The notes beneath the pieces were generated by a model. The model was not told where the DNA came from. It was given only the letters and a program-made list of their open reading frames with translations, and did not search any database. From Flavihumibacter cheonanensis (GTDB taxonomy: Bacteria; Bacteroidota; Bacteroidia; Chitinophagales; Chitinophagaceae), in assembly GCF_022352215.1 (NCBI RefSeq), contig NZ_JAKRWF010000001.1, positions 1,116,001 through 1,180,000 on the forward strand: a stretch of DNA of 64,000 nt. Reading direction: 5' to 3'. The position numbers and the translations under genes were made by a program. This document shows positions 1 through 64,000 of the stretch, piece after piece (positions within the stretch are counted from its first letter, which is position 1; each line of letters begins with the position of its first letter).

Positions 1-18
1 TAATTATCACGCTCTGAT

Positions 19-1890
19 ATGAAGCTGCTTTACTCCGCCCTGATATTGTTTTTTATTTCGATATCATCTGTTGCACAAACTCCTTTCAGCCAGGACTCTT
101 CCTGGATCCGGGACCATTATAGTAAAATGGAAAATTATATCCCCATGCGGGATGGGGTGCGACTGTTTACATCTATTTACATGCCCAACGACAGTACTGA
201 AAAACATCCCATATTGCTTTCCCGAACCCCTTATTCCTGTGCTCCTTATGGAATCGAAAATTGGCGTGCTTTCTGGGATACGCACCTCAAATACTACATG
301 CGCGAAGGTTATATCATCGTGTTTCAGGATGTGCGTGGCCGTTGGATGAGTGAAGGCAGTTTTGAAGACGTACGTCCCTTCAAAAAAAATAAATCAGCCA
401 CCGGTGAAATAGATGAAGCCAGCGATGCCTATGATGCAATTGACTGGCTGGTAAAAAATCTACCCAATAACAATGGCCGGGTTGGCGTGATGGGGATATC
501 CTATCCAGGATTTTATACCACCATGGCTGCAGCCAGTGGTCACCCTGCTCTGAAAGCCGTGAGTCCGCAGGCACCTGTTACCGACTGGTATATGGGAGAT
601 GATTTCCATCACAATGGTGCACTCGCCCTTATGGATGGTTTTCTTTTTTATGCAGGTGGATTCGGTTACCCCAGGCCGTTACCAACGCAAATTCCTCCAG
701 TAAACAAGCTGAGTATTCCCCGCACGGATAATTATTCCACTTTTCTTTCCATAGGTCCGTTATCCAATTTTTTAAAACTTACCGGCGATTCAATCAAATT
801 TTGGAATGACTTGTTTGCGCATCCCGATTATGATAATTTCTGGAAAGAGCGGGATGCCAGAACAGCTATGTTTGACATCCAGCCTGCTGTATTAACGGTT
901 GGCGGTTTATACGATGCAGAAGATTGTTACGGTGCCTGGAACCTGTATAAAGCGATCGAAAAACAGAATCCGGGAATCAATAATAAGCTGGTCATGGGTC
1001 CCTGGTATCACGGCCAGTGGGCACGAGGTGATGGGGGTTCATTGGGCGCCATTCACTTTGGCAGTAAAACATCTGAATGGTACCAGAACCATATTGAACT
1101 TCCTTTTTTTCAATACCACCTCAAAGGCAAAGGAAGCCTGGACAACCTGGCGGAGGCAACTATCTTTTTTTCCGGTGAAAACAACTGGAAAAAACTGGAG
1201 CAGTGGCCACCCCGGGAAATGAACCCAACTCCACTTTATTTACAACCTAATGGAGGGCTCGACTGGTTGCCGGTGTTTGGGAAAAAAGCACCTACAGAAT
1301 ACATAAGCGATCCCAATAAACCGGTTCCGTATGCAGATGGTATTCATTTCAACAGAACAAGGGAGTATATGATCGACGACCAGCGTTTTGCGGATCGCAG
1401 ACCTGATGTGGTAAGTTTTGTGACACCTGAACTGGATAGCAACCTTACATTGGCCGGACCGGTAATTACCGATCTCCTGGTTTCCATCAGCAGCACAGAT
1501 GCCGACTTCGTAGTAAAACTCATTGATGTATTTCCGGATGATACAATTGCCTCATTAAGTGGCTTTCAACAATTGGTAAGAGGTGAAATTATAAGGGGCA
1601 AATACCGTAAGAGTTTTGAAGTACCGATTCCCTTCAAACCGAATAAACCGGAGCGCGTGAAGTTTGAGTTGCCGGATGTGGCGCATACCTTTAAAAAAGG
1701 ACACAAGTTGATGATCCAGATCCAAAGCAGCTGGTTCCCATTAATGGATCGCAATCCTCAGCAATTCATGAATATTTATGAAGCGAAGCCGGATGATTTT
1801 AAAAAAGCTACCATCCGGATCCACCATGATGGAGAACAGGCTTCCAATATTCTTTTACCGGTTGTTCCCGGGTCCTTTGGCAAGAACTGA
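19..1890 (+). CDS. CocE/NonD family alpha/beta hydrolase, exported
   Basis: Probable exported serine hydrolase of the X-Pro dipeptidyl-peptidase / cocaine-esterase family. Residues 1-20 form a signal peptide ending in SVAQ. The N-terminal alpha/beta-hydrolase domain carries the nucleophile elbow GISYPG with Ser161. A GGLYDAED segment near residue 300 and GPWYHGQW near residue 330 are placed to supply the acid Asp and the His of the triad. The last ~200 residues match the jelly-roll domain (PF08530 type), e.g. VSISSTDADFVVKLIDVFPD. The 623-residue length fits the family. Family members cleave esters, amides or beta-lactams; the substrate here is unknown. The 3' end overlaps the convergent PAP2 gene by 36 bases. 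The start is the first ATG and opens the signal peptide directly. Confidence 0.9.
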   Translation: MKLLYSALILFFISISSVAQTPFSQDSSWIRDHYSKMENYIPMRDGVRLFTSIYMPNDSTEKHPILLSRTPYSCAPYGIENWRAFWDTHLKYYMREGYIIVFQDVRGRWMSEGSFEDVRPFKKNKSATGEIDEASDAYDAIDWLVKNLPNNNGRVGVMGISYPGFYTTMAAASGHPALKAVSPQAPVTDWYMGDDFHHNGALALMDGFLFYAGGFGYPRPLPTQIPPVNKLSIPRTDNYSTFLSIGPLSNFLKLTGDSIKFWNDLFAHPDYDNFWKERDARTAMFDIQPAVLTVGGLYDAEDCYGAWNLYKAIEKQNPGINNKLVMGPWYHGQWARGDGGSLGAIHFGSKTSEWYQNHIELPFFQYHLKGKGSLDNLAEATIFFSGENNWKKLEQWPPREMNPTPLYLQPNGGLDWLPVFGKKAPTEYISDPNKPVPYADGIHFNRTREYMIDDQRFADRRPDVVSFVTPELDSNLTLAGPVITDLLVSISSTDADFVVKLIDVFPDDTIASLSGFQQLVRGEIIRGKYRKSFEVPIPFKPNKPERVKFELPDVAHTFKKGHKLMIQIQSSWFPLMDRNPQQFMNIYEAKPDDFKKATIRIHHDGEQASNILLPVVPGSFGKN

Positions 1891-3183
1891 GCCTTTTAAT
1901 TTTGTGACAATGATGGTACCGATTTCTTTTCCCTGGGTTACCCCATTTTCAATTGCATCCCTGAAATGAATGCCTCCGTAGAGTCTTGATATCGCAGCTT
2001 CCTGTGCCGCTTGCCGGAAGGATGTAAAGTTACGGGCCGGTAACTCAAACATGATTTCGGTGTCATCCGTGTACGCAAAATCATCTCCCAGTAAATGGGT
2101 TAGCACTTCTGCTGCTGCTGCCGAAATTACACTATGCCCGCTGGTATACTCCGGAAAGGGAGGTGTTTGCAACAAAGGCATCCATTTGGAATCAATCTGA
2201 CGGTTGATATAAGTCTCCGGACGGATACGATTGCTCCTGTACTTCTCATCCCAGCAACTGATGAAGCCATCCATTAGAGTGGCGGCCGTGATAACCTGTA
2301 CAAAAATAGCTTTGTCTAAAGGCAGTTTGGCTTTGGTGCTGGCTATGGAGGCGATATTCATCCAGTGGCCACCCGGACTGATTTTCTTGAATCCCACATT
2401 CATATGGCCGGAGCTGGCTACTGCAAAGGGATTGCAATCCCAGAAGGCAGCTATCTCCTTTTGCTCCTGGCTGGCTGCATTGGAAACCTCGTATACTTCC
2501 ATAGCCAGTTGATGAAAGGCGCTTGTTTTATCCTGGCTGAATGCCACCGGCGGCAAAGGCTTACATTGTTCTCCTGAATCCAGCAGCATTGGACGGATTA
2601 TTCTCCAGTTAGGCTCTACTGCCTCGATATAAGCGGGAGGTGTAGGATACCAGCTACCGGGTTGTTTGGAAGGCGTATACCGGATGCGTGCACTTAATTT
2701 ATTGTAATTATCGGTTTTACTAAATGCCAGTACATGTGTTACATATTTTCGTGCGATCTCTTTGGAATACTCCAGCTTTTCCGCCGTTATTCCTTTTTTC
2801 CGATATTTTTCTTCAAAAGCTGTTAGTTGTTTTTCCAGCATAAATCCGGAAGGCAATAATTCCTTTCCGGCTTCATAAATGCAATAGATGGCAGTGAATC
2901 CAACATCCAGTTTTTTCACATCCGGATGGATATCCAATTCGCGATACTGCCTGAAAAAACTTGACGGACGGGGAAGTTCCTTGTTCAAACTCGCCATAAA
3001 ATCATAGGCTCCCAAGGTAGCATAGGTATAAAAACGGGCTGCTGCAGGAGGGTTGACCACATCGTGCATCATCACCATGGTCAAAGAAAAAACAGCCGGT
3101 TGCAATTCTTGCTCAAAACCTTTTCCCTGCGATTTTGATTCAACGGCGATAAAGAAAAAAATACAACTAATTATCCAGCGCAT
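1855..3183 (-). CDS. Vanadium-dependent haloperoxidase-like / PAP2 superfamily protein, exported
   Basis: Member of the PAP2 / vanadium haloperoxidase superfamily. All three active-site motifs are visible near the C terminus: K-x6-RP (KYRSNRIRP, about residues 314-322), TSGH in PEYTSGHS (about 345-352), and SR-x5-H-x2-D (SRLYGGIHFRD, about 399-409). Residues 1-19 form a signal peptide, so it acts in the periplasm or at the surface. I start at the ATG at 3183; a TTG at 3192 would overlap the upstream stop. It follows the FG-GAP/UnbV gene by 5 bases, a pairing that recurs in Bacteroidota and suggests co-transcription. Whether it oxidises halide or removes phosphate cannot be decided from sequence. 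Confidence 0.88.
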   Translation of the reverse strand: MRWIISCIFFFIAVESKSQGKGFEQELQPAVFSLTMVMMHDVVNPPAAARFYTYATLGAYDFMASLNKELPRPSSFFRQYRELDIHPDVKKLDVGFTAIYCIYEAGKELLPSGFMLEKQLTAFEEKYRKKGITAEKLEYSKEIARKYVTHVLAFSKTDNYNKLSARIRYTPSKQPGSWYPTPPAYIEAVEPNWRIIRPMLLDSGEQCKPLPPVAFSQDKTSAFHQLAMEVYEVSNAASQEQKEIAAFWDCNPFAVASSGHMNVGFKKISPGGHWMNIASIASTKAKLPLDKAIFVQVITAATLMDGFISCWDEKYRSNRIRPETYINRQIDSKWMPLLQTPPFPEYTSGHSVISAAAAEVLTHLLGDDFAYTDDTEIMFELPARNFTSFRQAAQEAAISRLYGGIHFRDAIENGVTQGKEIGTIIVTKLKGSVLAKGPGNNR

Positions 3184-3188
3184 ACGGA

Positions 3189-6100
3189 TCAATACTTTAA
3201 TAATTGTAGTGGCATTCCTGTTAATCCTACCAGCAGATAAGAAGCTCCCTCTTTTTGAAAGGTCAGTGCAGATTTACAGTCGCCTTTTATTTTCAAACCA
3301 GTTTGAGGTTGGGAAATATACCTGAATCCTCCTTTTCCATCACCAGCTAGTAAACACCCATAGTTCGCTTCTATACTTCCAATCTTCAGCCGGTTGTCTG
3401 ATTTATTACCAAGCAGTAACAAATCAGGTTGGCCATCCTTATTAAAATCTTCTGTTAGGATTTCAGTTATAATGGAAAACTGAGCCTGCGCAGGTAAGTC
3501 CTGCTTTTCAAATCGACCTTTCTTATTCAAGAGTACCAGGGATTTACTTTCTGTTGCGGTTTTTTTACCTGCTTTTTCCAATTGATCCTGACTTATTATG
3601 TCCTTCATGGTTGCAGTTGAATAATCTTTGTAGGAAGAAAACTTTCTTCGCATGCTGTACATCTGGTCGTTCAGTTCATCCCTGCTTACAAAAGGATAAG
3701 AAACACCCTGTATATAAAAATTCAGGAAGGGATCAATGGATCCATTCTGATCAAAATCGGCATAGTAGAGTTCCATTGGCTGAGCCGGATCAAATTTCAA
3801 TTGGGTATTGGTACCAACATTGCCCGCAATGATGTCCTCATATCCATCTTTATCCAGATCACTGATGGCCAGTGAAAACCAGAGTCCGTTTAAACCTTCA
3901 GGAAATAACTTATCGGTTTTATCAATCCAGTTGCCCTTGTCATACTCAAATGCATGAATACCCATAAACTCTCCTACCAATACCAGTTCCTCGCGACCAT
4001 TTTTATCCAGGTCTGCCCAGGCTGCATCGGTTACCATGCCGATTTCAGCAAATGGAATACTGGCTTTTGAAAACTGACCTTTGCCATCATTGATCAAGAG
4101 ATAAGATTCAGGATTTACCGGATAAGCACCTGGCACAATCCGACCTCCTACAAAAAAATCCAGGTCCCCATCCCCATCCACATCCTGTGCTTTTACAACT
4201 GATTTGGCGGAACGATTGGTAGCAGGTAATGCAGTTGGAGCCAGGATGAATTTTCCTTTTCCATCATTAATGTAAAGTAGATCCTGCAAACTGGAATCAC
4301 CGGGTTCCTGGTAAGCATACCCTCCCATGGCGAGATACAAATCCGCATGTCCATCACCGTTAACATCGGCGAATTCCATATCACTGATAAAGCGGTTAAA
4401 ATCAGAAGCAGGAAGTGCTAGCTGTCTTTTTTCAAATTGCCCATTGGCCTGTTGCAGGTACAGATCCGGTCCTGTATTGGGATTTCCTGCCAGAATAAGA
4501 TCCATTCGATTGTCGGTATTCAAATCTGCCTGTTTGATAACCGGACCAGTTTGCGAATACATAAATGTCATCAACAATTGTCTTTTGAAATCATTGATTT
4601 CAACGGGTTGATGCTGATAGGCAATCCAGGATTTAGAAACCGAACTAAAGAGGGGTTGAAAACCTGGAGCAGGTGAAGTTGGAACTGTACTGGCTCCATA
4701 AGAAATAGTATGATAACCTGCTTTTACTCCCGTTAGTACCTGCTTTTTTTGATCCGGCCAAATGAGGATTACAGAATCTGCCTGTGAAGCGGTACCCAAA
4801 CCGATATGTTGATTAGCAGGCAGACTTGACAAATAACCGCGTGCAGGATTTACTTCAACATATTGTTTGGAGTTTTTGGTATAGACCAGGATTTTAGTTC
4901 CTATGCCAAATTGATTTTTGTCTTTATACTGCACCTGGATGTTCAGGTAATTTATAGGTCCTTTTTTATCGGAAGTATTTTCATAAACAAGGGCCTCCTG
5001 ATTGATACGGTTCACTACCAGGTCGAGGTCTCCATCTAGGTCCAGATCTGCATAAACTGCCGAACTGGATATCCCCGAACTGGTGATGCCCCAGGCTTCT
5101 TTCTGATTGGTGAAGCGGAGGTTCCCGGTATTCCGGAACATATAATTGTACAGGTTGGTGGAAGGCATTGCCTGCACCAGGTCCATGAGTTTCGCAGGCT
5201 CCCGGTCGATGGCTTTTCTTACTTTATAATCACCCCAGTACCGAAGAAAATCTTTATTCGTATAATCACGCAGATATCCATTGGTGATAAAAAGATCCTT
5301 GTATCCATCATTATCAAAGTCGGCAAAGAGGGGGCACCAGCTCCAGTCGGTATTGGATACTCCTGCGAATTGAGCAATTTCACTAAAAGTTCCATCTCCA
5401 TTATTCAATTGCAGCATATTGCGCATGTATTGCTTGTGCAATTGCTGACTGGTCATAAGTTCAAAGGATTCATAGTTCTCCTGGAGCTGTAATAATTTCT
5501 GTCGCTTATTGTCCTCCGGCAACATATCCAGGTTGATCAGGTCGGGTAGTCCATCATTATTGAAGTCAGCGATATCAGCGCCCATTGAGAATTGCGCAAG
5601 GTGACGAAAGCAGTCGCCCGCTACATCTTTAAACGTTCCATCTTTATTATTGAGATAACAATAATCCGGTTCATTGTAGTCGTTGGTAACATAGACATCC
5701 TGCCATCCATCCTGGTTGATATCCGCCACCACAATACCTAATCCATATGTAAGTGGATTCTGTCTGATGCCAGCAGAGGCAGATACATTGGTGAATTTAT
5801 TATTATCGTTGCGATAGAGTTTACTGCCGGCCAGTTCATCCACATCTTTTCGATACCGGGCCAGTTCCATATTGTCTATTTTCTTATTGCTGTGATTCAG
5901 CAGGAACATATCCAGGTCGCCATCATTATCAAAATCAAAAAAAGCTGCCTGTGTACTCAGACTTTTATCATCCAGTCCGTATGCGGCAGCGGACTCAGTA
6001 AAAGTGGAATTCTTATTATTAATAAACAATTGATTGCGGCGCAGATCATCTTCGCCTTTACCGGAATAACATACATAGATATCCAGCCAGCCATCTCCGT

Positions 6101-6473
6101 TTACATCGGCCATGGTAACACCGGTTTTCCATCCACCCTGTCTTCCTTTTAACAAGGGTGAAGCCTGCTGGGTGATGTCTTTGAATTTCCGGTTACCCAG
6201 GTTCAGAAAGAGTTTGTTATCGCCCATATTGGCGGTAAAAAAAAGATCGGGCAATCCATCGTTGTTGATGTCTCCTACTGCAGTACCTCCTCCATTAAAA
6301 AAATATTCATAGGAAAGTACATTCAGCGCCTCGGTTTCCACAATGGGATTGCTGAATTTCAATCCGGTTTGTTCGGCGGGAAGCACTTTGAAACGGGTAT
6401 CCTGGGCATTCGCGGCAAGCGTGAAAACCAGCAGCAGGGTAAAAGAAAGCAGTCGGTTCGAATTGGTTTTCAT
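3189..6473 (-). CDS. FG-GAP/VCBS repeat protein with ASPIC/UnbV domain (CRTAC1-like)
   Basis: Secreted 1094-residue protein with a signal peptide ending in AANAQ. It contains many FG-GAP/VCBS repeats with Ca-binding loops of the type D-x-N-x-D-G-x-x-D (DINNDGLPD, DVNGDGWLD, DFNNDGLPD, DKDGYED), typical of an integrin-alpha-like beta-propeller. A central ASPIC/UnbV domain lies around residues 520-600 (FGIGTKI, ARGYLSS, HIGLG, ILIWPD), followed by a second run of repeats. The function of the family in Bacteroidota is not settled; proposed roles are surface binding or Ca-dependent scaffolding. It is downstream of susC1-susD1, after a terminator-like hairpin, and upstream of the PAP2 protein, so it probably belongs to the same uptake locus. 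Confidence 0.92.
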   Translation of the reverse strand: MKTNSNRLLSFTLLLVFTLAANAQDTRFKVLPAEQTGLKFSNPIVETEALNVLSYEYFFNGGGTAVGDINNDGLPDLFFTANMGDNKLFLNLGNRKFKDITQQASPLLKGRQGGWKTGVTMADVNGDGWLDIYVCYSGKGEDDLRRNQLFINNKNSTFTESAAAYGLDDKSLSTQAAFFDFDNDGDLDMFLLNHSNKKIDNMELARYRKDVDELAGSKLYRNDNNKFTNVSASAGIRQNPLTYGLGIVVADINQDGWQDVYVTNDYNEPDYCYLNNKDGTFKDVAGDCFRHLAQFSMGADIADFNNDGLPDLINLDMLPEDNKRQKLLQLQENYESFELMTSQQLHKQYMRNMLQLNNGDGTFSEIAQFAGVSNTDWSWCPLFADFDNDGYKDLFITNGYLRDYTNKDFLRYWGDYKVRKAIDREPAKLMDLVQAMPSTNLYNYMFRNTGNLRFTNQKEAWGITSSGISSSAVYADLDLDGDLDLVVNRINQEALVYENTSDKKGPINYLNIQVQYKDKNQFGIGTKILVYTKNSKQYVEVNPARGYLSSLPANQHIGLGTASQADSVILIWPDQKKQVLTGVKAGYHTISYGASTVPTSPAPGFQPLFSSVSKSWIAYQHQPVEINDFKRQLLMTFMYSQTGPVIKQADLNTDNRMDLILAGNPNTGPDLYLQQANGQFEKRQLALPASDFNRFISDMEFADVNGDGHADLYLAMGGYAYQEPGDSSLQDLLYINDGKGKFILAPTALPATNRSAKSVVKAQDVDGDGDLDFFVGGRIVPGAYPVNPESYLLINDGKGQFSKASIPFAEIGMVTDAAWADLDKNGREELVLVGEFMGIHAFEYDKGNWIDKTDKLFPEGLNGLWFSLAISDLDKDGYEDIIAGNVGTNTQLKFDPAQPMELYYADFDQNGSIDPFLNFYIQGVSYPFVSRDELNDQMYSMRRKFSSYKDYSTATMKDIISQDQLEKAGKKTATESKSLVLLNKKGRFEKQDLPAQAQFSIITEILTEDFNKDGQPDLLLLGNKSDNRLKIGSIEANYGCLLAGDGKGGFRYISQPQTGLKIKGDCKSALTFQKEGASYLLVGLTGMPLQLLKY

Positions 6474-6512
6474 GATACATTCAATTTAAGAAACTAATTG
6501 CAATCAGGTTCT

Positions 6513-6549
6513 TAAAAAAAGAACAGGACCGTCACATGGACAGCCCTGT
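6513..6549 (-). terminator. Rho-independent terminator after susC1-susD1
   Basis: Read on the minus strand, an imperfect hairpin (outer stem ACAGG/CCTGT, inner stem GAC/GTC, small internal loop) is followed by a run of seven T. It sits 55 bases beyond the susD1 stop, so it should end most susCD transcripts before the FG-GAP gene. Confidence 0.6.
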
Positions 6550-6604
6550 CTTACGCTACATACTAAGAGAACTGCATCTTTCTGCTTAGCTAACCAGCAA
6601 TATA

Positions 6605-8224
6605 TTAGTTGGCAGCATCCCACCAAACTCTGCCAGTCCAGTTGTCGCCACCCTGAATATCACCGATACCAGCCTGGTAACTCGGGCCATTCAGAACAGC
6701 TTCATTCAATGGAATAATCTGGCGACGGGGAATCTGACCGCTGGAGAAACCACCAGGGAAGGAAACCGGAGTCAGATTCGGGAATCCTGATCTTCTCCAG
6801 TTATTCCAGGCTTCAACAAAGCTGAAGTAGGAACCAGTGGTTGCCCAATATTGTTCGTTGATCATTTTCAATGATGCGTTCAGGCTTGAAACATCCAGCG
6901 GATTGGCTGCTGCAAAAGCATCTGCCGTTGCTGCAGAGATGGCGGCAGAAGCATCCATGGTAGCCAATGTTTGCAAAGCTGCAGACAGACCATTCCGGTA
7001 ATGCAGCGCTGGATTTCCTGGTACTGTCCAACCTCTTGCAGACGCTTCTGCCAGCAGGAAGGAGGTTTCAGCAGAAGTCATCACAACCAATGGTGCATTC
7101 AGATTGGTAGTGAGGGCTGCACGAGGACGGCTATATCTTCCGATTGGAGAGAAATCGCCACCAGTACCAGTACCACCCGGATAACCAGGAGCATTGGTAA
7201 TGTCCTTGTCACCTTCGTTCATGTCATAACCATTTGGCAGTCCAAGTTGAATCCCAGCTGTGTTGTCACCAGCAATAGCAACATTCGAAGCCGCTGCAAT
7301 ACCTGCAGGTGGAATTTCGGCCACAGCAGTCAAACGGGGATCATTGGTTGCTTTCAGGAAATCAATGAAGTTTTTGCTCCAACGAACCTGGTAGAAATCA
7401 TCCGATACGCGAATAGCGGAGGAATTCGGGTTACCGTAGCCGTTAGCAAAATCCATGCGCAACACATAATTATCCTCAATACTTGACATTGGTCCGCCAG
7501 CTGCTGCTTTTTCAGCCCACTGTCTGGCTGCTGCTGCATCTACTTTTGTCATACGCATGGCCATACGCAACATGAGGCTATAGCCTAGTTTTTTCCATTT
7601 ATCGATATTTCCACCATATGTTGAGATATCATTTGTGAAGGCTGGTGCTGAGGATGAGAAGCTGTTAATAGCTGTTTCTAACTCTGCCAGCAATCCGAGA
7701 TAAACATCTCTCTGATTATCATACTTAGGATTGTTAATACCCTCATCTCCTCTCAATGCTTCACTGTAGGGAATAGGGCCATACAGATCCGAAATAAAGG
7801 CAAGGTGCATTACCTGTACAATTTTCGCTGCACTTCTAACATTTACTTTAGAAGGATCATCACCCAGCAATTTTAATAATTGCTGCGCCTGAGTTGCCCC
7901 ACTAAAGCTATTGTTCCAACTATTCGCAGTATAAGAGTTGATGTTACTGGATGGAACATACTTGTCCATGTTGGAGTAGTAGGTTGCACCACCTGTTGAC
8001 GTGGAAGCGAGTAATTGTACCCAGCCTGCCTGAAACAGGAGGCTTCCTGCATATCCAGTCATGGTTCCTACATAACTACGCTGCGCTGCAGGCAATAAAT
8101 AGGCTCCGTCAAAATTGCCCGGGGAAATTCGAAGTGGATCGGTGTTCAGCTCTTCAAATCCTTTGGTACAGCCAACCTGCAAGCCAGCCAGCAGAATTCC
8201 AGAATATATGAGTAGTTTTTTCAT
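6605..8224 (-). CDS. SusD/RagB-family surface lipoprotein (SusD1)
   Basis: SusD-like glycan- or nutrient-binding lipoprotein of 539 residues. The lipobox is visible at the N terminus (LLAGLQVGC, Cys about residue 19), followed by KGFEELNTDP, typical of SusD proteins. The body has SusD-like helical repeats (AAKIVQVMHLAFISDLYGPIPYSEA; YSLMLRMAMRMTK) and the usual C-terminal RRQIIPLNE segment. It resembles the SusD-like_2 branch often paired with medium-size SusC proteins. Acting with SusC1, it would cap the outer-membrane transporter and capture ligand. Its gene follows susC1 by 11 bases, so the two form one transcript ended by the hairpin at 6513-6549. The ligand is unknown. Confidence 0.95.
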   Translation of the reverse strand: MKKLLIYSGILLAGLQVGCTKGFEELNTDPLRISPGNFDGAYLLPAAQRSYVGTMTGYAGSLLFQAGWVQLLASTSTGGATYYSNMDKYVPSSNINSYTANSWNNSFSGATQAQQLLKLLGDDPSKVNVRSAAKIVQVMHLAFISDLYGPIPYSEALRGDEGINNPKYDNQRDVYLGLLAELETAINSFSSSAPAFTNDISTYGGNIDKWKKLGYSLMLRMAMRMTKVDAAAARQWAEKAAAGGPMSSIEDNYVLRMDFANGYGNPNSSAIRVSDDFYQVRWSKNFIDFLKATNDPRLTAVAEIPPAGIAAASNVAIAGDNTAGIQLGLPNGYDMNEGDKDITNAPGYPGGTGTGGDFSPIGRYSRPRAALTTNLNAPLVVMTSAETSFLLAEASARGWTVPGNPALHYRNGLSAALQTLATMDASAAISAATADAFAAANPLDVSSLNASLKMINEQYWATTGSYFSFVEAWNNWRRSGFPNLTPVSFPGGFSSGQIPRRQIIPLNEAVLNGPSYQAGIGDIQGGDNWTGRVWWDAAN

Positions 8225-8235
8225 GTTCTAAAATT

Positions 8236-11200
8236 TTAGTTTTTACTTCCATTTTTAAAACGGAGGTTCAGGTTAAATCCAAGCGTACGAGCTGTTGGCA
8301 AACTGGTTCCTTCAATTCCGAGATAGTTGATGTTTGCACCGAATGACGCTTCTGGATCGATGTTATCGGTTTTCTTCATAAGGTAAAACAGGTTACGTCC
8401 AACCAGTGAAAGGGTTGCGCCTCTGAACAGGGGAACCTTGTTGAACAGATTATCCGGGAAGTTATAAGCCAGGTTAACCTGACGCAGTTTTACGAAATCA
8501 CCATCCAGTACGTTGGTTTTGGTAATTCTACGAGCAAGCTCAGTATAGTAAGACTGCGCATCAGCTGCAGTAGTGTTTTGCTGACCATTCTCAAGGAATC
8601 CTACAGTAATTCCAGTTTCACGACCTTCCAGTGTCATCTTGTGCAAGCCACGAGTCATAGCATAGTGCTGGGTAGCTGACAGGATCTTGTTTCCGTAGTT
8701 GAAATCAATCAGGAAAGAGAAAGTGAAACGCTTGTAGTTGAATTCGTTATTCCATCCACCATAATGAGTAGGCAATGTGCTTCCCATTGGGATCAGGTTA
8801 CCACGAAGTGGCAATCCGGAACCATCCACCAGGATATCACCTTTGGCATCATAACGATAATCAAATGCAAAGATCTGAGGACCTGCCAAACCTACGGCAT
8901 AAGCAGTAACCGCATTTCCAATTACGGCACGGTTAGTACCCAGGTTCAGGTTGGTTCCGTTTGGATTGGTAGCCAGAATTTTGTTCTTCACATAAGTAAA
9001 GTTCAGAGAGGATGTCCAGCTAAAGTTCTTGGTCTGAACCGGAATTGCGGTCAGCTGAACTTCAACGCCTTTATTCTGAGTTGAACCGGTAGCAACGAAA
9101 CCACTGGTGAAACCAGAAGAAATACTATAAGAAGCAGGCATGATCTCGTCTCTTGTTTCGCGGGTATAAGCAGCGAAGTCAAGGTTCAAACGGCTGTTGA
9201 AGAAACGCAAATCAAATCCAACTTCAAACTCTGTTACTGCAAATGGACGCAACAGACCATTCGGAAGTGATTGGCTATAGTTACCTAATGGAAGACCATT
9301 GTAAGTATTACCTAAGCTATAATACAAAGAGGTAGTGTAAGGGCGCTGCGGCTCACCACTGGTTTGTGCGAAAGATGCTCTGAACTTACCATAATTCAAT
9401 GCTTTCGCATTCAGCAAATCATGGAATACAAAGCTCGCAGAAACAGAGGGTGTGAAGATACCTGCAACATCTGTTGGGAAAGTTGAGTACGCATCATAAC
9501 GACCTGTAGTACTCAGGGTAATCAGGTTCTTATAAGCGAAATCAAGTGAATAAAACGCTGAGTTTACCTGCTGTTTAGAATAACCGTAACCCCTGTTAAA
9601 GTTAACTACGTTGTTGAACGTGTACTGGTAGGGTACGATGAACGGACCACCACCAACTGAAATGTTTTCATTTCTGTTAACCCGCTTGTTGGCACCAAGT
9701 GTAAAGTCCATGGAAATATCATCAGTCAGGTCACGATTACCACCCACCAACAGTTCATAGTTAATCTCAGTAATCTGAGATTTTCCGATGCCGTTCAAAC
9801 CACCGCGACGATCCTGCGAGTAGGCAGTTCCCCAGGGTGTTACACTGAAACTATTGTCATCGGAATTGTCATATCCCATACGACCCTGAACATACAACCA
9901 CTTGAATATGTCGTACTTAACAGATGGAGTTACGATTATACGACGACGGCCCAGGTCATTTCTGAATTGATTTACTACGAAGTAAGGGTTCGTAACAAAG
10001 ATATCATCACTGAATACCACTTCGTTGCCTGTAGTTGGATCAAATCCGGGAGCCAGCCAGCGAATGTCTACGTTGTTGGCCAGGAAGAAACCATTGTTGG
10101 CATTCAATGGACCATCACTCAGGTAAGGGCGGTTTTGTGAACGTTCATCAATATAATTACCAATCATGCTGATGCTTAGCTTATCGGTAATTCTTTGCGT
10201 GAAGTTCATGTTTACCGTATTACGCTTCAATCCACTGTTTTCCAAAATAGATTTGCTATCCAGGTTGGAGAAGCTAATACGGAAATTACCCATATCGCCG
10301 CCTCTTGAGAAAGCAACGGTATTGGTCATACTTGGAGCTACACGATAAAAGTTATTGATATTTCCGCTTACTGCTGAATAAGGACGGGTAGAACCATCAA
10401 ACTGAGTAATTGGAGAACCATCCAAACGAGCACCCCAGCTCAAACGGGCAGTTGTTTGTGCCGCTGCAGCACTACCAGGTTTTTGACCACCAACACCCTG
10501 ACCATATACAGTCTGAAAATCAGTGAAATCCAGTGCACGATCAGACATGTAGTTGAGGTTATAATCAATATTATAATCACCTCTTTTAGCACTCTTGGTA
10601 GTAATCACAATTACACCATTAGTGGCACGGTTACCATATAACGCAGAAGCTGACTGGCCTTTCAGCACGGTCATACTTTCAATATCATCCGGGTTAAGGT
10701 TACCCAGACCATCACCGTTGTCTGCACCACCCCACTCACCGGCTGCACCACGTTGCGCGTTCTGCATGGGAACACCATTGATTACGATCAGGGGAGCACC
10801 TGCACCGTTCATAGAAGGCATACCGCGAAGCAACAACTTGGATGTACCACCCGGACCAGAAGATGTGCTGGACACTTTCAAACCGGAAACGCGACCAGCC
10901 AAGGCATTACCTACGTTGGTTTCACGTCCCACTGAAAGGGCGTCATTTTTTACAGTTGTTACTGCGTAACCTACTTTCCTGGCCTCTTTTACGATACCAA
11001 GCGCAGTTACTACCACCTCATCAAGCGATCCCTCACCCTGATCAAGTGACAGCATCAAGCTGTTTTCGTTGGCATCCACCGAAACGGTTTTGGTGGTGTA
11101 GCCAACCGAGCTAATGTCTAATTGAAATGCTCCCTCAGGTACCGTCATGGTAAAGGAGCCATTGGCGTCGGTCACCGCCGAGAAATTCTTCCCTTTCACT

Positions 11201-11328
11201 TTTAGTGTAGCAGAAGGAATTCCTGCTCCGGACTTAGAATCTTTCAATAAGCCGGATAATTGCCTGGTTTGTGCTGACAGTACCGAACTGAATAACAGCA
11301 TCAGCACGAGCAGTCTTAATTCTCTCAT
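8236..11328 (-). CDS. SusC/RagA TonB-linked outer-membrane transporter (SusC1)
   Basis: SusC-family TonB-dependent receptor of 1030 residues. Order: signal peptide (1-19), CarboxypepD_reg-like domain (about 22-105, GIPSATLKVKG ... YTTKTVSV), TonB-dependent plug (about 115-245, with LLLRGMPSMNG, DIESMTVLKGQSASALYG and GVIVITTK) and a C-terminal 22-strand-type barrel ending LNLRFKNGSKN. Unlike SusC2 it lacks an STN domain, so it is a transporter and not a signal transducer. It is the first gene of a two-gene unit with susD1. The 130-base upstream region contains a long inverted repeat (11383-11422). Ligand not predictable. Confidence 0.95.
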   Translation of the reverse strand: MRELRLLVLMLLFSSVLSAQTRQLSGLLKDSKSGAGIPSATLKVKGKNFSAVTDANGSFTMTVPEGAFQLDISSVGYTTKTVSVDANENSLMLSLDQGEGSLDEVVVTALGIVKEARKVGYAVTTVKNDALSVGRETNVGNALAGRVSGLKVSSTSSGPGGTSKLLLRGMPSMNGAGAPLIVINGVPMQNAQRGAAGEWGGADNGDGLGNLNPDDIESMTVLKGQSASALYGNRATNGVIVITTKSAKRGDYNIDYNLNYMSDRALDFTDFQTVYGQGVGGQKPGSAAAAQTTARLSWGARLDGSPITQFDGSTRPYSAVSGNINNFYRVAPSMTNTVAFSRGGDMGNFRISFSNLDSKSILENSGLKRNTVNMNFTQRITDKLSISMIGNYIDERSQNRPYLSDGPLNANNGFFLANNVDIRWLAPGFDPTTGNEVVFSDDIFVTNPYFVVNQFRNDLGRRRIIVTPSVKYDIFKWLYVQGRMGYDNSDDNSFSVTPWGTAYSQDRRGGLNGIGKSQITEINYELLVGGNRDLTDDISMDFTLGANKRVNRNENISVGGGPFIVPYQYTFNNVVNFNRGYGYSKQQVNSAFYSLDFAYKNLITLSTTGRYDAYSTFPTDVAGIFTPSVSASFVFHDLLNAKALNYGKFRASFAQTSGEPQRPYTTSLYYSLGNTYNGLPLGNYSQSLPNGLLRPFAVTEFEVGFDLRFFNSRLNLDFAAYTRETRDEIMPASYSISSGFTSGFVATGSTQNKGVEVQLTAIPVQTKNFSWTSSLNFTYVKNKILATNPNGTNLNLGTNRAVIGNAVTAYAVGLAGPQIFAFDYRYDAKGDILVDGSGLPLRGNLIPMGSTLPTHYGGWNNEFNYKRFTFSFLIDFNYGNKILSATQHYAMTRGLHKMTLEGRETGITVGFLENGQQNTTAADAQSYYTELARRITKTNVLDGDFVKLRQVNLAYNFPDNLFNKVPLFRGATLSLVGRNLFYLMKKTDNIDPEASFGANINYLGIEGTSLPTARTLGFNLNLRFKNGSKN

Positions 11329-11382
11329 TATGCAATTGGTTTAATGATGAAAAAATGGACTTGATTGCCAAGTATATTTTCG

Positions 11383-11422
11383 TGTTACATCATTAAGTGA
11401 CTCATAATGAGATCTTGTAACA
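11383..11422. promoter_or_regulatory. Interrupted inverted repeat upstream of susC1
   Basis: Arms TGTTACA/TGTAACA (7 bp) and TCATTA/TAATGA (6 bp) nest around a 9-base loop, with a GATCT bulge on one side. Within it lie two 11-base palindromes, CTCATAATGAG (11401) and CTTGTAACAAG (11414). It is 55-95 bases before the susC1 start, in the position of an operator or 5' leader structure. No T-run follows, so it is not a terminator. Function inferred from position only. Confidence 0.4.
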
Positions 11423-11458
11423 AGTTGTTAAAGAATTTTTTTTAGATTTTTGATCTTT

Positions 11459-12877
11459 TTAAAAAACCAGGGCAAGTGCCGGAGTAGCGCCCAATTCTTT
11501 TCTCAAGCTAGCAGGTAATTCCACCGTCACCTGGTTGCCTAAAACCTTGTATTTCAATTTCTTACCGGTTTGTACCTCCCGTATGCCCGCCTTCCCGGGC
11601 AAATTGGTTGTCCAGCTGATGGTAGCCGGTATCTCCTCTCCTTTTATTAGTTGGATCGCATAACTGGCTGATCCATCCTTTGCTTTGGTAAAAAACAGGT
11701 CGCCTTCCGCATAATGATCCATGGTCCGGGTTCCGTAAATCGCCTTCCCGTTTTTAGTTACCCAGTCGCCGATTTCCTTTAACCGGTCGATGGCTTCTTC
11801 CTGTAACAAGCCCTCCGCTGTTGGCCCAACACCTAGCAAGAGACTGCCTCCTTTGGCAACAATTTCTACCAAAGTATGTACCACCTGGCGGGTTGACTTA
11901 TACTTTTCATTTGGTACATATCCCCATGCACCTCCCAGGGTAATACAACTTTCCCAGGGATGATCCAGCTTGGTAGCAGGGATGCGCTGCTCCGGTGTTT
12001 GGTAATTTTCATACGGACCATGAACTGTTCTGTCCACCACCAGCAAGCCGGGTTGCTTGGCCCTTGCATTCCGCGCAACAGTTGCCATATCAATATCCTG
12101 GCTCCAGGCAGGAATAGCGGCACCCCAGTTCCGTACTTCATCATTCACGGTTTCGAGTGGACGAACCCACCCCCCATCCAACCAGAGGATATCCACCTTT
12201 CCATAATTACTCATCAACTCATCAATCTGGTTGTGGGTATATTTTTTAAAGGCGTCCCATCTCCAGGGAAACTTCCTGATATCATAGTTGTTGTTCCTGT
12301 CGGGAGTAGCATACATCGGCCACCAATAGTTTTCAGAGTGCCAGTCGGGTTTACTGAAATAAGCTCCGATCATCATGCCTTTATTCCGAAATGCTTCAAA
12401 CACATATTTTGCCACATCTGCTTTGGGGTTAGACGCAAAAGGCCCCTTGGCTATAGAATAATCCGATTGTTTGGTATCAAACATCGCAAAGCCATCATGA
12501 TGTTTGGTGGTAAATACCAGGTATTTCATTCCAGCTGCAGCTGCTGCAGAAGCCCACTGTTCAGGATTGAACTGTACCGGATTGAATTGCTTGCTTAACC
12601 CCCAATACCATTTCTTGAATTCACCATAATCTGAGGTACTGTCGCGGGTAATCCAGTCTTCTGAACAAAGTGCCCAGGATTCAATCATGCCCGGTACAGC
12701 ATATACACCCCAGTGGATAATCATACCAAATTTCTGATCCCGCCAGGTTTCCAGTTTTTCTTTTACTTGTGGATCTGTTGGCCATTCATACTGTGATGAC
12801 TGATGATGCAGATTTCCTTGCGCAATTGCTAATACAGATACCAATAAACTGGTGATACTTAATAAAAACGATTTCAT
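11459..12877 (-). CDS. Alpha-L-fucosidase, GH29, exported
   Basis: Exported glycoside hydrolase family 29 alpha-L-fucosidase, which removes terminal L-fucose with retention. The signal peptide spans residues 1-20 (ends AIAQ). GH29 signatures: FGMIIHWGVYAVPG (about 50-63), the KHHDGFAMFDT block (125-135), and VDILWLDGGW, in which Asp234 is the expected nucleophile. The 472-residue length fits a catalytic domain with a short C-terminal beta-sandwich and no extra binding module. It is 10 bases downstream of susD2 and is the only glycosidase in the locus, so it is the best clue that the SusC2/SusD2 system handles a fucosylated glycan. The acid/base residue is variable in this family and I cannot place it. 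Confidence 0.93.
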   Translation of the reverse strand: MKSFLLSITSLLVSVLAIAQGNLHHQSSQYEWPTDPQVKEKLETWRDQKFGMIIHWGVYAVPGMIESWALCSEDWITRDSTSDYGEFKKWYWGLSKQFNPVQFNPEQWASAAAAAGMKYLVFTTKHHDGFAMFDTKQSDYSIAKGPFASNPKADVAKYVFEAFRNKGMMIGAYFSKPDWHSENYWWPMYATPDRNNNYDIRKFPWRWDAFKKYTHNQIDELMSNYGKVDILWLDGGWVRPLETVNDEVRNWGAAIPAWSQDIDMATVARNARAKQPGLLVVDRTVHGPYENYQTPEQRIPATKLDHPWESCITLGGAWGYVPNEKYKSTRQVVHTLVEIVAKGGSLLLGVGPTAEGLLQEEAIDRLKEIGDWVTKNGKAIYGTRTMDHYAEGDLFFTKAKDGSASYAIQLIKGEEIPATISWTTNLPGKAGIREVQTGKKLKYKVLGNQVTVELPASLRKELGATPALALVF

Positions 12878-12887
12878 ATACTCCTAT

Positions 12888-14483
12888 TTAACGGACTTGC
12901 CAGAAAATGGGAAAGTACGTTTTATCCTTATCCCGAACTGCTACATAATTCACATTATACGTTACTTCATTACCCGGATACAATAAACGCCTGGGCGGTA
13001 AGGGGGCCTGTGGCTGACTGTTCACTCGGAATTCCAGTTTTGGATAACCGGTTCTTCTTAATTCCGCCCATGCCTGGTTGGATTGTAACAATCCAAAATG
13101 CACCCATCGTTGAATGGCAATCTTTCGGTATTTATCTTCCGCTGTTCCGGTTAACTGAACATTTTCATTTTGTAAAAAAGCTTCCATCGCTTCGGGATTC
13201 GGCTTCGGCTCCGGTTTTTTAAAACTGCTGTTCAGCCTGTTCAGGTAATAATAAAAGCGGGTCGACTGCCGCATGCCGAGATCATAATATGTATCGGGAT
13301 CACCTCCTCCCCAACGCAGATAAGCTTCCGCTTTTAAAAAACTAACTTCAGCTGCCGTCATCAGAATCCCGGGAATATGCGGATTGAAGATAAAGGTGGC
13401 GGAATCCAAAATGGCAAACTTGCCAAGGTTTACCTGTTGCTGCTCCAGTGACCATTTCACCGGCAGTGCCCTGTATTCTTCATTTGGCACAAATCCAGCT
13501 CCTGTACTCACACCATACTTATCAAACAATACCGGTATTCGTGGATCAGCTGCCGGCAGTAACACTTCTTCCAGCAAATACTGCGGTGCGGAATAATTCG
13601 TTAGTTCGGTTAATGCAAAACGTAAGTCCAGGGTATTATCGGCTAAGGGAGCCAGTAAGATATCTTCCTGCTCCACATTGTAATCTGCTTCTTCACTTAA
13701 AAGAGGATTAATTTCTTTATTGGCTAGCAGCTCAGTTACCTGCACTTTTGCATAGGTTTCATTTACATGGGAAATCCGCATAAGCAGGCGCAAGCGTAAG
13801 GCATTTGCATAACGTTGCCATTTTTGAAGATTTCCATTTAATAAGATATCCTGCGTCCGGAATAAATTAGCAGTTGCAGGGTCAGGCGCCAGGGCAGCAA
13901 AATATGCATTCAGCGCTTTTAACTGTTCGATGGCCTCTTTATAGATATCGGCTGCGTTGTCGAATTTGGCCATTTTAGCTTCTCCGCTAGCATTCAGACT
14001 ACCGGCTTCGGTGAAGGGAATATCGCCCCAGAGATCGACCATCTGACAGGCCTGATCATAAAAAATAACTTTGGCTGCATTTAAAAACAGACTCGCTTTA
14101 TCCTTATCCGATGCAGGCAAATCGCGGTGAATTTTTTGCATCTCCCTGTAAAGTGCCATGGTTCCTGTTCCACTTCCCACCGGACGATAAAAATCATTCC
14201 ACCTGCTTTCTGTATAACTAGGATTCTGAAGATAAACGCCGGGTGTATTTAAAAAACCAACTGTTTGACTGTAGATTCCTGAGTGCATCACCACAAAGGT
14301 TCTCATCTCCCAGTAAGAGGGCCTGATCCGGTAATTATTCAGCATTTCTGTAAACAGCTTTTCAACCCGTGCCGTTGTGAGCTGATCCGGATCATTATAC
14401 AAGCGCTCCAGCTTCTTGGAACAACCGGTTCCAAGTAGTCCAGCTACCAACAGCAATACTATATGATGAATAATCCTTCTCAT
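12888..14483 (-). CDS. SusD/RagB-family surface lipoprotein (SusD2)
   Basis: SusD-like lipoprotein of 531 residues with lipobox LLGTGC (Cys about residue 21), then SKKLERLYNDPDQL. SusD-type features include the aromatic-rich N-terminal half (YWEMRTFVV, RWNDFYRPVG), the helical segment ANALRLRLLMRISH, and a C-terminal RRLLYPGNE segment equivalent to RRQIIPLNE in SusD1. It begins 2 bases after susC2 and precedes the fucosidase by 10 bases, so susC2-susD2-fucosidase is almost certainly one operon. It should form the lid of the SusC2 transporter and bind the glycan before or after fucose removal. Confidence 0.94.
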   Translation of the reverse strand: MRRIIHHIVLLLVAGLLGTGCSKKLERLYNDPDQLTTARVEKLFTEMLNNYRIRPSYWEMRTFVVMHSGIYSQTVGFLNTPGVYLQNPSYTESRWNDFYRPVGSGTGTMALYREMQKIHRDLPASDKDKASLFLNAAKVIFYDQACQMVDLWGDIPFTEAGSLNASGEAKMAKFDNAADIYKEAIEQLKALNAYFAALAPDPATANLFRTQDILLNGNLQKWQRYANALRLRLLMRISHVNETYAKVQVTELLANKEINPLLSEEADYNVEQEDILLAPLADNTLDLRFALTELTNYSAPQYLLEEVLLPAADPRIPVLFDKYGVSTGAGFVPNEEYRALPVKWSLEQQQVNLGKFAILDSATFIFNPHIPGILMTAAEVSFLKAEAYLRWGGGDPDTYYDLGMRQSTRFYYYLNRLNSSFKKPEPKPNPEAMEAFLQNENVQLTGTAEDKYRKIAIQRWVHFGLLQSNQAWAELRRTGYPKLEFRVNSQPQAPLPPRRLLYPGNEVTYNVNYVAVRDKDKTYFPIFWQVR

Positions 14484-14485
14484 TT

Positions 14486-17400
14486 CTAAAAACCCATTTG
14501 AATAGATACGCCAAAACTCCTGGTAGCTGCTGTGGTTCCGTCATCAATGCTCTGCCTGGTCCAGGCTGTTCCAATAGGTGTTTCCGGATCCAAGTTTTCC
14601 AGGGTACGCCATAGATAAAATAAATTTCTTCCGATCAATGAGAACCGCATGGATTGAATTTTCCATTTTGTCAATTGCTTTGCAGGCAATGAATAACTTA
14701 AGGAAGCTTCTCTCATTTTCAGATAGCTGTTATCATAAATCGCTCCTTCTTCATTTAATGCGTTGGGGCCCCAGTAAAACATGTTCATATAATAATAGGC
14801 AGCGTCCACAATTTGTGTGTTTGGCTTACCATCCAATCCTACACCGGGAAGGATCATTCCATCCCTGAAAATTTTTGCACCACCCGGAGCTTGCTGCTGG
14901 TGATTGGCCAGAGCTACCTTCTGCCCGTTTGGATCTATATAATAGGGCAAACCTCCATATTTTTCATTTCTGTATTTCAGGGTGGATTCATACATGCCTG
15001 CACCTAAATTATACTTCAGCGCCGGTGATACCAACTGTCCGCCTATGCGGTAATCCATCATCAAATCCAGGCTGAACGACCGATACCGGATACTGTTCAT
15101 CCAGCCTCCTATCAGGTCCGGCATGATATTACCTGCTTTTTTATAGCGGGTATTATCAATTATATATAGACCATTTGCCCCTACGATTGGCTGCCCTTGT
15201 GCATTTGTTTTTTTCGGGTATACATAAATGTTACCTACCTTTTTTCCTTCTTCCGCCATGATCCTAATAGCTCCCTGTTCCATTTCCTGGTAAACCATTT
15301 CCTTCACTCCTTCCGCCAGTTTCATGGTTCGAGTTGATACATACGAAAGATTGATGCCAGTCTTCCAATGAAACTGCTTGCCTGATACAGGTATCGCATC
15401 CAATCCCAGTTCAATTCCGGATGACCTTAAAGCTCCACTGTTTACCAACCTGGAACCAGCGCCCATACTAACAGGTACGGTTAACTGTAATATCTGATCA
15501 TGTGTCTGGTTCTGATACCAGGTGAAATTTATTCCCAACCGGTTATTCAAGGCAACTGTTTCTATTCCCAGTTCCACTTCCTGTTTACGCTCCGGACGTA
15601 TGGAGTTATTACCATATCTCGTCTGCGGTTGCTGAACAGAAACATTTCCACTTTGGGTGGGTAATACCTGCTGGTTATACGTAATAGCTGCCGTATAAGG
15701 AGGTGGTGCATTTCCAACAAAACCATAACTCGCGCGGAATTTGGCATAATTCATAAAGGAAGGCAGTTTCAGTGCTTCATGCAATAACACAGTTCCGTTT
15801 AAGGATGGATAGAAATAACTGTTCTTTCCTGGCGGCAATGTAGATGAATACTCCTGCCGCGCAGTTAGCTCGAGGAAATAACTGTTCTTCCAGGAAGCCT
15901 GTGCAAATCCCAGGTAGGCATAGCGCAAACTATTGATCCGGTTTGTTCGGTTGATCAAGGGCCCGAATGAATTACTCAGATTAAACCAGTTCTCTTTTAC
16001 CAGGCCCGCGGAAGTGGTGGAGGTCTGATCCGTATACTTTTCCTCTCTCACCTGGTAGCCCGCATTTAAACTGACACGCCAATTGGCATCAAGTTTCTTT
16101 TCATAGGTTGCGAGCGCATCTCCATAAATCAAACTATACCTTCCTTCCGAATTACCATAATGGCCTGTGCTGGTTATTCCGTTAAACTCCTCAGGATATT
16201 CACTGAAGTTGCGGGTATCAATCTGCAGACTGGTAAAATCCTGTCCCACCCGCGCCCTGAAACTCAACGCTTCATTGAATTTATAATTAACAGTGGCTAC
16301 ACTGAAGAGGCGGTTCTGATCTTCCAGTTCCCGGTTTCTGAGCTGCGTCCACAATAGATTAAGTGCTTCCACTTTTACCGGGTATCGAAATGCCTCATCG
16401 GGATTACGAACCGACTGATCCCAGGGTACCCATTTATATCCCTGGCTGGTTTTATAATTGTCGAACAACAAATCGGTTCTGTCTGCCCGGCTTAAAAAAC
16501 CATCATAAGCTGCCACTACCCTGGTTAATTGGAGTGGACGATTCAACACCCTGCTGTTCACCCAGCTGAACACCACATCAGCACTGAGTTTGGGCGATAT
16601 CTTATATTGCGTGTTCAGGAAAAAAGTGGTTCGCTGGAGATTGCCCCCTACCTGGATTCCCTTGTAATCATTCCGGGTTAATGCCAGCCGGTAACTAGCT
16701 TTCTCTGTTTGATCAGCAAAGGATATATTAAAGATGGAATTCATTCCCGTGCGGAAAAAATCCCGGTAATTATTGGGCTGTGGACTAAAACGTTGCCGGG
16801 TGCCATCCCACCAGGGTACTTGCTGGCCTTCCATCCTCGGGCCAAATTGCGCCCAGGCCAAAAAATTGGGTCGCAGGTCATCTTCTTTGCCATCACCATC
16901 TGTATCTACCGGAATCCATCCATCTTCGTTTGCCCCCGCTGCCAGGTTGCTGATCCTGTCCAGCCCGGGACCAAACTCATTTTGAAACTTTGGTAAAAAA
17001 GCAGCTTTTTCAACTCCAAAAGAATAATTGAAGTCAATGCCCATCCCTTTCCTTTGCGCACCTTTTTTGGAAGTGATAACCACCACACCATTGGCAGCCT
17101 CCGAGCCATACAAAGCAGTAGCACTTGCTCCTTTCAAAATGGTGATACTTTCAATATCCAATGGATTGATGTCCAGTATACCATTTCCCCGGATTCGCTG
17201 GTCGATCCAGTAACCCTGGTTATTGATACCTTCAGTTCCTTTCTCATTGATATTGCGGATCACTGCTCCATCTAATATATATAAGGGCTGTGCATTAAAA
17301 TTCAGGGAATTCAGTCCCCGGATCTGCACCTGAACAGCACTGGTAGCTCCTCCTGGAGCAGTAGTAATCCGAACCCCAGCTGCTTTTCCATACAGGGCTG

Positions 17401-18112
17401 CAGCAAAATTGGTATTACCCACCCGGTTGAGATCTTCTGCATCAACGGTACTGATAGAATAACCAAGGCTTTTCTTTTCACGATGTACACCCAGGGAGGT
17501 TATCACTACTTCGGCCATTTCTTTCTGCACGGGGTTGAGCATTACCTGCAAAAACTGGTTCGATTTAACCGGCATTCGCTCAGTTTCATATCCAATAGAG
17601 CTGATCCTGATTTCAGTTGCCCCAATATAAGGAAGGGAAAATTTTCCTTCTGCATCGGTGGTAACCCCAATCCAGCGATTATCCTGGTAGATTTCAATAC
17701 TTGCATTGGGGATGGCCTCACCCTGGAAGGAGATCACTTTGCCTTGCAGATTGCTTTTCTCAGCAACAGCTGGAGCCGAACCAATCGACAGGGTAGTTTC
17801 CTGTGATTCAATAATTACAAACGTATTGGTATTTACCTGCTTGAAACTCAGGCCTGATTCACTTAGCAGACAGCTAAGAATTTTCTCTACAGGCAGGTTT
17901 TTATCCGGACAAGGAGTAACTTTTTTATCTCCAAATGATTTGTGTGCAAATAAAAAATAGGCACCTTTTTTCTCATGCAGCTCCCGAAGAATAGCAAAAA
18001 GGGGTCTTTGCTGGGACTCCTGTGCAAAAGCAGAAAAACCTCCACAACTCGCGATGAGCAAGAGTAATAGGAGCCCTACATCAATTATATTGGTGGCACA
18101 GGATTTACGCAT
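14486..18112 (-). CDS. SusC/RagA TonB-dependent receptor with N-terminal STN signalling domain (SusC2)
   Basis: SusC-family receptor of 1208 residues, about 180 longer than SusC1 because of an N-terminal signalling module. Order: signal peptide (1-30), STN domain (about 35-110, REL ... GAYFLFAHKSFGDKKV ... ILSCLLSESGLSFKQV), CarboxypepD_reg-like domain (about 122-200), TonB plug (about 205-345, with IRGLNSLNF, DIESITILKGASATALYG) and barrel ending in FGVSIQMGF. An STN domain in a SusC protein normally contacts a FecR-type anti-sigma factor in the periplasm; fecR lies directly upstream (35 bases). It is thus both transporter and sensor for the fucosidase locus. Confidence 0.95.
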   Translation of the reverse strand: MRKSCATNIIDVGLLLLLLIASCGGFSAFAQESQQRPLFAILRELHEKKGAYFLFAHKSFGDKKVTPCPDKNLPVEKILSCLLSESGLSFKQVNTNTFVIIESQETTLSIGSAPAVAEKSNLQGKVISFQGEAIPNASIEIYQDNRWIGVTTDAEGKFSLPYIGATEIRISSIGYETERMPVKSNQFLQVMLNPVQKEMAEVVITSLGVHREKKSLGYSISTVDAEDLNRVGNTNFAAALYGKAAGVRITTAPGGATSAVQVQIRGLNSLNFNAQPLYILDGAVIRNINEKGTEGINNQGYWIDQRIRGNGILDINPLDIESITILKGASATALYGSEAANGVVVITSKKGAQRKGMGIDFNYSFGVEKAAFLPKFQNEFGPGLDRISNLAAGANEDGWIPVDTDGDGKEDDLRPNFLAWAQFGPRMEGQQVPWWDGTRQRFSPQPNNYRDFFRTGMNSIFNISFADQTEKASYRLALTRNDYKGIQVGGNLQRTTFFLNTQYKISPKLSADVVFSWVNSRVLNRPLQLTRVVAAYDGFLSRADRTDLLFDNYKTSQGYKWVPWDQSVRNPDEAFRYPVKVEALNLLWTQLRNRELEDQNRLFSVATVNYKFNEALSFRARVGQDFTSLQIDTRNFSEYPEEFNGITSTGHYGNSEGRYSLIYGDALATYEKKLDANWRVSLNAGYQVREEKYTDQTSTTSAGLVKENWFNLSNSFGPLINRTNRINSLRYAYLGFAQASWKNSYFLELTARQEYSSTLPPGKNSYFYPSLNGTVLLHEALKLPSFMNYAKFRASYGFVGNAPPPYTAAITYNQQVLPTQSGNVSVQQPQTRYGNNSIRPERKQEVELGIETVALNNRLGINFTWYQNQTHDQILQLTVPVSMGAGSRLVNSGALRSSGIELGLDAIPVSGKQFHWKTGINLSYVSTRTMKLAEGVKEMVYQEMEQGAIRIMAEEGKKVGNIYVYPKKTNAQGQPIVGANGLYIIDNTRYKKAGNIMPDLIGGWMNSIRYRSFSLDLMMDYRIGGQLVSPALKYNLGAGMYESTLKYRNEKYGGLPYYIDPNGQKVALANHQQQAPGGAKIFRDGMILPGVGLDGKPNTQIVDAAYYYMNMFYWGPNALNEEGAIYDNSYLKMREASLSYSLPAKQLTKWKIQSMRFSLIGRNLFYLWRTLENLDPETPIGTAWTRQSIDDGTTAATRSFGVSIQMGF

Positions 18113-18129
18113 TCAATAGCAGTAGCAGT

Positions 18130-18146
18130 CTTTGGTATTACCAAAG
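18130..18146. other. Small hairpin between fecR and susC2
   Basis: CTTTGGT and ACCAAAG form a perfect 7-bp inverted repeat with a 3-base loop. It fills most of the 35 bases between the fecR stop and the susC2 start. No T-run follows on either strand. It could mark an mRNA processing or stability point that lets susC2 mRNA exceed fecR mRNA; this is inference. Confidence 0.4.
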
Positions 18147-18147
18147 C

Positions 18148-19158
18148 CTAGCGAACTGCCGGTCCAATTGTCACCACTTTTCCATCCCGCTTCACACTAA
18201 ATTCCTGGGTGGCTTCCAGTGATTGAATAAACACATCCAGATTATCCGATGGTAAAATCGCACTGATGGTCATTCTGGATGTTGTATCACCTTCTAACTG
18301 AACGTCAATACCATATAGGGCTTCCACGGACCGGGCAACTTCTTCAAGGCTGGTATTTTCGAAGATGAATTTACGTTCTTTCCAGCCAATTACTTGTGGA
18401 GTATTACCCGTTTTCTTATGTATTTTACCATTTTCAAGACTGGCCAGTTCACCCGGAAGAAGGTGTACAGTATCTTTGTTTAACTTTGACGTTACAATAA
18501 CACTTCCTTCGGTCAACAACACTTCGGTTTTATCGGAGCGCTTGTAAACATTGAATTGGGTGCCGGTTACATGAATATCCAGTCCATCTAAGTGAACAAT
18601 AAAAGCTTTTTTATCCGGAGTTGATTGAACTTCAAAAAAACCTTCTCCTTCCAACCAAACCTCGCGATCCTTATGAAAAAAATCAGGATGGCGATATTGT
18701 AATGCTGAGTTCCCATTTAATGTTACATCCGATCCATCTGTCAGTTCTATCGTTGAAATTTCTCCAAAACCGGTTTTTACATCCAGCAGATTGGGTTGCA
18801 GATATCCTCGAACCAGCCAGGCGGCTGATACGAGCAGGATAACCACCGCAGCTATGCTCAATGTTTTTTTATACCAGGGGATAATTTTTGAAGTTTCTAC
18901 CAGCTCTTCCGATTCCTCTTCCAGTTGTTCCCAAAGCCTGGCTTCAGCAGCTGCTATCTGTACCGCAGAAGGGACGGCTTCACTGATCTTCAATTGCTCC
19001 AATATTTCGATTGCCTCCTCCAGCAGAAAGGGGTTTATCTCGCCCCTGGAACGACGTTCTTCCCAAAGCCGGCCTTTTTCCTGGTCGCTTTTATAGTACC
19101 AGGATAAAAACTGCTCATCCAAAAGTACTTCTTCCAATTTCTCACGTGAATTGTTCAT
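18148..19158 (-). CDS. FecR-family anti-sigma factor
   Basis: Inner-membrane anti-sigma regulator of 336 residues. The cytoplasmic N terminus (about 1-90, LEEVLLDEQFLSWY) would hold the sigma factor. One transmembrane helix follows (about 96-116, LSIAAVVILLVSAAWLV), then the periplasmic FecR domain (about 125-225, TIELTDGSDVTLNGNSALQY, VWLEGEGFFEV) and a C-terminal DUF4974-type STN-like domain (about 265-334, FENTSLEEVARSVEALYGIDV). This is the full three-part layout of Bacteroidota FecR. It is divergent from the ECF sigma gene (110 bases apart) and upstream of susC2, giving a complete SusC2-FecR-sigma relay. The partner sigma is usually encoded directly upstream on the same strand, so the divergence is uncommon. 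Confidence 0.94.
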   Translation of the reverse strand: MNNSREKLEEVLLDEQFLSWYYKSDQEKGRLWEERRSRGEINPFLLEEAIEILEQLKISEAVPSAVQIAAAEARLWEQLEEESEELVETSKIIPWYKKTLSIAAVVILLVSAAWLVRGYLQPNLLDVKTGFGEISTIELTDGSDVTLNGNSALQYRHPDFFHKDREVWLEGEGFFEVQSTPDKKAFIVHLDGLDIHVTGTQFNVYKRSDKTEVLLTEGSVIVTSKLNKDTVHLLPGELASLENGKIHKKTGNTPQVIGWKERKFIFENTSLEEVARSVEALYGIDVQLEGDTTSRMTISAILPSDNLDVFIQSLEATQEFSVKRDGKVVTIGPAVR

Positions 19159-19268
19159 GTTGATCTTCTCGTACAGTTATAGTTACATTCCTAACACAGT
19201 TGTAACTTTTTTGAAGTGTTTTTTTTACATTAAGATGCAAATTTGTTAATAAATTACATACCAAACGA

Positions 19269-19877
19269 TTGCCCCCGGAACCAAAACGAAAATTTAATTT
19301 GAAAGCTGCTCAGTCAGATAGCAAACTGTGGGATGCCTATAAAAATGGTGATAAAGAGGCATTTAGCTTCCTTTTCAGGAAATATTACAGTCCGCTTTTC
19401 CTGTACGGGAGCAAAATCATGCAGGACCAGAATGCCCTGGAAGACTGTATCCAGGAACTTTTCATGGAACTCTGGAAGAGTCGCAGCCAGGTAGAAGTCA
19501 AATCCGTCAAAGCCTACCTCTTCAAATCCCTGAAATATAAAATATACCGCCAGCTCAGCCAGCGCAAGATCACTTCCGAAGCTTTTTTAAAGGAAGACAT
19601 GGTTTTTGAACTGAGCCACGATACCTTCATGATCCACCGGGAGGATGAAACCGAAAGAGCCAAACAACTCATCAGGGCCTTTGATAAATTATCCAATCGC
19701 CAGAAAGAGGTGATCTACCTCAAATACTATCTCGGTCTCAGTTATGAAGAAGTGAGTGAAATCATGGAAATCAATTACCAGGTTGCCAGGAACCTCTTAT
19801 ACCTGGCGCTTCGATCCATGAAAAAAATGATTTCTATGGTAAAGTTGCTAATTTTTATACTTTCGCTCATTCATTAA
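19269..19877 (+). CDS. ECF RNA polymerase sigma factor (FecI-like)
   Basis: Extracytoplasmic-function sigma-70 factor of 202 residues. Region 2 is at about 20-90 (LWDAYKNGDKEAFSFLFRKYY ... DCIQELFMELWKSR) and region 4 at about 135-190 (LSNRQKEVIYLKYYLGLSYEEVSEIM, then the recognition helix NYQVARNLLYLALRSM). The C-terminal hydrophobic tail (KLLIFILSLIH) is common in Bacteroidota FecI-like factors. The start is a TTG at 19269; no ATG occurs in frame before region 2 is well underway, so a non-ATG start is needed. It is divergent from fecR and should activate the SusC2 operon and possibly itself. nagB follows after 24 bases on the same strand. Confidence 0.92.
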   Translation: MPPEPKRKFNLKAAQSDSKLWDAYKNGDKEAFSFLFRKYYSPLFLYGSKIMQDQNALEDCIQELFMELWKSRSQVEVKSVKAYLFKSLKYKIYRQLSQRKITSEAFLKEDMVFELSHDTFMIHREDETERAKQLIRAFDKLSNRQKEVIYLKYYLGLSYEEVSEIMEINYQVARNLLYLALRSMKKMISMVKLLIFILSLIH

Positions 19878-19901
19878 GCAAAAGACCAAATTAAAACAAC
19901 C

Positions 19902-21803
19902 ATGGTAGATTCATTCGAGAAGATTCCAGTCAGGATTTTCAACAACCTGAAGGAAGGCTCCCTGTTTATTGCCAACGAAATTGCAGCTGTCATCCGTCAA
20001 AAACAGGCGGAAGGGAAAAAATGTGTATTGGGACTCGCAACCGGTTCCTCCCCCAAAACTGTTTATGCTGAATTGGTTCGGCTGCACAAAACAGAAGGAC
20101 TCAGTTTCAGCAATGTGGTAACCTTTAACCTGGATGAATACTATCCAATTGATCAGGATGCATTGCAAAGTTATAACCGTTACATGCGTGAGCACCTGTT
20201 CAATCATGTTGACATCAAGCCCGAAAACATTCATATCCCTAATGGCGAACTGCCAAAGGATGAAATCAAAAAACACTGTGCCGATTATGAAGCCATGATT
20301 GAAGCAGAAGGCGGTATTGATGTTCAGATCCTCGGTATTGGTAACAATGGTCATATTGGTTTCAATGAACCCGGCTCCAGCCGGTATTCTAAAACCAGGA
20401 TGATTACCCTCGATAATTCTACCCGTATTGCCAACTCTTTTGAGTTCCCGAATATTTCAGAAGTACCCCGACTGGCGGTTACCATGGGAATTGATACGAT
20501 TCTCAAAGCCCGCAAAATTTACCTGATGGCCTGGGGGCCAATGAAAGCGCCAGTGGTGCAAAAAGCTGTTGAGGAACTTGTCATCGAACAAATACCCGCC
20601 TCCCTGCTGCAACAACACAACGATACTATTTATGTATTGGATGAAATGGCGGCATCTGAACTTACCCGTTTTAAATCACCCTGGCTGACCGGTGATATTG
20701 AATGGACACCTGCTATGGTAAAAAAAGCCGTGGTAAGTATGGCATTGAAAACCGGCAAACCTATACTGGGCCTGACGAATAGCGATTACAATGAATATGG
20801 CCTGGGTGATCTGCTAGTTGAAAAAGGGGATGCTTATGAGATCAACCTCCAGGTATTTTATATGCTGCGCGATGGTATCACAGGCTGGCCGGGAGGCAAA
20901 CCCAATGCCGTTATTCCTGCTCACCCGGAGCGTTCGCTGCCTTACCCCAAAACCTGTCTAATCTTCTCTCCGCACCCGGATGATGATATTATCAGCATGG
21001 GTGGCACATTTATGCGTTTGCACGATCAGGGTCATGATGTGCATGTGGCGTATCAAACCAGTGGTAATATTGCTGTTACAGATGAATTTGTAACCCGCTT
21101 TATTGATTTCGCCGTAGGCTTTGAAGAAATTTCGGGTATTGATAGCAGTAAGTCGCGCGAAATTCTGACCGCTGCCCATAAATTCCTTGCGAATAAAAAA
21201 CCAAGTGAAAGCGATACTGCCGAGATACGAGCCATCAAAGGACTGATCCGCAGAGGAGAAGCTAAAGCAACTTGTCGTTATGTTGGTATCAAGGATGAAA
21301 ATGTACATTTCCAGAACCTGCCCTTTTATGAAACCGGTCGGGTAGAGAAAATGCCCATGGGCGAAGAAGATGTGCGTATAACCATGGAACTGCTGAGAAA
21401 AGTAAAACCGCACCAGGTGTATTGCGCGGGTGATTTGGCGGACCCACATGGAACGCATAAGGTTTGCCTGGATATCGTGTTTGAAAGCCTGCGTCGCATC
21501 AAAGCAGAAGGTGATGAGTGGATCAAGGATTGCTGGGTTTGGTTGTACAAAGGTGCATGGCAGGAGTGGAACATTGAAGAAATTGAAATGGCCATCCCGA
21601 TGAGTCCGGATCAGGTGATTAAAAAAAGGCATGGCATTTTTATCCACCAGTCGCAGAAAGATATGGTGCCTTTCCAGGGCTCCGACTCCCGCGAATTCTG
21701 GCAGCGTGCGGAAGACCGGAATGCGCAAACTGCCAAGCAGTATGCGCAACTCGGCTTAACGCAATACGCTGCTATGGAGGCATTTGTGCGCTGGCATTAT
21801 TAA
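19902..21803 (+). CDS. nagB: Glucosamine-6-phosphate deaminase fused to PIG-L/LmbE-like deacetylase domain
   Basis: Two-domain cytoplasmic protein of 633 residues. The N-terminal half (about 10-260) is NagB, which converts glucosamine-6-phosphate to fructose-6-phosphate and ammonia: LGLATGSSPKTVY, NLDEYYP (Asp78) and GIGNNGHIGFNEPG with His151 and Glu156. The position corresponding to E. coli Asp141 is Asn, as in many Gram-positive enzymes. The C-terminal half carries the PIG-L zinc motif HPDDD (about 357-361) and a later DPHGTH segment, suggesting an N-acetylglucosamine deacetylase-like domain. The fusion is known in Bacteroidota. Deacetylation plus deamination in one chain would process GlcNAc derivatives, though activity of the second domain is unproven. 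It lies 24 bases after the sigma gene. Confidence 0.93.
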   Translation: MVDSFEKIPVRIFNNLKEGSLFIANEIAAVIRQKQAEGKKCVLGLATGSSPKTVYAELVRLHKTEGLSFSNVVTFNLDEYYPIDQDALQSYNRYMREHLFNHVDIKPENIHIPNGELPKDEIKKHCADYEAMIEAEGGIDVQILGIGNNGHIGFNEPGSSRYSKTRMITLDNSTRIANSFEFPNISEVPRLAVTMGIDTILKARKIYLMAWGPMKAPVVQKAVEELVIEQIPASLLQQHNDTIYVLDEMAASELTRFKSPWLTGDIEWTPAMVKKAVVSMALKTGKPILGLTNSDYNEYGLGDLLVEKGDAYEINLQVFYMLRDGITGWPGGKPNAVIPAHPERSLPYPKTCLIFSPHPDDDIISMGGTFMRLHDQGHDVHVAYQTSGNIAVTDEFVTRFIDFAVGFEEISGIDSSKSREILTAAHKFLANKKPSESDTAEIRAIKGLIRRGEAKATCRYVGIKDENVHFQNLPFYETGRVEKMPMGEEDVRITMELLRKVKPHQVYCAGDLADPHGTHKVCLDIVFESLRRIKAEGDEWIKDCWVWLYKGAWQEWNIEEIEMAIPMSPDQVIKKRHGIFIHQSQKDMVPFQGSDSREFWQRAEDRNAQTAKQYAQLGLTQYAAMEAFVRWHY

Positions 21804-21831
21804 AAAAATCAGGGAAATCGGTCTTGAAATT

Positions 21832-21864
21832 TTTGGAATGTAAAGATCGATTCCCTTATCTTTG
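21832..21864 (+). promoter_or_regulatory. Bacteroidota-type promoter for tRNA-Arg
   Basis: TTTG at 21832-21835 and a perfect TAnnTTTG (TATCTTTG) at 21857-21864, separated by 21 bases, match the primary sigma consensus of Bacteroidota. The tRNA begins 19 bases after the -7 element. Confidence 0.8.
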
Positions 21865-21882
21865 CACTCCCTTAACGGGAAT

Positions 21883-21956
21883 GGCTCCGTAGCTCAACTG
21901 AATAGAGCATCTGACTACGGATCAGAAGGTTTCAGGTTTGAATCCTGACGGAGTCA
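21883..21956 (+). tRNA. tRNA-Arg (anticodon ACG)
   Basis: Full cloverleaf of 74 bases including the discriminator A. The acceptor stem GGCTCCG/CGGAGTC has one G-T pair; D stem GCTC/GAGC; anticodon stem TCTGA/TCAGA with loop CTACGGA giving ACG; T stem TCAGG/CCTGA with loop TTTGAAT. The A34 would be edited to inosine to read CGN codons. CCA is not encoded. A strong promoter precedes it and a terminator follows, so it is a single-gene unit. Confidence 0.97.
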
Positions 21957-21973
21957 CAGACTAGAATAGTTGT

Positions 21974-22009
21974 AAAAGAGTTGGTATCTTTAAGATGCTA
22001 ACTCTTTTT
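21974..22009. terminator. Bidirectional terminator between tRNA-Arg and the DinB gene
   Basis: A 15-bp hairpin with two G-T pairs (arm AAAAGAGTTGGTATC against GATGCTAACTCTTTT) and a 5-base loop, flanked by A-run and T-run. It terminates the tRNA transcript and, read the other way, the convergent gene ending at 22020. Confidence 0.85.
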
Positions 22010-22019
22010 GTTTCTACCC

Positions 22020-22565
22020 CTACCATCCAACATAATCCGGAGGTTTTATACCATTCAATCGCAAATAAACCAATAATTGTCCCCTGTGATGGGTCTGGTG
22101 ATCATTTATCAGATTGATGATTTGTAATTTATTCATTGGTCCGGCAAAAAAAGAAACCGTATCCTGAAGTTGCGCCAATTCAAACTTTTCTAACACTTCA
22201 AGTACATACTCATACGTGCTGGTTACCACTTGAATAATCTCCTCTTTTTTCGTTGCTTTTTTTGCCGCTGAACTAACCGGATTTTCTCCAACACGTAGAT
22301 AGGCAGAAGACAGCCATCCCAGATTCGAACTGATATGAATGAGCTGTTCTCCAAATGTCATTTCTCCTGAGGTAGGCCGGAAGTCGAATTTTTCGTCCGG
22401 CATCAGCCGGGCCACATTTAGTGTATACTCCTTAGAATGCCGCATTTTGGTGATGGCAGCTTCCAAAAACAATCGATCAGTAGTTTGAGCCGTTGCGGAA
22501 GCAATCAATACAAGAAGACCTGATACCAAGCTGGTTAACTTTTTTATCATTCGTTTTTGCTGCAT
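22020..22565 (-). CDS. DinB-family protein, exported
   Basis: DinB/YfiT-like four-helix bundle protein. The N terminus is a signal peptide (MIKKLTSLVSGLLVLIASATAQ region), so it acts outside the cytoplasm. DinB features: FRPTSGEMTFGEQLIHISSNLGWL near the middle, and NDHQTHHRGQLLVYLRLNGIKPP at the C terminus, in which the His residues are the usual metal ligands. The frame stays open to 22760 but would then overlap rlmH; I place the start at the ATG at 22565 (22550 is equally possible). About 180 residues, normal for the family. Function unknown; related proteins bind divalent metal or act as thiol transferases. Confidence 0.85.
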   Translation of the reverse strand: MQQKRMIKKLTSLVSGLLVLIASATAQTTDRLFLEAAITKMRHSKEYTLNVARLMPDEKFDFRPTSGEMTFGEQLIHISSNLGWLSSAYLRVGENPVSSAAKKATKKEEIIQVVTSTYEYVLEVLEKFELAQLQDTVSFFAGPMNKLQIINLINDHQTHHRGQLLVYLRLNGIKPPDYVGW

Positions 22566-22595
22566 AGTTCCTTTATTTGTGGCAATTTTAAAGTT

Positions 22596-23060
22596 ATGAA
22601 AATCTGGTTGGTGAGTTTTGGTAAACAACAGGAAGCTTCCACCAGAGAGGCGCTGGATGATTTTACCCGTCGGGTGACACGTTATTTTCCCTGCGAATGG
22701 AAAATGTTGCCCCCTTCCAAACTCACAGAACCGAACCAGATCAAAAAACAGGAAGCTCAATTGTTCCTGCAGCAGTTGCAGCCGGATGACTACCTGGTAT
22801 TGCTGGATGAAAGAGGAAAAAACATCAGTTCACCTGACCTGGCCCAACTAATACAGGACAGAGCTAATGAAAGCAGGCGACAACTGATATTTTTAATTGG
22901 AGGTGCTTATGGGGTGGATAACAGTGTTCAGCAAAGAGCCAATTTTACCTGGAGTTTATCCAAACTGGTTTTCCCGCACCAACTGGTTCGTTTGCTGCTG
23001 GCAGAGCAGGTGTACCGGGCCTGCACCATCCTGCGCAATGAAAAATACCACCATTCCTAA
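22596..23060 (+). CDS. rlmH: 23S rRNA (pseudouridine1915-N3)-methyltransferase RlmH
   Basis: SPOUT-class methyltransferase that uses SAM to methylate pseudouridine 1915 in helix 69 of 23S rRNA. The 154-residue length is that of the family. Signatures: N-terminal MKIWLVSFGK, DYLVLLDERGKNISSPDLA in the middle, IFLIGGAYGVD for the SAM-binding knot, and the C-terminal LVFPHQLVRLLLAEQVYRACTILRNEKYHH tail. I choose the ATG at 22596; the frame is open upstream but an extension would have no family match. It is divergent from the DinB gene with about 30 bases between starts, and precedes the rhomboid gene by 37 bases. Confidence 0.96.
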   Translation: MKIWLVSFGKQQEASTREALDDFTRRVTRYFPCEWKMLPPSKLTEPNQIKKQEAQLFLQQLQPDDYLVLLDERGKNISSPDLAQLIQDRANESRRQLIFLIGGAYGVDNSVQQRANFTWSLSKLVFPHQLVRLLLAEQVYRACTILRNEKYHHS

Positions 23061-23063
23061 CCT

Positions 23064-23093
23064 TTTGGGGACTCACTGAAATTTGTATCTTTC
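23064..23093 (+). promoter_or_regulatory. Promoter of the rhomboid gene, near-leaderless
   Basis: TTTG (23064-23067), 18-base spacer, TATCTTTC (23086-23093; one mismatch to TAnnTTTG). The ATG begins only 5 bases after the -7 element, so the transcript would have almost no leader. Confidence 0.55.
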
Positions 23094-23097
23094 GAGC

Positions 23098-23739
23098 ATG
23101 ATTAGCATTACTCTGTCGATCGTCATTTTAACTATAGCAATCTCCGTTTCGGCCTTCAGTAAGGAAAAAATAAAAGAAGATTTACTGTTCTGGCCGGCAC
23201 AAATTGATAGCCAGAAACAATATTATCGTTTTTTCACCAATGGATTTGTGCACGCGGACGTGATGCATTTGGCTTTTAATATGCTGGCCTTGTGGTCCTT
23301 TGGTGAATATGTAGAAGGTTATTTATATAGCAACCCGATGTTATTTGGATCCAAAGCCAAACTGGTTTACCTGGGCTTGTATATATTTGGACTGATCGTT
23401 TCCGTGTTACCCGACTATTTTCAATACAGAAACAATTACGCCTACCGAGCATTGGGTGCATCGGGCGCTGTTTCTGCCGTGATATTTTCTTTCATCATGC
23501 TCGACCCGGCACAGAAAATTTCTGTCTTCTTTTTACCCGGCATGCCCGGTTATATTTTTGGCGTGATCTTCCTTGCCTTATCAGCTTTCCTGGCAAAACG
23601 CGGAGGAGGAAATATAGGTCACCGGGCTCACTTTAGCGGTGCTATCTTTGGGGTACTATATACTATCATTATGGCAAAGCTCATTGCCAATATTGATATC
23701 ATTCCCGCTTTTATCGAAACCATCAAAGCCCGCTACTAA
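23098..23739 (+). CDS. Rhomboid-family intramembrane serine protease
   Basis: Polytopic inner-membrane protein of 213 residues with about six hydrophobic segments. Rhomboid active-site elements are present: HADVMHLAFNML (His57, Asn61; oxyanion side), GASG with catalytic Ser122, and AHFSGAIFG with catalytic His178. Family members cleave transmembrane substrates within the bilayer. The chosen start is the ATG at 23098, not the upstream TTG, because a promoter-like -7 element abuts it. The last 17 bases overlap the convergent tilS. The substrate is unknown. Confidence 0.92.
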   Translation: MISITLSIVILTIAISVSAFSKEKIKEDLLFWPAQIDSQKQYYRFFTNGFVHADVMHLAFNMLALWSFGEYVEGYLYSNPMLFGSKAKLVYLGLYIFGLIVSVLPDYFQYRNNYAYRALGASGAVSAVIFSFIMLDPAQKISVFFLPGMPGYIFGVIFLALSAFLAKRGGGNIGHRAHFSGAIFGVLYTIIMAKLIANIDIIPAFIETIKARY

Positions 23740-25090
23740 CAGGCAGGTGTAACTGAAACCGAATCATCTTTTTGGTGGATGTTTTTACTTTAAAGCGGTC
23801 ATCCGGTCTCAAGCCAACCACCCAACAGATTTTTTTATCAGCTTCCAGCACCCAGGTGTTTTCTTTTTGATTCCTGGAAAGCTTTTCATCAGTCAAAAAC
23901 CGCGCTATCTTTTTCTTTTTGGCTAAACCAAGGGGATAAAAATAATCTCCCGCTTTCCATTTACGCAGTAATAAAGGGAATGGTAACCGGCTACTATCAA
24001 GCACTGCAATGGAAGATTCGGTTGGAATGGTAAACTCCTCCCCGCTTTGACTGGACCAACTCAACCTGCCTCCCGGGAACTCAAGTTCACCCGAAGGCGT
24101 TTCTATTACCAACCACTCATTCAGGGCCGGCTCCTTTTTCGACAGAATCAACCAATTCCTGTTTTTCAAGAGTTGGTATTCTTCATTTTGAATATACTGA
24201 CCTGTTTGGCTTTCCATCAGTGCAACCGCCTGTTCAACCTGCTCCGCACTGAATCCTGCCCCCTGCAACCATTCAAAGAGCAAATAGTCCGCGCCCACTG
24301 TTTGTTTCCATTTCAAAATAGGCAGCCACTGCTCTGTTCCTTTTTGTTCAATTAATTTAACCAGGCTTCGCTGCACCTGTTGTTCCGTGTAAGCAGCCAG
24401 ACTTTGAAAATTTCTACTGTTCAGGTAGATTCTCCGAATACTATCAGGATACAATGCTGTTATGGCTGGCAACACCTGCTGCCGGATCCTGTTTCGGCTG
24501 TATTTATCCGTTAGATTGGAACTGTCTTCTACCCAGTTCAAGCCCTCAGCGGCAGCATAGGCTTCCAGGCTGGCTCTTTCTGCAAACAGTAAAGGCCTGC
24601 AAAGCTTGCCTCTTTTCGGCTGCATGCCTTTGATTCCCTTCAATCCGGAACCCCGAAACAGATTCATCAGGATGGTTTCAGCCTGGTCATTGGCATGATG
24701 GGCTGTTACCATATAAGCGGATGGCTGACCTTGCCGCAGGGGCTTCTCGATGTATACCAATTCTTCAAACCATGCATAACGCAGCTTACGCGCTGTTTCC
24801 TGCAGATTGCCTTCCCTACTAAACACAACCGGATCAATTTTCTTCACTTGTAAAGTCAATCCCCATTGCTCTGCCAGCTGCCGCACAAACTGTTCATCGC
24901 TTTCACTCTCCGCTCCTCTTAATCCATAATTTATATGCGCCAGCTCCACCTGGTATTGCAAACGTTGAAGTACATGGACCAACACCACCGAATCCAATCC
25001 GCCACTAACGCCTACCACTAACCGATCGATCCTGGTGAACAGTTGTTCCTTCTCAATAAAGCTTTCTACTTGTTTTAGTAATGTCTGCAT
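23723..25090 (-). CDS. tilS: tRNA(Ile)-lysidine synthase TilS
   Basis: ATP-dependent ligase that attaches lysine to C34 of tRNA-Ile(CAU), making it read AUA. The PP-loop SGGLDS is at residues 29-34, followed by HINYGLRG, VTAHHANDQAETILMNLFRGSG and the KGIKGMQP segment of the N-terminal catalytic domain. The C-terminal domain has the WKAGDYFYPLGL and KKKIARFLTDEKLSRNQKE signature. At 455 residues it is a full-length type. Essential in most bacteria. It converges on and overlaps the rhomboid gene. Confidence 0.96.
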   Translation of the reverse strand: MQTLLKQVESFIEKEQLFTRIDRLVVGVSGGLDSVVLVHVLQRLQYQVELAHINYGLRGAESESDEQFVRQLAEQWGLTLQVKKIDPVVFSREGNLQETARKLRYAWFEELVYIEKPLRQGQPSAYMVTAHHANDQAETILMNLFRGSGLKGIKGMQPKRGKLCRPLLFAERASLEAYAAAEGLNWVEDSSNLTDKYSRNRIRQQVLPAITALYPDSIRRIYLNSRNFQSLAAYTEQQVQRSLVKLIEQKGTEQWLPILKWKQTVGADYLLFEWLQGAGFSAEQVEQAVALMESQTGQYIQNEEYQLLKNRNWLILSKKEPALNEWLVIETPSGELEFPGGRLSWSSQSGEEFTIPTESSIAVLDSSRLPFPLLLRKWKAGDYFYPLGLAKKKKIARFLTDEKLSRNQKENTWVLEADKKICWVVGLRPDDRFKVKTSTKKMIRFQLHLPVSSGL

Positions 25091-25192
25091 GTTTAAAATC
25101 GAGTGTTTTCCCTCGTAAGATTACCTTCCGAAAATAAATATATCCACTTAGTTTAGTGTTTGATTTTATAACCATTAACCGTATCCGAAGCT

Positions 25193-25876
25193 ATGCCAAA
25201 CCAGGGCTTCTTACTACAGCTGATCGATCAGCTGACTTTTGCAACCTTGATCATCTCCCTGTTTTTTATCCTTTTGAAAAAAGCATGGACGAATCCCATT
25301 TTTTTATTCCTAACCCTCAATATCCTGTACAGTGTATTGCTCTTTATCATAGGCTGGATCTTTGGCTTATTCTCCGTTCAATATGAATTGGTCTCCAACC
25401 TAAGCATTCATGTTGATACCCTAACCGGGCTCGGCGTTCTCTTTCATATCTGGCCGGAAAATCGTTACCGGAAATTTTTAATCGTCTCCGTTATCCCGGT
25501 TTTACTCGCCTGGTTGGTCACCATCTTTTTTATGGGTCCGCAAAAGACGTATTATTGGAACCTGGTTGCTCCCGCCACCTGGTTTTTACTGGCCTCTATT
25601 TATTCCATGTCCCTACTCTATAAAAACTCCTTCTACCAGGAAAACGCGCATTATCTTAGTAAATTCCTGATCATTGCCGGATTCCTCTTTTATAATTTCG
25701 TCTATCTCATCATCGAAGGGTGTTATATCGTTTTTGCACAGTCCGATGGCGCCGAAGATGCCTGGAATATCAACTTCTGGAGTTATTTTATTTTCCGCCT
25801 GATGTTACTGACCGGCATTCTTTCCTGGTTTTATCACCCCCGGGCTGCTAATAACCAGATGGCCTTTAATAAATAA
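25193..25876 (+). CDS. Polytopic membrane protein, unknown function
   Basis: 227-residue protein made largely of hydrophobic helices; about seven can be counted (for example FATLIISLFFILL, ILYSVLLFIIGWIFGLF, FLIVSVIPVLLAWLVTIFF, WFLLASIYSMSLLY, FLIIAGFLFYNFVYLII, FRLMLLTGILSWFY). No catalytic motif is recognisable. It starts 102 bases from the divergent tilS, and its 3' end overlaps the convergent TPR gene by 11 bases. I do not recognise the family. Confidence 0.75.
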   Translation: MPNQGFLLQLIDQLTFATLIISLFFILLKKAWTNPIFLFLTLNILYSVLLFIIGWIFGLFSVQYELVSNLSIHVDTLTGLGVLFHIWPENRYRKFLIVSVIPVLLAWLVTIFFMGPQKTYYWNLVAPATWFLLASIYSMSLLYKNSFYQENAHYLSKFLIIAGFLFYNFVYLIIEGCYIVFAQSDGAEDAWNINFWSYFIFRLMLLTGILSWFYHPRAANNQMAFNK

Positions 25877-26177
25877 GATCCTCCAAAGCCGCTCTTAACT
25901 CACCCAATGCATGCTGATCACCAGCTTTCATCGCCTGCTGCATGCCTTCCTGGTACACCCGGATGGCCTCCTCCGTATTGCCGGTTCGTTCCAGTAATTT
26001 CCCTAAATGGTAATAAGTTCCCACATACCCCGGATTGGCAGCCAGCAATTCCTGGAAAACCACCCTTGCCTGCTCCTCTTCTCCCAGTTTGATATATTCC
26101 AATCCCAGTGCATGCTGCAAAAAGGAATCAGTCGGACTGGCAGCCAGGTAGGCTTTCAATTGCTGAATTCGATCCAT
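25866..26177 (-). CDS. Small tetratricopeptide-repeat protein
   Basis: 103-residue cytoplasmic protein consisting of two to three TPR units: LQHALGLEYIKLGEEEQARVVFQELLAANP and YVGTYYHLGKLLERTGNTEEAIRVYQEGM both follow the W/L-G-Y-A-F-A-P pattern of the repeat. It has no signal peptide. TPR proteins mediate protein-protein contacts; the partner is unknown. It is divergent from the electron-transfer flavoprotein operon with 112 bases between starts. Confidence 0.85.
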   Translation of the reverse strand: MDRIQQLKAYLAASPTDSFLQHALGLEYIKLGEEEQARVVFQELLAANPGYVGTYYHLGKLLERTGNTEEAIRVYQEGMQQAMKAGDQHALGELRAALEDLIY

Positions 26178-26209
26178 ATAGAATTAATAAATTTTTTATC
26201 CGTAAAAGC

Positions 26210-26239
26210 TTTGCTGCAAAACTAACAAACGTATATTTG
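26210..26239 (+). promoter_or_regulatory. Promoter of the etfBA operon
   Basis: TTTG at 26210-26213, 18-base spacer, perfect TAnnTTTG (TATATTTG) at 26232-26239. It lies 50 bases before the etfB ATG. Confidence 0.75.
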
Positions 26240-26289
26240 TGTTAAGTAGTTGCATAAACAACTTTTAATCTTTACGAAACGAGCGCTGT

Positions 26290-27033
26290 ATGAAAATTCT
26301 AGTTTGTATTAGTAAAACGCCGGACACTACGGCAAAAATAGCCTTCACAGACAATAACACGAAATTCGCCACAGAGGGTGTTCAGTGGATCATCAATCCC
26401 TATGATGAATGGTATGCCCTGGTGCGCGCCATCGAATTAAAGGAAAAAGATCCCACCACTGTTTTACACCTGGTAAATGTGGGTGGTGCAGAGAATGATG
26501 CCATTATACGCAAAGCACTTGCCCTGGGTGGTGATGAAGCCATTCGCGTCAATATCGAAAGCCAGGATAGCTTTACCATCGCCAGCCAGATCGCACAGGT
26601 TGCAAAAGATGGAGGATATGACCTGGTATTTACTGGTAAAGAAACCATCGATTACAATGGTTCTTCTATTGGCGGGATGGTTGCCGAATTGCTCGACTGG
26701 CCCTATGTTTCCCTGGCTACCAAATTGGATATAGAAGGCAGCAATGCTAAACTGACCCGCGAAATTGAAGGTGGCGAAGAAACCGTTGAAGCAAGCCTTC
26801 CTTTGGTTGTAAGTGCACAAAAAGGCATGGCTGAACAGCGCATTCCTAATATGAAGGGCATTATGGGGGCCAGAACCAAACCCCTGAAAGTTGTGGAGCC
26901 GGTTGCTGTGGAGGCCCTGACTTCTATAGCCGGATTTGAACTTCCTCCAGCAAAAGCCGGAGTGAAACTGGTTCCAGCCGACAACCCGGAAGAACTGGTG
27001 AGACTGCTTCACGAAGAGGCCAAGGTTATTTAA
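26290..27033 (+). CDS. etfB: Electron-transfer flavoprotein beta subunit
   Basis: Beta subunit (247 residues) of the heterodimeric electron-transfer flavoprotein that accepts electrons from acyl-CoA dehydrogenases. Family features: N-terminal MKILVCISKTPDT, NPYDEWYALVRAIELKE, the nucleotide-binding segment LVFTGKETIDYNGSSIGGMVAELLDWP, and LPLVVSAQKGMAEQRIPNMKGIMGARTK. AMP binds this subunit in characterised homologues. It is first in a two-gene operon with etfA (30-base gap) and has its own promoter. Present in aerobic Bacteroidota for fatty-acid and amino-acid oxidation. Confidence 0.96.
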   Translation: MKILVCISKTPDTTAKIAFTDNNTKFATEGVQWIINPYDEWYALVRAIELKEKDPTTVLHLVNVGGAENDAIIRKALALGGDEAIRVNIESQDSFTIASQIAQVAKDGGYDLVFTGKETIDYNGSSIGGMVAELLDWPYVSLATKLDIEGSNAKLTREIEGGEETVEASLPLVVSAQKGMAEQRIPNMKGIMGARTKPLKVVEPVAVEALTSIAGFELPPAKAGVKLVPADNPEELVRLLHEEAKVI

Positions 27034-27063
27034 TTTTTTGCACCCACTTTTAAAAACGATTCT

Positions 27064-28026
27064 ATGTCAGTACTTGTATATATCGATCATACAGATGGAG
27101 AAATAAAAAAATCTTCCCTCGAAGCTGCCAGTTATGGCGCTCAACTCGCCAGTCAGCTGGGGGTTGCAGCACACGGACTGGTATTAGGCACGCTGAATGC
27201 AGACCTGTCCGCCCTCGGCAAACAGGGACTTCAGAAAGTTCACCAGGTAAAAAACGATTCCCTCAACCAGTTTGATCCCGGTCAACAGGCTGTTATGGTT
27301 GCGGAAGCTGTTACCAGTCTCGCGGCGACGGTTGTTGTTGTATCAAATAATGTAACTGGTAAAGCCCTCGGTCCGCGTTTATCAGCAAGGCTCAAAGCCG
27401 GACTGGTGGCTGGCGCAGTTGCTCTGCCCGATACCAGCAATAGTTTTGTTGTAAAGAAAGCAGTGTTCAGTGGAAAAGCTTTTGCACAGGTAGCAGTTAG
27501 TTCTCCCATCAAAATCATAGCCCTTACGCCGAATGCCTTCTCTGTTTCCAATGGCGATGGCAGTGCAGAAGTGGCAGACATCAACTTAACCGTACCAGCT
27601 GCAAAAATCAAAGTAACCGGTACCAATAAAATAAAAGGTCAGATCCCCCTTAGTGAAGCAGAACTGGTAGTGAGTGGTGGTCGCGGTTTGAAAGGCCCGG
27701 AAAACTGGGGTATGATCGAAGAACTGGCCGATCTGCTGGGAGCAGCAACTGCCTGTAGCAGACCTGTTGCTGATTCACACTGGCGCCCGCACCATGAGCA
27801 TGTGGGACAAACAGGCGGTGCAGTTGCACCGAATCTGTATTTCGCGGTAGGTATATCTGGTGCCATCCAACACCTGGCCGGGGTTAACCGAAGCAAGGTG
27901 ATTGTAGTGATCAACAAGGATCCCGAAGCACCTTTCTTTAAAGCAGCTGATTACGGAATCGTAGGAGATGCTTTCGAAGTGATGCCCAAAATCATTGACT
28001 CCGTTAAAAAACTCAAGGGAAAATAA
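27064..28026 (+). CDS. etfA: Electron-transfer flavoprotein alpha subunit
   Basis: FAD-binding alpha subunit (320 residues). The N-terminal domain (about 1-190) is the variable ETF fold. The C-terminal FAD domain shows the family signature: VVSGGRGLKGPENWGMIEELADLLGAA, SRPVADSHWRPHHEHVGQTGGAVAPNLYFAVGISGAIQHLAG and VVINKDPEAPFFKAADYGIVGDAFEVMP. With EtfB it would pass electrons to ETF:quinone oxidoreductase. It ends 30 bases before a strong terminator, which closes the operon. Confidence 0.96.
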   Translation: MSVLVYIDHTDGEIKKSSLEAASYGAQLASQLGVAAHGLVLGTLNADLSALGKQGLQKVHQVKNDSLNQFDPGQQAVMVAEAVTSLAATVVVVSNNVTGKALGPRLSARLKAGLVAGAVALPDTSNSFVVKKAVFSGKAFAQVAVSSPIKIIALTPNAFSVSNGDGSAEVADINLTVPAAKIKVTGTNKIKGQIPLSEAELVVSGGRGLKGPENWGMIEELADLLGAATACSRPVADSHWRPHHEHVGQTGGAVAPNLYFAVGISGAIQHLAGVNRSKVIVVINKDPEAPFFKAADYGIVGDAFEVMPKIIDSVKKLKGK

Positions 28027-28055
28027 GCTAACCTGAATGTTTAAGGAAGGTTGAT

Positions 28056-28087
28056 AATTGAGAGGGTAAATCCCTCTCAATTTTTTA
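28056..28087 (+). terminator. Rho-independent terminator of etfBA
   Basis: Perfect 11-bp stem (AATTGAGAGGG/CCCTCTCAATT) with a 5-base loop and a T-run. A textbook terminator just after etfA. Confidence 0.9.
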
Positions 28088-28116
28088 TTAAAATCCCGTA
28101 GTTTCGTGCCTTCATT

Positions 28117-28704
28117 ATGAGGAAGATAGAACTGGAAATAGTGGCCCTGTCCCACAGCATTACCCAAACGCATTCCTATGCAGTGGTGCTGGGAGAAGTT
28201 AACGGATTGCGCAGATTGCCTATAGTTATTGGCGGTTTCGAAGCCCAGGCGATTGCCGTGGCCCTGGAGAAAATGCAGCCCAGTCGCCCGTTGACCCACG
28301 ACCTGATGAAAAATTTCATGAGTGCTTTTAATGTAGAGCTAACTGAAATCATCATCAGTGATCTGCAGGAAGGCATCTTTTATTCCAAGCTTGTGTGCGT
28401 AGGCGAACACGATACCGTTGAAATTGATTCCCGCACTTCAGATGCCCTGGCACTAGCGGTACGTTTTGGATGTCCTATTTATACGTATGAGAACATCCTC
28501 GAAAACGCAGGCATTCTGATGGAAGACACTTCCGGCAAAAAGAAAAAGCAGGTTTCAGCTCCGGAGAGAGAGGAATCCGCACATGAAGATCTGAAAACAC
28601 TTAGTGTGGAGGAACTTCATACCCTATTGAATGAAGTGCTGGAACAGGAAGATTATATCCGCGCTATCGCCATCCGCGATGAAATCAACAGCCGGAAAAA
28701 ATAA
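28117..28704 (+). CDS. Bifunctional nuclease family protein (DUF151) with C-terminal UVR motif
   Basis: 195-residue protein. Residues 1-135 are the DUF151/BFN domain (LGEVNGLRRLPIVIGGFEAQAIAVALE, RPLTHDLMKNFM, EIDSRTSDALALAVRFGCPIYT). After a charged linker (about 136-158) a UvrB/UvrC-type UVR motif occupies about 160-195 (LSVEELHTLLNEVLEQEDYIRAIAIRDEINSR). The UVR motif mediates coiled-coil contact between UvrB and UvrC, so the protein may bind a partner of that type. The combination is common in Bacteroidota but its cellular role is not established. It precedes ispE by 17 bases. Confidence 0.9.
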   Translation: MRKIELEIVALSHSITQTHSYAVVLGEVNGLRRLPIVIGGFEAQAIAVALEKMQPSRPLTHDLMKNFMSAFNVELTEIIISDLQEGIFYSKLVCVGEHDTVEIDSRTSDALALAVRFGCPIYTYENILENAGILMEDTSGKKKKQVSAPEREESAHEDLKTLSVEELHTLLNEVLEQEDYIRAIAIRDEINSRKK

Positions 28705-28721
28705 CTACCCAAACACCTGTT

Positions 28722-29534
28722 TTGATAGTCTTCCCGAATGCAAAAATCAATCTTGGTTTACAGATTACCGGTAAACGGGCTGATGGCTATCACAACCTTC
28801 GTACTGTCTTTTACCCCATCCAACTCTCCGATATGCTGGAAGCCGTACGAGCTGATGAATTCAGTTTTCATTCCAGCGGCTTGCCGATTAGTGGAGATCC
28901 CGAAACCAATCTTTGTATCCGGGCCTGGCAAAAACTGCAGGCAGCTTATGACCTGCCTCCCATTTCCCTCTACCTGCATAAGATTATTCCTATGGGAGCC
29001 GGACTTGGTGGTGGATCTTCAGACGGCGCTTTTACGCTGCGGTTGATCAACCAATTATTCAAGCTGGATTGTCCGGATGAGCAACTAAAAGCTTTTGCAC
29101 TCGAACTTGGTAGTGATTGTCCATTTTTCTTACTAAATCAACCAGCATATGCTGCTAGTCGAGGTGAGGAATTAACCCAGATTGAACTACCCCAACTCAA
29201 AGGCAAAACCATCCTGTTAGCCAATCCAGGTATTCATATTTCAACTGGCTGGGCCTTTAGCCAATTGGATCTGAGCAAACCCGCTCCAGCTTTTCCCGAC
29301 CTTTCAGCTCTTCCCCTGGATCAATGGAAGGATATCCTGCTAAATGATTTCGAACCCGTAGTTTTCAACGCCCATCCGGAGATTGCATCCATCCGGGAGA
29401 GGTTTTATGCCATGGGGGCGACCTATGCTGCTATGACCGGTACCGGTTCTACAGTCTATGGAATTTTTGATACTGCTCCGGCTGACTGGAAAGAGCAATT
29501 TCCCTCGCACTACACCCTTTTGGAATCAAAATAA
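28722..29534 (+). CDS. ispE: 4-diphosphocytidyl-2-C-methyl-D-erythritol kinase
   Basis: GHMP kinase of the non-mevalonate isoprenoid pathway; phosphorylates CDP-methylerythritol at the 2-position. The 270-residue length is normal. Motifs: PNAKINLGL (residues 5-13) near the start, [13 protein letters not shown], the ATP-binding glycine-rich loop [13 protein letters not shown] (91-103) and the C-terminal [12 protein letters not shown]. The start is a TTG at 28722: no in-frame ATG exists before the conserved N-terminal PNAKIN motif, and the homologous N terminus begins exactly here. It lies 17 bases behind the DUF151 gene, likely co-transcribed. Confidence 0.95.
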
Positions 29535-29698
29535 ATGGCTATCTTGCCAGTGTTCATGCGAGCTCAAAAACACATACCAGCCTTTCTGGCTTTCAACCTG
29601 GACTTCCTCAATCATTGAAGGAATTGATCGTTTTTACATGGGCGTTGTATGCCCTCTCCTTTTTAATTTTCTTACTTAACTCTTCTAATACAAGACTC

Positions 29699-30934
29699 AT
29701 GTCAGTTGCTGTAACTGCGCTGTCTGAAAAGACGCAGTATTATCTCGATTTGGAATCCAAGTATGGAGCACATAATTATCATCCCCTTCCGGTCGTATTG
29801 TCTAAAGGCTCGGGAGTATTTCTCTGGGATGTGGATGGTAATCGTTACTTTGATTTTTTGAGTGGCTATAGTGCCATTAACCAGGGACATTGCCATCCCA
29901 AAATCATTCAGGCCCTGATTGAGCAGGCGCAGGATCTCACACTCACTTCCCGGGCTTTTCATAACAACCTGCTTGGGGAATACGAACAATATATTACCCG
30001 ACTCTTTGGCTACGATAAAGTATTGCCGATGAATACCGGGGTGGAAGGTGGAGAAACGGCTATCAAACTGGCGCGCAGATGGGCTTATGTAAAAAAAGGA
30101 GTTACTGAAAACAAGGCCCGGATCATATTTGCGGAAAATAATTTCTGGGGCAGAACCCTGGCGGCAATCTCCTCTTCAACTGACCCCAGCAGTTATCACC
30201 AGTTTGGTCCCTTTATGCCCGGCTTTGACCTGGTTCCGTATAACGACCTGCCGGCATTGGAGAAAGCTTTGCAACACCCTGATGTAGCTGCCTTTATGGT
30301 TGAACCCATCCAGGGAGAAGCAGGTGTGGTAGTGCCGGAGGAAGGCTACCTGAGCAGCGTGCGCGAACTCTGTACGAAATACAATGTCCTCTTTATTGCG
30401 GATGAAATTCAAACCGGTCTTGCACGTACGGGAAAGATGCTGGCCTGTGATCATGAAAACGTACGTCCTGATATCTTGATATTAGGAAAAGCCCTGAGTG
30501 GAGGTGTACTGCCGGTAAGTGCGGTATTGGCGGATGATTTCATCATGAATAATATTCATCCGGGTGAACATGGCTCTACTTATGGCGGCAACCCGTTGGC
30601 CTGTAAGGTGGCGATGGCAGCCCTGCAGGTGCTGGAAGATGAAAAGCTGGCGGAACGTGCTGAAGAGATGGGAGCATTACTAAGGCTGGAACTGGCCAAA
30701 CTGGATTCACCCTATATTGGTACCATTCGTGGAAAAGGATTGTTGAATGCGATTGTGATCAAACATTCCAATCCGGATGCCGCCTGGCAGCTTTGCTTAC
30801 TCTTGAAAGATGCTGGTTTGCTGGCCAAGCCTACGCATGGAGATAAGATCCGATTTGCACCTCCGTTAATCATTACAAAGGAGCAGTTGCTGGAAGCTGT
30901 TGAGATTATAGGCAGCTGTCTGAAACAACTATAA
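29699..30934 (+). CDS. rocD: Ornithine--oxo-acid transaminase
   Basis: PLP-dependent class-III aminotransferase that converts ornithine and 2-oxoglutarate to glutamate-5-semialdehyde and glutamate. 411 residues from the ATG at 29699; the frame is open 84 bases further upstream, but the family N terminus (TEKTQ..LE.KYGAHNY-like) matches the later start. Signatures: [59 protein letters not shown], and the PLP lysine in [15 protein letters not shown] (about Lys264). [11 protein letters not shown] closes the active site. Followed by a strong terminator, so it is a monocistronic or last gene. Confidence 0.95.
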
Positions 30935-30946
30935 AACTTAATTAAG

Positions 30947-30973
30947 AAAAGCCCTTCGGGGCTTTTATTTTTT
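30947..30973. terminator. Terminator with TTCG tetraloop after rocD
   Basis: AAAAGCCC and GGGCTTTT form an 8-bp stem closed by a TTCG tetraloop, followed by ATTTTTT. It lies between convergent genes and overlaps the stop of the membrane-protein gene on the other strand, so it can serve both. Confidence 0.9.
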
Positions 30974-31354
30974 GGCGATAGCCTGGTTGGGCAGGAAGGA
31001 CATCACCAATTGCAGCAAGGCGGCAATAATGTAAATGAAAAAGGCTGGTTGCCGGTCGGGACAATCACCAGCATGACAAGTGCTCAGCAAAATAAAGTTC
31101 CGAAACGCCCAGGCCAGGTTAAAGCCGGAAAAAAACAGGTTGGCTCTCTTTGCCCAGATCCTCGGAATCAGGAAAAGCAAAATTGCTATGGAGCTCATCA
31201 CCACATTTACGAGGCCGGGTTTCCCATAACGTGTACCCTCCGTCGCAAATCCTGAAATGGTAATGGCTGTATCAGGAATCTTAATCCAGGTAATAAAACA
31301 ACTGGCAATTACCACCGCTGCTAATAAGGCTCCAATCTGATTTGCGTATTTCAT
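30965..31354 (-). CDS. Small membrane protein, unknown
   Basis: 129-residue protein with about four hydrophobic segments (IGALLAAVVIASCFITWI, LVNVVMSSIAILLFLI, ANLFFSGFNLAWAFRNFILL, PAFFIYIIAALLQLVMSFL). A short CHAGDCPDRQP loop between the third and fourth contains two Cys. I start at the ATG at 31354; a TTG at 31375 would overlap the Fic stop. It follows the fic gene by 10 bases, so the two may be co-transcribed. No known family recognised. Confidence 0.7.
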   Translation of the reverse strand: MKYANQIGALLAAVVIASCFITWIKIPDTAITISGFATEGTRYGKPGLVNVVMSSIAILLFLIPRIWAKRANLFFSGFNLAWAFRNFILLSTCHAGDCPDRQPAFFIYIIAALLQLVMSFLPNQAIAKK

Positions 31355-31364
31355 GGATGCGAAA

Positions 31365-32144
31365 TTAGGGTACAATTAAGGATTGCGGAAGCATAAGTAG
31401 AAAGGGTATTGATTTTTCATACTGCAACTCTCCATAATACAATCCCAATCTTGAAAGGTTCTTATAATAATTAGATACATTTTTATAGTAAAATTTCTCT
31501 GATTGAATGTACCAGGCTCTCTCTCCCAATTTTTCAGCTAAAAACCATTTTTCCAATAACCGAGCCATTCGGCCATTCCCATCGCTAAAAGGATGAATAT
31601 TTACAAATACCAAATGGATAAATGCCGCATAGTAAAATAGATCTTCTATAGTTAATTCCAGTTGGAGCAGCTGTTCAATTTCATCCCACAACGTTCCATA
31701 TTGCTCCTTTACTATGGTTAAAGGCGCTGCTTCGTATTGAATTCTACCAGTTGCATGCTCCATTACAAGCATTTCTGTTTTCCGAATGGATGCACGCTGG
31801 TTTTCTGGTAACAAATGCGCAGAAACAAGTCTGTGTGTTTGTAAAAAATTGGCAGGGTTTAATTTGTTTTCTTTAGCAAACAGGTATGCATTGTATAAAT
31901 CATTTGGCTTCTCAGTCAATTCAGGCAGATATTCAATATTCAACATTTTGTGCTTCACAAAACTATCCACCTCCAGCTGCTCACCTTCAATTCTTGAAGA
32001 AGACATTACTGAAACAGAAGTATAAAAGGTAAAACTGTGTGGCTCCAGTTGCAATTGCTCAATAGCAGCAAATTCCTTCTGAATATCTATTGTAAGGTTA
32101 GATTTCCATAGTTTAAAATATTCCGATTTTATCAGGTTTGCCAT
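31365..32144 (-). CDS. Fic family protein with N-terminal inhibitory motif
   Basis: Fic (filamentation induced by cAMP) enzyme of 259 residues; most such enzymes transfer AMP from ATP to a Ser, Thr or Tyr of a target protein. The active-site motif HPFSDGNGR is intact at 184-192. An inhibitory helix motif of the form S-x3-E-G is visible at Ser49-Glu53-Gly54 (SSRIEG), which in class-II Fic proteins blocks productive ATP binding. Regulation is therefore probably built in, and no separate antitoxin gene is adjacent. Residues 75-120 form the usual Fic N-terminal helices. The target is unknown. The small membrane protein downstream starts 10 bases later. Confidence 0.92.
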   Translation of the reverse strand: MANLIKSEYFKLWKSNLTIDIQKEFAAIEQLQLEPHSFTFYTSVSVMSSSRIEGEQLEVDSFVKHKMLNIEYLPELTEKPNDLYNAYLFAKENKLNPANFLQTHRLVSAHLLPENQRASIRKTEMLVMEHATGRIQYEAAPLTIVKEQYGTLWDEIEQLLQLELTIEDLFYYAAFIHLVFVNIHPFSDGNGRMARLLEKWFLAEKLGERAWYIQSEKFYYKNVSNYYKNLSRLGLYYGELQYEKSIPFLLMLPQSLIVP

Positions 32145-32283
32145 GCTGCAATTGCTTATTACGCCGGCTTAAAAATAGGGCTTTCTTCTGTAGAACTTAT
32201 TCTACCAACTCCTTTATCCTCCAATTGCTATACCAACACATATTAACTTTATTAATATTTTAATAACCACCAGCTGCTTTTCT

Positions 32284-33072
32284 ATGAAATTCTTGTTTTC
32301 GCTACTTGCTTTATTCCTGTTTAGCTCAGCTACTGATGCCCAAGAACAACCCTCCTCCGAGGCAGAAGAACTCGCCAAGAAATTAGCCAACCCGGTTGCC
32401 AATCTGATTTCAGTCCCCATTCAAACCAATACCGATTTTGGAGCTGGCACCAACAATGGTTCCCGTATGGTGATTAATGTGCAACCGGTTATTCCCTTCT
32501 CCGTTTCTAAAAACCTTAATCTTATCACCCGCTGGATTGTTCCGGTTACTACTCAACACAATTATACCGGGCCCTCTTCCCAACAAACCGGAATTGGTGA
32601 CGCCGTGATAAGTGGATTTCTGAGTCCCAAAAATAGTAAACTCACCTGGGGCGCCGGTCCGGTTATAGTAGTACCGATGGCTACCAATCAATTTCTGGGA
32701 TCAAAAAAATGGGCGATTGGTCCAACTTTGGTTGCTCTTTCCCAAAAGAATGGATGGACCTATGGCGGACTTGTCAACCATCTTGTTTCTATCGCAGGAG
32801 ATAAGAACAGGTCTGCTATCAATGCTACCTTCCTTAACCCTTTCCTGACCTATAACTGGAAAAGCGGGGCCGGTATTGCTGCCAGCTTTGAGTACACCCG
32901 CGATTGGGAAAATGATATCAATGCTATTGTGTTTGTTCCCACCGCCAGTGCTGTTACAAAGTTTGGCAGCCAGACTGTGAGCCTTGGTATTGGTCCCCGA
33001 ATACATCTTAGTCCTGATAACAAACCTGATTTTGGTATACGCGCAGGCATCTCACTCATTTTCCCGAAATAA
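32284..33072 (+). CDS. Outer-membrane transporter-like protein (neuromedin-U-annotated family)
   Basis: 262-residue exported protein with signal peptide 1-20 (ends TDAQ). The pattern NPVANLISVPIQTNTDFG, then NVQPVIPFSVSKNLNLITRWIVPV, IGDAVISGFLSP and WGAGPVIVVPMAT is characteristic of a family of outer-membrane beta-barrel proteins commonly annotated as transporter or neuromedin U. Alternating hydrophobic residues and the final aromatic segment (GIRAGISLIFPK) fit a barrel. The cargo is unknown. It precedes a second small exported protein by 6 bases and then the amidohydrolase pair, so the four may form one transcript. Confidence 0.75.
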   Translation: MKFLFSLLALFLFSSATDAQEQPSSEAEELAKKLANPVANLISVPIQTNTDFGAGTNNGSRMVINVQPVIPFSVSKNLNLITRWIVPVTTQHNYTGPSSQQTGIGDAVISGFLSPKNSKLTWGAGPVIVVPMATNQFLGSKKWAIGPTLVALSQKNGWTYGGLVNHLVSIAGDKNRSAINATFLNPFLTYNWKSGAGIAASFEYTRDWENDINAIVFVPTASAVTKFGSQTVSLGIGPRIHLSPDNKPDFGIRAGISLIFPK

Positions 33073-33078
33073 CCGGCT

Positions 33079-33597
33079 ATGCGATCACAACTGATTTATG
33101 TACTACTACTCTATAGTTGCTTTGCCAAAGCTCAGCAAAATCGTTTCACTCTTGGCCTGGGTCATACACATGTATCCCAGGGAAAAATTGACAATGATAC
33201 GAAGTGGCTGGCACTGGCTTCCTGGTCGCTGAACTATGATTACTGGATCAATTCCAAATGGGCCATCGGATTACAAAATGATATCATCCTTGAATCCTTT
33301 GTCATTAACAATTCAAAAAATAAGGAAATCGAAAGGAATTATCCCTGGGCCATTGTGCCTGTTGTTCTCTACAAACCCGGTAAGCATTTTTCTTTTCTTG
33401 CAGGTATTGGAACAGAAACATCCCACGGACATACAAGTCTTTGGTTAACGCGACTTGGTATTGAATATGGGTATCACCTTCCCAAAAATTGGGAATTAGG
33501 AGCAGCCTGTGTTTGGGATAACAAATGGAACAACTACAACAGCTGGGGACTCGCCCTAACTGTCAGCAAAATTTTGTCTCGTAATACATCACATTAA
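33079..33597 (+). CDS. Exported protein, probable small outer-membrane beta-barrel
   Basis: 172-residue protein with a signal peptide ending in FAKA (about residue 18). Regular alternating polar/hydrophobic strands with many aromatic ends (FTLGLGHTHVSQG, WSLNYDYWINSKWAIGLQNDI, FSFLAGIGTETS, LGIEYGYHLPKNWELGAACVW) suggest an eight-strand barrel. No catalytic motif. It begins 6 bases after the neuromedin-U-like gene and is 12 bases before the amidohydrolase lipoprotein. Family not recognised; function unknown. Confidence 0.65.
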   Translation: MRSQLIYVLLLYSCFAKAQQNRFTLGLGHTHVSQGKIDNDTKWLALASWSLNYDYWINSKWAIGLQNDIILESFVINNSKNKEIERNYPWAIVPVVLYKPGKHFSFLAGIGTETSHGHTSLWLTRLGIEYGYHLPKNWELGAACVWDNKWNNYNSWGLALTVSKILSRNTSH

Positions 33598-33609
33598 CTA
33601 TCAGTAATC

Positions 33610-35328
33610 ATGAAACTAACCATCTTCATTTTTTCCCTGCTGCTCTTTGCAAGTTGCAGTGAACGGGTAAATAAAGAAGCCTCCAGTACATCTTCCGATG
33701 CTATCTATTTTGGTGGCGATATTCTAACCATGGAAGGCGATAGCGCCCAATACGCAGAAGCTGTTTTAATTCGCGATGGCAAAATACTCTTCGTAGGCCC
33801 AAAGGAAGAAGCCATCAACACCGCTGGCGAAAACCCCGAACTGATTGACCTAAAAGGACAAACCCTGCTACCCGGATTTATCGATGCGCATGGGCATCTT
33901 TGGATGTCGGGTATTCAGGCAATTGCCGCCAACCTGCTGCCAGCCCCGGATGGCAAAGGAAATGATATCGCCAGCTTAATCGAAATCACGAATCAATGGA
34001 AAGCAACCAACACCGATGTAATAAATAAAACCGGTTGGATTTTAGGTTTCGGTTACGATGAAGCCCAACTCAAAGAACAACGTCATCCTACAGCTGCTGA
34101 TCTCGACAAAATTTCCAAAGACACCCCGGTGCTATTTCTGCACCAATCAGGACACCTGGCGGCTGTTAACACAAAAGGACTTGAAATTTCAGGTATAACT
34201 GCTGCTACCCAGGACCCCAAAGGCGGGGTTATTCAACGTCTCAAAGGCAGCCAGCAACCCAGTGGTGTGCTGGAAGAAACTGCTTTGTTTGCTCCTGCTA
34301 TGGATCTCCTGAAAAAAGTAGACGACAAAGGCAATGAGGCACTAATACAAGCCGGACAAAAATCCTATGCCCGCTATGGTTTTACGACTGCCCAGGAAGG
34401 TCGCGCTACCAGTGTAGTTTGTGATGCCTACAAACGCATGAGTGAAGCCGGAACATTACTCATGGATGTTTATGCCTATCCCGATATTCAAATGGGACTC
34501 GACTATATGAAAACCAATGGCGTGCAATCCGATTATAAAAATCATTTCAGAATAGCTGGAGTGAAATTAAGTCTGGATGGCTCTCCTTCCGGCAAAACGG
34601 CTTATTTGACCAAACCATACAAAGTGCCTCCGCCCGGTATGAAAAAAGATTACAGGGGTTACCCGGCTATTCCGGATACAGCTGTAATCAATAACCTCGT
34701 GGAAGAAGCATTTAAAAACAATTGGCAAATTATTACCCATTGCAATGGCGATGCTGCTGCTGATGCCTATATCCATGCGGTACGATTAGCTGCTGATAAA
34801 CACGGAAATGAAAACCGCCGAACTGTGATGATTCATGCACAAACCGTACGGGAAGATCAACTCGACTCAATGAAAATACTAGGCATCATTCCCTCTTTTT
34901 TCTCCATGCATACTTATTATTGGGGAGATTGGCATCGCGATGAAACCCTGGGCAAAGAACGCGCCTATCGCATTTCACCAACTGCGTCTGCCCGTAGCCG
35001 TAATATGATCTTTACTGAGCACCACGATGCGCCGGTTGCTTTCCCGGATGCGCTCAGAGTATTACATGCTACCGTTAATCGCGTGAGTCGCTCGGGTGAT
35101 ATCATTGGGCCTGATCAACGCGTATCTCCCTATATTGCCTTAAAGTCCATTACTGCCTGGGCTGCTTACCAGGGCTTCGAAGAAAATTTAAAAGGAACCA
35201 TAACCGCCGGAAAGCTGGCAGATTTTGTTATATTAGATAAGAACCCCCTGAAAATCGATCCCTTAACAATCACTGATATTTCGATCAATGCCACCATTAA
35301 GGAGGGTAAAACCATTTACAATAAGTAA
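33610..35328 (+). CDS. Amidohydrolase family 3 protein (YtcJ-like), lipoprotein
   Basis: 572-residue metal-dependent amidohydrolase. The N terminus MKLTIFIFSLLLFASC has a lipobox (Cys16), so the enzyme is membrane-anchored outside the cytoplasm. The composite N-terminal domain (AVLIRDGKILFVGPKEEA) is followed by the metal-binding GFIDAHGHLW. Later elements are FGYDEAQL, the THCNGDAAADAYIHA block, MIHAQTV and the C-terminal ITAGKLADFVILDKNPL. YtcJ-like enzymes hydrolyse amides or N-acyl groups; the substrate here is unknown. The next amidohydrolase gene starts 2 bases after this stop, so they are co-transcribed. Confidence 0.9.
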   Translation: MKLTIFIFSLLLFASCSERVNKEASSTSSDAIYFGGDILTMEGDSAQYAEAVLIRDGKILFVGPKEEAINTAGENPELIDLKGQTLLPGFIDAHGHLWMSGIQAIAANLLPAPDGKGNDIASLIEITNQWKATNTDVINKTGWILGFGYDEAQLKEQRHPTAADLDKISKDTPVLFLHQSGHLAAVNTKGLEISGITAATQDPKGGVIQRLKGSQQPSGVLEETALFAPAMDLLKKVDDKGNEALIQAGQKSYARYGFTTAQEGRATSVVCDAYKRMSEAGTLLMDVYAYPDIQMGLDYMKTNGVQSDYKNHFRIAGVKLSLDGSPSGKTAYLTKPYKVPPPGMKKDYRGYPAIPDTAVINNLVEEAFKNNWQIITHCNGDAAADAYIHAVRLAADKHGNENRRTVMIHAQTVREDQLDSMKILGIIPSFFSMHTYYWGDWHRDETLGKERAYRISPTASARSRNMIFTEHHDAPVAFPDALRVLHATVNRVSRSGDIIGPDQRVSPYIALKSITAWAAYQGFEENLKGTITAGKLADFVILDKNPLKIDPLTITDISINATIKEGKTIYNK

Positions 35329-35330
35329 AT

Positions 35331-36659
35331 ATGAAATTTAAGTTGTTACCGGTGTTGATTGTTTGCATGGCCTTTGCAGGCAGCACCTTCGCACAAAAAA
35401 GCATCCTGATTACCAATGTCCAAATCTTCAATGGCCGCGACAATCAAATCAGTCCTGGCAATGTATTGATTACGGGCAATCAAATCACCCGAATTTCAGA
35501 CAAACCCATTCCTGTAAACAAAAGCACCAATACATCAATCATTGATGGGAAAGGGAAATTTTTAATGCCGGGATTAATTGACGCCCATGCACATACGCTT
35601 ATGGATGCGATTCCCTTACAAGTCGGACTTACCAGCGATATCGGCTATCTGAATTTGTTTGCAGCAGCTTCAGCCGAAAAACAATTATTGCGCGGGTTTA
35701 CTTCCGTTCGGGATGTAGGCGGACCTTCCTTTAGTCTGAAACGCGCCATTGATGAAGGACTGGTAAAAGGTCCGCGTATTTATCCAAGTGGAGCAACTGT
35801 TTCACAAACAGGAGGACATGGAGATTTTGGCGGCTATACTGATGTGCCCCGGGTACCCGGACAATTATCTTATCTCGAAAGATCCGGACTTACCATTATT
35901 GCGGATGGTGCCGACCAGGTATTGATGCGTACCAGGGAATTACTTCGACAAGGAGCTACGCAAATTAAAGTGATGGCAGGTGGTGGAGTAGCATCTAATT
36001 ATGATCCCCTGGATGTAAATCAATATACAGAAGCTGAAATCAAGGCAGCTGTAAGTGCAGCAACTGCCTGGAATACCTATGTTACCGTACATGCCTATAC
36101 GCCAACGGCTATGCAGGCTGCCATCCAGGCAGGGGTAAAATGCATTGAACACGGACAACTGGCCGATGAAGCAACTGCAAAATTGATGGCAGAAAAAGGC
36201 ATCTGGTGGAGTCTCCAGCCATTTCTGGATGATGAAGATGCCATCCCTTTTCCGGAAGGGTCAGATGCACGCAAAAAACAGCTGACCATGGTACAGGGCA
36301 CCGACAATGCCTATGCGCTGGCCAAAAAATACAACATCAAAACAGCTTTCGGCACCGATTGCCTCTTTGATCCCAAACTTGCTGCCCGCCAGGGTGCGCA
36401 ACTGGCAAAAATGGTTCGCTGGTACACTCCCTTCGAAGTGTTGCGTATGGCAACTTCCAACAATGCAGAACTATTGGCACTCAGTGGTCCACGCAATCCA
36501 TATCCGTTAAAATTGGGTGTGATTGAAGAAGGCGCTTATGCGGATTTGATCCTGGTGGATGGAAATCCATTGGAAAACATTCAACTCGTCGCCGATCCGG
36601 ATAAAAAATTTCTGCTGATTATGAAAGATGGAATCATCTATAAAAACACGCTTAAATGA
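35331..36659 (+). CDS. Amidohydrolase (imidazolonepropionase-like / Xaa-Pro dipeptidase type), exported
   Basis: 442-residue exported amidohydrolase with a signal peptide 1-21 (ends TFAQ). Motifs: ILITNVQIFNGRDN, the metal site GLIDAHAHTLMD, RGFTSVRDVGGPSF, GATQIKVMAGGGVAS, the His pair in YVTVHAYTPTAMQAAIQAGVKCIEHGQLAD, and TAFGTDCLFDP with the catalytic Asp. The C-terminal GVIEEGAYADLILVDGNPLENI returns to the composite domain. Relatives cleave dipeptides or other amides. With the YtcJ-like enzyme immediately upstream it likely degrades an amide or peptide-like substrate in the periplasm in two steps; the substrate is not predictable. Confidence 0.9.
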   Translation: MKFKLLPVLIVCMAFAGSTFAQKSILITNVQIFNGRDNQISPGNVLITGNQITRISDKPIPVNKSTNTSIIDGKGKFLMPGLIDAHAHTLMDAIPLQVGLTSDIGYLNLFAAASAEKQLLRGFTSVRDVGGPSFSLKRAIDEGLVKGPRIYPSGATVSQTGGHGDFGGYTDVPRVPGQLSYLERSGLTIIADGADQVLMRTRELLRQGATQIKVMAGGGVASNYDPLDVNQYTEAEIKAAVSAATAWNTYVTVHAYTPTAMQAAIQAGVKCIEHGQLADEATAKLMAEKGIWWSLQPFLDDEDAIPFPEGSDARKKQLTMVQGTDNAYALAKKYNIKTAFGTDCLFDPKLAARQGAQLAKMVRWYTPFEVLRMATSNNAELLALSGPRNPYPLKLGVIEEGAYADLILVDGNPLENIQLVADPDKKFLLIMKDGIIYKNTLK

Positions 36660-36672
36660 TTTTTATACCGAA

Positions 36673-37281
36673 TTAAAAATTGATTTTATATAAGGTACAA
36701 AGATCTACCAATGCCTTATAACTATTGGTAGCTGTTTTTTCATAAATACGTTTCTTGAGTGTAGATACCGAATTCATTTTGATGTTGAGGGTATCAGCAA
36801 TTTGTTTGGTACCCATCCCATTTAATAAATGATGAAGAATTTGCAACTCCCTTACGGTTAGTTCCTGAAAAGGATTTGTTGCCACAACCGGCATTTCCAA
36901 ACTGGTAGAGGCACTATTTAGAAAATCTGTCAACACCCTGATCACCGTATCATTATCTGATGCTTTAGACAGAACCCCATAAATATTCAGCGACTGCAAT
37001 GCCCGGGTGTGAAGGGTCACGGGCTGCATAGAAAATAACATGATTTTTAGCGCCGGATACAATTGATTGATATTGGGTAAAATTTCCAGCGCATTGCCAT
37101 CCGCAAACAATACATCCAATAGCAGGTGCGTAAACTGCTCTTTTCTCAGTTTACTCATCACACTGGAAAGGGAATCGGCCTCGGCTAATTCTATTTCACC
37201 AATATCACCCTGGATCAGCATGCACAATCCCCTTCGGATCATTCCATGATCATCTGCTATTAATAATTTGGGTTCTGTCAC
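36673..37281 (-). CDS. LuxR/NarL-type response regulator
   Basis: 202-residue two-component response regulator. The receiver domain (about 1-120) has the acidic pair in LLIADDHG (Asp10/Asp11), the phospho-acceptor Asp56 in LLLDVLFADG and the conserved Lys in LSKASD. The C-terminal LuxR HTH covers about 140-200 (FQELTVRELQILHHLLNGMGTKQIADTLNIKMNSVSTLKKRI). The start is GTG at 37281, overlapping the kinase stop by four bases (GTGA), so translation is coupled to the kinase. Its targets are unknown; the amidohydrolase operon ends 14 bases away on the opposite strand. Confidence 0.92.
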   Translation of the reverse strand: MTEPKLLIADDHGMIRRGLCMLIQGDIGEIELAEADSLSSVMSKLRKEQFTHLLLDVLFADGNALEILPNINQLYPALKIMLFSMQPVTLHTRALQSLNIYGVLSKASDNDTVIRVLTDFLNSASTSLEMPVVATNPFQELTVRELQILHHLLNGMGTKQIADTLNIKMNSVSTLKKRIYEKTATNSYKALVDLCTLYKINF

Positions 37282-40200
37282 ACTGAATTATTTTCAATCG
37301 TATCTATTGGTAGTATCAATTGCACGGTAGTCCCCAGATTTTTATTGCTAATAATATTCAATCGTCCTTTTACAATTTTCAACAAATCCTTGATTATTTC
37401 ATACCCTAGTCCGGTTCCTTTTCGGTTGCTTGCATTGGCTGCTGCAATCGTCCGCTCATCTGATAGAATATTGTTGATTTGCTCTTCTATCATGCCCACA
37501 CCCGTATCCTTTACTTCTATTACAATATTATTTTCCTCCCTACTGCTGCTTACAGAAATCGATCCCTGCTTCGTAAAGTTAATACTGTTCAGCACTAAAT
37601 TATAAATGATTACCTGTATTAGTTCCATGTATTGATACAACATAAATGGAGCAGGCACTTCATTCAGCAATTGCAGTTTTTTCTGTTTGGCAGAAAATTG
37701 TAGGGTCCTGAAAATAGCTTCCACTAACTTATGTAAATCGAATTCCTCCTTCAGCATTTGTATTCCCGGTTGCTGGTAAATGATCCAGTTCAATACCTGG
37801 GACGATAACAACTCCAGTTCTTTGGCGGTCTGCGTAATTTCAGCAATCGTTTTTAGTTGTTCTTCCGATGAAATCAGACGTTTGCTTTCAAGCAGGGCCT
37901 TCCCTGCATAATTCATGAATTTGAGTGGTGTGATTACATCGTGATTGATTACCGAAATCAACCTTGTTTTGATTTCGTCATTCTTTTCCAGCTGCTCATT
38001 TTTTGCCTGCAGGTCTTTTGTTTTGGCAGCTACCAGGGCTGCCAGTTTGGTTTCCCGTAACCGCGACAAACGTAACTGATACACGGCATATAGAGTGATG
38101 ATCCCTGAAACAGCCAGAACCCCCAGCAACTGGAACCACCATTGCCGGTAAAAGGGTAAATGAACATCGAGCAGGATGTTTCTGTAAGAAAAATTGTTTA
38201 TACCATACCCATTTAACTTTCGGATTTGCAGGTTATGTTTTCCATAATCCAGGTTGATGAATTCCAACCGGGGTTCACCTGCTACAATAGAAAGCGGATG
38301 CCACTCTCCCTGATCCAGTTTGTATTCCATGTACAGGTTTTCTCTTTTACTCCAGGCGTTCACTCCAAGCACAATGTCCAGCTTGCCGGGCCTGGAAGGC
38401 AGGTAAAGTATATTTTCAGGAGGATTGGGAACTTCATTACCATCCAGGAGATATTTGTCGACATATATTTCTCCGGCAGGTAAAATTTCTCGAATGCTTA
38501 AGGGATCAAACCATAACAAGCCTTCCATGGTTGGAAATGAAAACTGACCATTTTTTAATTGGATTGCACAGGGAGTACATCCTCCATTCAATTCAGTAGC
38601 TTCAAGTCCGTCATTGGGGCCAAAATAATGATAATAAACCGGAGGTACTATTGTTCCTTTTTGAATTTTCATGAATTCAAATGATTCTATGATATCCGAA
38701 AGCGCTGCCTTGAAGAGTCCATTATTGGTGCTGATCCAGATAAAATCGGCAGCATCTTTTATAAAGCAGTGTGTGTATTTCAGGTACTTCCTGGTATCCA
38801 TTGGCATGGGAAAGATCAACCCATCCTTTAATACATAATAACCGCCACCATAGGTGCTAATTAATATATATTTGCCCTCTTTGTGCAAATCGCGGATACA
38901 GTTGGAAGCAGTATACAAAATCGTATCCAATTTTCTGGAACCTGTTTCATATAAAAGCAGATAATTGCAGGTGGATAACAGCAATTTTCCAGGCTCCAGC
39001 TCTATCATATTTCGCGAGGTATGATGACCGGGTATTCCTTCTTCCAGCAGTTTCTCGTTAACTAGTTTTCCATCTTTTACGGTGCCGATACCTGTATGAC
39101 TCAGAAAATAGTTCCTGCCACCGGATTGGATATAAGCAAAATCGTGCTCCGTATAGGTTGTTTTGAAAAGCAATGTTTCGGAATAATGCTTTTTATCATA
39201 ATTCAGAATACTATCCTTGCGGGCATAGACCAGTTCTGTTGGATTGATGGAAAATATCCGCTTTGAAAACCCCTTACCCAGGTTGAAGGAATCACGCGTT
39301 GGTTGGTCTCCAATGATTTTACCCTTGTCAGTTATAACATTACCATTGGGCAACTCAACCTGGCCATATACTGCGCTACTTTCAAAAGGGGAATTGCTGG
39401 ATGGTTTTTTAATAGTCAGCCGATCCGGTTGGCTGATATATAACCCCTTCGAATAGGAACCTAAAAACAGGTAACCGCTCCTTTTTTCATACCATGCATA
39501 ACGGAAATAGGTATCGGCTGGCAGGCCAAATGCAACCTGCTTCAACTGCAAATGAGCCGGATCTTTTTTTTCGAGTATCCAGGCATTACCATCCTGTACC
39601 AGCAAAGGAAATTCCATTCCATTTTCCCAGATAAAATTACTGTACGTTTTTAAAGTTAACGGCTTCCCATGTTCATCAATCAGTTCTTGCCGTGTCATTT
39701 TTTGCTGTTCGACATCATAGGCAAAAACCTGCGATGCTTTCGTAAAACAATAAAAGTTACTGGCACTCTTAAAAACTCTATTAATTGCAAATCCGGAAAC
39801 AGGAAGCAACTGTAGCGAAGGATTACTTAGCGAAAAATAATACAGATTTCCATCGGACCAGGTTAAACAAGCCGTATCGTTTATGGCAACAGCAGTATTC
39901 GAATAAATTGAAAAACCCTTTTTGGGCCAGGGATTCTGATAACAATGTCGGGCGAGTGTATCAGATACCTCAATGGCAGCATAACGATTGTAATTATTCC
40001 GGGCATATCCACTATCTTTCCTTAGGGTGTAAATATCATTTTCCGCAACACTCAGCAGGTTACCCGATTCGGTGGCAACCAGAATTTGTCCCTTGTTATT
40101 TTTCTTAACAAACAACAGCCGGTTGGAGCCAAAATCAGGATGGGTAGAAATATCCAATATTTTAAAGGTCAGGCCATTGAACCTAAGCAAACCGGCTTCA

Positions 40201-40364
40201 GTTCCAATCCATAAAAAACCGGTGGTATCATCCCATTGCAAGCCTTTAATTCCATTGGAAGGCAACCCATTGGATGTTGTATAATGACTAATGGTATACT
40301 GCCCGGTTACAGGGAGTTGAAAGCATAAACCAATAAGAAAAAGCAGACTTATACCACGAAACAT
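37278..40364 (-). CDS. Two-component sensor histidine kinase with beta-propeller and Y_Y_Y sensor domains
   Basis: 1028-residue membrane sensor. Signal peptide/anchor at 1-21, then a long periplasmic region with propeller-type repeats (GLQWDDTTGFLWIGTEAGLLRFNGL; FIWISTNNGLFKA) and a Y_Y_Y-like domain around 640-730 (YMEYKLDQGEWHPL, FINLDYGKHNLQIRKLNG). A transmembrane helix follows at about 740-760 (FQLLGVLAVSGIITLYAVYQL), then a coiled segment, HisKA (SVINHDVITPL, phospho-acceptor His about residue 806) and HATPase_c (N box NLVLNSINF, G1 DTGVGM, G2 GTGLGY). This resembles the sensor half of Bacteroidota hybrid two-component systems, but the regulator is a separate LuxR-type protein. The ligand is unknown. 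Confidence 0.93.
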   Translation of the reverse strand: MFRGISLLFLIGLCFQLPVTGQYTISHYTTSNGLPSNGIKGLQWDDTTGFLWIGTEAGLLRFNGLTFKILDISTHPDFGSNRLLFVKKNNKGQILVATESGNLLSVAENDIYTLRKDSGYARNNYNRYAAIEVSDTLARHCYQNPWPKKGFSIYSNTAVAINDTACLTWSDGNLYYFSLSNPSLQLLPVSGFAINRVFKSASNFYCFTKASQVFAYDVEQQKMTRQELIDEHGKPLTLKTYSNFIWENGMEFPLLVQDGNAWILEKKDPAHLQLKQVAFGLPADTYFRYAWYEKRSGYLFLGSYSKGLYISQPDRLTIKKPSSNSPFESSAVYGQVELPNGNVITDKGKIIGDQPTRDSFNLGKGFSKRIFSINPTELVYARKDSILNYDKKHYSETLLFKTTYTEHDFAYIQSGGRNYFLSHTGIGTVKDGKLVNEKLLEEGIPGHHTSRNMIELEPGKLLLSTCNYLLLYETGSRKLDTILYTASNCIRDLHKEGKYILISTYGGGYYVLKDGLIFPMPMDTRKYLKYTHCFIKDAADFIWISTNNGLFKAALSDIIESFEFMKIQKGTIVPPVYYHYFGPNDGLEATELNGGCTPCAIQLKNGQFSFPTMEGLLWFDPLSIREILPAGEIYVDKYLLDGNEVPNPPENILYLPSRPGKLDIVLGVNAWSKRENLYMEYKLDQGEWHPLSIVAGEPRLEFINLDYGKHNLQIRKLNGYGINNFSYRNILLDVHLPFYRQWWFQLLGVLAVSGIITLYAVYQLRLSRLRETKLAALVAAKTKDLQAKNEQLEKNDEIKTRLISVINHDVITPLKFMNYAGKALLESKRLISSEEQLKTIAEITQTAKELELLSSQVLNWIIYQQPGIQMLKEEFDLHKLVEAIFRTLQFSAKQKKLQLLNEVPAPFMLYQYMELIQVIIYNLVLNSINFTKQGSISVSSSREENNIVIEVKDTGVGMIEEQINNILSDERTIAAANASNRKGTGLGYEIIKDLLKIVKGRLNIISNKNLGTTVQLILPIDTIENNSV

Positions 40365-40463
40365 GTATTAATTTACAAATTTCAATCGGTCTTGCCATCA
40401 TTGTAAAAATAAGCTTGTCCCTTTAAGACGTTTTATTGTCCACATCAGGAAACTTGCCCTCCT

Positions 40464-40471
40464 TATCTTTG
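40464..40471 (+). promoter_or_regulatory. -7 promoter element of the GlxA-type regulator
   Basis: Perfect TAnnTTTG (TATCTTTG) ending 11 bases before the GTG start. The nearest TTG upstream is 25 bases away, longer than usual, so only the -7 element is claimed. Confidence 0.5.
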
Positions 40472-40482
40472 CCTCACCTTAC

Positions 40483-41400
40483 GTGAAAAAGATCGCTTTC
40501 ATCATACCACCTGCTGTAGAACTGCTGGACCTGGCGGGACCCATGCAGGTCTTCTCTGAAGCCAGCTTTTATGGTTTCGAAGTACAGTTGGAATTTTATT
40601 CCATCCAACCCGATACTGCCAGTTCAGTAGGACTTCCTTTCGGAAAATTGCAACCTTATTCAAAAGCAGCTTTGCAGGCCGGGGATTTTATTATTATTCC
40701 AGGGGTGCGATTTGAAAGTCTGAAAGTCCTTATCAGCTGGGAAAAAGCATTTTTCCACTGGCTCCGGGATACCACGCAAAGGGGTATCAATATCTGTTCC
40801 ATTTGCAATGCTGCATTTTTCCTGGGAGAAGCGGGACTACTAAACAACCGGGAATGTACCACCCACTGGCGAAGAGTGGATGCACTTCAGAAACAATACC
40901 CCAAAGCCAGGGTATTAAATGATGTTTTATTTGTAAAAACTGATTCAATCTATACAAGTGCCGGAATCAGCGCTGGCATAGACCTTGCGCTCTCCATACT
41001 GGAAGAACTGACCGATCCGCTTTTTGTCAATAAAGTGGCGCGCGGATTGGTGGTCTACTATCGCAGAAGTCATCAACACACACAGCAAAATATTTACCTG
41101 GATTACCGAAACCATATCAACCCAAAAGTTCACCAGGTGCAGGATTATTTGGTGGAACAGCTGGCCAGCGAATTATCCCTGGAAAAACTAGCCAACCTGG
41201 TGAATACAAGTCCGAGGAACCTGAGCAGAATATTCAAAGAAGCCACTGGTATAACCATTGGCGATTACCTGACCAAAATACGGATTGAAAAGGCTAAAAC
41301 ACTGAAAAATAATCCAGATTATACGATTGAATATATCGCTGCAGCATGTGGCTTTAAATCACCCCGGCAATTACAACGAATTTTAAAATCAACTGATTAA
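40483..41400 (+). CDS. GlxA-family transcriptional regulator (DJ-1/PfpI + AraC HTH)
   Basis: 305-residue regulator. Residues 1-180 form a DJ-1/PfpI-like domain (IIPPAVELLDLAGPMQVFSEA; ICSICNAAFFLGEAGLLNNRECTTHWR, with the nucleophile-elbow-like Cys). Residues 205-303 are an AraC-type double HTH (LASELSLEKLANLVNTSPRNLSRIFKEATGITIGDYL; IEYIAAACGFKSPRQLQRILK). The start is GTG at 40483, which begins the conserved KKIAFIIPP strand; no ATG is available near it. Regulators of this type often sense small nitrogenous compounds. It is followed after 11 bases by the DUF1326 gene and then an esterase. Confidence 0.9.
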   Translation: MKKIAFIIPPAVELLDLAGPMQVFSEASFYGFEVQLEFYSIQPDTASSVGLPFGKLQPYSKAALQAGDFIIIPGVRFESLKVLISWEKAFFHWLRDTTQRGINICSICNAAFFLGEAGLLNNRECTTHWRRVDALQKQYPKARVLNDVLFVKTDSIYTSAGISAGIDLALSILEELTDPLFVNKVARGLVVYYRRSHQHTQQNIYLDYRNHINPKVHQVQDYLVEQLASELSLEKLANLVNTSPRNLSRIFKEATGITIGDYLTKIRIEKAKTLKNNPDYTIEYIAAACGFKSPRQLQRILKSTD

Positions 41401-41411
41401 ATTTTTCCTGT

Positions 41412-42053
41412 TTGAAAACGACTACATTACTCTGTACAGCGATGCTATTACTGCTGGCAGGATTTCAGCAAAAAAAGCCAGCACCTAAATGGGCACTCAA
41501 AGCCACCTATCATGAAAGCTGCAGTTGCAATGCGCCCTGTCCCTGTCCATTTGGACTACCGATGACCAATTCATTCTGCAAACTGAACAGTTTACTGGAT
41601 ATTCACGAGGGATACTACAATAACATTAAACTGGATAGTGTTCAGGTAATTCTCAGCGGTTCAGCAGGGCAATGGGGAGAATACTATTTTGCTGAAACAA
41701 CCAGTAAGGAACAACAGGAGGCAGTAGAAACCATTCTCAAAATTGTTCGAATCGCGAGTTTTGATACCGTACTGAATAGCAAACGGACTACCATTAACTA
41801 TGAGAAAACGGAAGATAAAATCAGTTTTTCAACTTCCCATATCAAAGTTGACATGAGTATGGTGAAAGGCAATAATAACCAACCGGTCATTGTGCAAAAC
41901 TTAAAGGGAAAACTCTTTGAGAATTATATCCCTCATTTATCTCATACTAATATCCGCTCCTTTTCAGATACCACTAATAATTTTTCCTTTAAGAAGAAAG
42001 CAGGATTTACTGCTGTATGGAATTTAACCGATACAAACTTTCAAAATCAATGA
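41412..42053 (+). CDS. DUF1326 domain-containing exported protein
   Basis: 213-residue protein. The N terminus has a short signal peptide (KTTTLLCTAMLLLLAGFQQ) read from a TTG at 41412; an ATG at 41442 would remove its positively charged end. The DUF1326 signature is the Cys-rich ATYHESCSCNAPCPCPFGLP at about 30-48, usually seen in proteins of unknown function. A sheet-rich body follows with no catalytic motif. Its stop overlaps the start of the esterase by ATGA, so both are translated from one message, together probably with the upstream regulator. Four Cys in ten residues could bind metal. Confidence 0.8.
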   Translation: MKTTTLLCTAMLLLLAGFQQKKPAPKWALKATYHESCSCNAPCPCPFGLPMTNSFCKLNSLLDIHEGYYNNIKLDSVQVILSGSAGQWGEYYFAETTSKEQQEAVETILKIVRIASFDTVLNSKRTTINYEKTEDKISFSTSHIKVDMSMVKGNNNQPVIVQNLKGKLFENYIPHLSHTNIRSFSDTTNNFSFKKKAGFTAVWNLTDTNFQNQ

Positions 42054-43246
42054 TTAAGCAAATCAGAACAATCGCGCTCATTTTAGTTGCGCTCGTACTT
42101 TCCATTAAAGCGTTTACGCAGCCATCCGATAGTTTAATTGTTATAGGCCAGCGTCATACTATTCATTCCGCCATTTTGAAGGAAAATCGTACCTATTCTG
42201 TGTACCTGCCAGAATCCTACCAAAGAAACCCAGGCAAATCCTATGTAGTTGCCTATGTATTGGATGGGGAAAGAATAAAATTCCTGGAAGTTGCCGGAAT
42301 CGCTCAATCCATGCACTCCGCCATGAACCTCAAATTACAAATCCCTGAACTCATCCTTGTTTCCATAGAAAACATCGATCGTACCCGGGATTTCACACCC
42401 ACCAACTCCACGAACTACCTGGATCGGGATGATATAGCTGCCTTTAAAACCAGTGGCAAAGCAACTAATTTCATGCAGTTCATAGAAAAGGAATTGATGC
42501 CGGAGATTAATAAAAACTATCGTACGGTACCGCAATCTATGATTATTGGCCATTCTGCAGGCGGACTCTTTGGTTTACATTGCCTCCTGGAAAATCCAGA
42601 CCTGTTCAGCTATTATTTATTGATTGATCCTGCCTGGTTTTGGGACCGTAACTATATAGGAAAAAGAGGGAAGGAAATCCTGGCAAAAAAGAAGGACTTG
42701 AAGGCAAGGATCTTTATCGCACTAGCCAACAATCTCCAGGATGATAAAAGGCATTATGAATGGGGGCAGGAATTTTACCAACTACTCAAGGAAAATAAAT
42801 CGCCGGATTTGTATGCAGACCTCAAATATTTTGATGATGAAAAACACCTGACAGTAACCGTGCCTGCCACTTATTATGGACTTCGTTCCATTTTTCGGCC
42901 CTTCGAAATTGATTTAAATGAGGTGACAAAAGACCCCGGTGTATTGGCTAATTATTCAGCCACTATGAAAAAAGAGTTATTCCTCGATACCAAACCTGAT
43001 GAACGTTTTGTAAACACAATTGGATATGTAGCCCTGCACGACCGGCAGCTTCCGGATATAGCGGTATCTATTTTCGAGATCAATACTAAAAATTATCCGG
43101 AATCATTAAACGTGTGGGACAGTCTTGCTGATGCCTACCTGGCAAAAGGATATAAAGACAAAGCCAGAAAATGTTATGAAACAATCCTCAAGCTTTCACC
43201 CGGCAACAGCCAGGCAAAAAAGAAGTTGGAGGCATTGAATAAATAG
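42050..43246 (+). CDS. Alpha/beta-hydrolase (esterase D/IroE-like) with TPR-like C terminus, exported
   Basis: 398-residue exported hydrolase of the putative-esterase family (PF00756 type). Signal peptide: IRTIALILVALVLSIKAFTQ. Motifs: RTYSVYLPESYQ, VVAYVLDGE, the nucleophile elbow GHSAGGLF (Ser about 168), and LTVTVPATYYGLRSIF with a preceding KHLT His. Residues about 335-398 (AVSIFEINTKNYPESLNVWDSLADAYLAKGYKDKARKCYETILKLSPGN) form two TPR units, a layout common in Bacteroidota. I start at the ATG at 42050, which overlaps the DUF1326 stop. It may hydrolyse siderophore or carbohydrate esters; the substrate is unknown. Confidence 0.88.
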   Translation: MIKQIRTIALILVALVLSIKAFTQPSDSLIVIGQRHTIHSAILKENRTYSVYLPESYQRNPGKSYVVAYVLDGERIKFLEVAGIAQSMHSAMNLKLQIPELILVSIENIDRTRDFTPTNSTNYLDRDDIAAFKTSGKATNFMQFIEKELMPEINKNYRTVPQSMIIGHSAGGLFGLHCLLENPDLFSYYLLIDPAWFWDRNYIGKRGKEILAKKKDLKARIFIALANNLQDDKRHYEWGQEFYQLLKENKSPDLYADLKYFDDEKHLTVTVPATYYGLRSIFRPFEIDLNEVTKDPGVLANYSATMKKELFLDTKPDERFVNTIGYVALHDRQLPDIAVSIFEINTKNYPESLNVWDSLADAYLAKGYKDKARKCYETILKLSPGNSQAKKKLEALNK

Positions 43247-43263
43247 GTTAAAGAACCCTGAAA

Positions 43264-43719
43264 CTAACTGAATGCAACCATGGCACTACTAATTAGTTGA
43301 ATCAGTGCAACAGGTGCCCAGATCCTTTCGATTTTGCTAGGGGTGATTGAGTTTAAAATAGTTCCTACGAGGGCAAACAGAACAACTCCCCAAATGGCAA
43401 TCCTGGAATACAATAGGAACTCAGGCAAGATAAATCCAGCTCTGATTACTACTATCATAATCAGCGCCAACAAAACGATAGCATTCAGAATGGCAACCCA
43501 TCTCATTTTGGGCGGGTATTTTCCCGGGAATTTACCTCCCATAGAAGCTGCCCCCCAGGGAAGACCGATGGCTAAACATAATTGAAAAAGAACAAGAAGC
43601 AAGGTCGCAATGGTATATAGTAAAGCTGCCAACAGGATATTTTTGCTGGTGAAATTAAGTAAATCGCTAAATCGGAACTTACCAAAGGATAATTCCTGCA
43701 ATTTTTTTAAGAGATACAT
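43264..43719 (-). CDS. Small membrane protein, unknown
   Basis: 151-residue protein with four hydrophobic segments (NILLAALLYTIATLLLVLFQLCL, VAILNAIVLLALIMIVVI, LYSRIAIWGVVLFALVGTIL, IWAPVALIQLISSAMVAF). The N-terminal 30 residues are amphipathic and charged. No known motif. It is convergent with the esterase (17 bases apart) and divergent from the exported protein at 43739 (19 bases between starts), so the two divergent promoters must overlap. Family not recognised. Confidence 0.7.
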   Translation of the reverse strand: MYLLKKLQELSFGKFRFSDLLNFTSKNILLAALLYTIATLLLVLFQLCLAIGLPWGAASMGGKFPGKYPPKMRWVAILNAIVLLALIMIVVIRAGFILPEFLLYSRIAIWGVVLFALVGTILNSITPSKIERIWAPVALIQLISSAMVAFS

Positions 43720-43738
43720 TTGAGGTTAACTAAAACCT

Positions 43739-44389
43739 ATGAGTAAGACAATTTCTTTTCTTCTTGCATTGATGGTGATTACATGTTCCGTATCCGCGCA
43801 AAAAACACTTCGGCTCTCGCAATTGCATAAAAAAGGAAAATTGGTTGCGATGAATCGGGTAATCAGTATTGAAACCGATGCACAATCCGATTATATCAAA
43901 ATTTCGGAAGCAACTGGAGAAGGAATAATCTGGTTGCCAATTGAAAATAGTACAACTGGCTCTTTCACCTTAGAGTTAAGGGGGAAAGATGAGCTGCAGA
44001 AAAGTTTTGTTGGCCTGGCATTCAACGGACAAAATGATTCAACGTACGAAGCGGTGTATTGCCGTCCATTCAATTTCCTTGCTTCTGATTCAGTTCGGAA
44101 AATTCATGCTATCCAATACATCGCTCATCCGGAATTTACCTGGAAGAGACTGAGAGATGAACGAAATGCCGAATTTGAAAATCCTATCCAATTTCCACCA
44201 GAGCCCAATAACTGGTTTAGCATGACCATACATGTTACTGAAAAAGAAGTCATAGCACTGATTAATGGAAATGCGAATCCTGCGTTAAAGGTAAAGCGCC
44301 TCCGAACTGCTCAAGCAGGTAAAATCGGCATCTTCCTGGGTTCCGGTAGTGGTGGATCTTTCAGAAAATTGGTTTATTCAACGAATTGA
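43739..44389 (+). CDS. Exported beta-sandwich protein, DUF1080/LamG-like
   Basis: 216-residue exported protein, signal peptide 1-20 (ends SVSAQ). The remaining sequence looks like a concanavalin-type sandwich as in DUF1080 (3-keto-disaccharide hydrolase) proteins: GSFTLELRGKDEL, SFVGLAFNGQNDSTYEAVYCRPFNF, WFSMTIHVTEKEVIALINGNANPALKVKRL and GKIGIFLGSGSGGSFRKLVY. Many such proteins bind or cleave carbohydrate, but the catalytic residues are not clear here. It is divergent from a small membrane protein and convergent with the glycosyltransferase (8 bases apart). Confidence 0.75.
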   Translation: MSKTISFLLALMVITCSVSAQKTLRLSQLHKKGKLVAMNRVISIETDAQSDYIKISEATGEGIIWLPIENSTTGSFTLELRGKDELQKSFVGLAFNGQNDSTYEAVYCRPFNFLASDSVRKIHAIQYIAHPEFTWKRLRDERNAEFENPIQFPPEPNNWFSMTIHVTEKEVIALINGNANPALKVKRLRTAQAGKIGIFLGSGSGGSFRKLVYSTN

Positions 44390-44397
44390 GATAGGGG

Positions 44398-45624
44398 TTA
44401 TAAACTAGTTGAAAAGTTCAGCAATCGTTGTTTCCAGCCCATTCTCCTTATTAATGACAACCTGCAATTGTTTTGCGTTGTATATAATGCCTCGTTGCTC
44501 AACAACTCGCGCACACTTTCCAAAAACTGTTTCCGACTCAATTTACTCAAAGGGATGGGCTTAACCGCCAGACCTTTCTTATATGCCTGAACTCCCCAGA
44601 ACTGTTGATCCCCAATTGGATGCAAAATAGGGCAAATCAGAAAGGGTTTTCCGGCTCTTAAACATTCTGAAGTGGTTCCAATGCCCCCATGATGAATGAT
44701 CGCCTTGGCCAATGGGAATAACTTTTCATAAGGAGCAGCACCAATTACTTTTACACTGGGATTATGCTCCAATCGGGTAGTTTCTTCCAGTCCCCACCCT
44801 TTTATTACGATAAACCTGCAACCAGTTTGTTCCACGGATTGAAGTATGGCATCCTGCAGATCAAACTTGCTTTTAAATGGCATACTGCCAAAAGTCAACA
44901 CCAATGGTGGATTTCCGGCTTGAATAAAATCTAACAGGTCTTTTGAGAGTTCTTCCTTTGCCACCCCATACCAAAAGCCGGTAAAACTAGATTGAGCCGG
45001 AAAGTCTTTCGGCACGGGTAAAAACCCCGGACTAATTCCGTATATATTTTTAACTGCTGGCACCTTAAATTTTTTAGGCAGATTAAATTTTGTACGAAAC
45101 TTACCAATAGGGTTGGACAACAACCTAATACTTAAATTGGAAAAGGTATAGCTGATCCGGTTAAGAAAGGATGGAATAGGTAACCCACTAAATGCCGGGT
45201 TTGCAAATTCCGTTGTGGGTTCAACAATTGGCAAAACAGAAGCACGGATCATTTTATGCGGAAACTGATCAGCAAAACTATCAGCCAATGTTTTTACATG
45301 ATACAAAACCAGGTCGCTTTCTTTTGCCAGTTGATAAAATTCAATAAGGGAATTAGTGATAAGCGGATAAATCCAGGTGTTTAAATTACGCTGGATCACA
45401 AAAGGATTCCCTTTCATCATTTTTTTGCCCTCCTCTGAATTTAAGACCTCCTGAAAATCTGCCTCAACCGGTACAAAATCGATTCCATAGGTCCGAACCA
45501 GTTGTTCAAAATTTTTAGCTGTAGCCAGGCTAACTTCATGCCCCTGTTCTTTAAGTGCCTGTCCTAATACAGCATAGGGCTGAACGTCTCCACGGGTACC
45601 CATGGTTAAAATGGCGATTTTCAA
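44398..45624 (-). CDS. UDP-glycosyltransferase-like protein (GT1/MGT)
   Basis: 408-residue GT-B glycosyltransferase of family 1. The N-terminal acceptor domain begins MKIAILTMGTRGDVQPYAVLGQALKEQGHEV. The C-terminal donor-binding domain has LVLTFGSMPFK, VIKGWG, VKVIGAAPYEKLFPLAKAIIHHGGIGTTSECLRAGKPFLICPILHPIGDQQFWG; the HHGG...E segment contacts the sugar nucleotide. Related enzymes glycosylate sterols, macrolides or other small lipophilic acceptors. No resistance context is evident. A near-perfect -7 element (TATCTTTA, minus strand, 45655-45662) lies 30 bases upstream. Acceptor unknown. Confidence 0.92.
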   Translation of the reverse strand: MKIAILTMGTRGDVQPYAVLGQALKEQGHEVSLATAKNFEQLVRTYGIDFVPVEADFQEVLNSEEGKKMMKGNPFVIQRNLNTWIYPLITNSLIEFYQLAKESDLVLYHVKTLADSFADQFPHKMIRASVLPIVEPTTEFANPAFSGLPIPSFLNRISYTFSNLSIRLLSNPIGKFRTKFNLPKKFKVPAVKNIYGISPGFLPVPKDFPAQSSFTGFWYGVAKEELSKDLLDFIQAGNPPLVLTFGSMPFKSKFDLQDAILQSVEQTGCRFIVIKGWGLEETTRLEHNPSVKVIGAAPYEKLFPLAKAIIHHGGIGTTSECLRAGKPFLICPILHPIGDQQFWGVQAYKKGLAVKPIPLSKLSRKQFLESVRELLSNEALYTTQNNCRLSLIRRMGWKQRLLNFSTSL

Positions 45625-45681
45625 GGTGTATAAGTTTGAGAATTGAGTCGTTAGTAAAGATACACCCGAATTATAGTTTCT

Positions 45682-46494
45682 TTATTTCATTTGACTTAAA
45701 ATAACAGTATCAAAAACTTGATCGGATAATAATTTTCGGGCAACTACCGCCATCTTAGCATTATATCCACCAACGTACCGGAATTTTGGCTTTTTACTTT
45801 CAATACCCTTGAGAATCAATTTAGCAATTACTTCCGGCTCACTGTTGTTCTTACTTGATTTTTCTAAAAACTGCGCAAACTTATCTACCCCCTCTTTATA
45901 CACAGAATCAATTGAGCTTTTCTTGAGATTGTCAATTGTTATGCTTGCCCATTCCGATTTCACTCCCCCTGGCTCAACTACAATTACATCTATTCCAAAT
46001 TGCTTTACCTCATTGCGTAAACTATCACTCAGCGCCTCCAATGCAAATTTACTGGCATGATACCATCCTCCATATGGAGTCGCAAATTTCCCCCCAATGG
46101 AAGATATATTGACTATTTTTCCAAATTTGTTTTCTCTCATTTTGGGTAAAACCAATTGCATTAGTCGGGCCGCACTAAATAAATTCACTTCTAACTGTCT
46201 TTTGGCATCTTCCATAGCTACATCTTCGATTGCACCATAGCCCCCATATCCGGCATTGTTAATAAGAATATCGATCTGTTTTTCCTTTTTAAGAATTTGA
46301 TGTATACCAAAATTCAATGAAAAATCATCCGTTACATCCATTCCAATTATTCTAATTCCCCAATATTCAAGTTCCTTCATTTTTTCAATTCGTCTGGCAG
46401 CAGCATATACTATATAGTTGTTTTGAGCTAGTAAAATGGCAGTAGTTTTTCCAATACCTGTTGAAGCTCCAGTAATAAGGACAACTTTGTTCAT
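45682..46494 (-). CDS. SDR-family oxidoreductase
   Basis: 270-residue classical short-chain dehydrogenase/reductase. Cofactor motif TGASTGIG at residues 8-15; NNAGYGG near 90; catalytic Ser in VNISSIGG and YHASK (YxxxK) near 155. The Arg pair in YAAARRIEKMKE after the second strand favours NADP(H). Substrate unknown. The AraC regulator begins 83 bases upstream on the same strand, so the SDR may be its target. A perfect -7 element (46529-46536) suggests the SDR has its own promoter. Confidence 0.92.
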   Translation of the reverse strand: MNKVVLITGASTGIGKTTAILLAQNNYIVYAAARRIEKMKELEYWGIRIIGMDVTDDFSLNFGIHQILKKEKQIDILINNAGYGGYGAIEDVAMEDAKRQLEVNLFSAARLMQLVLPKMRENKFGKIVNISSIGGKFATPYGGWYHASKFALEALSDSLRNEVKQFGIDVIVVEPGGVKSEWASITIDNLKKSSIDSVYKEGVDKFAQFLEKSSKNNSEPEVIAKLILKGIESKKPKFRYVGGYNAKMAVVARKLLSDQVFDTVILSQMK

Positions 46495-46528
46495 AGTAAT
46501 TTTGTATTTGTTTGAGATTTTTATAATA

Positions 46529-46536
46529 CAAAACTA
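46529..46536 (-). promoter_or_regulatory. -7 promoter element of the SDR gene, with flanking inverted repeat
   Basis: On the minus strand TAGTTTTG is a perfect TAnnTTTG, 34 bases before the SDR start. It overlaps one arm of a 9-bp inverted repeat (TTTTGTATT at 46500-46508, AATACAAAA at 46525-46533). No clear TTTG at the expected -33 position. Confidence 0.5.
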
Positions 46537-46577
46537 CTTACTTCACCTACCCTACTGTTTTTCTCAATAGCTCAATA

Positions 46578-47402
46578 TCACTTTGCTGAATAGCTCATTT
46601 CAAGCTTAGAAGGATTATACCCAAAATGTTGCTTGAAAGATCTTGAAAAATGGGAAAGATTCTCAAAACCTACCTCCAGGTATACGTCAGACGGTTTTTG
46701 TTTTTTTTGACTGATAAGGAAGTGAGCTTCTTTCAATCTTTTTTCCAACAGCCATTTCTGAGGGGTCGTTCCAAGGAGCCGTTGAAAATCTCTTTTAAAA
46801 GTAGCCAGACTTCTTCCGGTTAAATAAGCAAATCGTTCCAATGGAATATTGAAAACATAATTTTTTTGCATGTAATCAACAAGATCTAATTTACCCTGTA
46901 CTGCAAAGTTTGCCAGTTGATTGTCAACTCCAGCATCAACTGTCCGCAATACAGTTATTGCTTCTTGTAATTTTAAATCCGTTAGTAAGGATGGTAGATT
47001 AACCTGATCTAATTGGTAATATGGAAGAATAGAATCAAAAAGACTGTTAAGCAAGGGATGTTTACTGAGTTTGTGAACTTCAAATACAGGCTTAACAATA
47101 GTATTAAAATTCATGGAAAGATAATACTTCTCTAAAAAAACCTGAGAGAATGCAATAGCAACTGAAGTAAATGGCTTGTCCTTAGCGGGATATTTTACAA
47201 ATTTTGCCAACATATTTCTGTAAAACAAGGCAGTCTCACCTTCTTGAACCAAATAACTGCCATTGCCATCCGTAACACTCAAGCTACCGGAATAAATGTG
47301 TATCACAACTGTCTCAGCAATATTATTTTCAACAGTTTTATATTCTTGTTCTGTACAAGAGAAAAAAATATTTGACTTTTGATTGTATTGTATAGAATTC
47401 AT
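46578..47402 (-). CDS. AraC-family transcriptional regulator
   Basis: 274-residue regulator. The N-terminal half (about 1-160) is a cupin-like sensor domain (VVIHIYSGSLSVTDGNGSYLVQEGETALFYRN). The C-terminal AraC double HTH lies at about 175-272 (IPLERFAYLTGRSLATFKRDFQRLLGTTPQKWLLEKRL; KKQKPSDVYLEVGFENLSHFSRSFKQHFGYNPSKLE). It sits between the SDR gene and the Crp-like gene (3 bases after the latter) on the same strand, so it may be part of a regulator cluster that controls the SDR. Inducer unknown. Confidence 0.92.
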   Translation of the reverse strand: MNSIQYNQKSNIFFSCTEQEYKTVENNIAETVVIHIYSGSLSVTDGNGSYLVQEGETALFYRNMLAKFVKYPAKDKPFTSVAIAFSQVFLEKYYLSMNFNTIVKPVFEVHKLSKHPLLNSLFDSILPYYQLDQVNLPSLLTDLKLQEAITVLRTVDAGVDNQLANFAVQGKLDLVDYMQKNYVFNIPLERFAYLTGRSLATFKRDFQRLLGTTPQKWLLEKRLKEAHFLISQKKQKPSDVYLEVGFENLSHFSRSFKQHFGYNPSKLEMSYSAK

Positions 47403-47405
47403 TTA

Positions 47406-47999
47406 TTAATCCCTTATCCTGTTTTTAGATAATGTTGCCCGTAATCTGCTCAGTGAGGATTTTGTCACTCCTATATAGGATGCAATATATTGCAATGGAA
47501 CTCTGTTAGCGATACAAGGAAATTTTTCTAAAAAATAAGAGTATCGTTCAGTTGCATTTTGAGGCATCATAATACTTACCCTTGCTACTTTATCAGATAA
47601 TGCTTTTACTGTTATTTTTGAAATAATTGCATCCCATCTGGTAATGGTATTCGATAATACCTCCATTGATGCCTTAGTCAAAATAAGAATTTGCGAATCC
47701 GTTACAGCCTGTATATATTCTGTTGTCGGTATGCCGGTGTTATAACTATTCAGATCTACCAAAAAATTTTGTTCATCAAGAAAATACCTTGTGATCTCAT
47801 TTCCATTATGATCATAATAACATACCCTGATTACGCCGCTTAAAATGAAACCAATTTCACGTGACACAGCCCCTGCAGTAAGAAAGTATTCTCCCTCTTT
47901 ATAAGATTTAAAAGAGAGTACGCTTTTTATTAATTCAATCTGCTGCTTTGTTAACATATCATATTGCAGCAGGTAATCAATGAATTGTTCATTTTCCAT
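47406..47999 (-). CDS. Crp/Fnr-family transcriptional regulator
   Basis: 197-residue regulator with an N-terminal cyclic-nucleotide-binding-like beta-roll (EGEYFLTAGAVSREIGFILSGVIRVCYYDHNGNEITRYF) and a C-terminal winged HTH (RVPLQYIASYIGVTKSSLSRLRATLSKN). No Fnr-type cluster cysteines are seen. Proteins of this Bacteroidota group often sit next to small-molecule enzymes and lack the cAMP-contact residues. It overlaps the SRPBCC gene by 11 bases and is 3 bases from the AraC gene, indicating one transcript SRPBCC-crp-araC. Confidence 0.92.
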   Translation of the reverse strand: MENEQFIDYLLQYDMLTKQQIELIKSVLSFKSYKEGEYFLTAGAVSREIGFILSGVIRVCYYDHNGNEITRYFLDEQNFLVDLNSYNTGIPTTEYIQAVTDSQILILTKASMEVLSNTITRWDAIISKITVKALSDKVARVSIMMPQNATERYSYFLEKFPCIANRVPLQYIASYIGVTKSSLSRLRATLSKNRIRD

Positions 48000-48564
48000 T
48001 GGACAACTCTTTATACATCGCTTCCGCCTGTCTTTTCATTTCAGCCAATGTATCACGCATCCAAAATTGATGGGTCCGCTTTATATACCGTTTAATCAGC
48101 CATTTAAAGATAAGGTTCTTTTGATCAAATCCATATGTCCATACAATTCTGGTTTTATTATCGGGGAGTTGAAAATGACTGAAATTTCCCCTTGCGCGCC
48201 TTGCTACCCGTTTTAAATCAATTTCTAATTCGGTCAACTCATAAGTAAATCTTCCAGGTTTTTGCCACTCAAGAATTGATTCCAATAAGGTTTTTCCATT
48301 ATCAAATATTACCCGACGGCTTTCGCCAACGGTTGTAAAGGCTCCCTTAACTGGTATGGTTTTAATAATTTTTGGCAGGTTCTCGTAATTGCCTGTACTC
48401 CCAATTTCTTCCAGGTTAAGTTTAAATGATAAGTCCCAATACATTTCAATGGGAATATTTATCGTGTCTTCAACGCTGTGTTTTATCCATTTTTCAGGAA
48501 TTTGTGCTGCTATTTGAGTGGAAATCATGGTTGTCATAATAAAAAAAATAGTTTTATTGATCAT
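47989..48564 (-). CDS. SRPBCC-family protein, exported
   Basis: 191-residue protein with an N-terminal signal peptide (NKTIFFIMTTMISTQIAAQ). The rest fits the SRPBCC/polyketide-cyclase fold: VEDTINIPIEMYWDLSF at the start, GAFTTVGESRRVIFDNGKTLLESILEWQKPGRFTYELTE in the middle and the long C-terminal helix MRDTLAEMKRQAEAMYKELS. Such proteins bind hydrophobic ligands. It is first in a regulator cluster, with an operator-like inverted repeat upstream shared with a divergent AraC gene. Ligand unknown. Confidence 0.82.
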   Translation of the reverse strand: MINKTIFFIMTTMISTQIAAQIPEKWIKHSVEDTINIPIEMYWDLSFKLNLEEIGSTGNYENLPKIIKTIPVKGAFTTVGESRRVIFDNGKTLLESILEWQKPGRFTYELTELEIDLKRVARRARGNFSHFQLPDNKTRIVWTYGFDQKNLIFKWLIKRYIKRTHQFWMRDTLAEMKRQAEAMYKELSNGK

Positions 48565-48614
48565 TGATTAGTTTTTGTATCATACAAACTTCAACCAAGT
48601 AAAAATGAATTGAG

Positions 48615-48653
48615 TTGTCATTTGACAATAATTCCGGGCTGCTTTTATCTTTA
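48615..48653 (+). promoter_or_regulatory. Promoter with overlapping inverted-repeat operator, divergent SRPBCC/AraC region
   Basis: TTGTCA-TT-TGACAA (48615-48628) is a perfect inverted repeat, with outer GAAT/ATTC flanks. It overlaps a TTTG -33 element (48621-48624); a TATCTTTA -7 element follows at 48646-48653 after 21 bases. The AraC ATG begins 5 bases later, so its mRNA would be near leaderless. The repeat is placed to block or assist this promoter and lies 51 bases from the divergent SRPBCC start. Confidence 0.6.
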
Positions 48654-48657
48654 CTAA

Positions 48658-49533
48658 ATGAAAACATTCCATTTCCTTAAAAATAAATACGGAGCGGAAA
48701 TCCTCATGGATATAGGCAAGTATAAAGATATCCCCGCCTATTATTTTGAGCACGACTTACATACCACAGATTTTTACGAGATTGTTTTTTTTCTGAAAGG
48801 GAATGGTTACCTGGAACTGGATAACCAGCAACTAAAACTAAAGAATCATACCATCCTCTTCCTCTCTCCTTTTCAAAAAAGACGCTGGTTCGTCGATAAA
48901 AGCAAAATAGATTGTTACTTTTTACTATTCCAGGATGGATTTCTCTCGACCTTTTTCTCAGACAAACTATTCACCTATAAACTTCAGTTTTTCTATAATA
49001 AATCCAACCCTTTATTCCTTCAGCCAGCACCAGAATTTATCCATCAGTTGCACAGCCTACTGCAGGATTTACAAGCGGAAATCAAACAATATCGTCCCGA
49101 TAGCGAACACATGACCCGCTCTATCCTCTATTATCTCTTAATCAAACTGAACAGGGCTTATGCCACCCAATACCAGCTTTCTTCACAAATGGAAGGCAAT
49201 ACCATTGCGGTCGCGTTTAAAAAGCTACTGCAGGAACAATTAACTAAAAACAGAGGAATTGATTATTATGCCCAACAGCTGGGAATCAGCCGCATTTCTC
49301 TGAATACCCAAATCAAAAAACAATTTGGTATTACCGTTTCTGAAATGATTCAGGAATACACCATAGCGGAAATCAAATCAAAACTAACCTACACGAATCT
49401 CAGCATTAAAGAAATTTCAGCGCATTTGAATTTTTCCGAGCCACAGCATTTAACGCGTTTCTTTAAAAATGCAACGGGACTATCACCTAACGAATTCAGA
49501 AACACTTATCAAAATGGTAGGTCTGTTTCCTGA
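48658..49533 (+). CDS. AraC-family transcriptional regulator
   Basis: 291-residue regulator. The cupin-like N-terminal domain reads DFYEIVFFLKGNGYLELDNQQLKLKNHTILFLSP, and the double HTH covers about 195-288 (GIDYYAQQLGISRISLNTQIKKQFGITVSEMIQEYTI; LSIKEISAHLNFSEPQHLTRFFKNATGLSPNEFRNTY). It is divergent from the SRPBCC-crp-araC cluster and probably binds the inverted repeat between them; this is inference from position. It is followed by the phosphodiesterase gene 54 bases later. Confidence 0.92.
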   Translation: MKTFHFLKNKYGAEILMDIGKYKDIPAYYFEHDLHTTDFYEIVFFLKGNGYLELDNQQLKLKNHTILFLSPFQKRRWFVDKSKIDCYFLLFQDGFLSTFFSDKLFTYKLQFFYNKSNPLFLQPAPEFIHQLHSLLQDLQAEIKQYRPDSEHMTRSILYYLLIKLNRAYATQYQLSSQMEGNTIAVAFKKLLQEQLTKNRGIDYYAQQLGISRISLNTQIKKQFGITVSEMIQEYTIAEIKSKLTYTNLSIKEISAHLNFSEPQHLTRFFKNATGLSPNEFRNTYQNGRSVS

Positions 49534-49587
49534 TTGGTAGGTTTCAAACTCCATATTTCAAGGAAGTTTGCTGACATAACTATTGTT

Positions 49588-51414
49588 ATGATTCGTTCTC
49601 TTTTCGTTATTCTACTGTTAGTACAGCTAACTTCTTTTGCCCAGCTTACCAAACCCCGCGTTGTTTTGATTTCCATAGATGGACTACCAGACTATCTGTT
49701 AGACCACCATCTCGACCATGGCCTGCTACCTGCTAACGGAGCATTTGCCACCATCCGAAAGAAGGGTGCCTATGCGGAAACAGTTTTACCTGTCAATATT
49801 GCTTCCACCGGCCCTTCTCATATTTCCATTTTTACTGGTGCCAGTCCCGCTCAAACAGGCATTGTTGGCAACAGTTTCCGACAGCTCAACCAGTCCTGGA
49901 ACGCCCCCTCCCTATCCGCTTTCCGGCATCCAATAGCAGCTGAGACCATTTTTCAGGCAGCCATGCGGCAGGGTAAAAAAGTGATGGTACTGGGTGGTGT
50001 GGGCGTTGACAATAGCCATGTTTCCAGGATGACTAACTACTTTCTGATGTATCCAATCAAAACCGGCGCTTCCCAATCAGTCAATTTCCTACCTTCCCAC
50101 CCAAGGCAAACAGTTCTTCTTAAAGTAAGTAGTGCCTATACAATACCCTTGTATTGCTATTTAACTGATTCTGCTTTTAATGAGGCTAATATCCTTCGGC
50201 CAGGAAAGCAACTGCTTATTGATACTGATACAAATCCAACTAACGGGCATGTAGCTGCGCTGGTGGCTGATACCTGGACCACACTGCAATTTCAGCATCA
50301 GGAAAAACGATATTCCACATCGTTGCGATTTCAGCTACTGGATGAAGACACTCAAGCGTACCAATTATTTATAAATGCACCGGCCGAAGTGGTACTGTAT
50401 CCGCAAAGTTTTCAAGAACAGGTACAATCAACCTGTGGTTGCTGGCCCGGTGAGCCGGAGAACCTAAAACAAACAGCCGGACTTATATCCGAAGCCACCT
50501 GGTTTGAACAGGTAGACCAATTGGCGCTCTATTTTAAAAATTGCATCCTGGCAGGAATGAAAGCAGCGGACTGGGATTTATTCTTTGGATATTTTTCTAC
50601 GCTCGATGATGTTCAGCACAGGTACACCTTGCGGCATCCGCGTCAACTGGATTATTCGGCGGAAAATGGGAAGCGGGTAGAACGGTATGCTGCTTATGTG
50701 ACAAAATACCTACAACTAATCGACCGATACCTGTTGGAAATTATGCAGGCTGTGCCAGCGGGAACAACTATTATGATAGTTTCAGATCATGGCATGATAC
50801 CGGTTCACAGCACCTTGTTACTCTCCAATTACCTGGAAAAGGAAAAGTTCTCTGTATCCAGGGGGGAACTGAAAGTGATTTCAAGTGGCAATTCAGCGCA
50901 TATTTACCTGAATAAGGAAATGATTCCGGAAACGCAACGCAAGCAGTACCTGGAACGATTACACAACCTGTTGAAAAGACTCAAAGATTCCGTAACCGGT
51001 CTATCAATTTTTGAGCTGGTCGCCAACCAGGAAGAACAAAAAAAGTATGGGCTCTACCATCCTACCCATTCCGGTGAGCTGTTTGTGAGTTGCAAAAGCG
51101 GTTATTCTATATCCGACAGATTACTGCCTGAGGTTCCTTACCTGGTTAACAATAGCTTTGATCTAAGTTTGGTAGCTGACCAACAACTAGCCACCCGCAA
51201 CTTTCTAGAAAAAGGAACCATGAATGAAACCGGAAGAGGGGTTCATGGAAATCTGGCTTCCTTACGAGAAGGGCAGTCTGTATTTTATGCTTTAGGTCCA
51301 AGTGTTCCATCAAAAAAACTTAAACCGATAAGCGCCTTACAAATTGCTCCCACCATCGCCCGGATCTTAGGCATAGAACCACCCCTGCAAGCAAAAGCAA
51401 AAGTGATTTGGTAA
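49588..51414 (+). CDS. Alkaline-phosphatase-superfamily phosphodiesterase / nucleotide pyrophosphatase, exported
   Basis: 608-residue exported enzyme of the type-I phosphodiesterase / nucleotide pyrophosphatase family. Signal peptide at 1-19 (ends TSFAQ). Metal and nucleophile sites: VLISIDGLPDYLL (Asp of site 1), NIASTGPSHISIFTGASPAQTGI (Ser/Thr nucleophile), FGYFSTLDDVQHRY (Asp/His), MIVSDHGMIPVH (Asp-His), and GRGVHGN near the C terminus supplying the last His. It hydrolyses phosphodiesters or phosphonates; the exact substrate is unknown. I start at the ATG at 49588 because the signal peptide begins there; the frame is open from 49534. Confidence 0.9.
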   Translation: MIRSLFVILLLVQLTSFAQLTKPRVVLISIDGLPDYLLDHHLDHGLLPANGAFATIRKKGAYAETVLPVNIASTGPSHISIFTGASPAQTGIVGNSFRQLNQSWNAPSLSAFRHPIAAETIFQAAMRQGKKVMVLGGVGVDNSHVSRMTNYFLMYPIKTGASQSVNFLPSHPRQTVLLKVSSAYTIPLYCYLTDSAFNEANILRPGKQLLIDTDTNPTNGHVAALVADTWTTLQFQHQEKRYSTSLRFQLLDEDTQAYQLFINAPAEVVLYPQSFQEQVQSTCGCWPGEPENLKQTAGLISEATWFEQVDQLALYFKNCILAGMKAADWDLFFGYFSTLDDVQHRYTLRHPRQLDYSAENGKRVERYAAYVTKYLQLIDRYLLEIMQAVPAGTTIMIVSDHGMIPVHSTLLLSNYLEKEKFSVSRGELKVISSGNSAHIYLNKEMIPETQRKQYLERLHNLLKRLKDSVTGLSIFELVANQEEQKKYGLYHPTHSGELFVSCKSGYSISDRLLPEVPYLVNNSFDLSLVADQQLATRNFLEKGTMNETGRGVHGNLASLREGQSVFYALGPSVPSKKLKPISALQIAPTIARILGIEPPLQAKAKVIW

Positions 51415-51420
51415 TTGTGT

Positions 51421-52764
51421 TTAAGGACGAAGCGTAGCTTTTGTTTTCACGCCTCCTTCAATCAGGTAAACCTGTTGAATTTTTCGGTTTGCATCAAATG
51501 CGTACTCAAGTTGGATATCAATATCAGGTTCCGAAACGAATAATTTATTCTTTGATTCAGGTCGCAGTTCCAACTCTCTTCCCATATTCAGCTGCAGTCT
51601 TCCCTCCTTTTCAACAACTTCAAAAGGAAAAGGCGCTTCAAACTTAGCTTCAAAGTCCTTCAGTTTGGGAATGTTTATCCTTTTGTGCTTGTAAGGAATA
51701 ACAATTTGTTTATCAAATAATATACCCGCAAGGCCCTTTGCAAAAAAGTCAAGATTTGTTTCCCGGTTTGAAAGAATTATAATCGAGCTTTTATTGTGTG
51801 GGAAATACATCATGGTAGAACTGTAGCCGGGGATATTTCCATTGTGTAAATAGACCTTATGGTCCATAAAATTATCTACAAAAATACCGTATCCTGCACC
51901 TCTCCCAGGCTGATTGGGTGTGTGCATTTTGGTATAGGATTCACGTTTCAACAATTTTCCACCATGTAGTGCCTGATTCCAACTAAATAAGTCTTTTACA
52001 GTTGAAACCAATCCCCCGTGACTATGGACATAGCTATACGGTACATTAGATTCTGTCCTTAATAGGGGAAAAATTCCGCTATATCCGTAGGCTTTATTGG
52101 GAAGGATGGAATCCTGGTATAAAACCCTGCTCTGCTTCATATTCAGCTCTTTGAAAAATGTTGCTTTAATATACCGGTCATATTGTTCATCAGTGATGAG
52201 TTCCAATATGTAACCAAGTAACACATAATTCGTATTGCTGTAGCCCCAAAAGCTGCCTGGCGTAAAATTTAATGGCAGCTTTTTAATAAGATTAATAATG
52301 GTATCTCGTAAAACCTCATGTGGATAGGAAAACTCCCGGTCAAATAGTTCAGGATACTGAGAAAAATCTTTTATGCCAGCTGTATGATTCAGCAACATAT
52401 GAATGGTAATGCTATCACCTCTTGGGAAGTCGGGAAAGAATTTGACAATCGGATCGTTTAAGGACAGCATTCCCTGTTCCACCAATTGCAAAATCGCCAC
52501 TGCAGTAAATTGCTTGGTCAAAGAAGCAATAGGAAATTTTGAATAGGTTGTATTGGGGACAGACCATTCCCGGTTGGCTGACCCAAACCCATTCTGGTAA
52601 ATGATTTTACTGTCCTTTGAAATCAGAACAGCACCATTAAAATTATACGTTTTTGCATACGCTGAAGCGTACTTGTCCAGTAATAGCTGTTCCTTGGTTT
52701 TGGTTTGACTGCTAAGGGACAAGGCAGTCACAAAACACAAAAAGACGAGTAGAATTTTCTTCAT
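51421..52764 (-). CDS. Serine hydrolase, class-C beta-lactamase family, exported
   Basis: 447-residue exported serine hydrolase related to class-C beta-lactamases and DD-peptidases. Signal peptide KKILLVFLCFVTALSLSSQ. Motif 1 SLTK (in IASLTKQFTAVAIL, about residue 85), motif 2 YSN (WGYSNTNYVLLGYILE, about 180) and motif 3 HNG (LHNGNIPGYSSTMMYFP, about 305). A C-terminal ~100-residue domain follows (FEAKFEAPFPFEVVEKEGRLQLNMG), common in these proteins in Bacteroidota. These are usually esterases or peptidases, so resistance should not be assumed. It is convergent with the phosphodiesterase gene (6 bases apart). Confidence 0.9.
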   Translation of the reverse strand: MKKILLVFLCFVTALSLSSQTKTKEQLLLDKYASAYAKTYNFNGAVLISKDSKIIYQNGFGSANREWSVPNTTYSKFPIASLTKQFTAVAILQLVEQGMLSLNDPIVKFFPDFPRGDSITIHMLLNHTAGIKDFSQYPELFDREFSYPHEVLRDTIINLIKKLPLNFTPGSFWGYSNTNYVLLGYILELITDEQYDRYIKATFFKELNMKQSRVLYQDSILPNKAYGYSGIFPLLRTESNVPYSYVHSHGGLVSTVKDLFSWNQALHGGKLLKRESYTKMHTPNQPGRGAGYGIFVDNFMDHKVYLHNGNIPGYSSTMMYFPHNKSSIIILSNRETNLDFFAKGLAGILFDKQIVIPYKHKRINIPKLKDFEAKFEAPFPFEVVEKEGRLQLNMGRELELRPESKNKLFVSEPDIDIQLEYAFDANRKIQQVYLIEGGVKTKATLRP

Positions 52765-52927
52765 ATAAGGGGTTGCAGTCAAAACGATACAGATTGTAAA
52801 AATATTGTAAACTGGTTATTGGGAACAGAAAACAATCGTTCACGAAAAAGACCCCTAATGGCCAAATTTATTAAACAAGAAAAGCACTTTGACTGCCCTC
52901 CAATTATTTTCAGTTCAAACAAAGGTT

Positions 52928-53340
52928 ATGAAATTCCTGCTGAGAATCGTTTTCTTCTTAAGTTTTTCCATCAACGGTCAGGCACAAACAGAAACGGCTA
53001 AAATTTATCTCATCCGGGAGGGTATGCATGAAGGATCTGCTGTCCCCCTGCTCCATTTTTAAAGATGAGGAACTTGCTCTGTAAGCTGAATAACAAACGA
53101 TATTCTACACACGATGTGGCACCCGGCAACTATACCTTCCATACACAATGGAATGGTAAAAAACCCAACAAAGATAAAAGAGGAGATATTCAGATTACAT
53201 TGGAAGCCGGCAAAACCTACTACATCAAATTCAACTCCGTTGCCAAGGCCTTCAATGGTTACATAGGTCTGATTGAAGTAACGGAAAATACCTTCAAAAC
53301 AGTGGAGCCCTTACTTAAGATCGATGATAAATGTCTGTAA
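52928..53340 (+). pseudogene. DUF2846-type exported protein broken by two frameshifts
   Basis: The ATG at 52928 starts a signal peptide (KFLLRIVFFLSFSINGQAQ) and AKIYLIREGMHEGSAVPLLHF, then stops at 53060. One extra base in the T run 53056-53060 moves the reading to FKDEEL, and a second extra base near 53076-53080 restores CKLNNKRYSTHDVAPGNYTFH to the end at 53340. Removing both gives exactly 137 codons including the stop, with a normal DUF2846 layout. The two lesions lie within 25 bases. It may be a real pseudogene or two assembly errors in short runs. Family function is unknown. Confidence 0.75.
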
Positions 53341-53369
53341 TAAAGAAGAAGTGCCCTTGCCTTTTGATA

Positions 53370-53648
53370 TTAGACAATGGCTTGTTTTTCTTCACAAAAG
53401 ATAAGTAGGCTGTTAATTAATTTCTCTATTTTAAGTGAAGATTTGCCGATGATGGAAAGAAACATTTCTTTATCTTCTTTGCATGACAAATCTCCCAGCA
53501 AGCCTATAGCTAAATTGATACTAGTCAATGGATTACGAACCTCTTGCAGAATGGTTACAACTGACGCATCATTAGCCACTAACTTTTGAGATACCCAATC
53601 TTCAACTTTCCCAAACTTGTCTATTTGGGTAAGTTTATCCCTTTTCAT
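53370..53648 (-). CDS. Free-standing HisKA-like domain protein lacking the phospho-acceptor His
   Basis: 92-residue protein. Residues 28-90 look like a histidine-kinase dimerisation domain: VVTILQEVRNPLTSINLAIGLL, then KEMFLSIIGKSSLKIEKLINSLLIF. In HisKA the motif is usually HE-x-R-x-P-L-T; here Gln35 stands in place of the His, while E, R, N, P, L, T and S remain. No ATPase domain follows; the frame stops, and the adjacent DNA encodes the DUF2846 fragment on the other strand. It could form inactive heterodimers with a kinase or be a remnant. It is divergent from the HEXXH protein, with an inverted repeat between. Confidence 0.7.
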   Translation of the reverse strand: MKRDKLTQIDKFGKVEDWVSQKLVANDASVVTILQEVRNPLTSINLAIGLLGDLSCKEDKEMFLSIIGKSSLKIEKLINSLLIFCEEKQAIV

Positions 53649-53769
53649 TTTCGGCTGGTTTAACCTAAGTTACCATTATTTAAAGGAAATCGCTATTAAT
53701 TTAAATCATGGCAGTTTATGATTTTGGTAACAAGGCGAATACCCTTTCCCATCTGGCTCCCCCTGGATT

Positions 53770-53783
53770 TTACCTTTAGGTAA
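53770..53783. promoter_or_regulatory. Inverted repeat TTACC-N4-GGTAA (operator candidate)
   Basis: TTACCTTTAGGTAA: perfect 6-bp arms TTACCT/AGGTAA around TT. It lies 46 bases before the start of the HEXXH gene and 122 bases from the divergent HisKA-like gene. The same TTACC-N4-GGTAA core recurs at 60667-60680. Confidence 0.5.
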
Positions 53784-53829
53784 CTTATTGAATTACCGTA
53801 AGTTCTACCTTGATAAAAATTGTACTTTA

Positions 53830-54846
53830 ATGGCACTAAGGAGTATCATCCGGAATGGAATTCTGTTACTAATTCTATTAAGCTGCTCTAGTTACTCTTT
53901 TAGCTATTCTCCCCCTTTGATGCGTTATCAGGATAAGATACGGATTCGGGAAGCCATTCTGATTTCAGAACAGTATGGAGAGCAGATTTGGAAAAACCTG
54001 GAGCAATTGCCTTTTGTAGTATTGCTGGTATCAGACAATACAGAATTTTTGGTTAATCATCCCTACCCTTCCTCTGATTTTCAGCTTTCGGAAAATGACA
54101 CCATTTTAAAAACAAAAATTTATTTCCGAAGCAGACGATTCTCAGATAAACTTCTGGCAACCTTTCCGGCCGTTAAAGGAGTACCATGCATCGTTATTGG
54201 ATTACCTGAAAAAACAAATAAATCATCCAGTGAATGGACCATCACATTATTACATGAACATTTTCATCAGTATCAATTTTCGTCAAAGGGGTATTACCAG
54301 GATATTGAAGGATTGAATTTATCCCGCGGCGACTCAACCGGTAGTTGGCAATTAAATTATCCCTTCCCTTATGAGGATGAAAAAATCGCCATTCAATTTA
54401 ACCGATTTAGAACTGCTTTGCAGGAAGCTGTTTTGAATAGAATGAATAAAAGCTTTAACCGGTATTTCAAAAATTACCGGAAAGAAAGGGACAAGTTGAA
54501 ATCGATTCTCAAACCTGCTGATTATAACTACTTATCCTTTCAGATTTGGCAGGAAGGTATTGCCAGGTATACTGAATATAAATTTCTAACCTTGCTGGAT
54601 GACTACACTCCTTCTACTGAAATGAAATCGCTTACTGACTTTATCCCTTTTTCTGACCTGAGGAATAAACTCTTCAAAAATGAAACAGGCTTTCTAAATA
54701 AAATGAGCCTATCGGCAGATAAAAGAGTTTGTTTTTATTCAATCGGATTTGCCGAAGCATTATTACTTGATAAAGAAAATGAACATTGGCGACAACACTA
54801 TATGACTGATAAATTTTTTATCGAAAACTATTTCCGAAAATTATAA
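53830..54846 (+). CDS. Putative exported zinc metallopeptidase (HEXXH)
   Basis: 338-residue exported protein starting at the ATG at 53830. The hydrophobic N terminus NGILLLILLSCSS could carry a lipobox (LLSC) or be a signal peptide. A zinc-binding HEXXH motif is clear: LLHEHFHQYQ (HEHFH about 142-146). A downstream helix WQEGIARYTEYKFL (about 240-253) supplies Glu residues positioned like the third ligand of gluzincin peptidases. It has no other recognisable domain, so peptidase is inference from the motif. The upstream inverted repeat TTACC-N4-GGTAA may regulate it. A second exported or membrane protein follows 53 bases later. Confidence 0.65.
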   Translation: MALRSIIRNGILLLILLSCSSYSFSYSPPLMRYQDKIRIREAILISEQYGEQIWKNLEQLPFVVLLVSDNTEFLVNHPYPSSDFQLSENDTILKTKIYFRSRRFSDKLLATFPAVKGVPCIVIGLPEKTNKSSSEWTITLLHEHFHQYQFSSKGYYQDIEGLNLSRGDSTGSWQLNYPFPYEDEKIAIQFNRFRTALQEAVLNRMNKSFNRYFKNYRKERDKLKSILKPADYNYLSFQIWQEGIARYTEYKFLTLLDDYTPSTEMKSLTDFIPFSDLRNKLFKNETGFLNKMSLSADKRVCFYSIGFAEALLLDKENEHWRQHYMTDKFFIENYFRKL

Positions 54847-54899
54847 AATGAATGTAACAAAAATGGAGTTGTATCGTCCTAGAAAAAACCTATTGAAAC

Positions 54900-55625
54900 A
54901 TGGACAATACATCCCTCCAAAACGAACTGATCAAATTAAAAAGATCGCATGCACGAACTAAGCAACTCTATTTGGGATCCTTACTTTTAATGGTTATTGC
55001 AATAGTAACGGTATCCTTTACTAAACTCAATCGATTTGATCTCATACGTGCAAAAGGTATCATCATAGAAGATGCCAATGGAAAAGATCGAATTTTAATA
55101 GGAGCACCTGTCCCCTTTTCCAAAAACCGGGTACGAACAGATACCGCATTGGTAAGAAAACATTGGGCCAGCCAATTCGATGACCCCAATCAATATATGG
55201 GATGGTATAAAAAGTATAAAAACTCTTCCAATGGCATCATCTTTATGAATGAAGAAGGATTTGATGAGGTATTGATTGGAGAAAATTTAGCGGATGCCAA
55301 TGTGGGTGTGCGGATGTACGAAATATCAGGTATCCTCTTTAACAATAAAAAAGGATGGGAACGCGGTGGCGCCGGAGTTAATACCAGCGCAGATGGCAAA
55401 ACCCGGCAAGGTGTTGGTTTTGATGATGAATCTGGAGAAGCTATGCACATGGTAACCCTGGAAGATGGCAGTAAAGCGCTCATCATAGCGGACGAAAAAG
55501 GAAGTCTACGGATTGGTATGTCTCAGAAACCTGGGGAACTCTTCCAAAACAAAGAATCTTTTACTGGAATCAAGTATTTCAACAACAAGGGAAAACTGGT
55601 CTGGGAACAGCAGATGAAACCATAA
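54900..55625 (+). CDS. Membrane-anchored protein, unknown (repeat of oxidoreductase-like beta segments)
   Basis: 241-residue protein with a charged N terminus (LQNELIKLKRSHARTKQ) and one transmembrane helix at about 25-43 (LYLGSLLLMVIAIVTVSF). The soluble part has repeated beta-rich segments of similar form: GIIIEDANGKDRILIGAPVP, GIIFMNEEGFDEVLIGENL, GILFNNKKGWERGG, GKTRQGVGFDDESGEAMHMVTLEDGSKALIIADEKGSLRIGM. The repeating pattern (G-I/F-x-F-x-N/D-x-x-G) suggests a regular beta structure. I do not recognise the family. It ends before a good terminator at 55671. Confidence 0.7.
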   Translation: MDNTSLQNELIKLKRSHARTKQLYLGSLLLMVIAIVTVSFTKLNRFDLIRAKGIIIEDANGKDRILIGAPVPFSKNRVRTDTALVRKHWASQFDDPNQYMGWYKKYKNSSNGIIFMNEEGFDEVLIGENLADANVGVRMYEISGILFNNKKGWERGGAGVNTSADGKTRQGVGFDDESGEAMHMVTLEDGSKALIIADEKGSLRIGMSQKPGELFQNKESFTGIKYFNNKGKLVWEQQMKP

Positions 55626-55670
55626 ATAGTACAGTTTAATCAATTCCCAGATCAGCTGTAAACGATTTTT

Positions 55671-55705
55671 CAGGAGTGAATTCATAATAGTTCACTCCTG
55701 TTTTA
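55671..55705 (+). terminator. Rho-independent terminator
   Basis: Perfect 10-bp stem CAGGAGTGAA/TTCACTCCTG with a 10-base loop and TTTTATT after it. It ends the 53.8-55.6 kb transcript. Confidence 0.85.
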
Positions 55706-55817
55706 TTGACCGTGATAGAACACACTGCTTCATAGATCTCATAGCACAAATAGCATCTATAAATTGATTTACAGTTACTAAATCCAGTCTACACTATCGA
55801 GCGCCATAATACCATTT

Positions 55818-56650
55818 TTATGCCATAACTGCAACCAGGTTTAATGCTTGTTTTGCCAGCTTACGCTCACCATCTAATTTTACTTTGTCTATTACCTGTT
55901 CTGGCCTCCAACTTTTTGAAAACAACTTCCAGGCTGTTTCAGGATCAATTAAGAGTTTAGCGTTTGCCTGGAGGTTGTTGCTTTTATCCAGATTCCAGCC
56001 ATTTTCTGTTTTGATGATACTCCAAATTCCACCTATATCTGTTGCGACTTCAATGGAAACAACTGTTCCGGTTTCTGCATTTACATCCCTGAAGGTATGT
56101 GGCAAGGCAAATATTAAGGTATCGATAAATGGATAAAACAATTCCCTGGTCATAATACCTGTTTTGCCAACGGCATCGCGGATTTGTTGTTGATGTAAAA
56201 ACTTTTCCGTGTATTCTCTGGCTATATGAAACCAGTTGGGAGAAGTTGCTTGTCCCGCCCAGGCAACAGAAAATATGGCGTCATCAAAAGGTGAAAGTGT
56301 TTTCAAATGTTCATAATATGCTTTCCCTGTACTCTCTAAAAGATCCGTAATTACCTGCGGACTTAATCTTTTAGTTGCATTAGTCCAGGACATATTTAAT
56401 TGATTCAGAAAATCTACAAGGTCTTGATACGAGTGAATATTTTCAGGTTTTTCCCCGAAATAATTATCTCTTGAAGTAGATAAGCCTCTTAAATTACCAT
56501 CCAGCAAATGAGCCGCCACATCCTTTACCTTCCAATGTTTGGCAACTGTTTGCATATTCATTCATCTGCTGTTAATGATTGTAAAAGCTCCATCAGTTTT
56601 GCGTCCAGAATAGGAAAAAGATGAAGGGTCTCCAAAATGGAAATGCTCAT
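55818..56650 (-). pseudogene. Maleylpyruvate-isomerase/mycothiol-type DinB-like protein, split by a frameshift
   Basis: Protein of the maleylpyruvate isomerase N-terminal (TIGR03083/mycothiol) superfamily. From the ATG at 56650 the first 30 codons read SISILETLHLFPILDAKL then MELLQSLTADE and stop (TGA at 56560-56558). In the next frame MNMQTVAKHWKVKDVAAHLLDGNLRGLS continues to the end. The family has a Trp after that Glu, so a missing G in TGG would explain it; restored length is 277 residues. The fragments overlap as ATGA, so coupled translation of two halves cannot be excluded. The body has YTEKFLHQQQIRDAVGK and the C-terminal sterol-carrier-like domain. Confidence 0.75.
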
Positions 56651-56666
56651 ATTATTGTTCTTTAGT

Positions 56667-57392
56667 TCACCTAATCTGATCAACTTTTAACTGCTGCTCA
56701 ATCATCTGTAAAACAACCGAAACTTTTTCAGCATAAGCTTTGTCGTTTTCTTCATTTTTGAAGTATTCTTCTTCAAGTAAGTTAATAAGGTTCTCCACAT
56801 CAATCATACTTCTTAACGCTGCTGCAGCATTCTCCTGATTGAGAATCAGCTTTAGATCCAGAATCTGGTTACCATAATAAAAGAAAAACAATACAAAATT
56901 TTTTAATCCATTTTCCGAATGAACTACATCCCATAGTTGGATTAACTGTTCGATTCCAAAAAAATGAAGATAATCTTCCAGATCACTGGTGCTTATATCA
57001 GATTCAGATTTATTTACAAATTCGCACCAATCTGCGAGTACAAAATCCCTGATTGCCTGCACTTCATTTATTGGCCAATCCTGCCAGTTTGCATACAACA
57101 GCTTAGCACTGATATCATACAGATCATTGAGTGCACTTTTTCTTTTAGTTGCGTATATTTCAAAATATCGGGGCAGGAAATGCTTGTAATGCTCTAATTC
57201 TCCAATGGTAAAGAGCGCACTACCATGATAAGCCGCCAAATCTGCTTCTTCCAGTTGCCTTAGGGGTTTGGAATACAATCTTTTTACATCCTCCGGATCA
57301 ATACATCCACAATCACAATACTCCATCCCAGAGGCGGTGTATTGGCTGAATACATCATACAAACTTTCTATTCCATCTTTTAGAGGCTTCAT
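56667..57392 (-). CDS. Hypothetical protein with N-terminal CDCGC motif
   Basis: 241-residue soluble, mainly helical, acidic protein. Residues 22-32 read MEYCDCGCIDP, with three Cys close together as in a metal site. It is rich in W, Y, L and E (LHFFGIEQLIQLWDVV). No signal peptide. It starts 6 bases after the stop of the neighbouring gene to its left on the same strand and lies 16 bases from the frameshifted gene's ATG. Family not recognised. Confidence 0.65.
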   Translation of the reverse strand: MKPLKDGIESLYDVFSQYTASGMEYCDCGCIDPEDVKRLYSKPLRQLEEADLAAYHGSALFTIGELEHYKHFLPRYFEIYATKRKSALNDLYDISAKLLYANWQDWPINEVQAIRDFVLADWCEFVNKSESDISTSDLEDYLHFFGIEQLIQLWDVVHSENGLKNFVLFFFYYGNQILDLKLILNQENAAAALRSMIDVENLINLLEEEYFKNEENDKAYAEKVSVVLQMIEQQLKVDQIR

Positions 57393-57398
57393 ATTACC

Positions 57399-58052
57399 TT
57401 AATACTCATATTGATTATCCAACTTATCAATCAATTTAACAACCTTTTGATACAAAGCTTTTTGCTTCGTCTGATTGTTATACTCAAAGTTTAAATTTTG
57501 ACGATTCTGAAGATTTTCTTTAAATTTAAGATGATGTTCATTGATGTCAGCATATACATGCTGATTGCCAAATAAAATCAATATACTTTTTCCATCTGGA
57601 TGCGAAATCTGAAACTCTTGATAAATGGATGTATTTGATTTTGAATCATGATATTGATATACAAAAGGACGAATTCTTTCCTTTGTTATAACCTTAAAAC
57701 TATTTTTTGCAAAATCAAACAACTCTTGATCTTCCAGTTTTATAGGTTGTGAAACGAAATATTTTAGATCGGACCCATCATCAATCAATATTTCCATAAA
57801 TTGTCTGGAATAAAAACTTCCATTCTTGCAATAGAATACATAACCCTTAGAAAATATAAGCACTTCCCCCAACCCTTTAACACGCTCTTTAAAATAACGA
57901 TCTTTGTGAAAACAGGTAAAGAAAATAGCTGAATCAGATTTTATTTCCTCCATCAGTTTTTTCTCCATGCCAGGTAAATCATACTGTCCGAATACATTTA
58001 ACCTATTCAAAAAACAGAAGAGAGAAATAAGTATCACTAATTTATAGAACAT
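57399..58052 (-). CDS. Hypothetical exported protein
   Basis: 217-residue protein. The N terminus YKLVILISLFCFLNRLNVFGQ is a signal peptide ending in a G-Q site. The mature part is charged and mixed helix/strand, e.g. FTCFHKDRYFKERVKGLGEVLIFSKGYVFYCKNGSFYSRQF and ILFGNQHVYADINEHHLKF. I start at the ATG at 58052, since the upstream TTG (58061) would not lengthen the signal peptide usefully. It is 6 bases before the CDCGC gene and 13 bases after the zinc-ribbon gene, so the three are probably one operon. Family not recognised. Confidence 0.65.
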   Translation of the reverse strand: MFYKLVILISLFCFLNRLNVFGQYDLPGMEKKLMEEIKSDSAIFFTCFHKDRYFKERVKGLGEVLIFSKGYVFYCKNGSFYSRQFMEILIDDGSDLKYFVSQPIKLEDQELFDFAKNSFKVITKERIRPFVYQYHDSKSNTSIYQEFQISHPDGKSILILFGNQHVYADINEHHLKFKENLQNRQNLNFEYNNQTKQKALYQKVVKLIDKLDNQYEY

Positions 58053-58065
58053 GGCTGGCAAAATT

Positions 58066-58674
58066 TCAGTCTCTCTCTACTCTTATGATCTCCCCTTCTT
58101 CTAATCTAATTTTTAAATCTGCTTTCAACATTGGCACGTGCTCCTGAATAAATGATTTTTGTCCTTTTCGCTTTAATTCTGAAAGTCCTCTGGATTTATT
58201 CGTCTCATATTCATTCATAAAAAGGAAAACCGTATCTCCAACCACCTTGTCAACTTTAAATAGTGTATAATGCTTGTTTGCCAACTTAACTTCATAAATA
58301 TCTCCTCGCATGGGATTCTCTATAAATTCAGCATATTTTTTATCATTTTGCTTCCCTACAACCGAGCCCCAAGTAATTAAAAGCGCAATCAGGGCAATGC
58401 CGGAAAACGTCCAAACGGGAGTTTTACTGCCGGATTTTAAGTTGTTATAACTGGCTTTCAGGTTTTCTGAAAATTCCTTTTTTTGTAAAACCTGTTTACA
58501 ATTAGAACATTGGGTGGCCCCTGTTTTACCTATTGGAAATAATGGGATCCAATAAACATGGGCATATCTCTGGAATACTACCATTTCCAAACTATTCGGC
58601 GTTCCGCAATTGGAACATTTGTCAAAGAGGCTTTCTGTCCTGATTTGTGTTGCCTTACTTCCGTAAAAAATCAT
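58066..58674 (-). CDS. Zinc-ribbon membrane protein
   Basis: 202-residue protein. The N-terminal 65 residues hold two CxxC pairs (DKCSNCGTPN and TQCSNCKQVL), a zinc-ribbon arrangement. RYAHVYWIPLFPIGKTGATQC between them is typical of zinc-ribbon_15 proteins seen in many Bacteroidota. A transmembrane helix lies at about 88-106 (VWTFSGIALIALLITWG), and the C terminus is a charged domain (YEVKLANKHYTLFKVDKVVGDTVFLFMNEYE). Function unknown. It is first of the three-gene run 58674-56667. Confidence 0.7.
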   Translation of the reverse strand: MIFYGSKATQIRTESLFDKCSNCGTPNSLEMVVFQRYAHVYWIPLFPIGKTGATQCSNCKQVLQKKEFSENLKASYNNLKSGSKTPVWTFSGIALIALLITWGSVVGKQNDKKYAEFIENPMRGDIYEVKLANKHYTLFKVDKVVGDTVFLFMNEYETNKSRGLSELKRKGQKSFIQEHVPMLKADLKIRLEEGEIIRVERD

Positions 58675-58767
58675 AGATACGTTACTATATTAATTATTAT
58701 CAATATAAAGGGATTTCGTGATTATTCTAAATTCAGGCAACAAAAATTCGACCAGCCGTCAGCTATT

Positions 58768-59229
58768 TTATTTAGCTGATTCGTGAATATGAACAACCTT
58801 CCATTGCCCATCTATTTTTTTCCAAACATAGGTATAGGCGCCAGTTCCAATATCTAACACCTTGTTATCATGGGTTATCAATTCTGCTACTGCTGTAAAA
58901 CCAATTAATGCTGCATCAGGGGATAGAACCTGAACGACCGGATTCGCTATTTGCAATTTAAAACTTTTGGTTCCCTTCAGAATTTGGGGATATATTTTTC
59001 TAAACTCCTCATTATTGCCAACTGATAATTCCATATTACGGTAATACCGAAAAGAATTATCAGAGTGGAATTCAGCCACTTTCAGCATATTTACTGTTTC
59101 CCAGGTTTTGTTATACTTGTCGGTAATAGCAAGAATTTCAGTTACTATTTGATGAGTTTCTTTTTCTGATTGTCCATATGAAATACGACAAGCCAGTAGT
59201 ATGACTATAAAAAGTGACAAGGTTCTCAT
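58768..59229 (-). CDS. NTF2-like (SnoaL/DUF4440) exported protein
   Basis: 153-residue exported protein with signal peptide 1-19 (ends SYGQ). The remaining ~130 residues fit the NTF2-like fold: an N-terminal helix (ETHQIVTEILAITDKYNKTWET), HSDNSFRYYRNMELSVGNNEEFRKIYPQIL, then strands ending WKKIDGQWKVVHIHESAK, the usual C-terminal signature. DUF4440 members bind small hydrophobic molecules or act as enzymes of unknown specificity. It is a single gene 93 bases upstream of the zinc-ribbon gene on the same strand. Confidence 0.8.
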   Translation of the reverse strand: MRTLSLFIVILLACRISYGQSEKETHQIVTEILAITDKYNKTWETVNMLKVAEFHSDNSFRYYRNMELSVGNNEEFRKIYPQILKGTKSFKLQIANPVVQVLSPDAALIGFTAVAELITHDNKVLDIGTGAYTYVWKKIDGQWKVVHIHESAK

Positions 59230-59361
59230 ATCTGAATTTAATTAGTTTTTTATTACAATTCGATTTTCATCACTCTCTCCAACCCATTTTCCAATTGTGA
59301 AACCCTCTTTGTTGATCAGCATTTCCTGTCTTAAAAAATTACCCTAAGGCACTCTTAGTTT

Positions 59362-59700
59362 CTATTGAATTAATCTATAAATAAGAATTACAATTGAAAC
59401 TCCAACTATTGATGTGTAAATAAGCTTATTGTATTTGGCCAGCCATTCCGGTAAATAGATATCAAAATTATTCCTCGTTGAATTGGAATATTTCCTGGCC
59501 CAAACTGTTAAAGGGCAATACATTTTAAACAGTAGCAATACAATTCCCTCCAGTATGATTAATCCATAACAAAGCCACAACCAAAAATCGATCCGGTTTA
59601 CAATGACAGCATAGAGAATATAAAATATCACAACATTAAAGAACACCCAGATGATGGTGTGCAATAACTTAATCAACCTGAGTTTTGCTGTCGGGTTCAT
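59362..59700 (-). CDS. Small membrane protein, DUF2784-like
   Basis: 112-residue protein with three to four helices (LLHTIIWVFFNVVIFYILYAVIV, FWLWLCYGLIILEGIVLLLF, LIYTSIVGVSIVILIYRLI). The CPLTVWARKY...FDIYLPEWLA segment between helices resembles DUF2784 proteins, which carry a CPLT motif. Function unknown. It stands alone, with about 130 bases to the NTF2-like gene and 60 bases to the next gene on the same strand. Confidence 0.65.
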   Translation of the reverse strand: MNPTAKLRLIKLLHTIIWVFFNVVIFYILYAVIVNRIDFWLWLCYGLIILEGIVLLLFKMYCPLTVWARKYSNSTRNNFDIYLPEWLAKYNKLIYTSIVGVSIVILIYRLIQ

Positions 59701-59759
59701 TCAAACCTTATTAATCTCAATCTAAGTCAAAAGTTAACTAACCATTTTTAACTATCCAA

Positions 59760-60038
59760 TTACCCCTCTTTTGGCTTCCTATACTTCCCAGGCCCGGATC
59801 TGTGCTCAGGTGGTGTATACCCATACCTGGTTTTATAACGATTCCGGTTCCATTCCTGCCAGTCTTCCCATTTGGTGGATACCATCACACAGTTAAATCC
59901 AGTAAGCCCCGGATCAGCCATCCTTGCCTTACCCAGAAAGTAAACAAAGGCATCGTCCACATTCTTGATATGGAATTCCTTAAAGCCTTTGACCAGCTTT
60001 CCGGCTTCAGAATGATATGATATGAAATACCAGGGCAT
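59760..60038 (-). CDS. Small hypothetical protein, 92 residues
   Basis: Basic soluble protein without signal peptide: PWYFISYHSEAGKLVKGFKEFHI at the start, then VDDAFVYFLGKARMADPGLTG, VMVSTKWEDWQEWNRNRYKTRYGYTPPEHRSGPGKYRKPKEG. Rich in W, Y and K, with a Lys-rich tail. I do not recognise the family. Its upstream region (60039-60178) holds the 11-base repeat array that separates it from the exported RidA gene on the same strand, so that array could be part of its promoter or of the RidA 3' region. Confidence 0.6.
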   Translation of the reverse strand: MPWYFISYHSEAGKLVKGFKEFHIKNVDDAFVYFLGKARMADPGLTGFNCVMVSTKWEDWQEWNRNRYKTRYGYTPPEHRSGPGKYRKPKEG

Positions 60039-60093
60039 GATTAAAATGCTAAATTACTTAGTATTTTTCAATAAATGCCCAAATTAATTCCTT

Positions 60094-60174
60094 ACCTCAT
60101 CCTAACCTTTTTCCTACCTAATTGTTACCTTTTTCTTACCTCATAGAAACCTCATGGAAACCTCGTCCTTACCT
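60094..60174. repeat. Array of eight 11-bp units with invariant ACCT (AGGT on the minus strand)
   Basis: ACCT occurs at 60094, 60105, 60116, 60127, 60138, 60149, 60160 and 60171, exactly 11 bases apart. On the minus strand the units fit AGGTAAGGATG; AGGT and the A at position 9 are invariant in all eight, other positions vary. The array starts 4 bases beyond the exported RidA stop and ends 56 bases before the 92-residue gene start. Eleven is not a multiple of three, so it is not coding. Spacing of one per helical turn would suit cooperative binding of a regulator. Confidence 0.85.
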
Positions 60175-60178
60175 TTGC

Positions 60179-60628
60179 CTAATTTTTTGGCATATGAGCA
60201 ATTAATTCCACTTCCAACTTTGCTTCCGCCATATATAACCGGGAAACCTGTACCCAGGTGGCTGCTGGAAAATCGTTTTTGTAAAAAGATTTTCTTGCAA
60301 AATTGAATTTCTTCATTGCTTCAATATCGGTGGTATATAAATTCTCCTTCACCACGTGCTGAAAGCTTGCACCAAAACTATTCAGGGAACGTTCCAATGC
60401 CTTGTAAACATTTGTGATTCCTTCCGGTGTAACTTCTAAAGCCACTGCACCTGATATATATAATACATTTTCCACTTTTACTACCTGAACGTAACCGGCA
60501 GCTGTGTCCTGCTTAAGCGGATTATCCCAATGCCATTTTTCTTTATTTATGTCCCTGGTTTGCGCAAGTAAGAAGGAAGATTGAGATAACATCAACATCA
60601 GCGCGAATAATAATTTATTATTTATCAT
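60179..60628 (-). CDS. Exported RidA-family protein (YjgF/UK114)
   Basis: 149-residue RidA-superfamily protein carrying an N-terminal signal peptide (NNKLLFALMLMLSQSSFLLAQ), so unlike typical RidA it is exported. The core is present: VKVENVLYISGAVAL, GITNVYKALERSLNSFGASFQHVVKENLYTTDIEAM, and the C-terminal KLEVELIAHMPKN. In active RidA deaminases an Arg stands before the conserved S/x-C/W-V-x-V strand; here the segment is AATWVQVSRL, lacking it, so enamine deaminase activity is doubtful. I start at the ATG at 60628, with the signal peptide. It is divergent from a DoxX-like membrane protein, with a 9-bp inverted repeat between. Confidence 0.85.
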   Translation of the reverse strand: MINNKLLFALMLMLSQSSFLLAQTRDINKEKWHWDNPLKQDTAAGYVQVVKVENVLYISGAVALEVTPEGITNVYKALERSLNSFGASFQHVVKENLYTTDIEAMKKFNFARKSFYKNDFPAATWVQVSRLYMAEAKLEVELIAHMPKN

Positions 60629-60662
60629 GATGAGAATAGTTTTTAAAATGGTCACAGCAAAT

Positions 60663-60684
60663 TTAATTACCAAAGGGTAATTAA
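60663..60684. promoter_or_regulatory. Perfect 9-bp inverted repeat (operator candidate) between RidA and DoxX-like genes
   Basis: Arms TTAATTACC and GGTAATTAA around AAAG. It lies 35 bases before the exported RidA start and 41 bases before the divergent DoxX-like gene, where one dimeric repressor could control both. Its core TTACC-N4-GGTAA is the same as the repeat at 53770-53783. Confidence 0.6.
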
Positions 60685-60724
60685 TCCCCCATCATATTTT
60701 CATAATCTAGTGAATCTTACCTAT

Positions 60725-61264
60725 ATGGATCTTTTTAAAAAATACAAGATTAAGATACTGGAGAATGCTTTCAGCTATGTGGTAGTTCTTGCCATGTTAA
60801 TCTATGGTTTTGGGAAAATTGTACAATTTACTGGTGCAGCATCAACACCATTACGGGTTTCAGAAATGACTGGTATGCAATTGATGTGGGCATTTTATGG
60901 CTATTCGAAACCCTTTGTTTATACAATAGGCGCGCTTGAGGTAATTGGCGGGATACTGCTACTTTTTAACCGTACCAGAATAATTGGCTGTTTATTTGTT
61001 TCCACCATATTGATAAATATCATTCTACAAGATATATTCTATGAGGTGAATAAGGGTGCCTTGAGAGCCGCTATTTTTTACCAGGTTTTGATCGTGCTGA
61101 TTCTCTATTTCAACCGAAGCAAACTGGTGGCAACCTGGAAATTGCTTACCCAAAAAGTGGATAAACCTCGTAGCCTTAAAGAGAGCTTACTAGTTTTTTT
61201 TATTACCGCAATGCTGTTTGTTCTTGTACGAATTGTTGAATATTATCTTACCTCAAAATGGTAA
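60725..61264 (+). CDS. DoxX-like membrane protein
   Basis: 179-residue protein with four to five hydrophobic helices: FSYVVVLAMLIYGFGKIVQF, PFVYTIGALEVIGGILLLFN, IIGCLFVSTILINIILQDIFY, AAIFYQVLIVLILYFN and LLVFFITAMLFVLVRIVEYYL. GFGKIVQF and ALEVIGGILLLF resemble the DoxX/DoxD family. Function unknown. I use the ATG at 60725; a GTG at 60710 is possible. It is divergent from the exported RidA gene, sharing the inverted-repeat operator. Confidence 0.75.
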   Translation: MDLFKKYKIKILENAFSYVVVLAMLIYGFGKIVQFTGAASTPLRVSEMTGMQLMWAFYGYSKPFVYTIGALEVIGGILLLFNRTRIIGCLFVSTILINIILQDIFYEVNKGALRAAIFYQVLIVLILYFNRSKLVATWKLLTQKVDKPRSLKESLLVFFITAMLFVLVRIVEYYLTSKW

Positions 61265-61300
61265 GACTGTTGTACCCACCCCCTCAAAGGCTGAACAGAC

Positions 61301-61837
61301 TCACCAACTGTTTGCCTCGAACTGATCAGTCAGAATACTAAGTAATTCATTAAATCCAATCTGAAGGGAGTTGGCAGATATGCTAATGGGACTGCCATAG
61401 GAATTGAAATTGATTTGCATTAATTTTCTTTTGAAAGCACTGGACTGCCTGTTGATATAGTCCTCCGGATTTTTTACCTGCAGCAGGATTAATTTTTGCC
61501 TATTGATTTCAAAAACCGAAATATTTTCAATATCTGTCCATAGTATTTGTCCGGCTGATAGTCCCCCCGAATTATCTGTAATTCCCAACTGATCAATAAT
61601 AAGTCCCGGTCTGTTATCAGGAAGTTTGCGAATAATATAAAAGGCAATGATTCCAAAGAACAGAATGGCTGCTATACTGATTACCAAAATAAAAGTCGGG
61701 TTTCCAAAGAGGGCATTGTTGATATTCGGCGGATTAAGTAAGAACCAGATTCCAGCAGCTACAAAACCGATGGACCCGGCTAACATTAATACGAGCTTCT
61801 TTTTACTTAAAGGAATTTCTATAATTTCTGGCTTCAT
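61301..61837 (-). CDS. STM3941-family membrane protein
   Basis: 178-residue protein with two N-terminal helices (KKLVLMLAGSIGFVAAGIWFLL and FILVISIAAILFFGIIAFYII) followed by a soluble domain (GLIIDQLGITDNSG, ILWTDIENISVFEINRQKLILLQVKNPEDYI, ISISANSLQIGFNELLSIL). This order matches the STM3941 family of unknown function, in which the second part resembles a PH-like domain. It is convergent with the DoxX-like gene (36 bases apart). Confidence 0.75.
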   Translation of the reverse strand: MKPEIIEIPLSKKKLVLMLAGSIGFVAAGIWFLLNPPNINNALFGNPTFILVISIAAILFFGIIAFYIIRKLPDNRPGLIIDQLGITDNSGGLSAGQILWTDIENISVFEINRQKLILLQVKNPEDYINRQSSAFKRKLMQINFNSYGSPISISANSLQIGFNELLSILTDQFEANSW

Positions 61838-61892
61838 TGATTACATATAAACTCTACCTAAAATAGGATAAATCCAGAAAACAAATAAGGTG

Positions 61893-61928
61893 AAAAAAAT
61901 AGAGCCCCAACTGAGATCAGCCGGGGCT
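61893..61928 (-). terminator. Terminator of the lipoprotein gene at 62050-62475
   Basis: On the minus strand AGCCCC/GGGGCT forms a 6-bp GC-rich stem with a 14-base loop, followed by CTATTTTTTT. It lies about 120 bases beyond the lipoprotein stop. Confidence 0.6.
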
Positions 61929-62049
61929 TTAACCTTATCCTGTGGTTATTACAGTCCGGTACCAGAACAGTATTAGGATTCTTGTCCTGGCCGGATGATT
62001 AAAAGTAGGTAATTTTAATGTTCCACAAGCAGAAAAAGATAGTATAGAA

Positions 62050-62475
62050 TTAGTTAATATCAATTGATTCAGATCTTACAACAACCATACTACCTGGCCA
62101 TTGAACAGATGCATTTTCTTCTGCTGTTATAAATATCTCTCTTGGTTTAAATGAAGTAACCGCTTTTAATGTGCCCTTTAAAGTACTGGACATAAAACTT
62201 GATGTACTTGTGATCTGACCAATATTTTTTATACCATTATTTTCAGTAGAAATCCAAACTACGTAAAATTTCATTGGTGGAACTAATCTATCAGGACTTG
62301 CCAGGTGATTAATTCTAAGGTCGATTTCATAGTTTTTATTTTTGTCTTTTTTAATTTTTGCTGTAGCCTCCGCTGCAGGAACAACCTCTGAAATGCCAAA
62401 TGCTACTTTTTTTGAACAGGCATAAAATGTACCTAATAAAATAAATAGTATTGATAGTTGAATAAAATTTTTCAT
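62050..62475 (-). CDS. Hypothetical lipoprotein
   Basis: 141-residue protein with a lipobox in ILLGTFYAC (Cys about residue 20), followed by SKKVAFGISEVVPAAEATAKIKKDKNKNYEID. The rest is beta-rich (LRINHLASPDRL, KFYVVWISTENNGIKNIGQITSTSSFMSSTLKGTLKAVTSF, EIFITAEENASVQWPGSMVVVRS), perhaps an Ig-like sandwich. Surface or periplasmic lipoprotein of unknown function. It is isolated: 212 bases to the left and 242 to the right have no gene. Confidence 0.75.
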   Translation of the reverse strand: MKNFIQLSILFILLGTFYACSKKVAFGISEVVPAAEATAKIKKDKNKNYEIDLRINHLASPDRLVPPMKFYVVWISTENNGIKNIGQITSTSSFMSSTLKGTLKAVTSFKPREIFITAEENASVQWPGSMVVVRSESIDIN

Positions 62476-62717
62476 TGTATTATATTTAAGTGGTTATCGA
62501 TAAGCAACTCCAACATGTTTTGCGTAGAAACACCGTTTTAGCGGAACTAATTGAAGGCTTTTTTGGAAAATCGATCGATTCGTCTAAGTAGTCAACAAGA
62601 AGATGCGTTGTTCAGGCAATTGAACTGGTTTAACTTGAACCTTATTGTACAATATACGATTATTATTTTGTTCTACCTATATTATTTAAGTCATTCTTGA
62701 AATTGATATGCTTACAC

Positions 62718-63482
62718 CTACAACATAAATCCCCCGGACACTTCAATTCGTTGTCCCGTAATCCATTTAGCTTCCTCTGAACATAGGAATGCCACTACCC
62801 CACCAATATCATCTGCCTGACCAATTCTTGGGATGGCTGTCTGGGATTTCAGGTACTCCTGGATATGCAGATTATCCCTGGTGCGCCCTCCTCCAAAATC
62901 GGTGGCTATTGCGCCTGGTGCCACCACATTTGCTCTGATATTACGGCTCCCCAACTCTTTAGCCAGATTGACAGTTAGTGTTTCTACTGCTGCTTTTATA
63001 CTGGCATAAGCCCCCCTTCCTGGAAACGAAACCCGGGTAACAGCTGAAGATATATTTACAATGCTACCGCCATTATTCAGTATGGGTAAGAGATGTTGTG
63101 TCAGGAAGAACACCCCTTTAAAGTGAACATTCATCAGTCGGTCGAATTGTTCCTCCGTAGTTGATTCAAAAGAGGAACTATCCAATCCAAATCCACCATT
63201 ATTAATCAAATAATCAATTTTGTCGGTTATAAATGTCGTTTGTAAAGATGATTGCAATTCAGCCAGAAAACTCGCAAAGCTCGAACTATATTCTACGTTT
63301 AATTGAATAGCAATAGCTTTTTGACCAATGGCTTTAATTAGATTCACTACTTCTTCAGCAGCATTTTTATTGCTATTGTATGTCACAATCACATCTATCC
63401 CTTTTTTTGCAATTTTTAGTGCCATATCCTTTCCTAGTCCACGACCTCCACCAGTTACCAGTGCAATTTTTGTTTGTACCAT
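62718..63482 (-). CDS. SDR-family oxidoreductase
   Basis: 254-residue classical short-chain dehydrogenase. TGGGRGLG at about residues 10-17, INNGGFG near 93, Ser in NISSAVTR and YASIK (YxxxK) near 160; the C terminus ITGQRIEVSGGFML is typical of reductases such as FabG. NNG instead of NAG after the fourth strand is a known variant. It is divergent from the RidA-family gene, 153 bases between starts, and its -7 element is perfect (63520-63527), so the two are likely regulated together. Confidence 0.92.
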   Translation of the reverse strand: MVQTKIALVTGGGRGLGKDMALKIAKKGIDVIVTYNSNKNAAEEVVNLIKAIGQKAIAIQLNVEYSSSFASFLAELQSSLQTTFITDKIDYLINNGGFGLDSSSFESTTEEQFDRLMNVHFKGVFFLTQHLLPILNNGGSIVNISSAVTRVSFPGRGAYASIKAAVETLTVNLAKELGSRNIRANVVAPGAIATDFGGGRTRDNLHIQEYLKSQTAIPRIGQADDIGGVVAFLCSEEAKWITGQRIEVSGGFML

Positions 63483-63519
63483 TGTATTTTTTTGGGTTGT
63501 ATAATTAGTTTCAACAGTT

Positions 63520-63527
63520 CAAAAGTA
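63520..63527 (-). promoter_or_regulatory. -7 promoter element of the SDR gene
   Basis: TACTTTTG on the minus strand is a perfect TAnnTTTG, 37 bases before the SDR start. Confidence 0.5.
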
Positions 63528-63609
63528 TAAACACAGACTAGCTGAATTAGAAGCTAAATGGCAATTAAATAAATAGACTTTTATCAACTTTTACGGAAAA
63601 CGGGAATCA

Positions 63610-63617
63610 TAGTTTTG
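63610..63617 (+). promoter_or_regulatory. -7 promoter element of the RidA-family gene
   Basis: TAGTTTTG is a perfect TAnnTTTG, 18 bases before the ATG. No TTG at the usual -33 distance. Confidence 0.5.
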
Positions 63618-63635
63618 TCCCCTTAAAAAATCAAA

Positions 63636-64000
63636 ATGGAAAAACAAGTGTATAACCCATGGACCTGGCAGAAAGAGCGCAGTTATCACCAGGCAGTTGA
63701 AGTTAAAAATGTTACAGGAACGCTTTATGTATCCGGACAAACGGCTATTGATGAATATGGAATTTCCAGTACTGCTGATATGAAAACCCAATTAGAACTG
63801 GCTATCCGGAATTTGGAAAAAGTAATTACAACAGCTGGTTATGAATGTAAGAATATCGTCCGCATTACCATATTCACTACCTCCACAGAAACCTTAGTAC
63901 CACATTTTCAAACTTTCCAAAATTGGGTAAATACCCATGGAATAGAACAAGCCCTGACTGTAATTGAAGTGGCCAGCCTGTTTGAAACTTTAACAGTGGA
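63636..64000 (+). CDS. RidA-family protein, cut by the window end
   Basis: 121 codons are visible with no stop, so the 3' end is outside the window. It has no signal peptide: EKQVYNPWTWQKERSYHQAVEV, then GTLYVSGQTAIDEYG, STADMKTQLELAIRNLEKVITTAGYECKNIVRITIFTTSTE, and IEQALTVIEVASLFETLTVE, the last part matching the C-terminal strands of RidA. The equivalent of the RidA catalytic Arg (before the ...V-x-V strand) is not seen; ALTVIEV stands there. Only a few residues are probably missing. It is divergent from the SDR gene. Relatives next to SDRs are often of unknown function. Confidence 0.85.
   Translation, partial: MEKQVYNPWTWQKERSYHQAVEVKNVTGTLYVSGQTAIDEYGISSTADMKTQLELAIRNLEKVITTAGYECKNIVRITIFTTSTETLVPHFQTFQNWVNTHGIEQALTVIEVASLFETLTV

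Follow-up and report, generated by a model that had tools for sequence, protein, structure and literature searches.

An array of eight 11-bp units, lying between two genes of Flavihumibacter cheonanensis in a stretch of 64,000 nucleotides (the window, by which we mean the whole stretch of DNA analysed), is probably a multi-site operator of the LytTR type, a member of a family of arrays dispersed over the genome and bound in trans by a stand-alone LytTR-domain protein encoded on contig C175; to this reading, drawn from sequence comparison, we give a probability of about 0.57. The eight units would act as half-sites with the consensus ACCTCATNSWW, spaced by one helical turn and so all presented on the same face of the DNA. 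The cognate protein would most likely be the one encoded beside the C175 array, acting on the other arrays in trans; its monomers would bind neighbouring half-sites cooperatively, each of them weakly, so that occupancy would switch over a narrow range of protein, and the resulting nucleoprotein strip would control, with either sign, the adjoining promoter, which in the window is probably that of a 92-residue gene. With the LytTR reading, a repeat that had no explanation becomes a pair of protein and DNA open to direct test.

The array and its surroundings comprise the following features, in window coordinates.

60094 to 60181, minus strand: 11-bp array of eight units, read as AGGT on this strand, which also carries the two neighbouring genes
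60094 to 60181, read on the plus strand: the units in order, ACCTCATCCTA, ACCTTTTTCCT, ACCTAATTGTT, ACCTTTTTCTT, ACCTCATAGAA, ACCTCATGGAA, ACCTCGTCCTT, ACCTTTGCCTA
60138 to 60170, plus strand: three-unit block ACCTCATAGAA-ACCTCATGGAA-ACCTCGTCCTT, of which the same or nearly the same units stand in the same order at L051 and L054 and, in genome G005, at L033 and L040
60171 to 60181, plus strand: last unit, overlapping the stop codon of the RidA-family gene (60179-60181)
60179 to 60673, minus strand: RidA-family gene (Pfam PF01042, Endoribonuclease L-PSP), ending inside the last array unit; start codon provisional
59760 to 60038, minus strand: 92-residue gene, downstream of the array, candidate target
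60080 to 60087, minus strand: TTAATTTG, a weak -7-box-like match (5/6 to TANNTTTG) just beyond the array on the side of the 92-residue gene

ACCT recurs in the window at exact 11-bp steps (60094, 60105, 60116, 60127, 60138, 60149, 60160 and 60171), and a T stands five bases ahead of every one of the eight copies; in both respects the preliminary description was accurate, and its claim that the run exceeds chance is borne out, since the longest run in 40 mononucleotide shuffles of the window is 3 or 4. Among 4-mers of at least three different letters, ACCT is the only one in the window with a run of at least 4 at spacings of 5-40, besides its own 22-bp double, and Tandem Repeats Finder reports periods of 11, 11 and 22 at the site. 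The family core CTCAT is found in three of the eight units and CTCGT in one, and four bases lie between the stop codon of the RidA-family gene and the first AGGT. The 92-residue gene has no Pfam match at E 0.01 and no NCBIfam match at E 1. A coding role for the array was considered and rejected on reading the sequence: the AGGT strand cannot stay open because the ATGAGG-type tandem units carry TGA and the period of 11 runs through every frame.

In the genome of the window (G000, 4.84 Mb; the other G numbers are comparison genomes), a pattern search finds AGGT-N7 arrays at no fewer than seven places, and more degenerate arrays would escape the pattern; the reversed-pattern control finds none.

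C110:535343, C110:707485, C110:1176094 (window), C110:1643023, C164:386811, C175:5153 and C197:32602: AGGT-N7 arrays of G000

These arrays stand between divergent genes (L049, L050), convergent genes (L052) and same-strand genes (L053, L054, window) or on the opposite strand (L051), so that the element is not specific to the 92-residue gene. Four exact AGGT units are matched in 7 of 59 genomes of the genus, family and order, namely G000 itself, five others of the genus (other N7 letters are found in G002, G007 and G009) and G028, where the match is a simple GGTGGTG repeat. With a two-unit pattern and one mismatch allowed, the 15 genomes of the genus give 27 matches in G000, 9 in G005 (a genome only 55% complete), 3 in G008, 2 in G004 and a single one in each of G012 and G014; the reversed control gives 4 in all.

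The unit consensus of the family, ACCTCATNSWW, was derived from 61 units of 12 arrays in G000, G004, G005 and G008, some of them orthologous and hence non-independent, with the last unit of each array dropped and a thirteenth array left out. Position 7 is T in 57 of the 61; position 9 is without exception a strong base (34 G, 27 C), and a weak base, A or T, stands at position 10 in 58 units and at position 11 in 59, so that the earlier remark that the other positions drift is only partly true. Retention of base-pair class without orientation is what would be expected of indirect or minor-groove reading. Differences within the N7 are of the complement type (A/T and C/G flips) in 63% of cases, against 38% expected from composition; the excess comes from positions 6, 7 and 9-11, positions 5 and 8 contributing nothing, and is here treated as a constraint on base-pair class rather than a mutation process.

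In this genus the recurrent neighbour of such arrays is a short LytTR gene, and the member of the ACCT family that lies on contig C175 adjoins one.

L053:5350-5700 (G000:C175): stand-alone LytTR gene (PF04397, 59.9 bits), adjoining the C175 array

The profile of the cassette LytTR proteins matches the solved LytTR domains of AgrA and ComE. Some 40 bp downstream of the C175 array begins a DUF6266-like gene, and the cassette further comprises genes for a DUF5675 protein and a small membrane-type protein of 75 aa without relevant Pfam or NCBIfam match. The Flavihumibacter DUF6266-like proteins have no Pfam match and are so named since a profile built from them finds the true DUF6266 protein (PF19781) encoded at L288; an AlphaFold model of moderate confidence (mean pLDDT 77.9) gives weak matches to generic beta-sandwich domains, from which no function follows. 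Against NCBIfam and PHROGs, the DUF5675 protein corresponds to phrog_1501, of unknown function, and the cassette proteins otherwise give weak matches only.

The motif of the window array is nearest to that of the C175 array (similarity 0.85, the next being 0.66). The putative cognate array is itself imperfect, with the exact CTCAT core in only one of its six units (and in three of eight in the window), which counts against the LytTR reading. Relatives of the C175 LytTR protein are found at 78% identity in G014 and 49% in G006, and CTCAT is common to GCCTCATGGTG (G014), the family consensus ACCTCATGGAA (G000) and ACTCATCCTAT (G006). At the homologous gene of G014 (MAKNKNNILVRGFSG), an 11-bp array of other sequence occupies the same place, and the window motif is closer to the unrelated arrays G012_a (0.66) and G013_C1 (0.62) than to the arrays of the C175 orthologs in G006 (0.53) and G014 (0.50), which again speaks against the LytTR reading.

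The association of 11-bp arrays with short LytTR genes was measured in five genomes of the genus (G000, G007, G008, G009 and G014), within a PF04397 scan of six genomes that gave 150 matches. The short set consists of 28 genes with frames below 160 aa (27 in 20 regions, plus the C175 gene), and an array was counted when at least 36 of 66 positions matched at lag 11 within 850 bp of the gene. By this measure an array lies near 13 of the 28 short LytTR genes (two of the 13, at L177, share one array), against 1 of 30 receiver-size LytTR genes, those given loci in the scan, and 6 of 290 sampled segments; 15 of the 28 have none within that distance, a point against the LytTR reading. Four of the 13 loci were known beforehand from their arrays, and with these removed the figure is 9/24 (p = 0.0017 against receiver-size genes, 7e-8 against sampled segments). 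Other lags give 0 to 2 of 28, with the exception of lag 22 (10/28). Among the six array-positive segments, three look by eye like real arrays; L124, L138, L139, L141 and L142, chosen for arrays, had been removed from the sample, and L127 and L135, chosen for other matches, were kept. The six further short-frame relatives of the C175 LytTR protein detected in other genomes at E 1e-8 were all inspected, and have an array in five cases (L195, L205, L213, L231, L232) and none in the sixth (L199), and a short LytTR gene of G005 (C290), outside the 28, has one as well. The sole receiver-size gene of the 30 with an 11-bp array nearby is L160 (G007:C45:135035). At L228:4105 (G005:C290), another 11-bp array, of ATAGGGTTTTT-type units, lies about 3 kb from the short LytTR gene and its own array.

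The motifs of the arrays tend to vary together with the adjoining proteins. When 17 LytTR genes were compared along with their local arrays, whose units were assigned by hand (L177, L180, L183, L187 and L190 left out), protein identity correlated with motif similarity (Mantel r 0.56, with 0 of 20,000 permutations as high): the similarity averages 0.69 among the 10 pairs that share at least 45% identity and 0.38 among the remaining 126. In one pair with 48% identity the motifs are unlike (0.19). Since the set includes orthologous loci, common descent contributes to this correlation, which weakens it as an argument for the LytTR reading.

One pair of orthologous LytTR genes, L173 (G000) and L191 (G008), had no array nearby; on the assumption that arrays go with the cassette's DUF6266-like gene, one was expected further upstream, and an eight-unit array is indeed found about 110 bp upstream of that gene in both genomes. 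The two LytTR proteins share 78% identity, and HRRY/HRSF is one of several places where they differ. The cores in G000 are ACCGTT (5), ATCGTT (2) and ACCGTC (1), and in G008 ACCACT in all eight units; 28 of 40 non-core letters agree in place by hand count, and two of the eight units do not match. A change of core in all units with most spacer letters kept would be hard to obtain by slippage or conversion and fits a protein that reads the core. The trans arrays of G008 and G004 mix ACCACT, ACCGTT and ACCGCT cores, so that only in the G008 cassette has the core been replaced throughout.

Comparison with described LytTR systems is in keeping with the assignment in part. In general, as set out in the consulted part of PMC4847170, a LytTR site consists of a pair of repeats, direct or inverse, each 9-11 nt long and separated by 11-13 nt, and the sites share no consensus. 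In the arrays described here, every second unit is 22 bp away, within the 20-24 bp centre to centre of 9-11 nt repeats, and the array family is linked to a LytTR gene both through its C175 member and through the five-genome association. The closest likeness is to the LRS systems (HdrR/BrsR of Streptococcus mutans and LRS-like operons of Bacteroides), which, as far as the consulted excerpts go, share a LytTR regulator (receiver-less in S. mutans), 9-11 bp direct repeats about two helical turns apart and low conservation of the repeats between systems; the repeat of the S. mutans HdrR operon, ACCTCTTAG (PMC6193735, in excerpt), may be set beside the half-site ACCTCATAG of the present family. Unlike the published arrangement in those excerpts, one pair of 9-bp repeats with an 11-13 bp spacer just upstream of the promoter, the arrays consist of four to nine contiguous units every 11 bp, are dispersed genome-wide and have words of their own in each lineage. 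No LRS-type membrane inhibitor gene was identified; the C175 cassette encodes the 75-aa membrane-type protein named above. The ACC half-sites of published LRS operators are directed towards the promoter (PMC6193735, in excerpt), whereas here they point away from both the 92-residue gene and the DUF6266-like gene of C175. This orientation, together with the promoters, is a further doubt about the LytTR reading, as no promoter boxes were consistently found next to the arrays. The -7-box consensus is TANNTTTG; the weak match TTAATTTG beside the window array is absent upstream of the 92-residue gene in G004 and G008, both of which have no array there. Bacteroides promoter examples with TATCTTTG (PMC6193735, in excerpt) are compatible with that consensus. 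In the open-access literature, at the level of titles and abstract openings, we found no account of contiguous LytTR arrays or of the DUF6266-like/DUF5675 cassette.

The main alternative, possible if rather doubtful, is that the family is a dispersed non-coding repeat of the REP or MITE kind, made of spread copies of an ancestral cassette operator that have no function where they landed, the window copy having been cut when the RidA-family gene came to adjoin it. Several loci share one order of units, ACCTTTTTCTT or similar, ACCTCATAGAA, ACCTCATGGAA, ACCTCATCCTA and then ACGTCAAASGS or similar; in several related arrays this end unit is followed by a common TAAACTTATCATG-like flank, and a subset has a common TAAACTTATC-type flank beside the ACGTCAAASGS end. 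Judged by their letters, the dispersed copies have a common ancestor and did not arise by local slippage, because the order of units is common to different loci; conserved order being common descent, the likeness of the arrays need not mean selection. The shared order and flank, as well as the mixed gene context, are what a dispersed repeat would show, and the window copy lacks the end unit and the flank that are both present in its G005 ortholog, L033. The same alternative would accommodate the one short ACCT-family array of G004 and the two of G008, genomes 99% complete, which lack a close ortholog of the C175 LytTR gene (best matches 36%, in 236-aa frames) and so count against the LytTR reading; decay after loss of the LytTR gene is possible.

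Against this stands the retention of positions across species. The ppk/rpmB interval carries an array, with differing unit numbers, in 4 of the 14 genomes read (G000, G004, G005 and G008), and other sequence in the remainder. The 92-residue gene, found at eight loci of which five were read, has the array in G000 and G005, none in G004 and G008, and in G014 an 11-nt array of another sequence, ACATGGATWAS. Other letters have changed while the ACCT core and the pattern of S and W positions stayed intact, and inspection by eye turned up neither a transposase nor a clean terminal inverted repeat nor a target duplication. The checks foreseen in the preliminary description thus had mixed outcomes: the array is present in relatives and keeps its place in 4 of 14 genomes for ppk/rpmB and in 2 of the 5 loci read for the 92-residue gene, but occurs at other sites too, and units turn over between orthologous arrays, yet position is kept at some loci. 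Where G000 has the ppk/rpmB array, palindromic 11-mers (ACCCGWCGGGT) occupy the place in L081 of G003, in three copies with 3-nt spacers, and similar ones are seen in L083 of G014. A link of one array in G000 (L051) and in G005 with tmRNA was dropped after ARAGORN and Rfam searches: ARAGORN found no tmRNA at five array loci, only a distant tRNA-Phe in L052, and Rfam placed the 3' part of a tmRNA in L040 of G005 only, not in L051.

It is unlikely that the arrays are operators of the same architecture for another DNA-binding protein, either of the OmpR/PhoB type or a small Cox/Xis-like HTH protein, both of which also bind direct repeats about one turn apart. PhoB/OmpR boxes are 11-bp direct repeats with a TGTCA-type consensus; the period is the same, and the consensus is absent from the window units. 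No regulator of this type was noticed in a non-systematic look at the neighbouring genes. Of the earlier suggestion of a multi-site operator with one site per turn and a PhoB/OmpR-type regulator, the operator remains the best-supported class, while the regulator suggested by the neighbours is a stand-alone LytTR protein. Head-to-tail arrays are described for recombination directionality factor (RDF) and BldC sites, and pairs for LytTR sites, in the consulted parts of PMC6193735, PMC4847170, PMC4227749, PMC7498355 and PMC5859096. The RDFs Apl of phage 186, Xis of lambda and Cox of P2 bind tandem repeats one helical turn apart, presumably with one monomer per site, cooperatively and at seven sites at 186 pR-pL (PMC7498355, in excerpt); they belong to another protein family, which serves excision and the control of lysogeny, and no integrase was noticed by eye at the arrays. 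BldC of Streptomyces likewise forms a head-to-tail oligomer on direct repeats of varying number, but is a MerR-like winged-helix protein with 9-bp sites (PMC5859096, in excerpt).

This alternative draws its support from arrays outside the genus. A DUF5675 protein scan of named genomes gave 160 relatives, of which 80 loci were kept; a lag-11 array is found between -1700 and -550 of the DUF5675 gene at 7 of 13 loci of the genus and at 14 of the 67 loci outside it, whereas none of 74 control segments taken downstream has one (p 1.4e-5 for the 14/67). In the 67, lag 21 comes next with 8 (control 4); N was excluded from this lag count, earlier lag matches having been runs of N in L284 and presumably also in L312. 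Near the array at 8 of the 14 non-genus loci opened (one of which, L284, is an N artefact) stands a short opposite-strand gene of 62-67 aa with a PKD-[VI]-type HTH-like sequence; of two such proteins compared with PHROGs, one is Cox-like (phrog_575, E 6e-4) and the other reaches only E 0.27. No gene near the non-genus cassette arrays matched the LytTR profile, a further point against the LytTR reading. Within the genus, the recurrent neighbour is LytTR, its similarity correlates with the motif, and no short HTH gene was noticed by eye beside the arrays in lists of frames of at least 50-60 aa. Arrays upstream of a DUF5675 cassette in several other Bacteroidota genera were seen at L264, L265, L272, L280, L283, L286, L287, L288, L292, L301, L315, L319 and L257.

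Two further explanations offered at the outset are very improbable: an element acting as RNA, either at the 3' end of the RidA-family transcript or in the leader of the 92-residue gene, suggested by the common strand of both genes and AGGT, is disfavoured because other arrays have divergent or convergent genes on their two sides or are on the opposite strand, and no folding signal was found on either strand of the array (z +1.38 and +0.26). A simple decayed tandem repeat (microsatellite) produced by local slippage would account for the differing unit numbers of orthologous arrays, and is refuted as a full explanation by the same ordered units at unrelated loci, besides the empty reversed-pattern control in G000 and the association of arrays with short LytTR genes.

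More broadly, and only tentatively, the LytTR-type operator of the window may belong to a movable operator system, in which a Bacteroidota cassette (DUF6266-like protein, DUF5675 and small membrane protein) would carry its own small regulator and a multi-site operator phased to the helical turn; copies of the operator, of up to about nine units, would spread and wire unrelated genes to the regulator, and regulator and operators would change specificity together, each lineage having its own 11-bp word. In Flavihumibacter that regulator would be a LytTR protein; in Flavobacteriia and others it may be a Cox-like HTH protein. A single genome has arrays at upwards of twelve places, and both families lead back to a cassette that encodes a LytTR protein of its own. 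If the reading is true, they would form a natural series for a regulator and many sites changing specificity together, and for the growth of a regulon by operator copying.

A second family, ACCGTT-N5, is found at nine places in G000 with the pattern ACCRYT-N5 taken three times and one mismatch allowed; one of these is the array of the C186 cassette and another the ACCG array of L050. The same pattern has 33, 35 and 47 matches in G004, G008 and G014 and none in G002, G006, G009, G010 and G011, and its reversed control 14 in all, mostly in G009, G007 and G011. The second-family arrays read in G000, G004 and G008 have 5 to 9 units, often with a marker unit ACCGTCAGTGA. Both families have a member upstream of a DUF6266-like gene in a cassette with a stand-alone LytTR gene. 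By eye, a likeness to the second family is also seen in the array that adjoins the 3' end of L174, the third short LytTR gene of G000, and G009 has two dispersed families that resemble arrays adjacent to stand-alone LytTR genes, AGGTASTAGGA (L184) and GGTTGAACAGA (L181, L182), with further copies where the PF04397 scan lists no LytTR gene.

Further 11-bp arrays were met in sampled stretches, at L126:2993, L135:9952 and L133:6411 of G014 and in L032 of G002, with units GTCAGACAGGT/GTTAGAACGCT in two genomes and AGAGCCGAAAT, and more families therefore probably exist. At L187:2967-3100 (G007), about 400 bp from a LytTR gene, two 11-mers, TTGTATATCGT and TTGTTGTGTCA, alternate with a period of 22 bp, perhaps reflecting binding at alternate turns. 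Arrays that look by eye like inverted pairs round a centre stand beside LytTR or target genes at L180, L190, L213, L231 and L073. A second, short-period kind of array, with tandem units of 7 bp (GTGAGAC, GTGAAAG and similar), some in inverted pairs, is present at L050:15693, L057:9112, L064:2121 and L049:7193 in G000 and at L125, L128, L130, L131 and L133 in G014.
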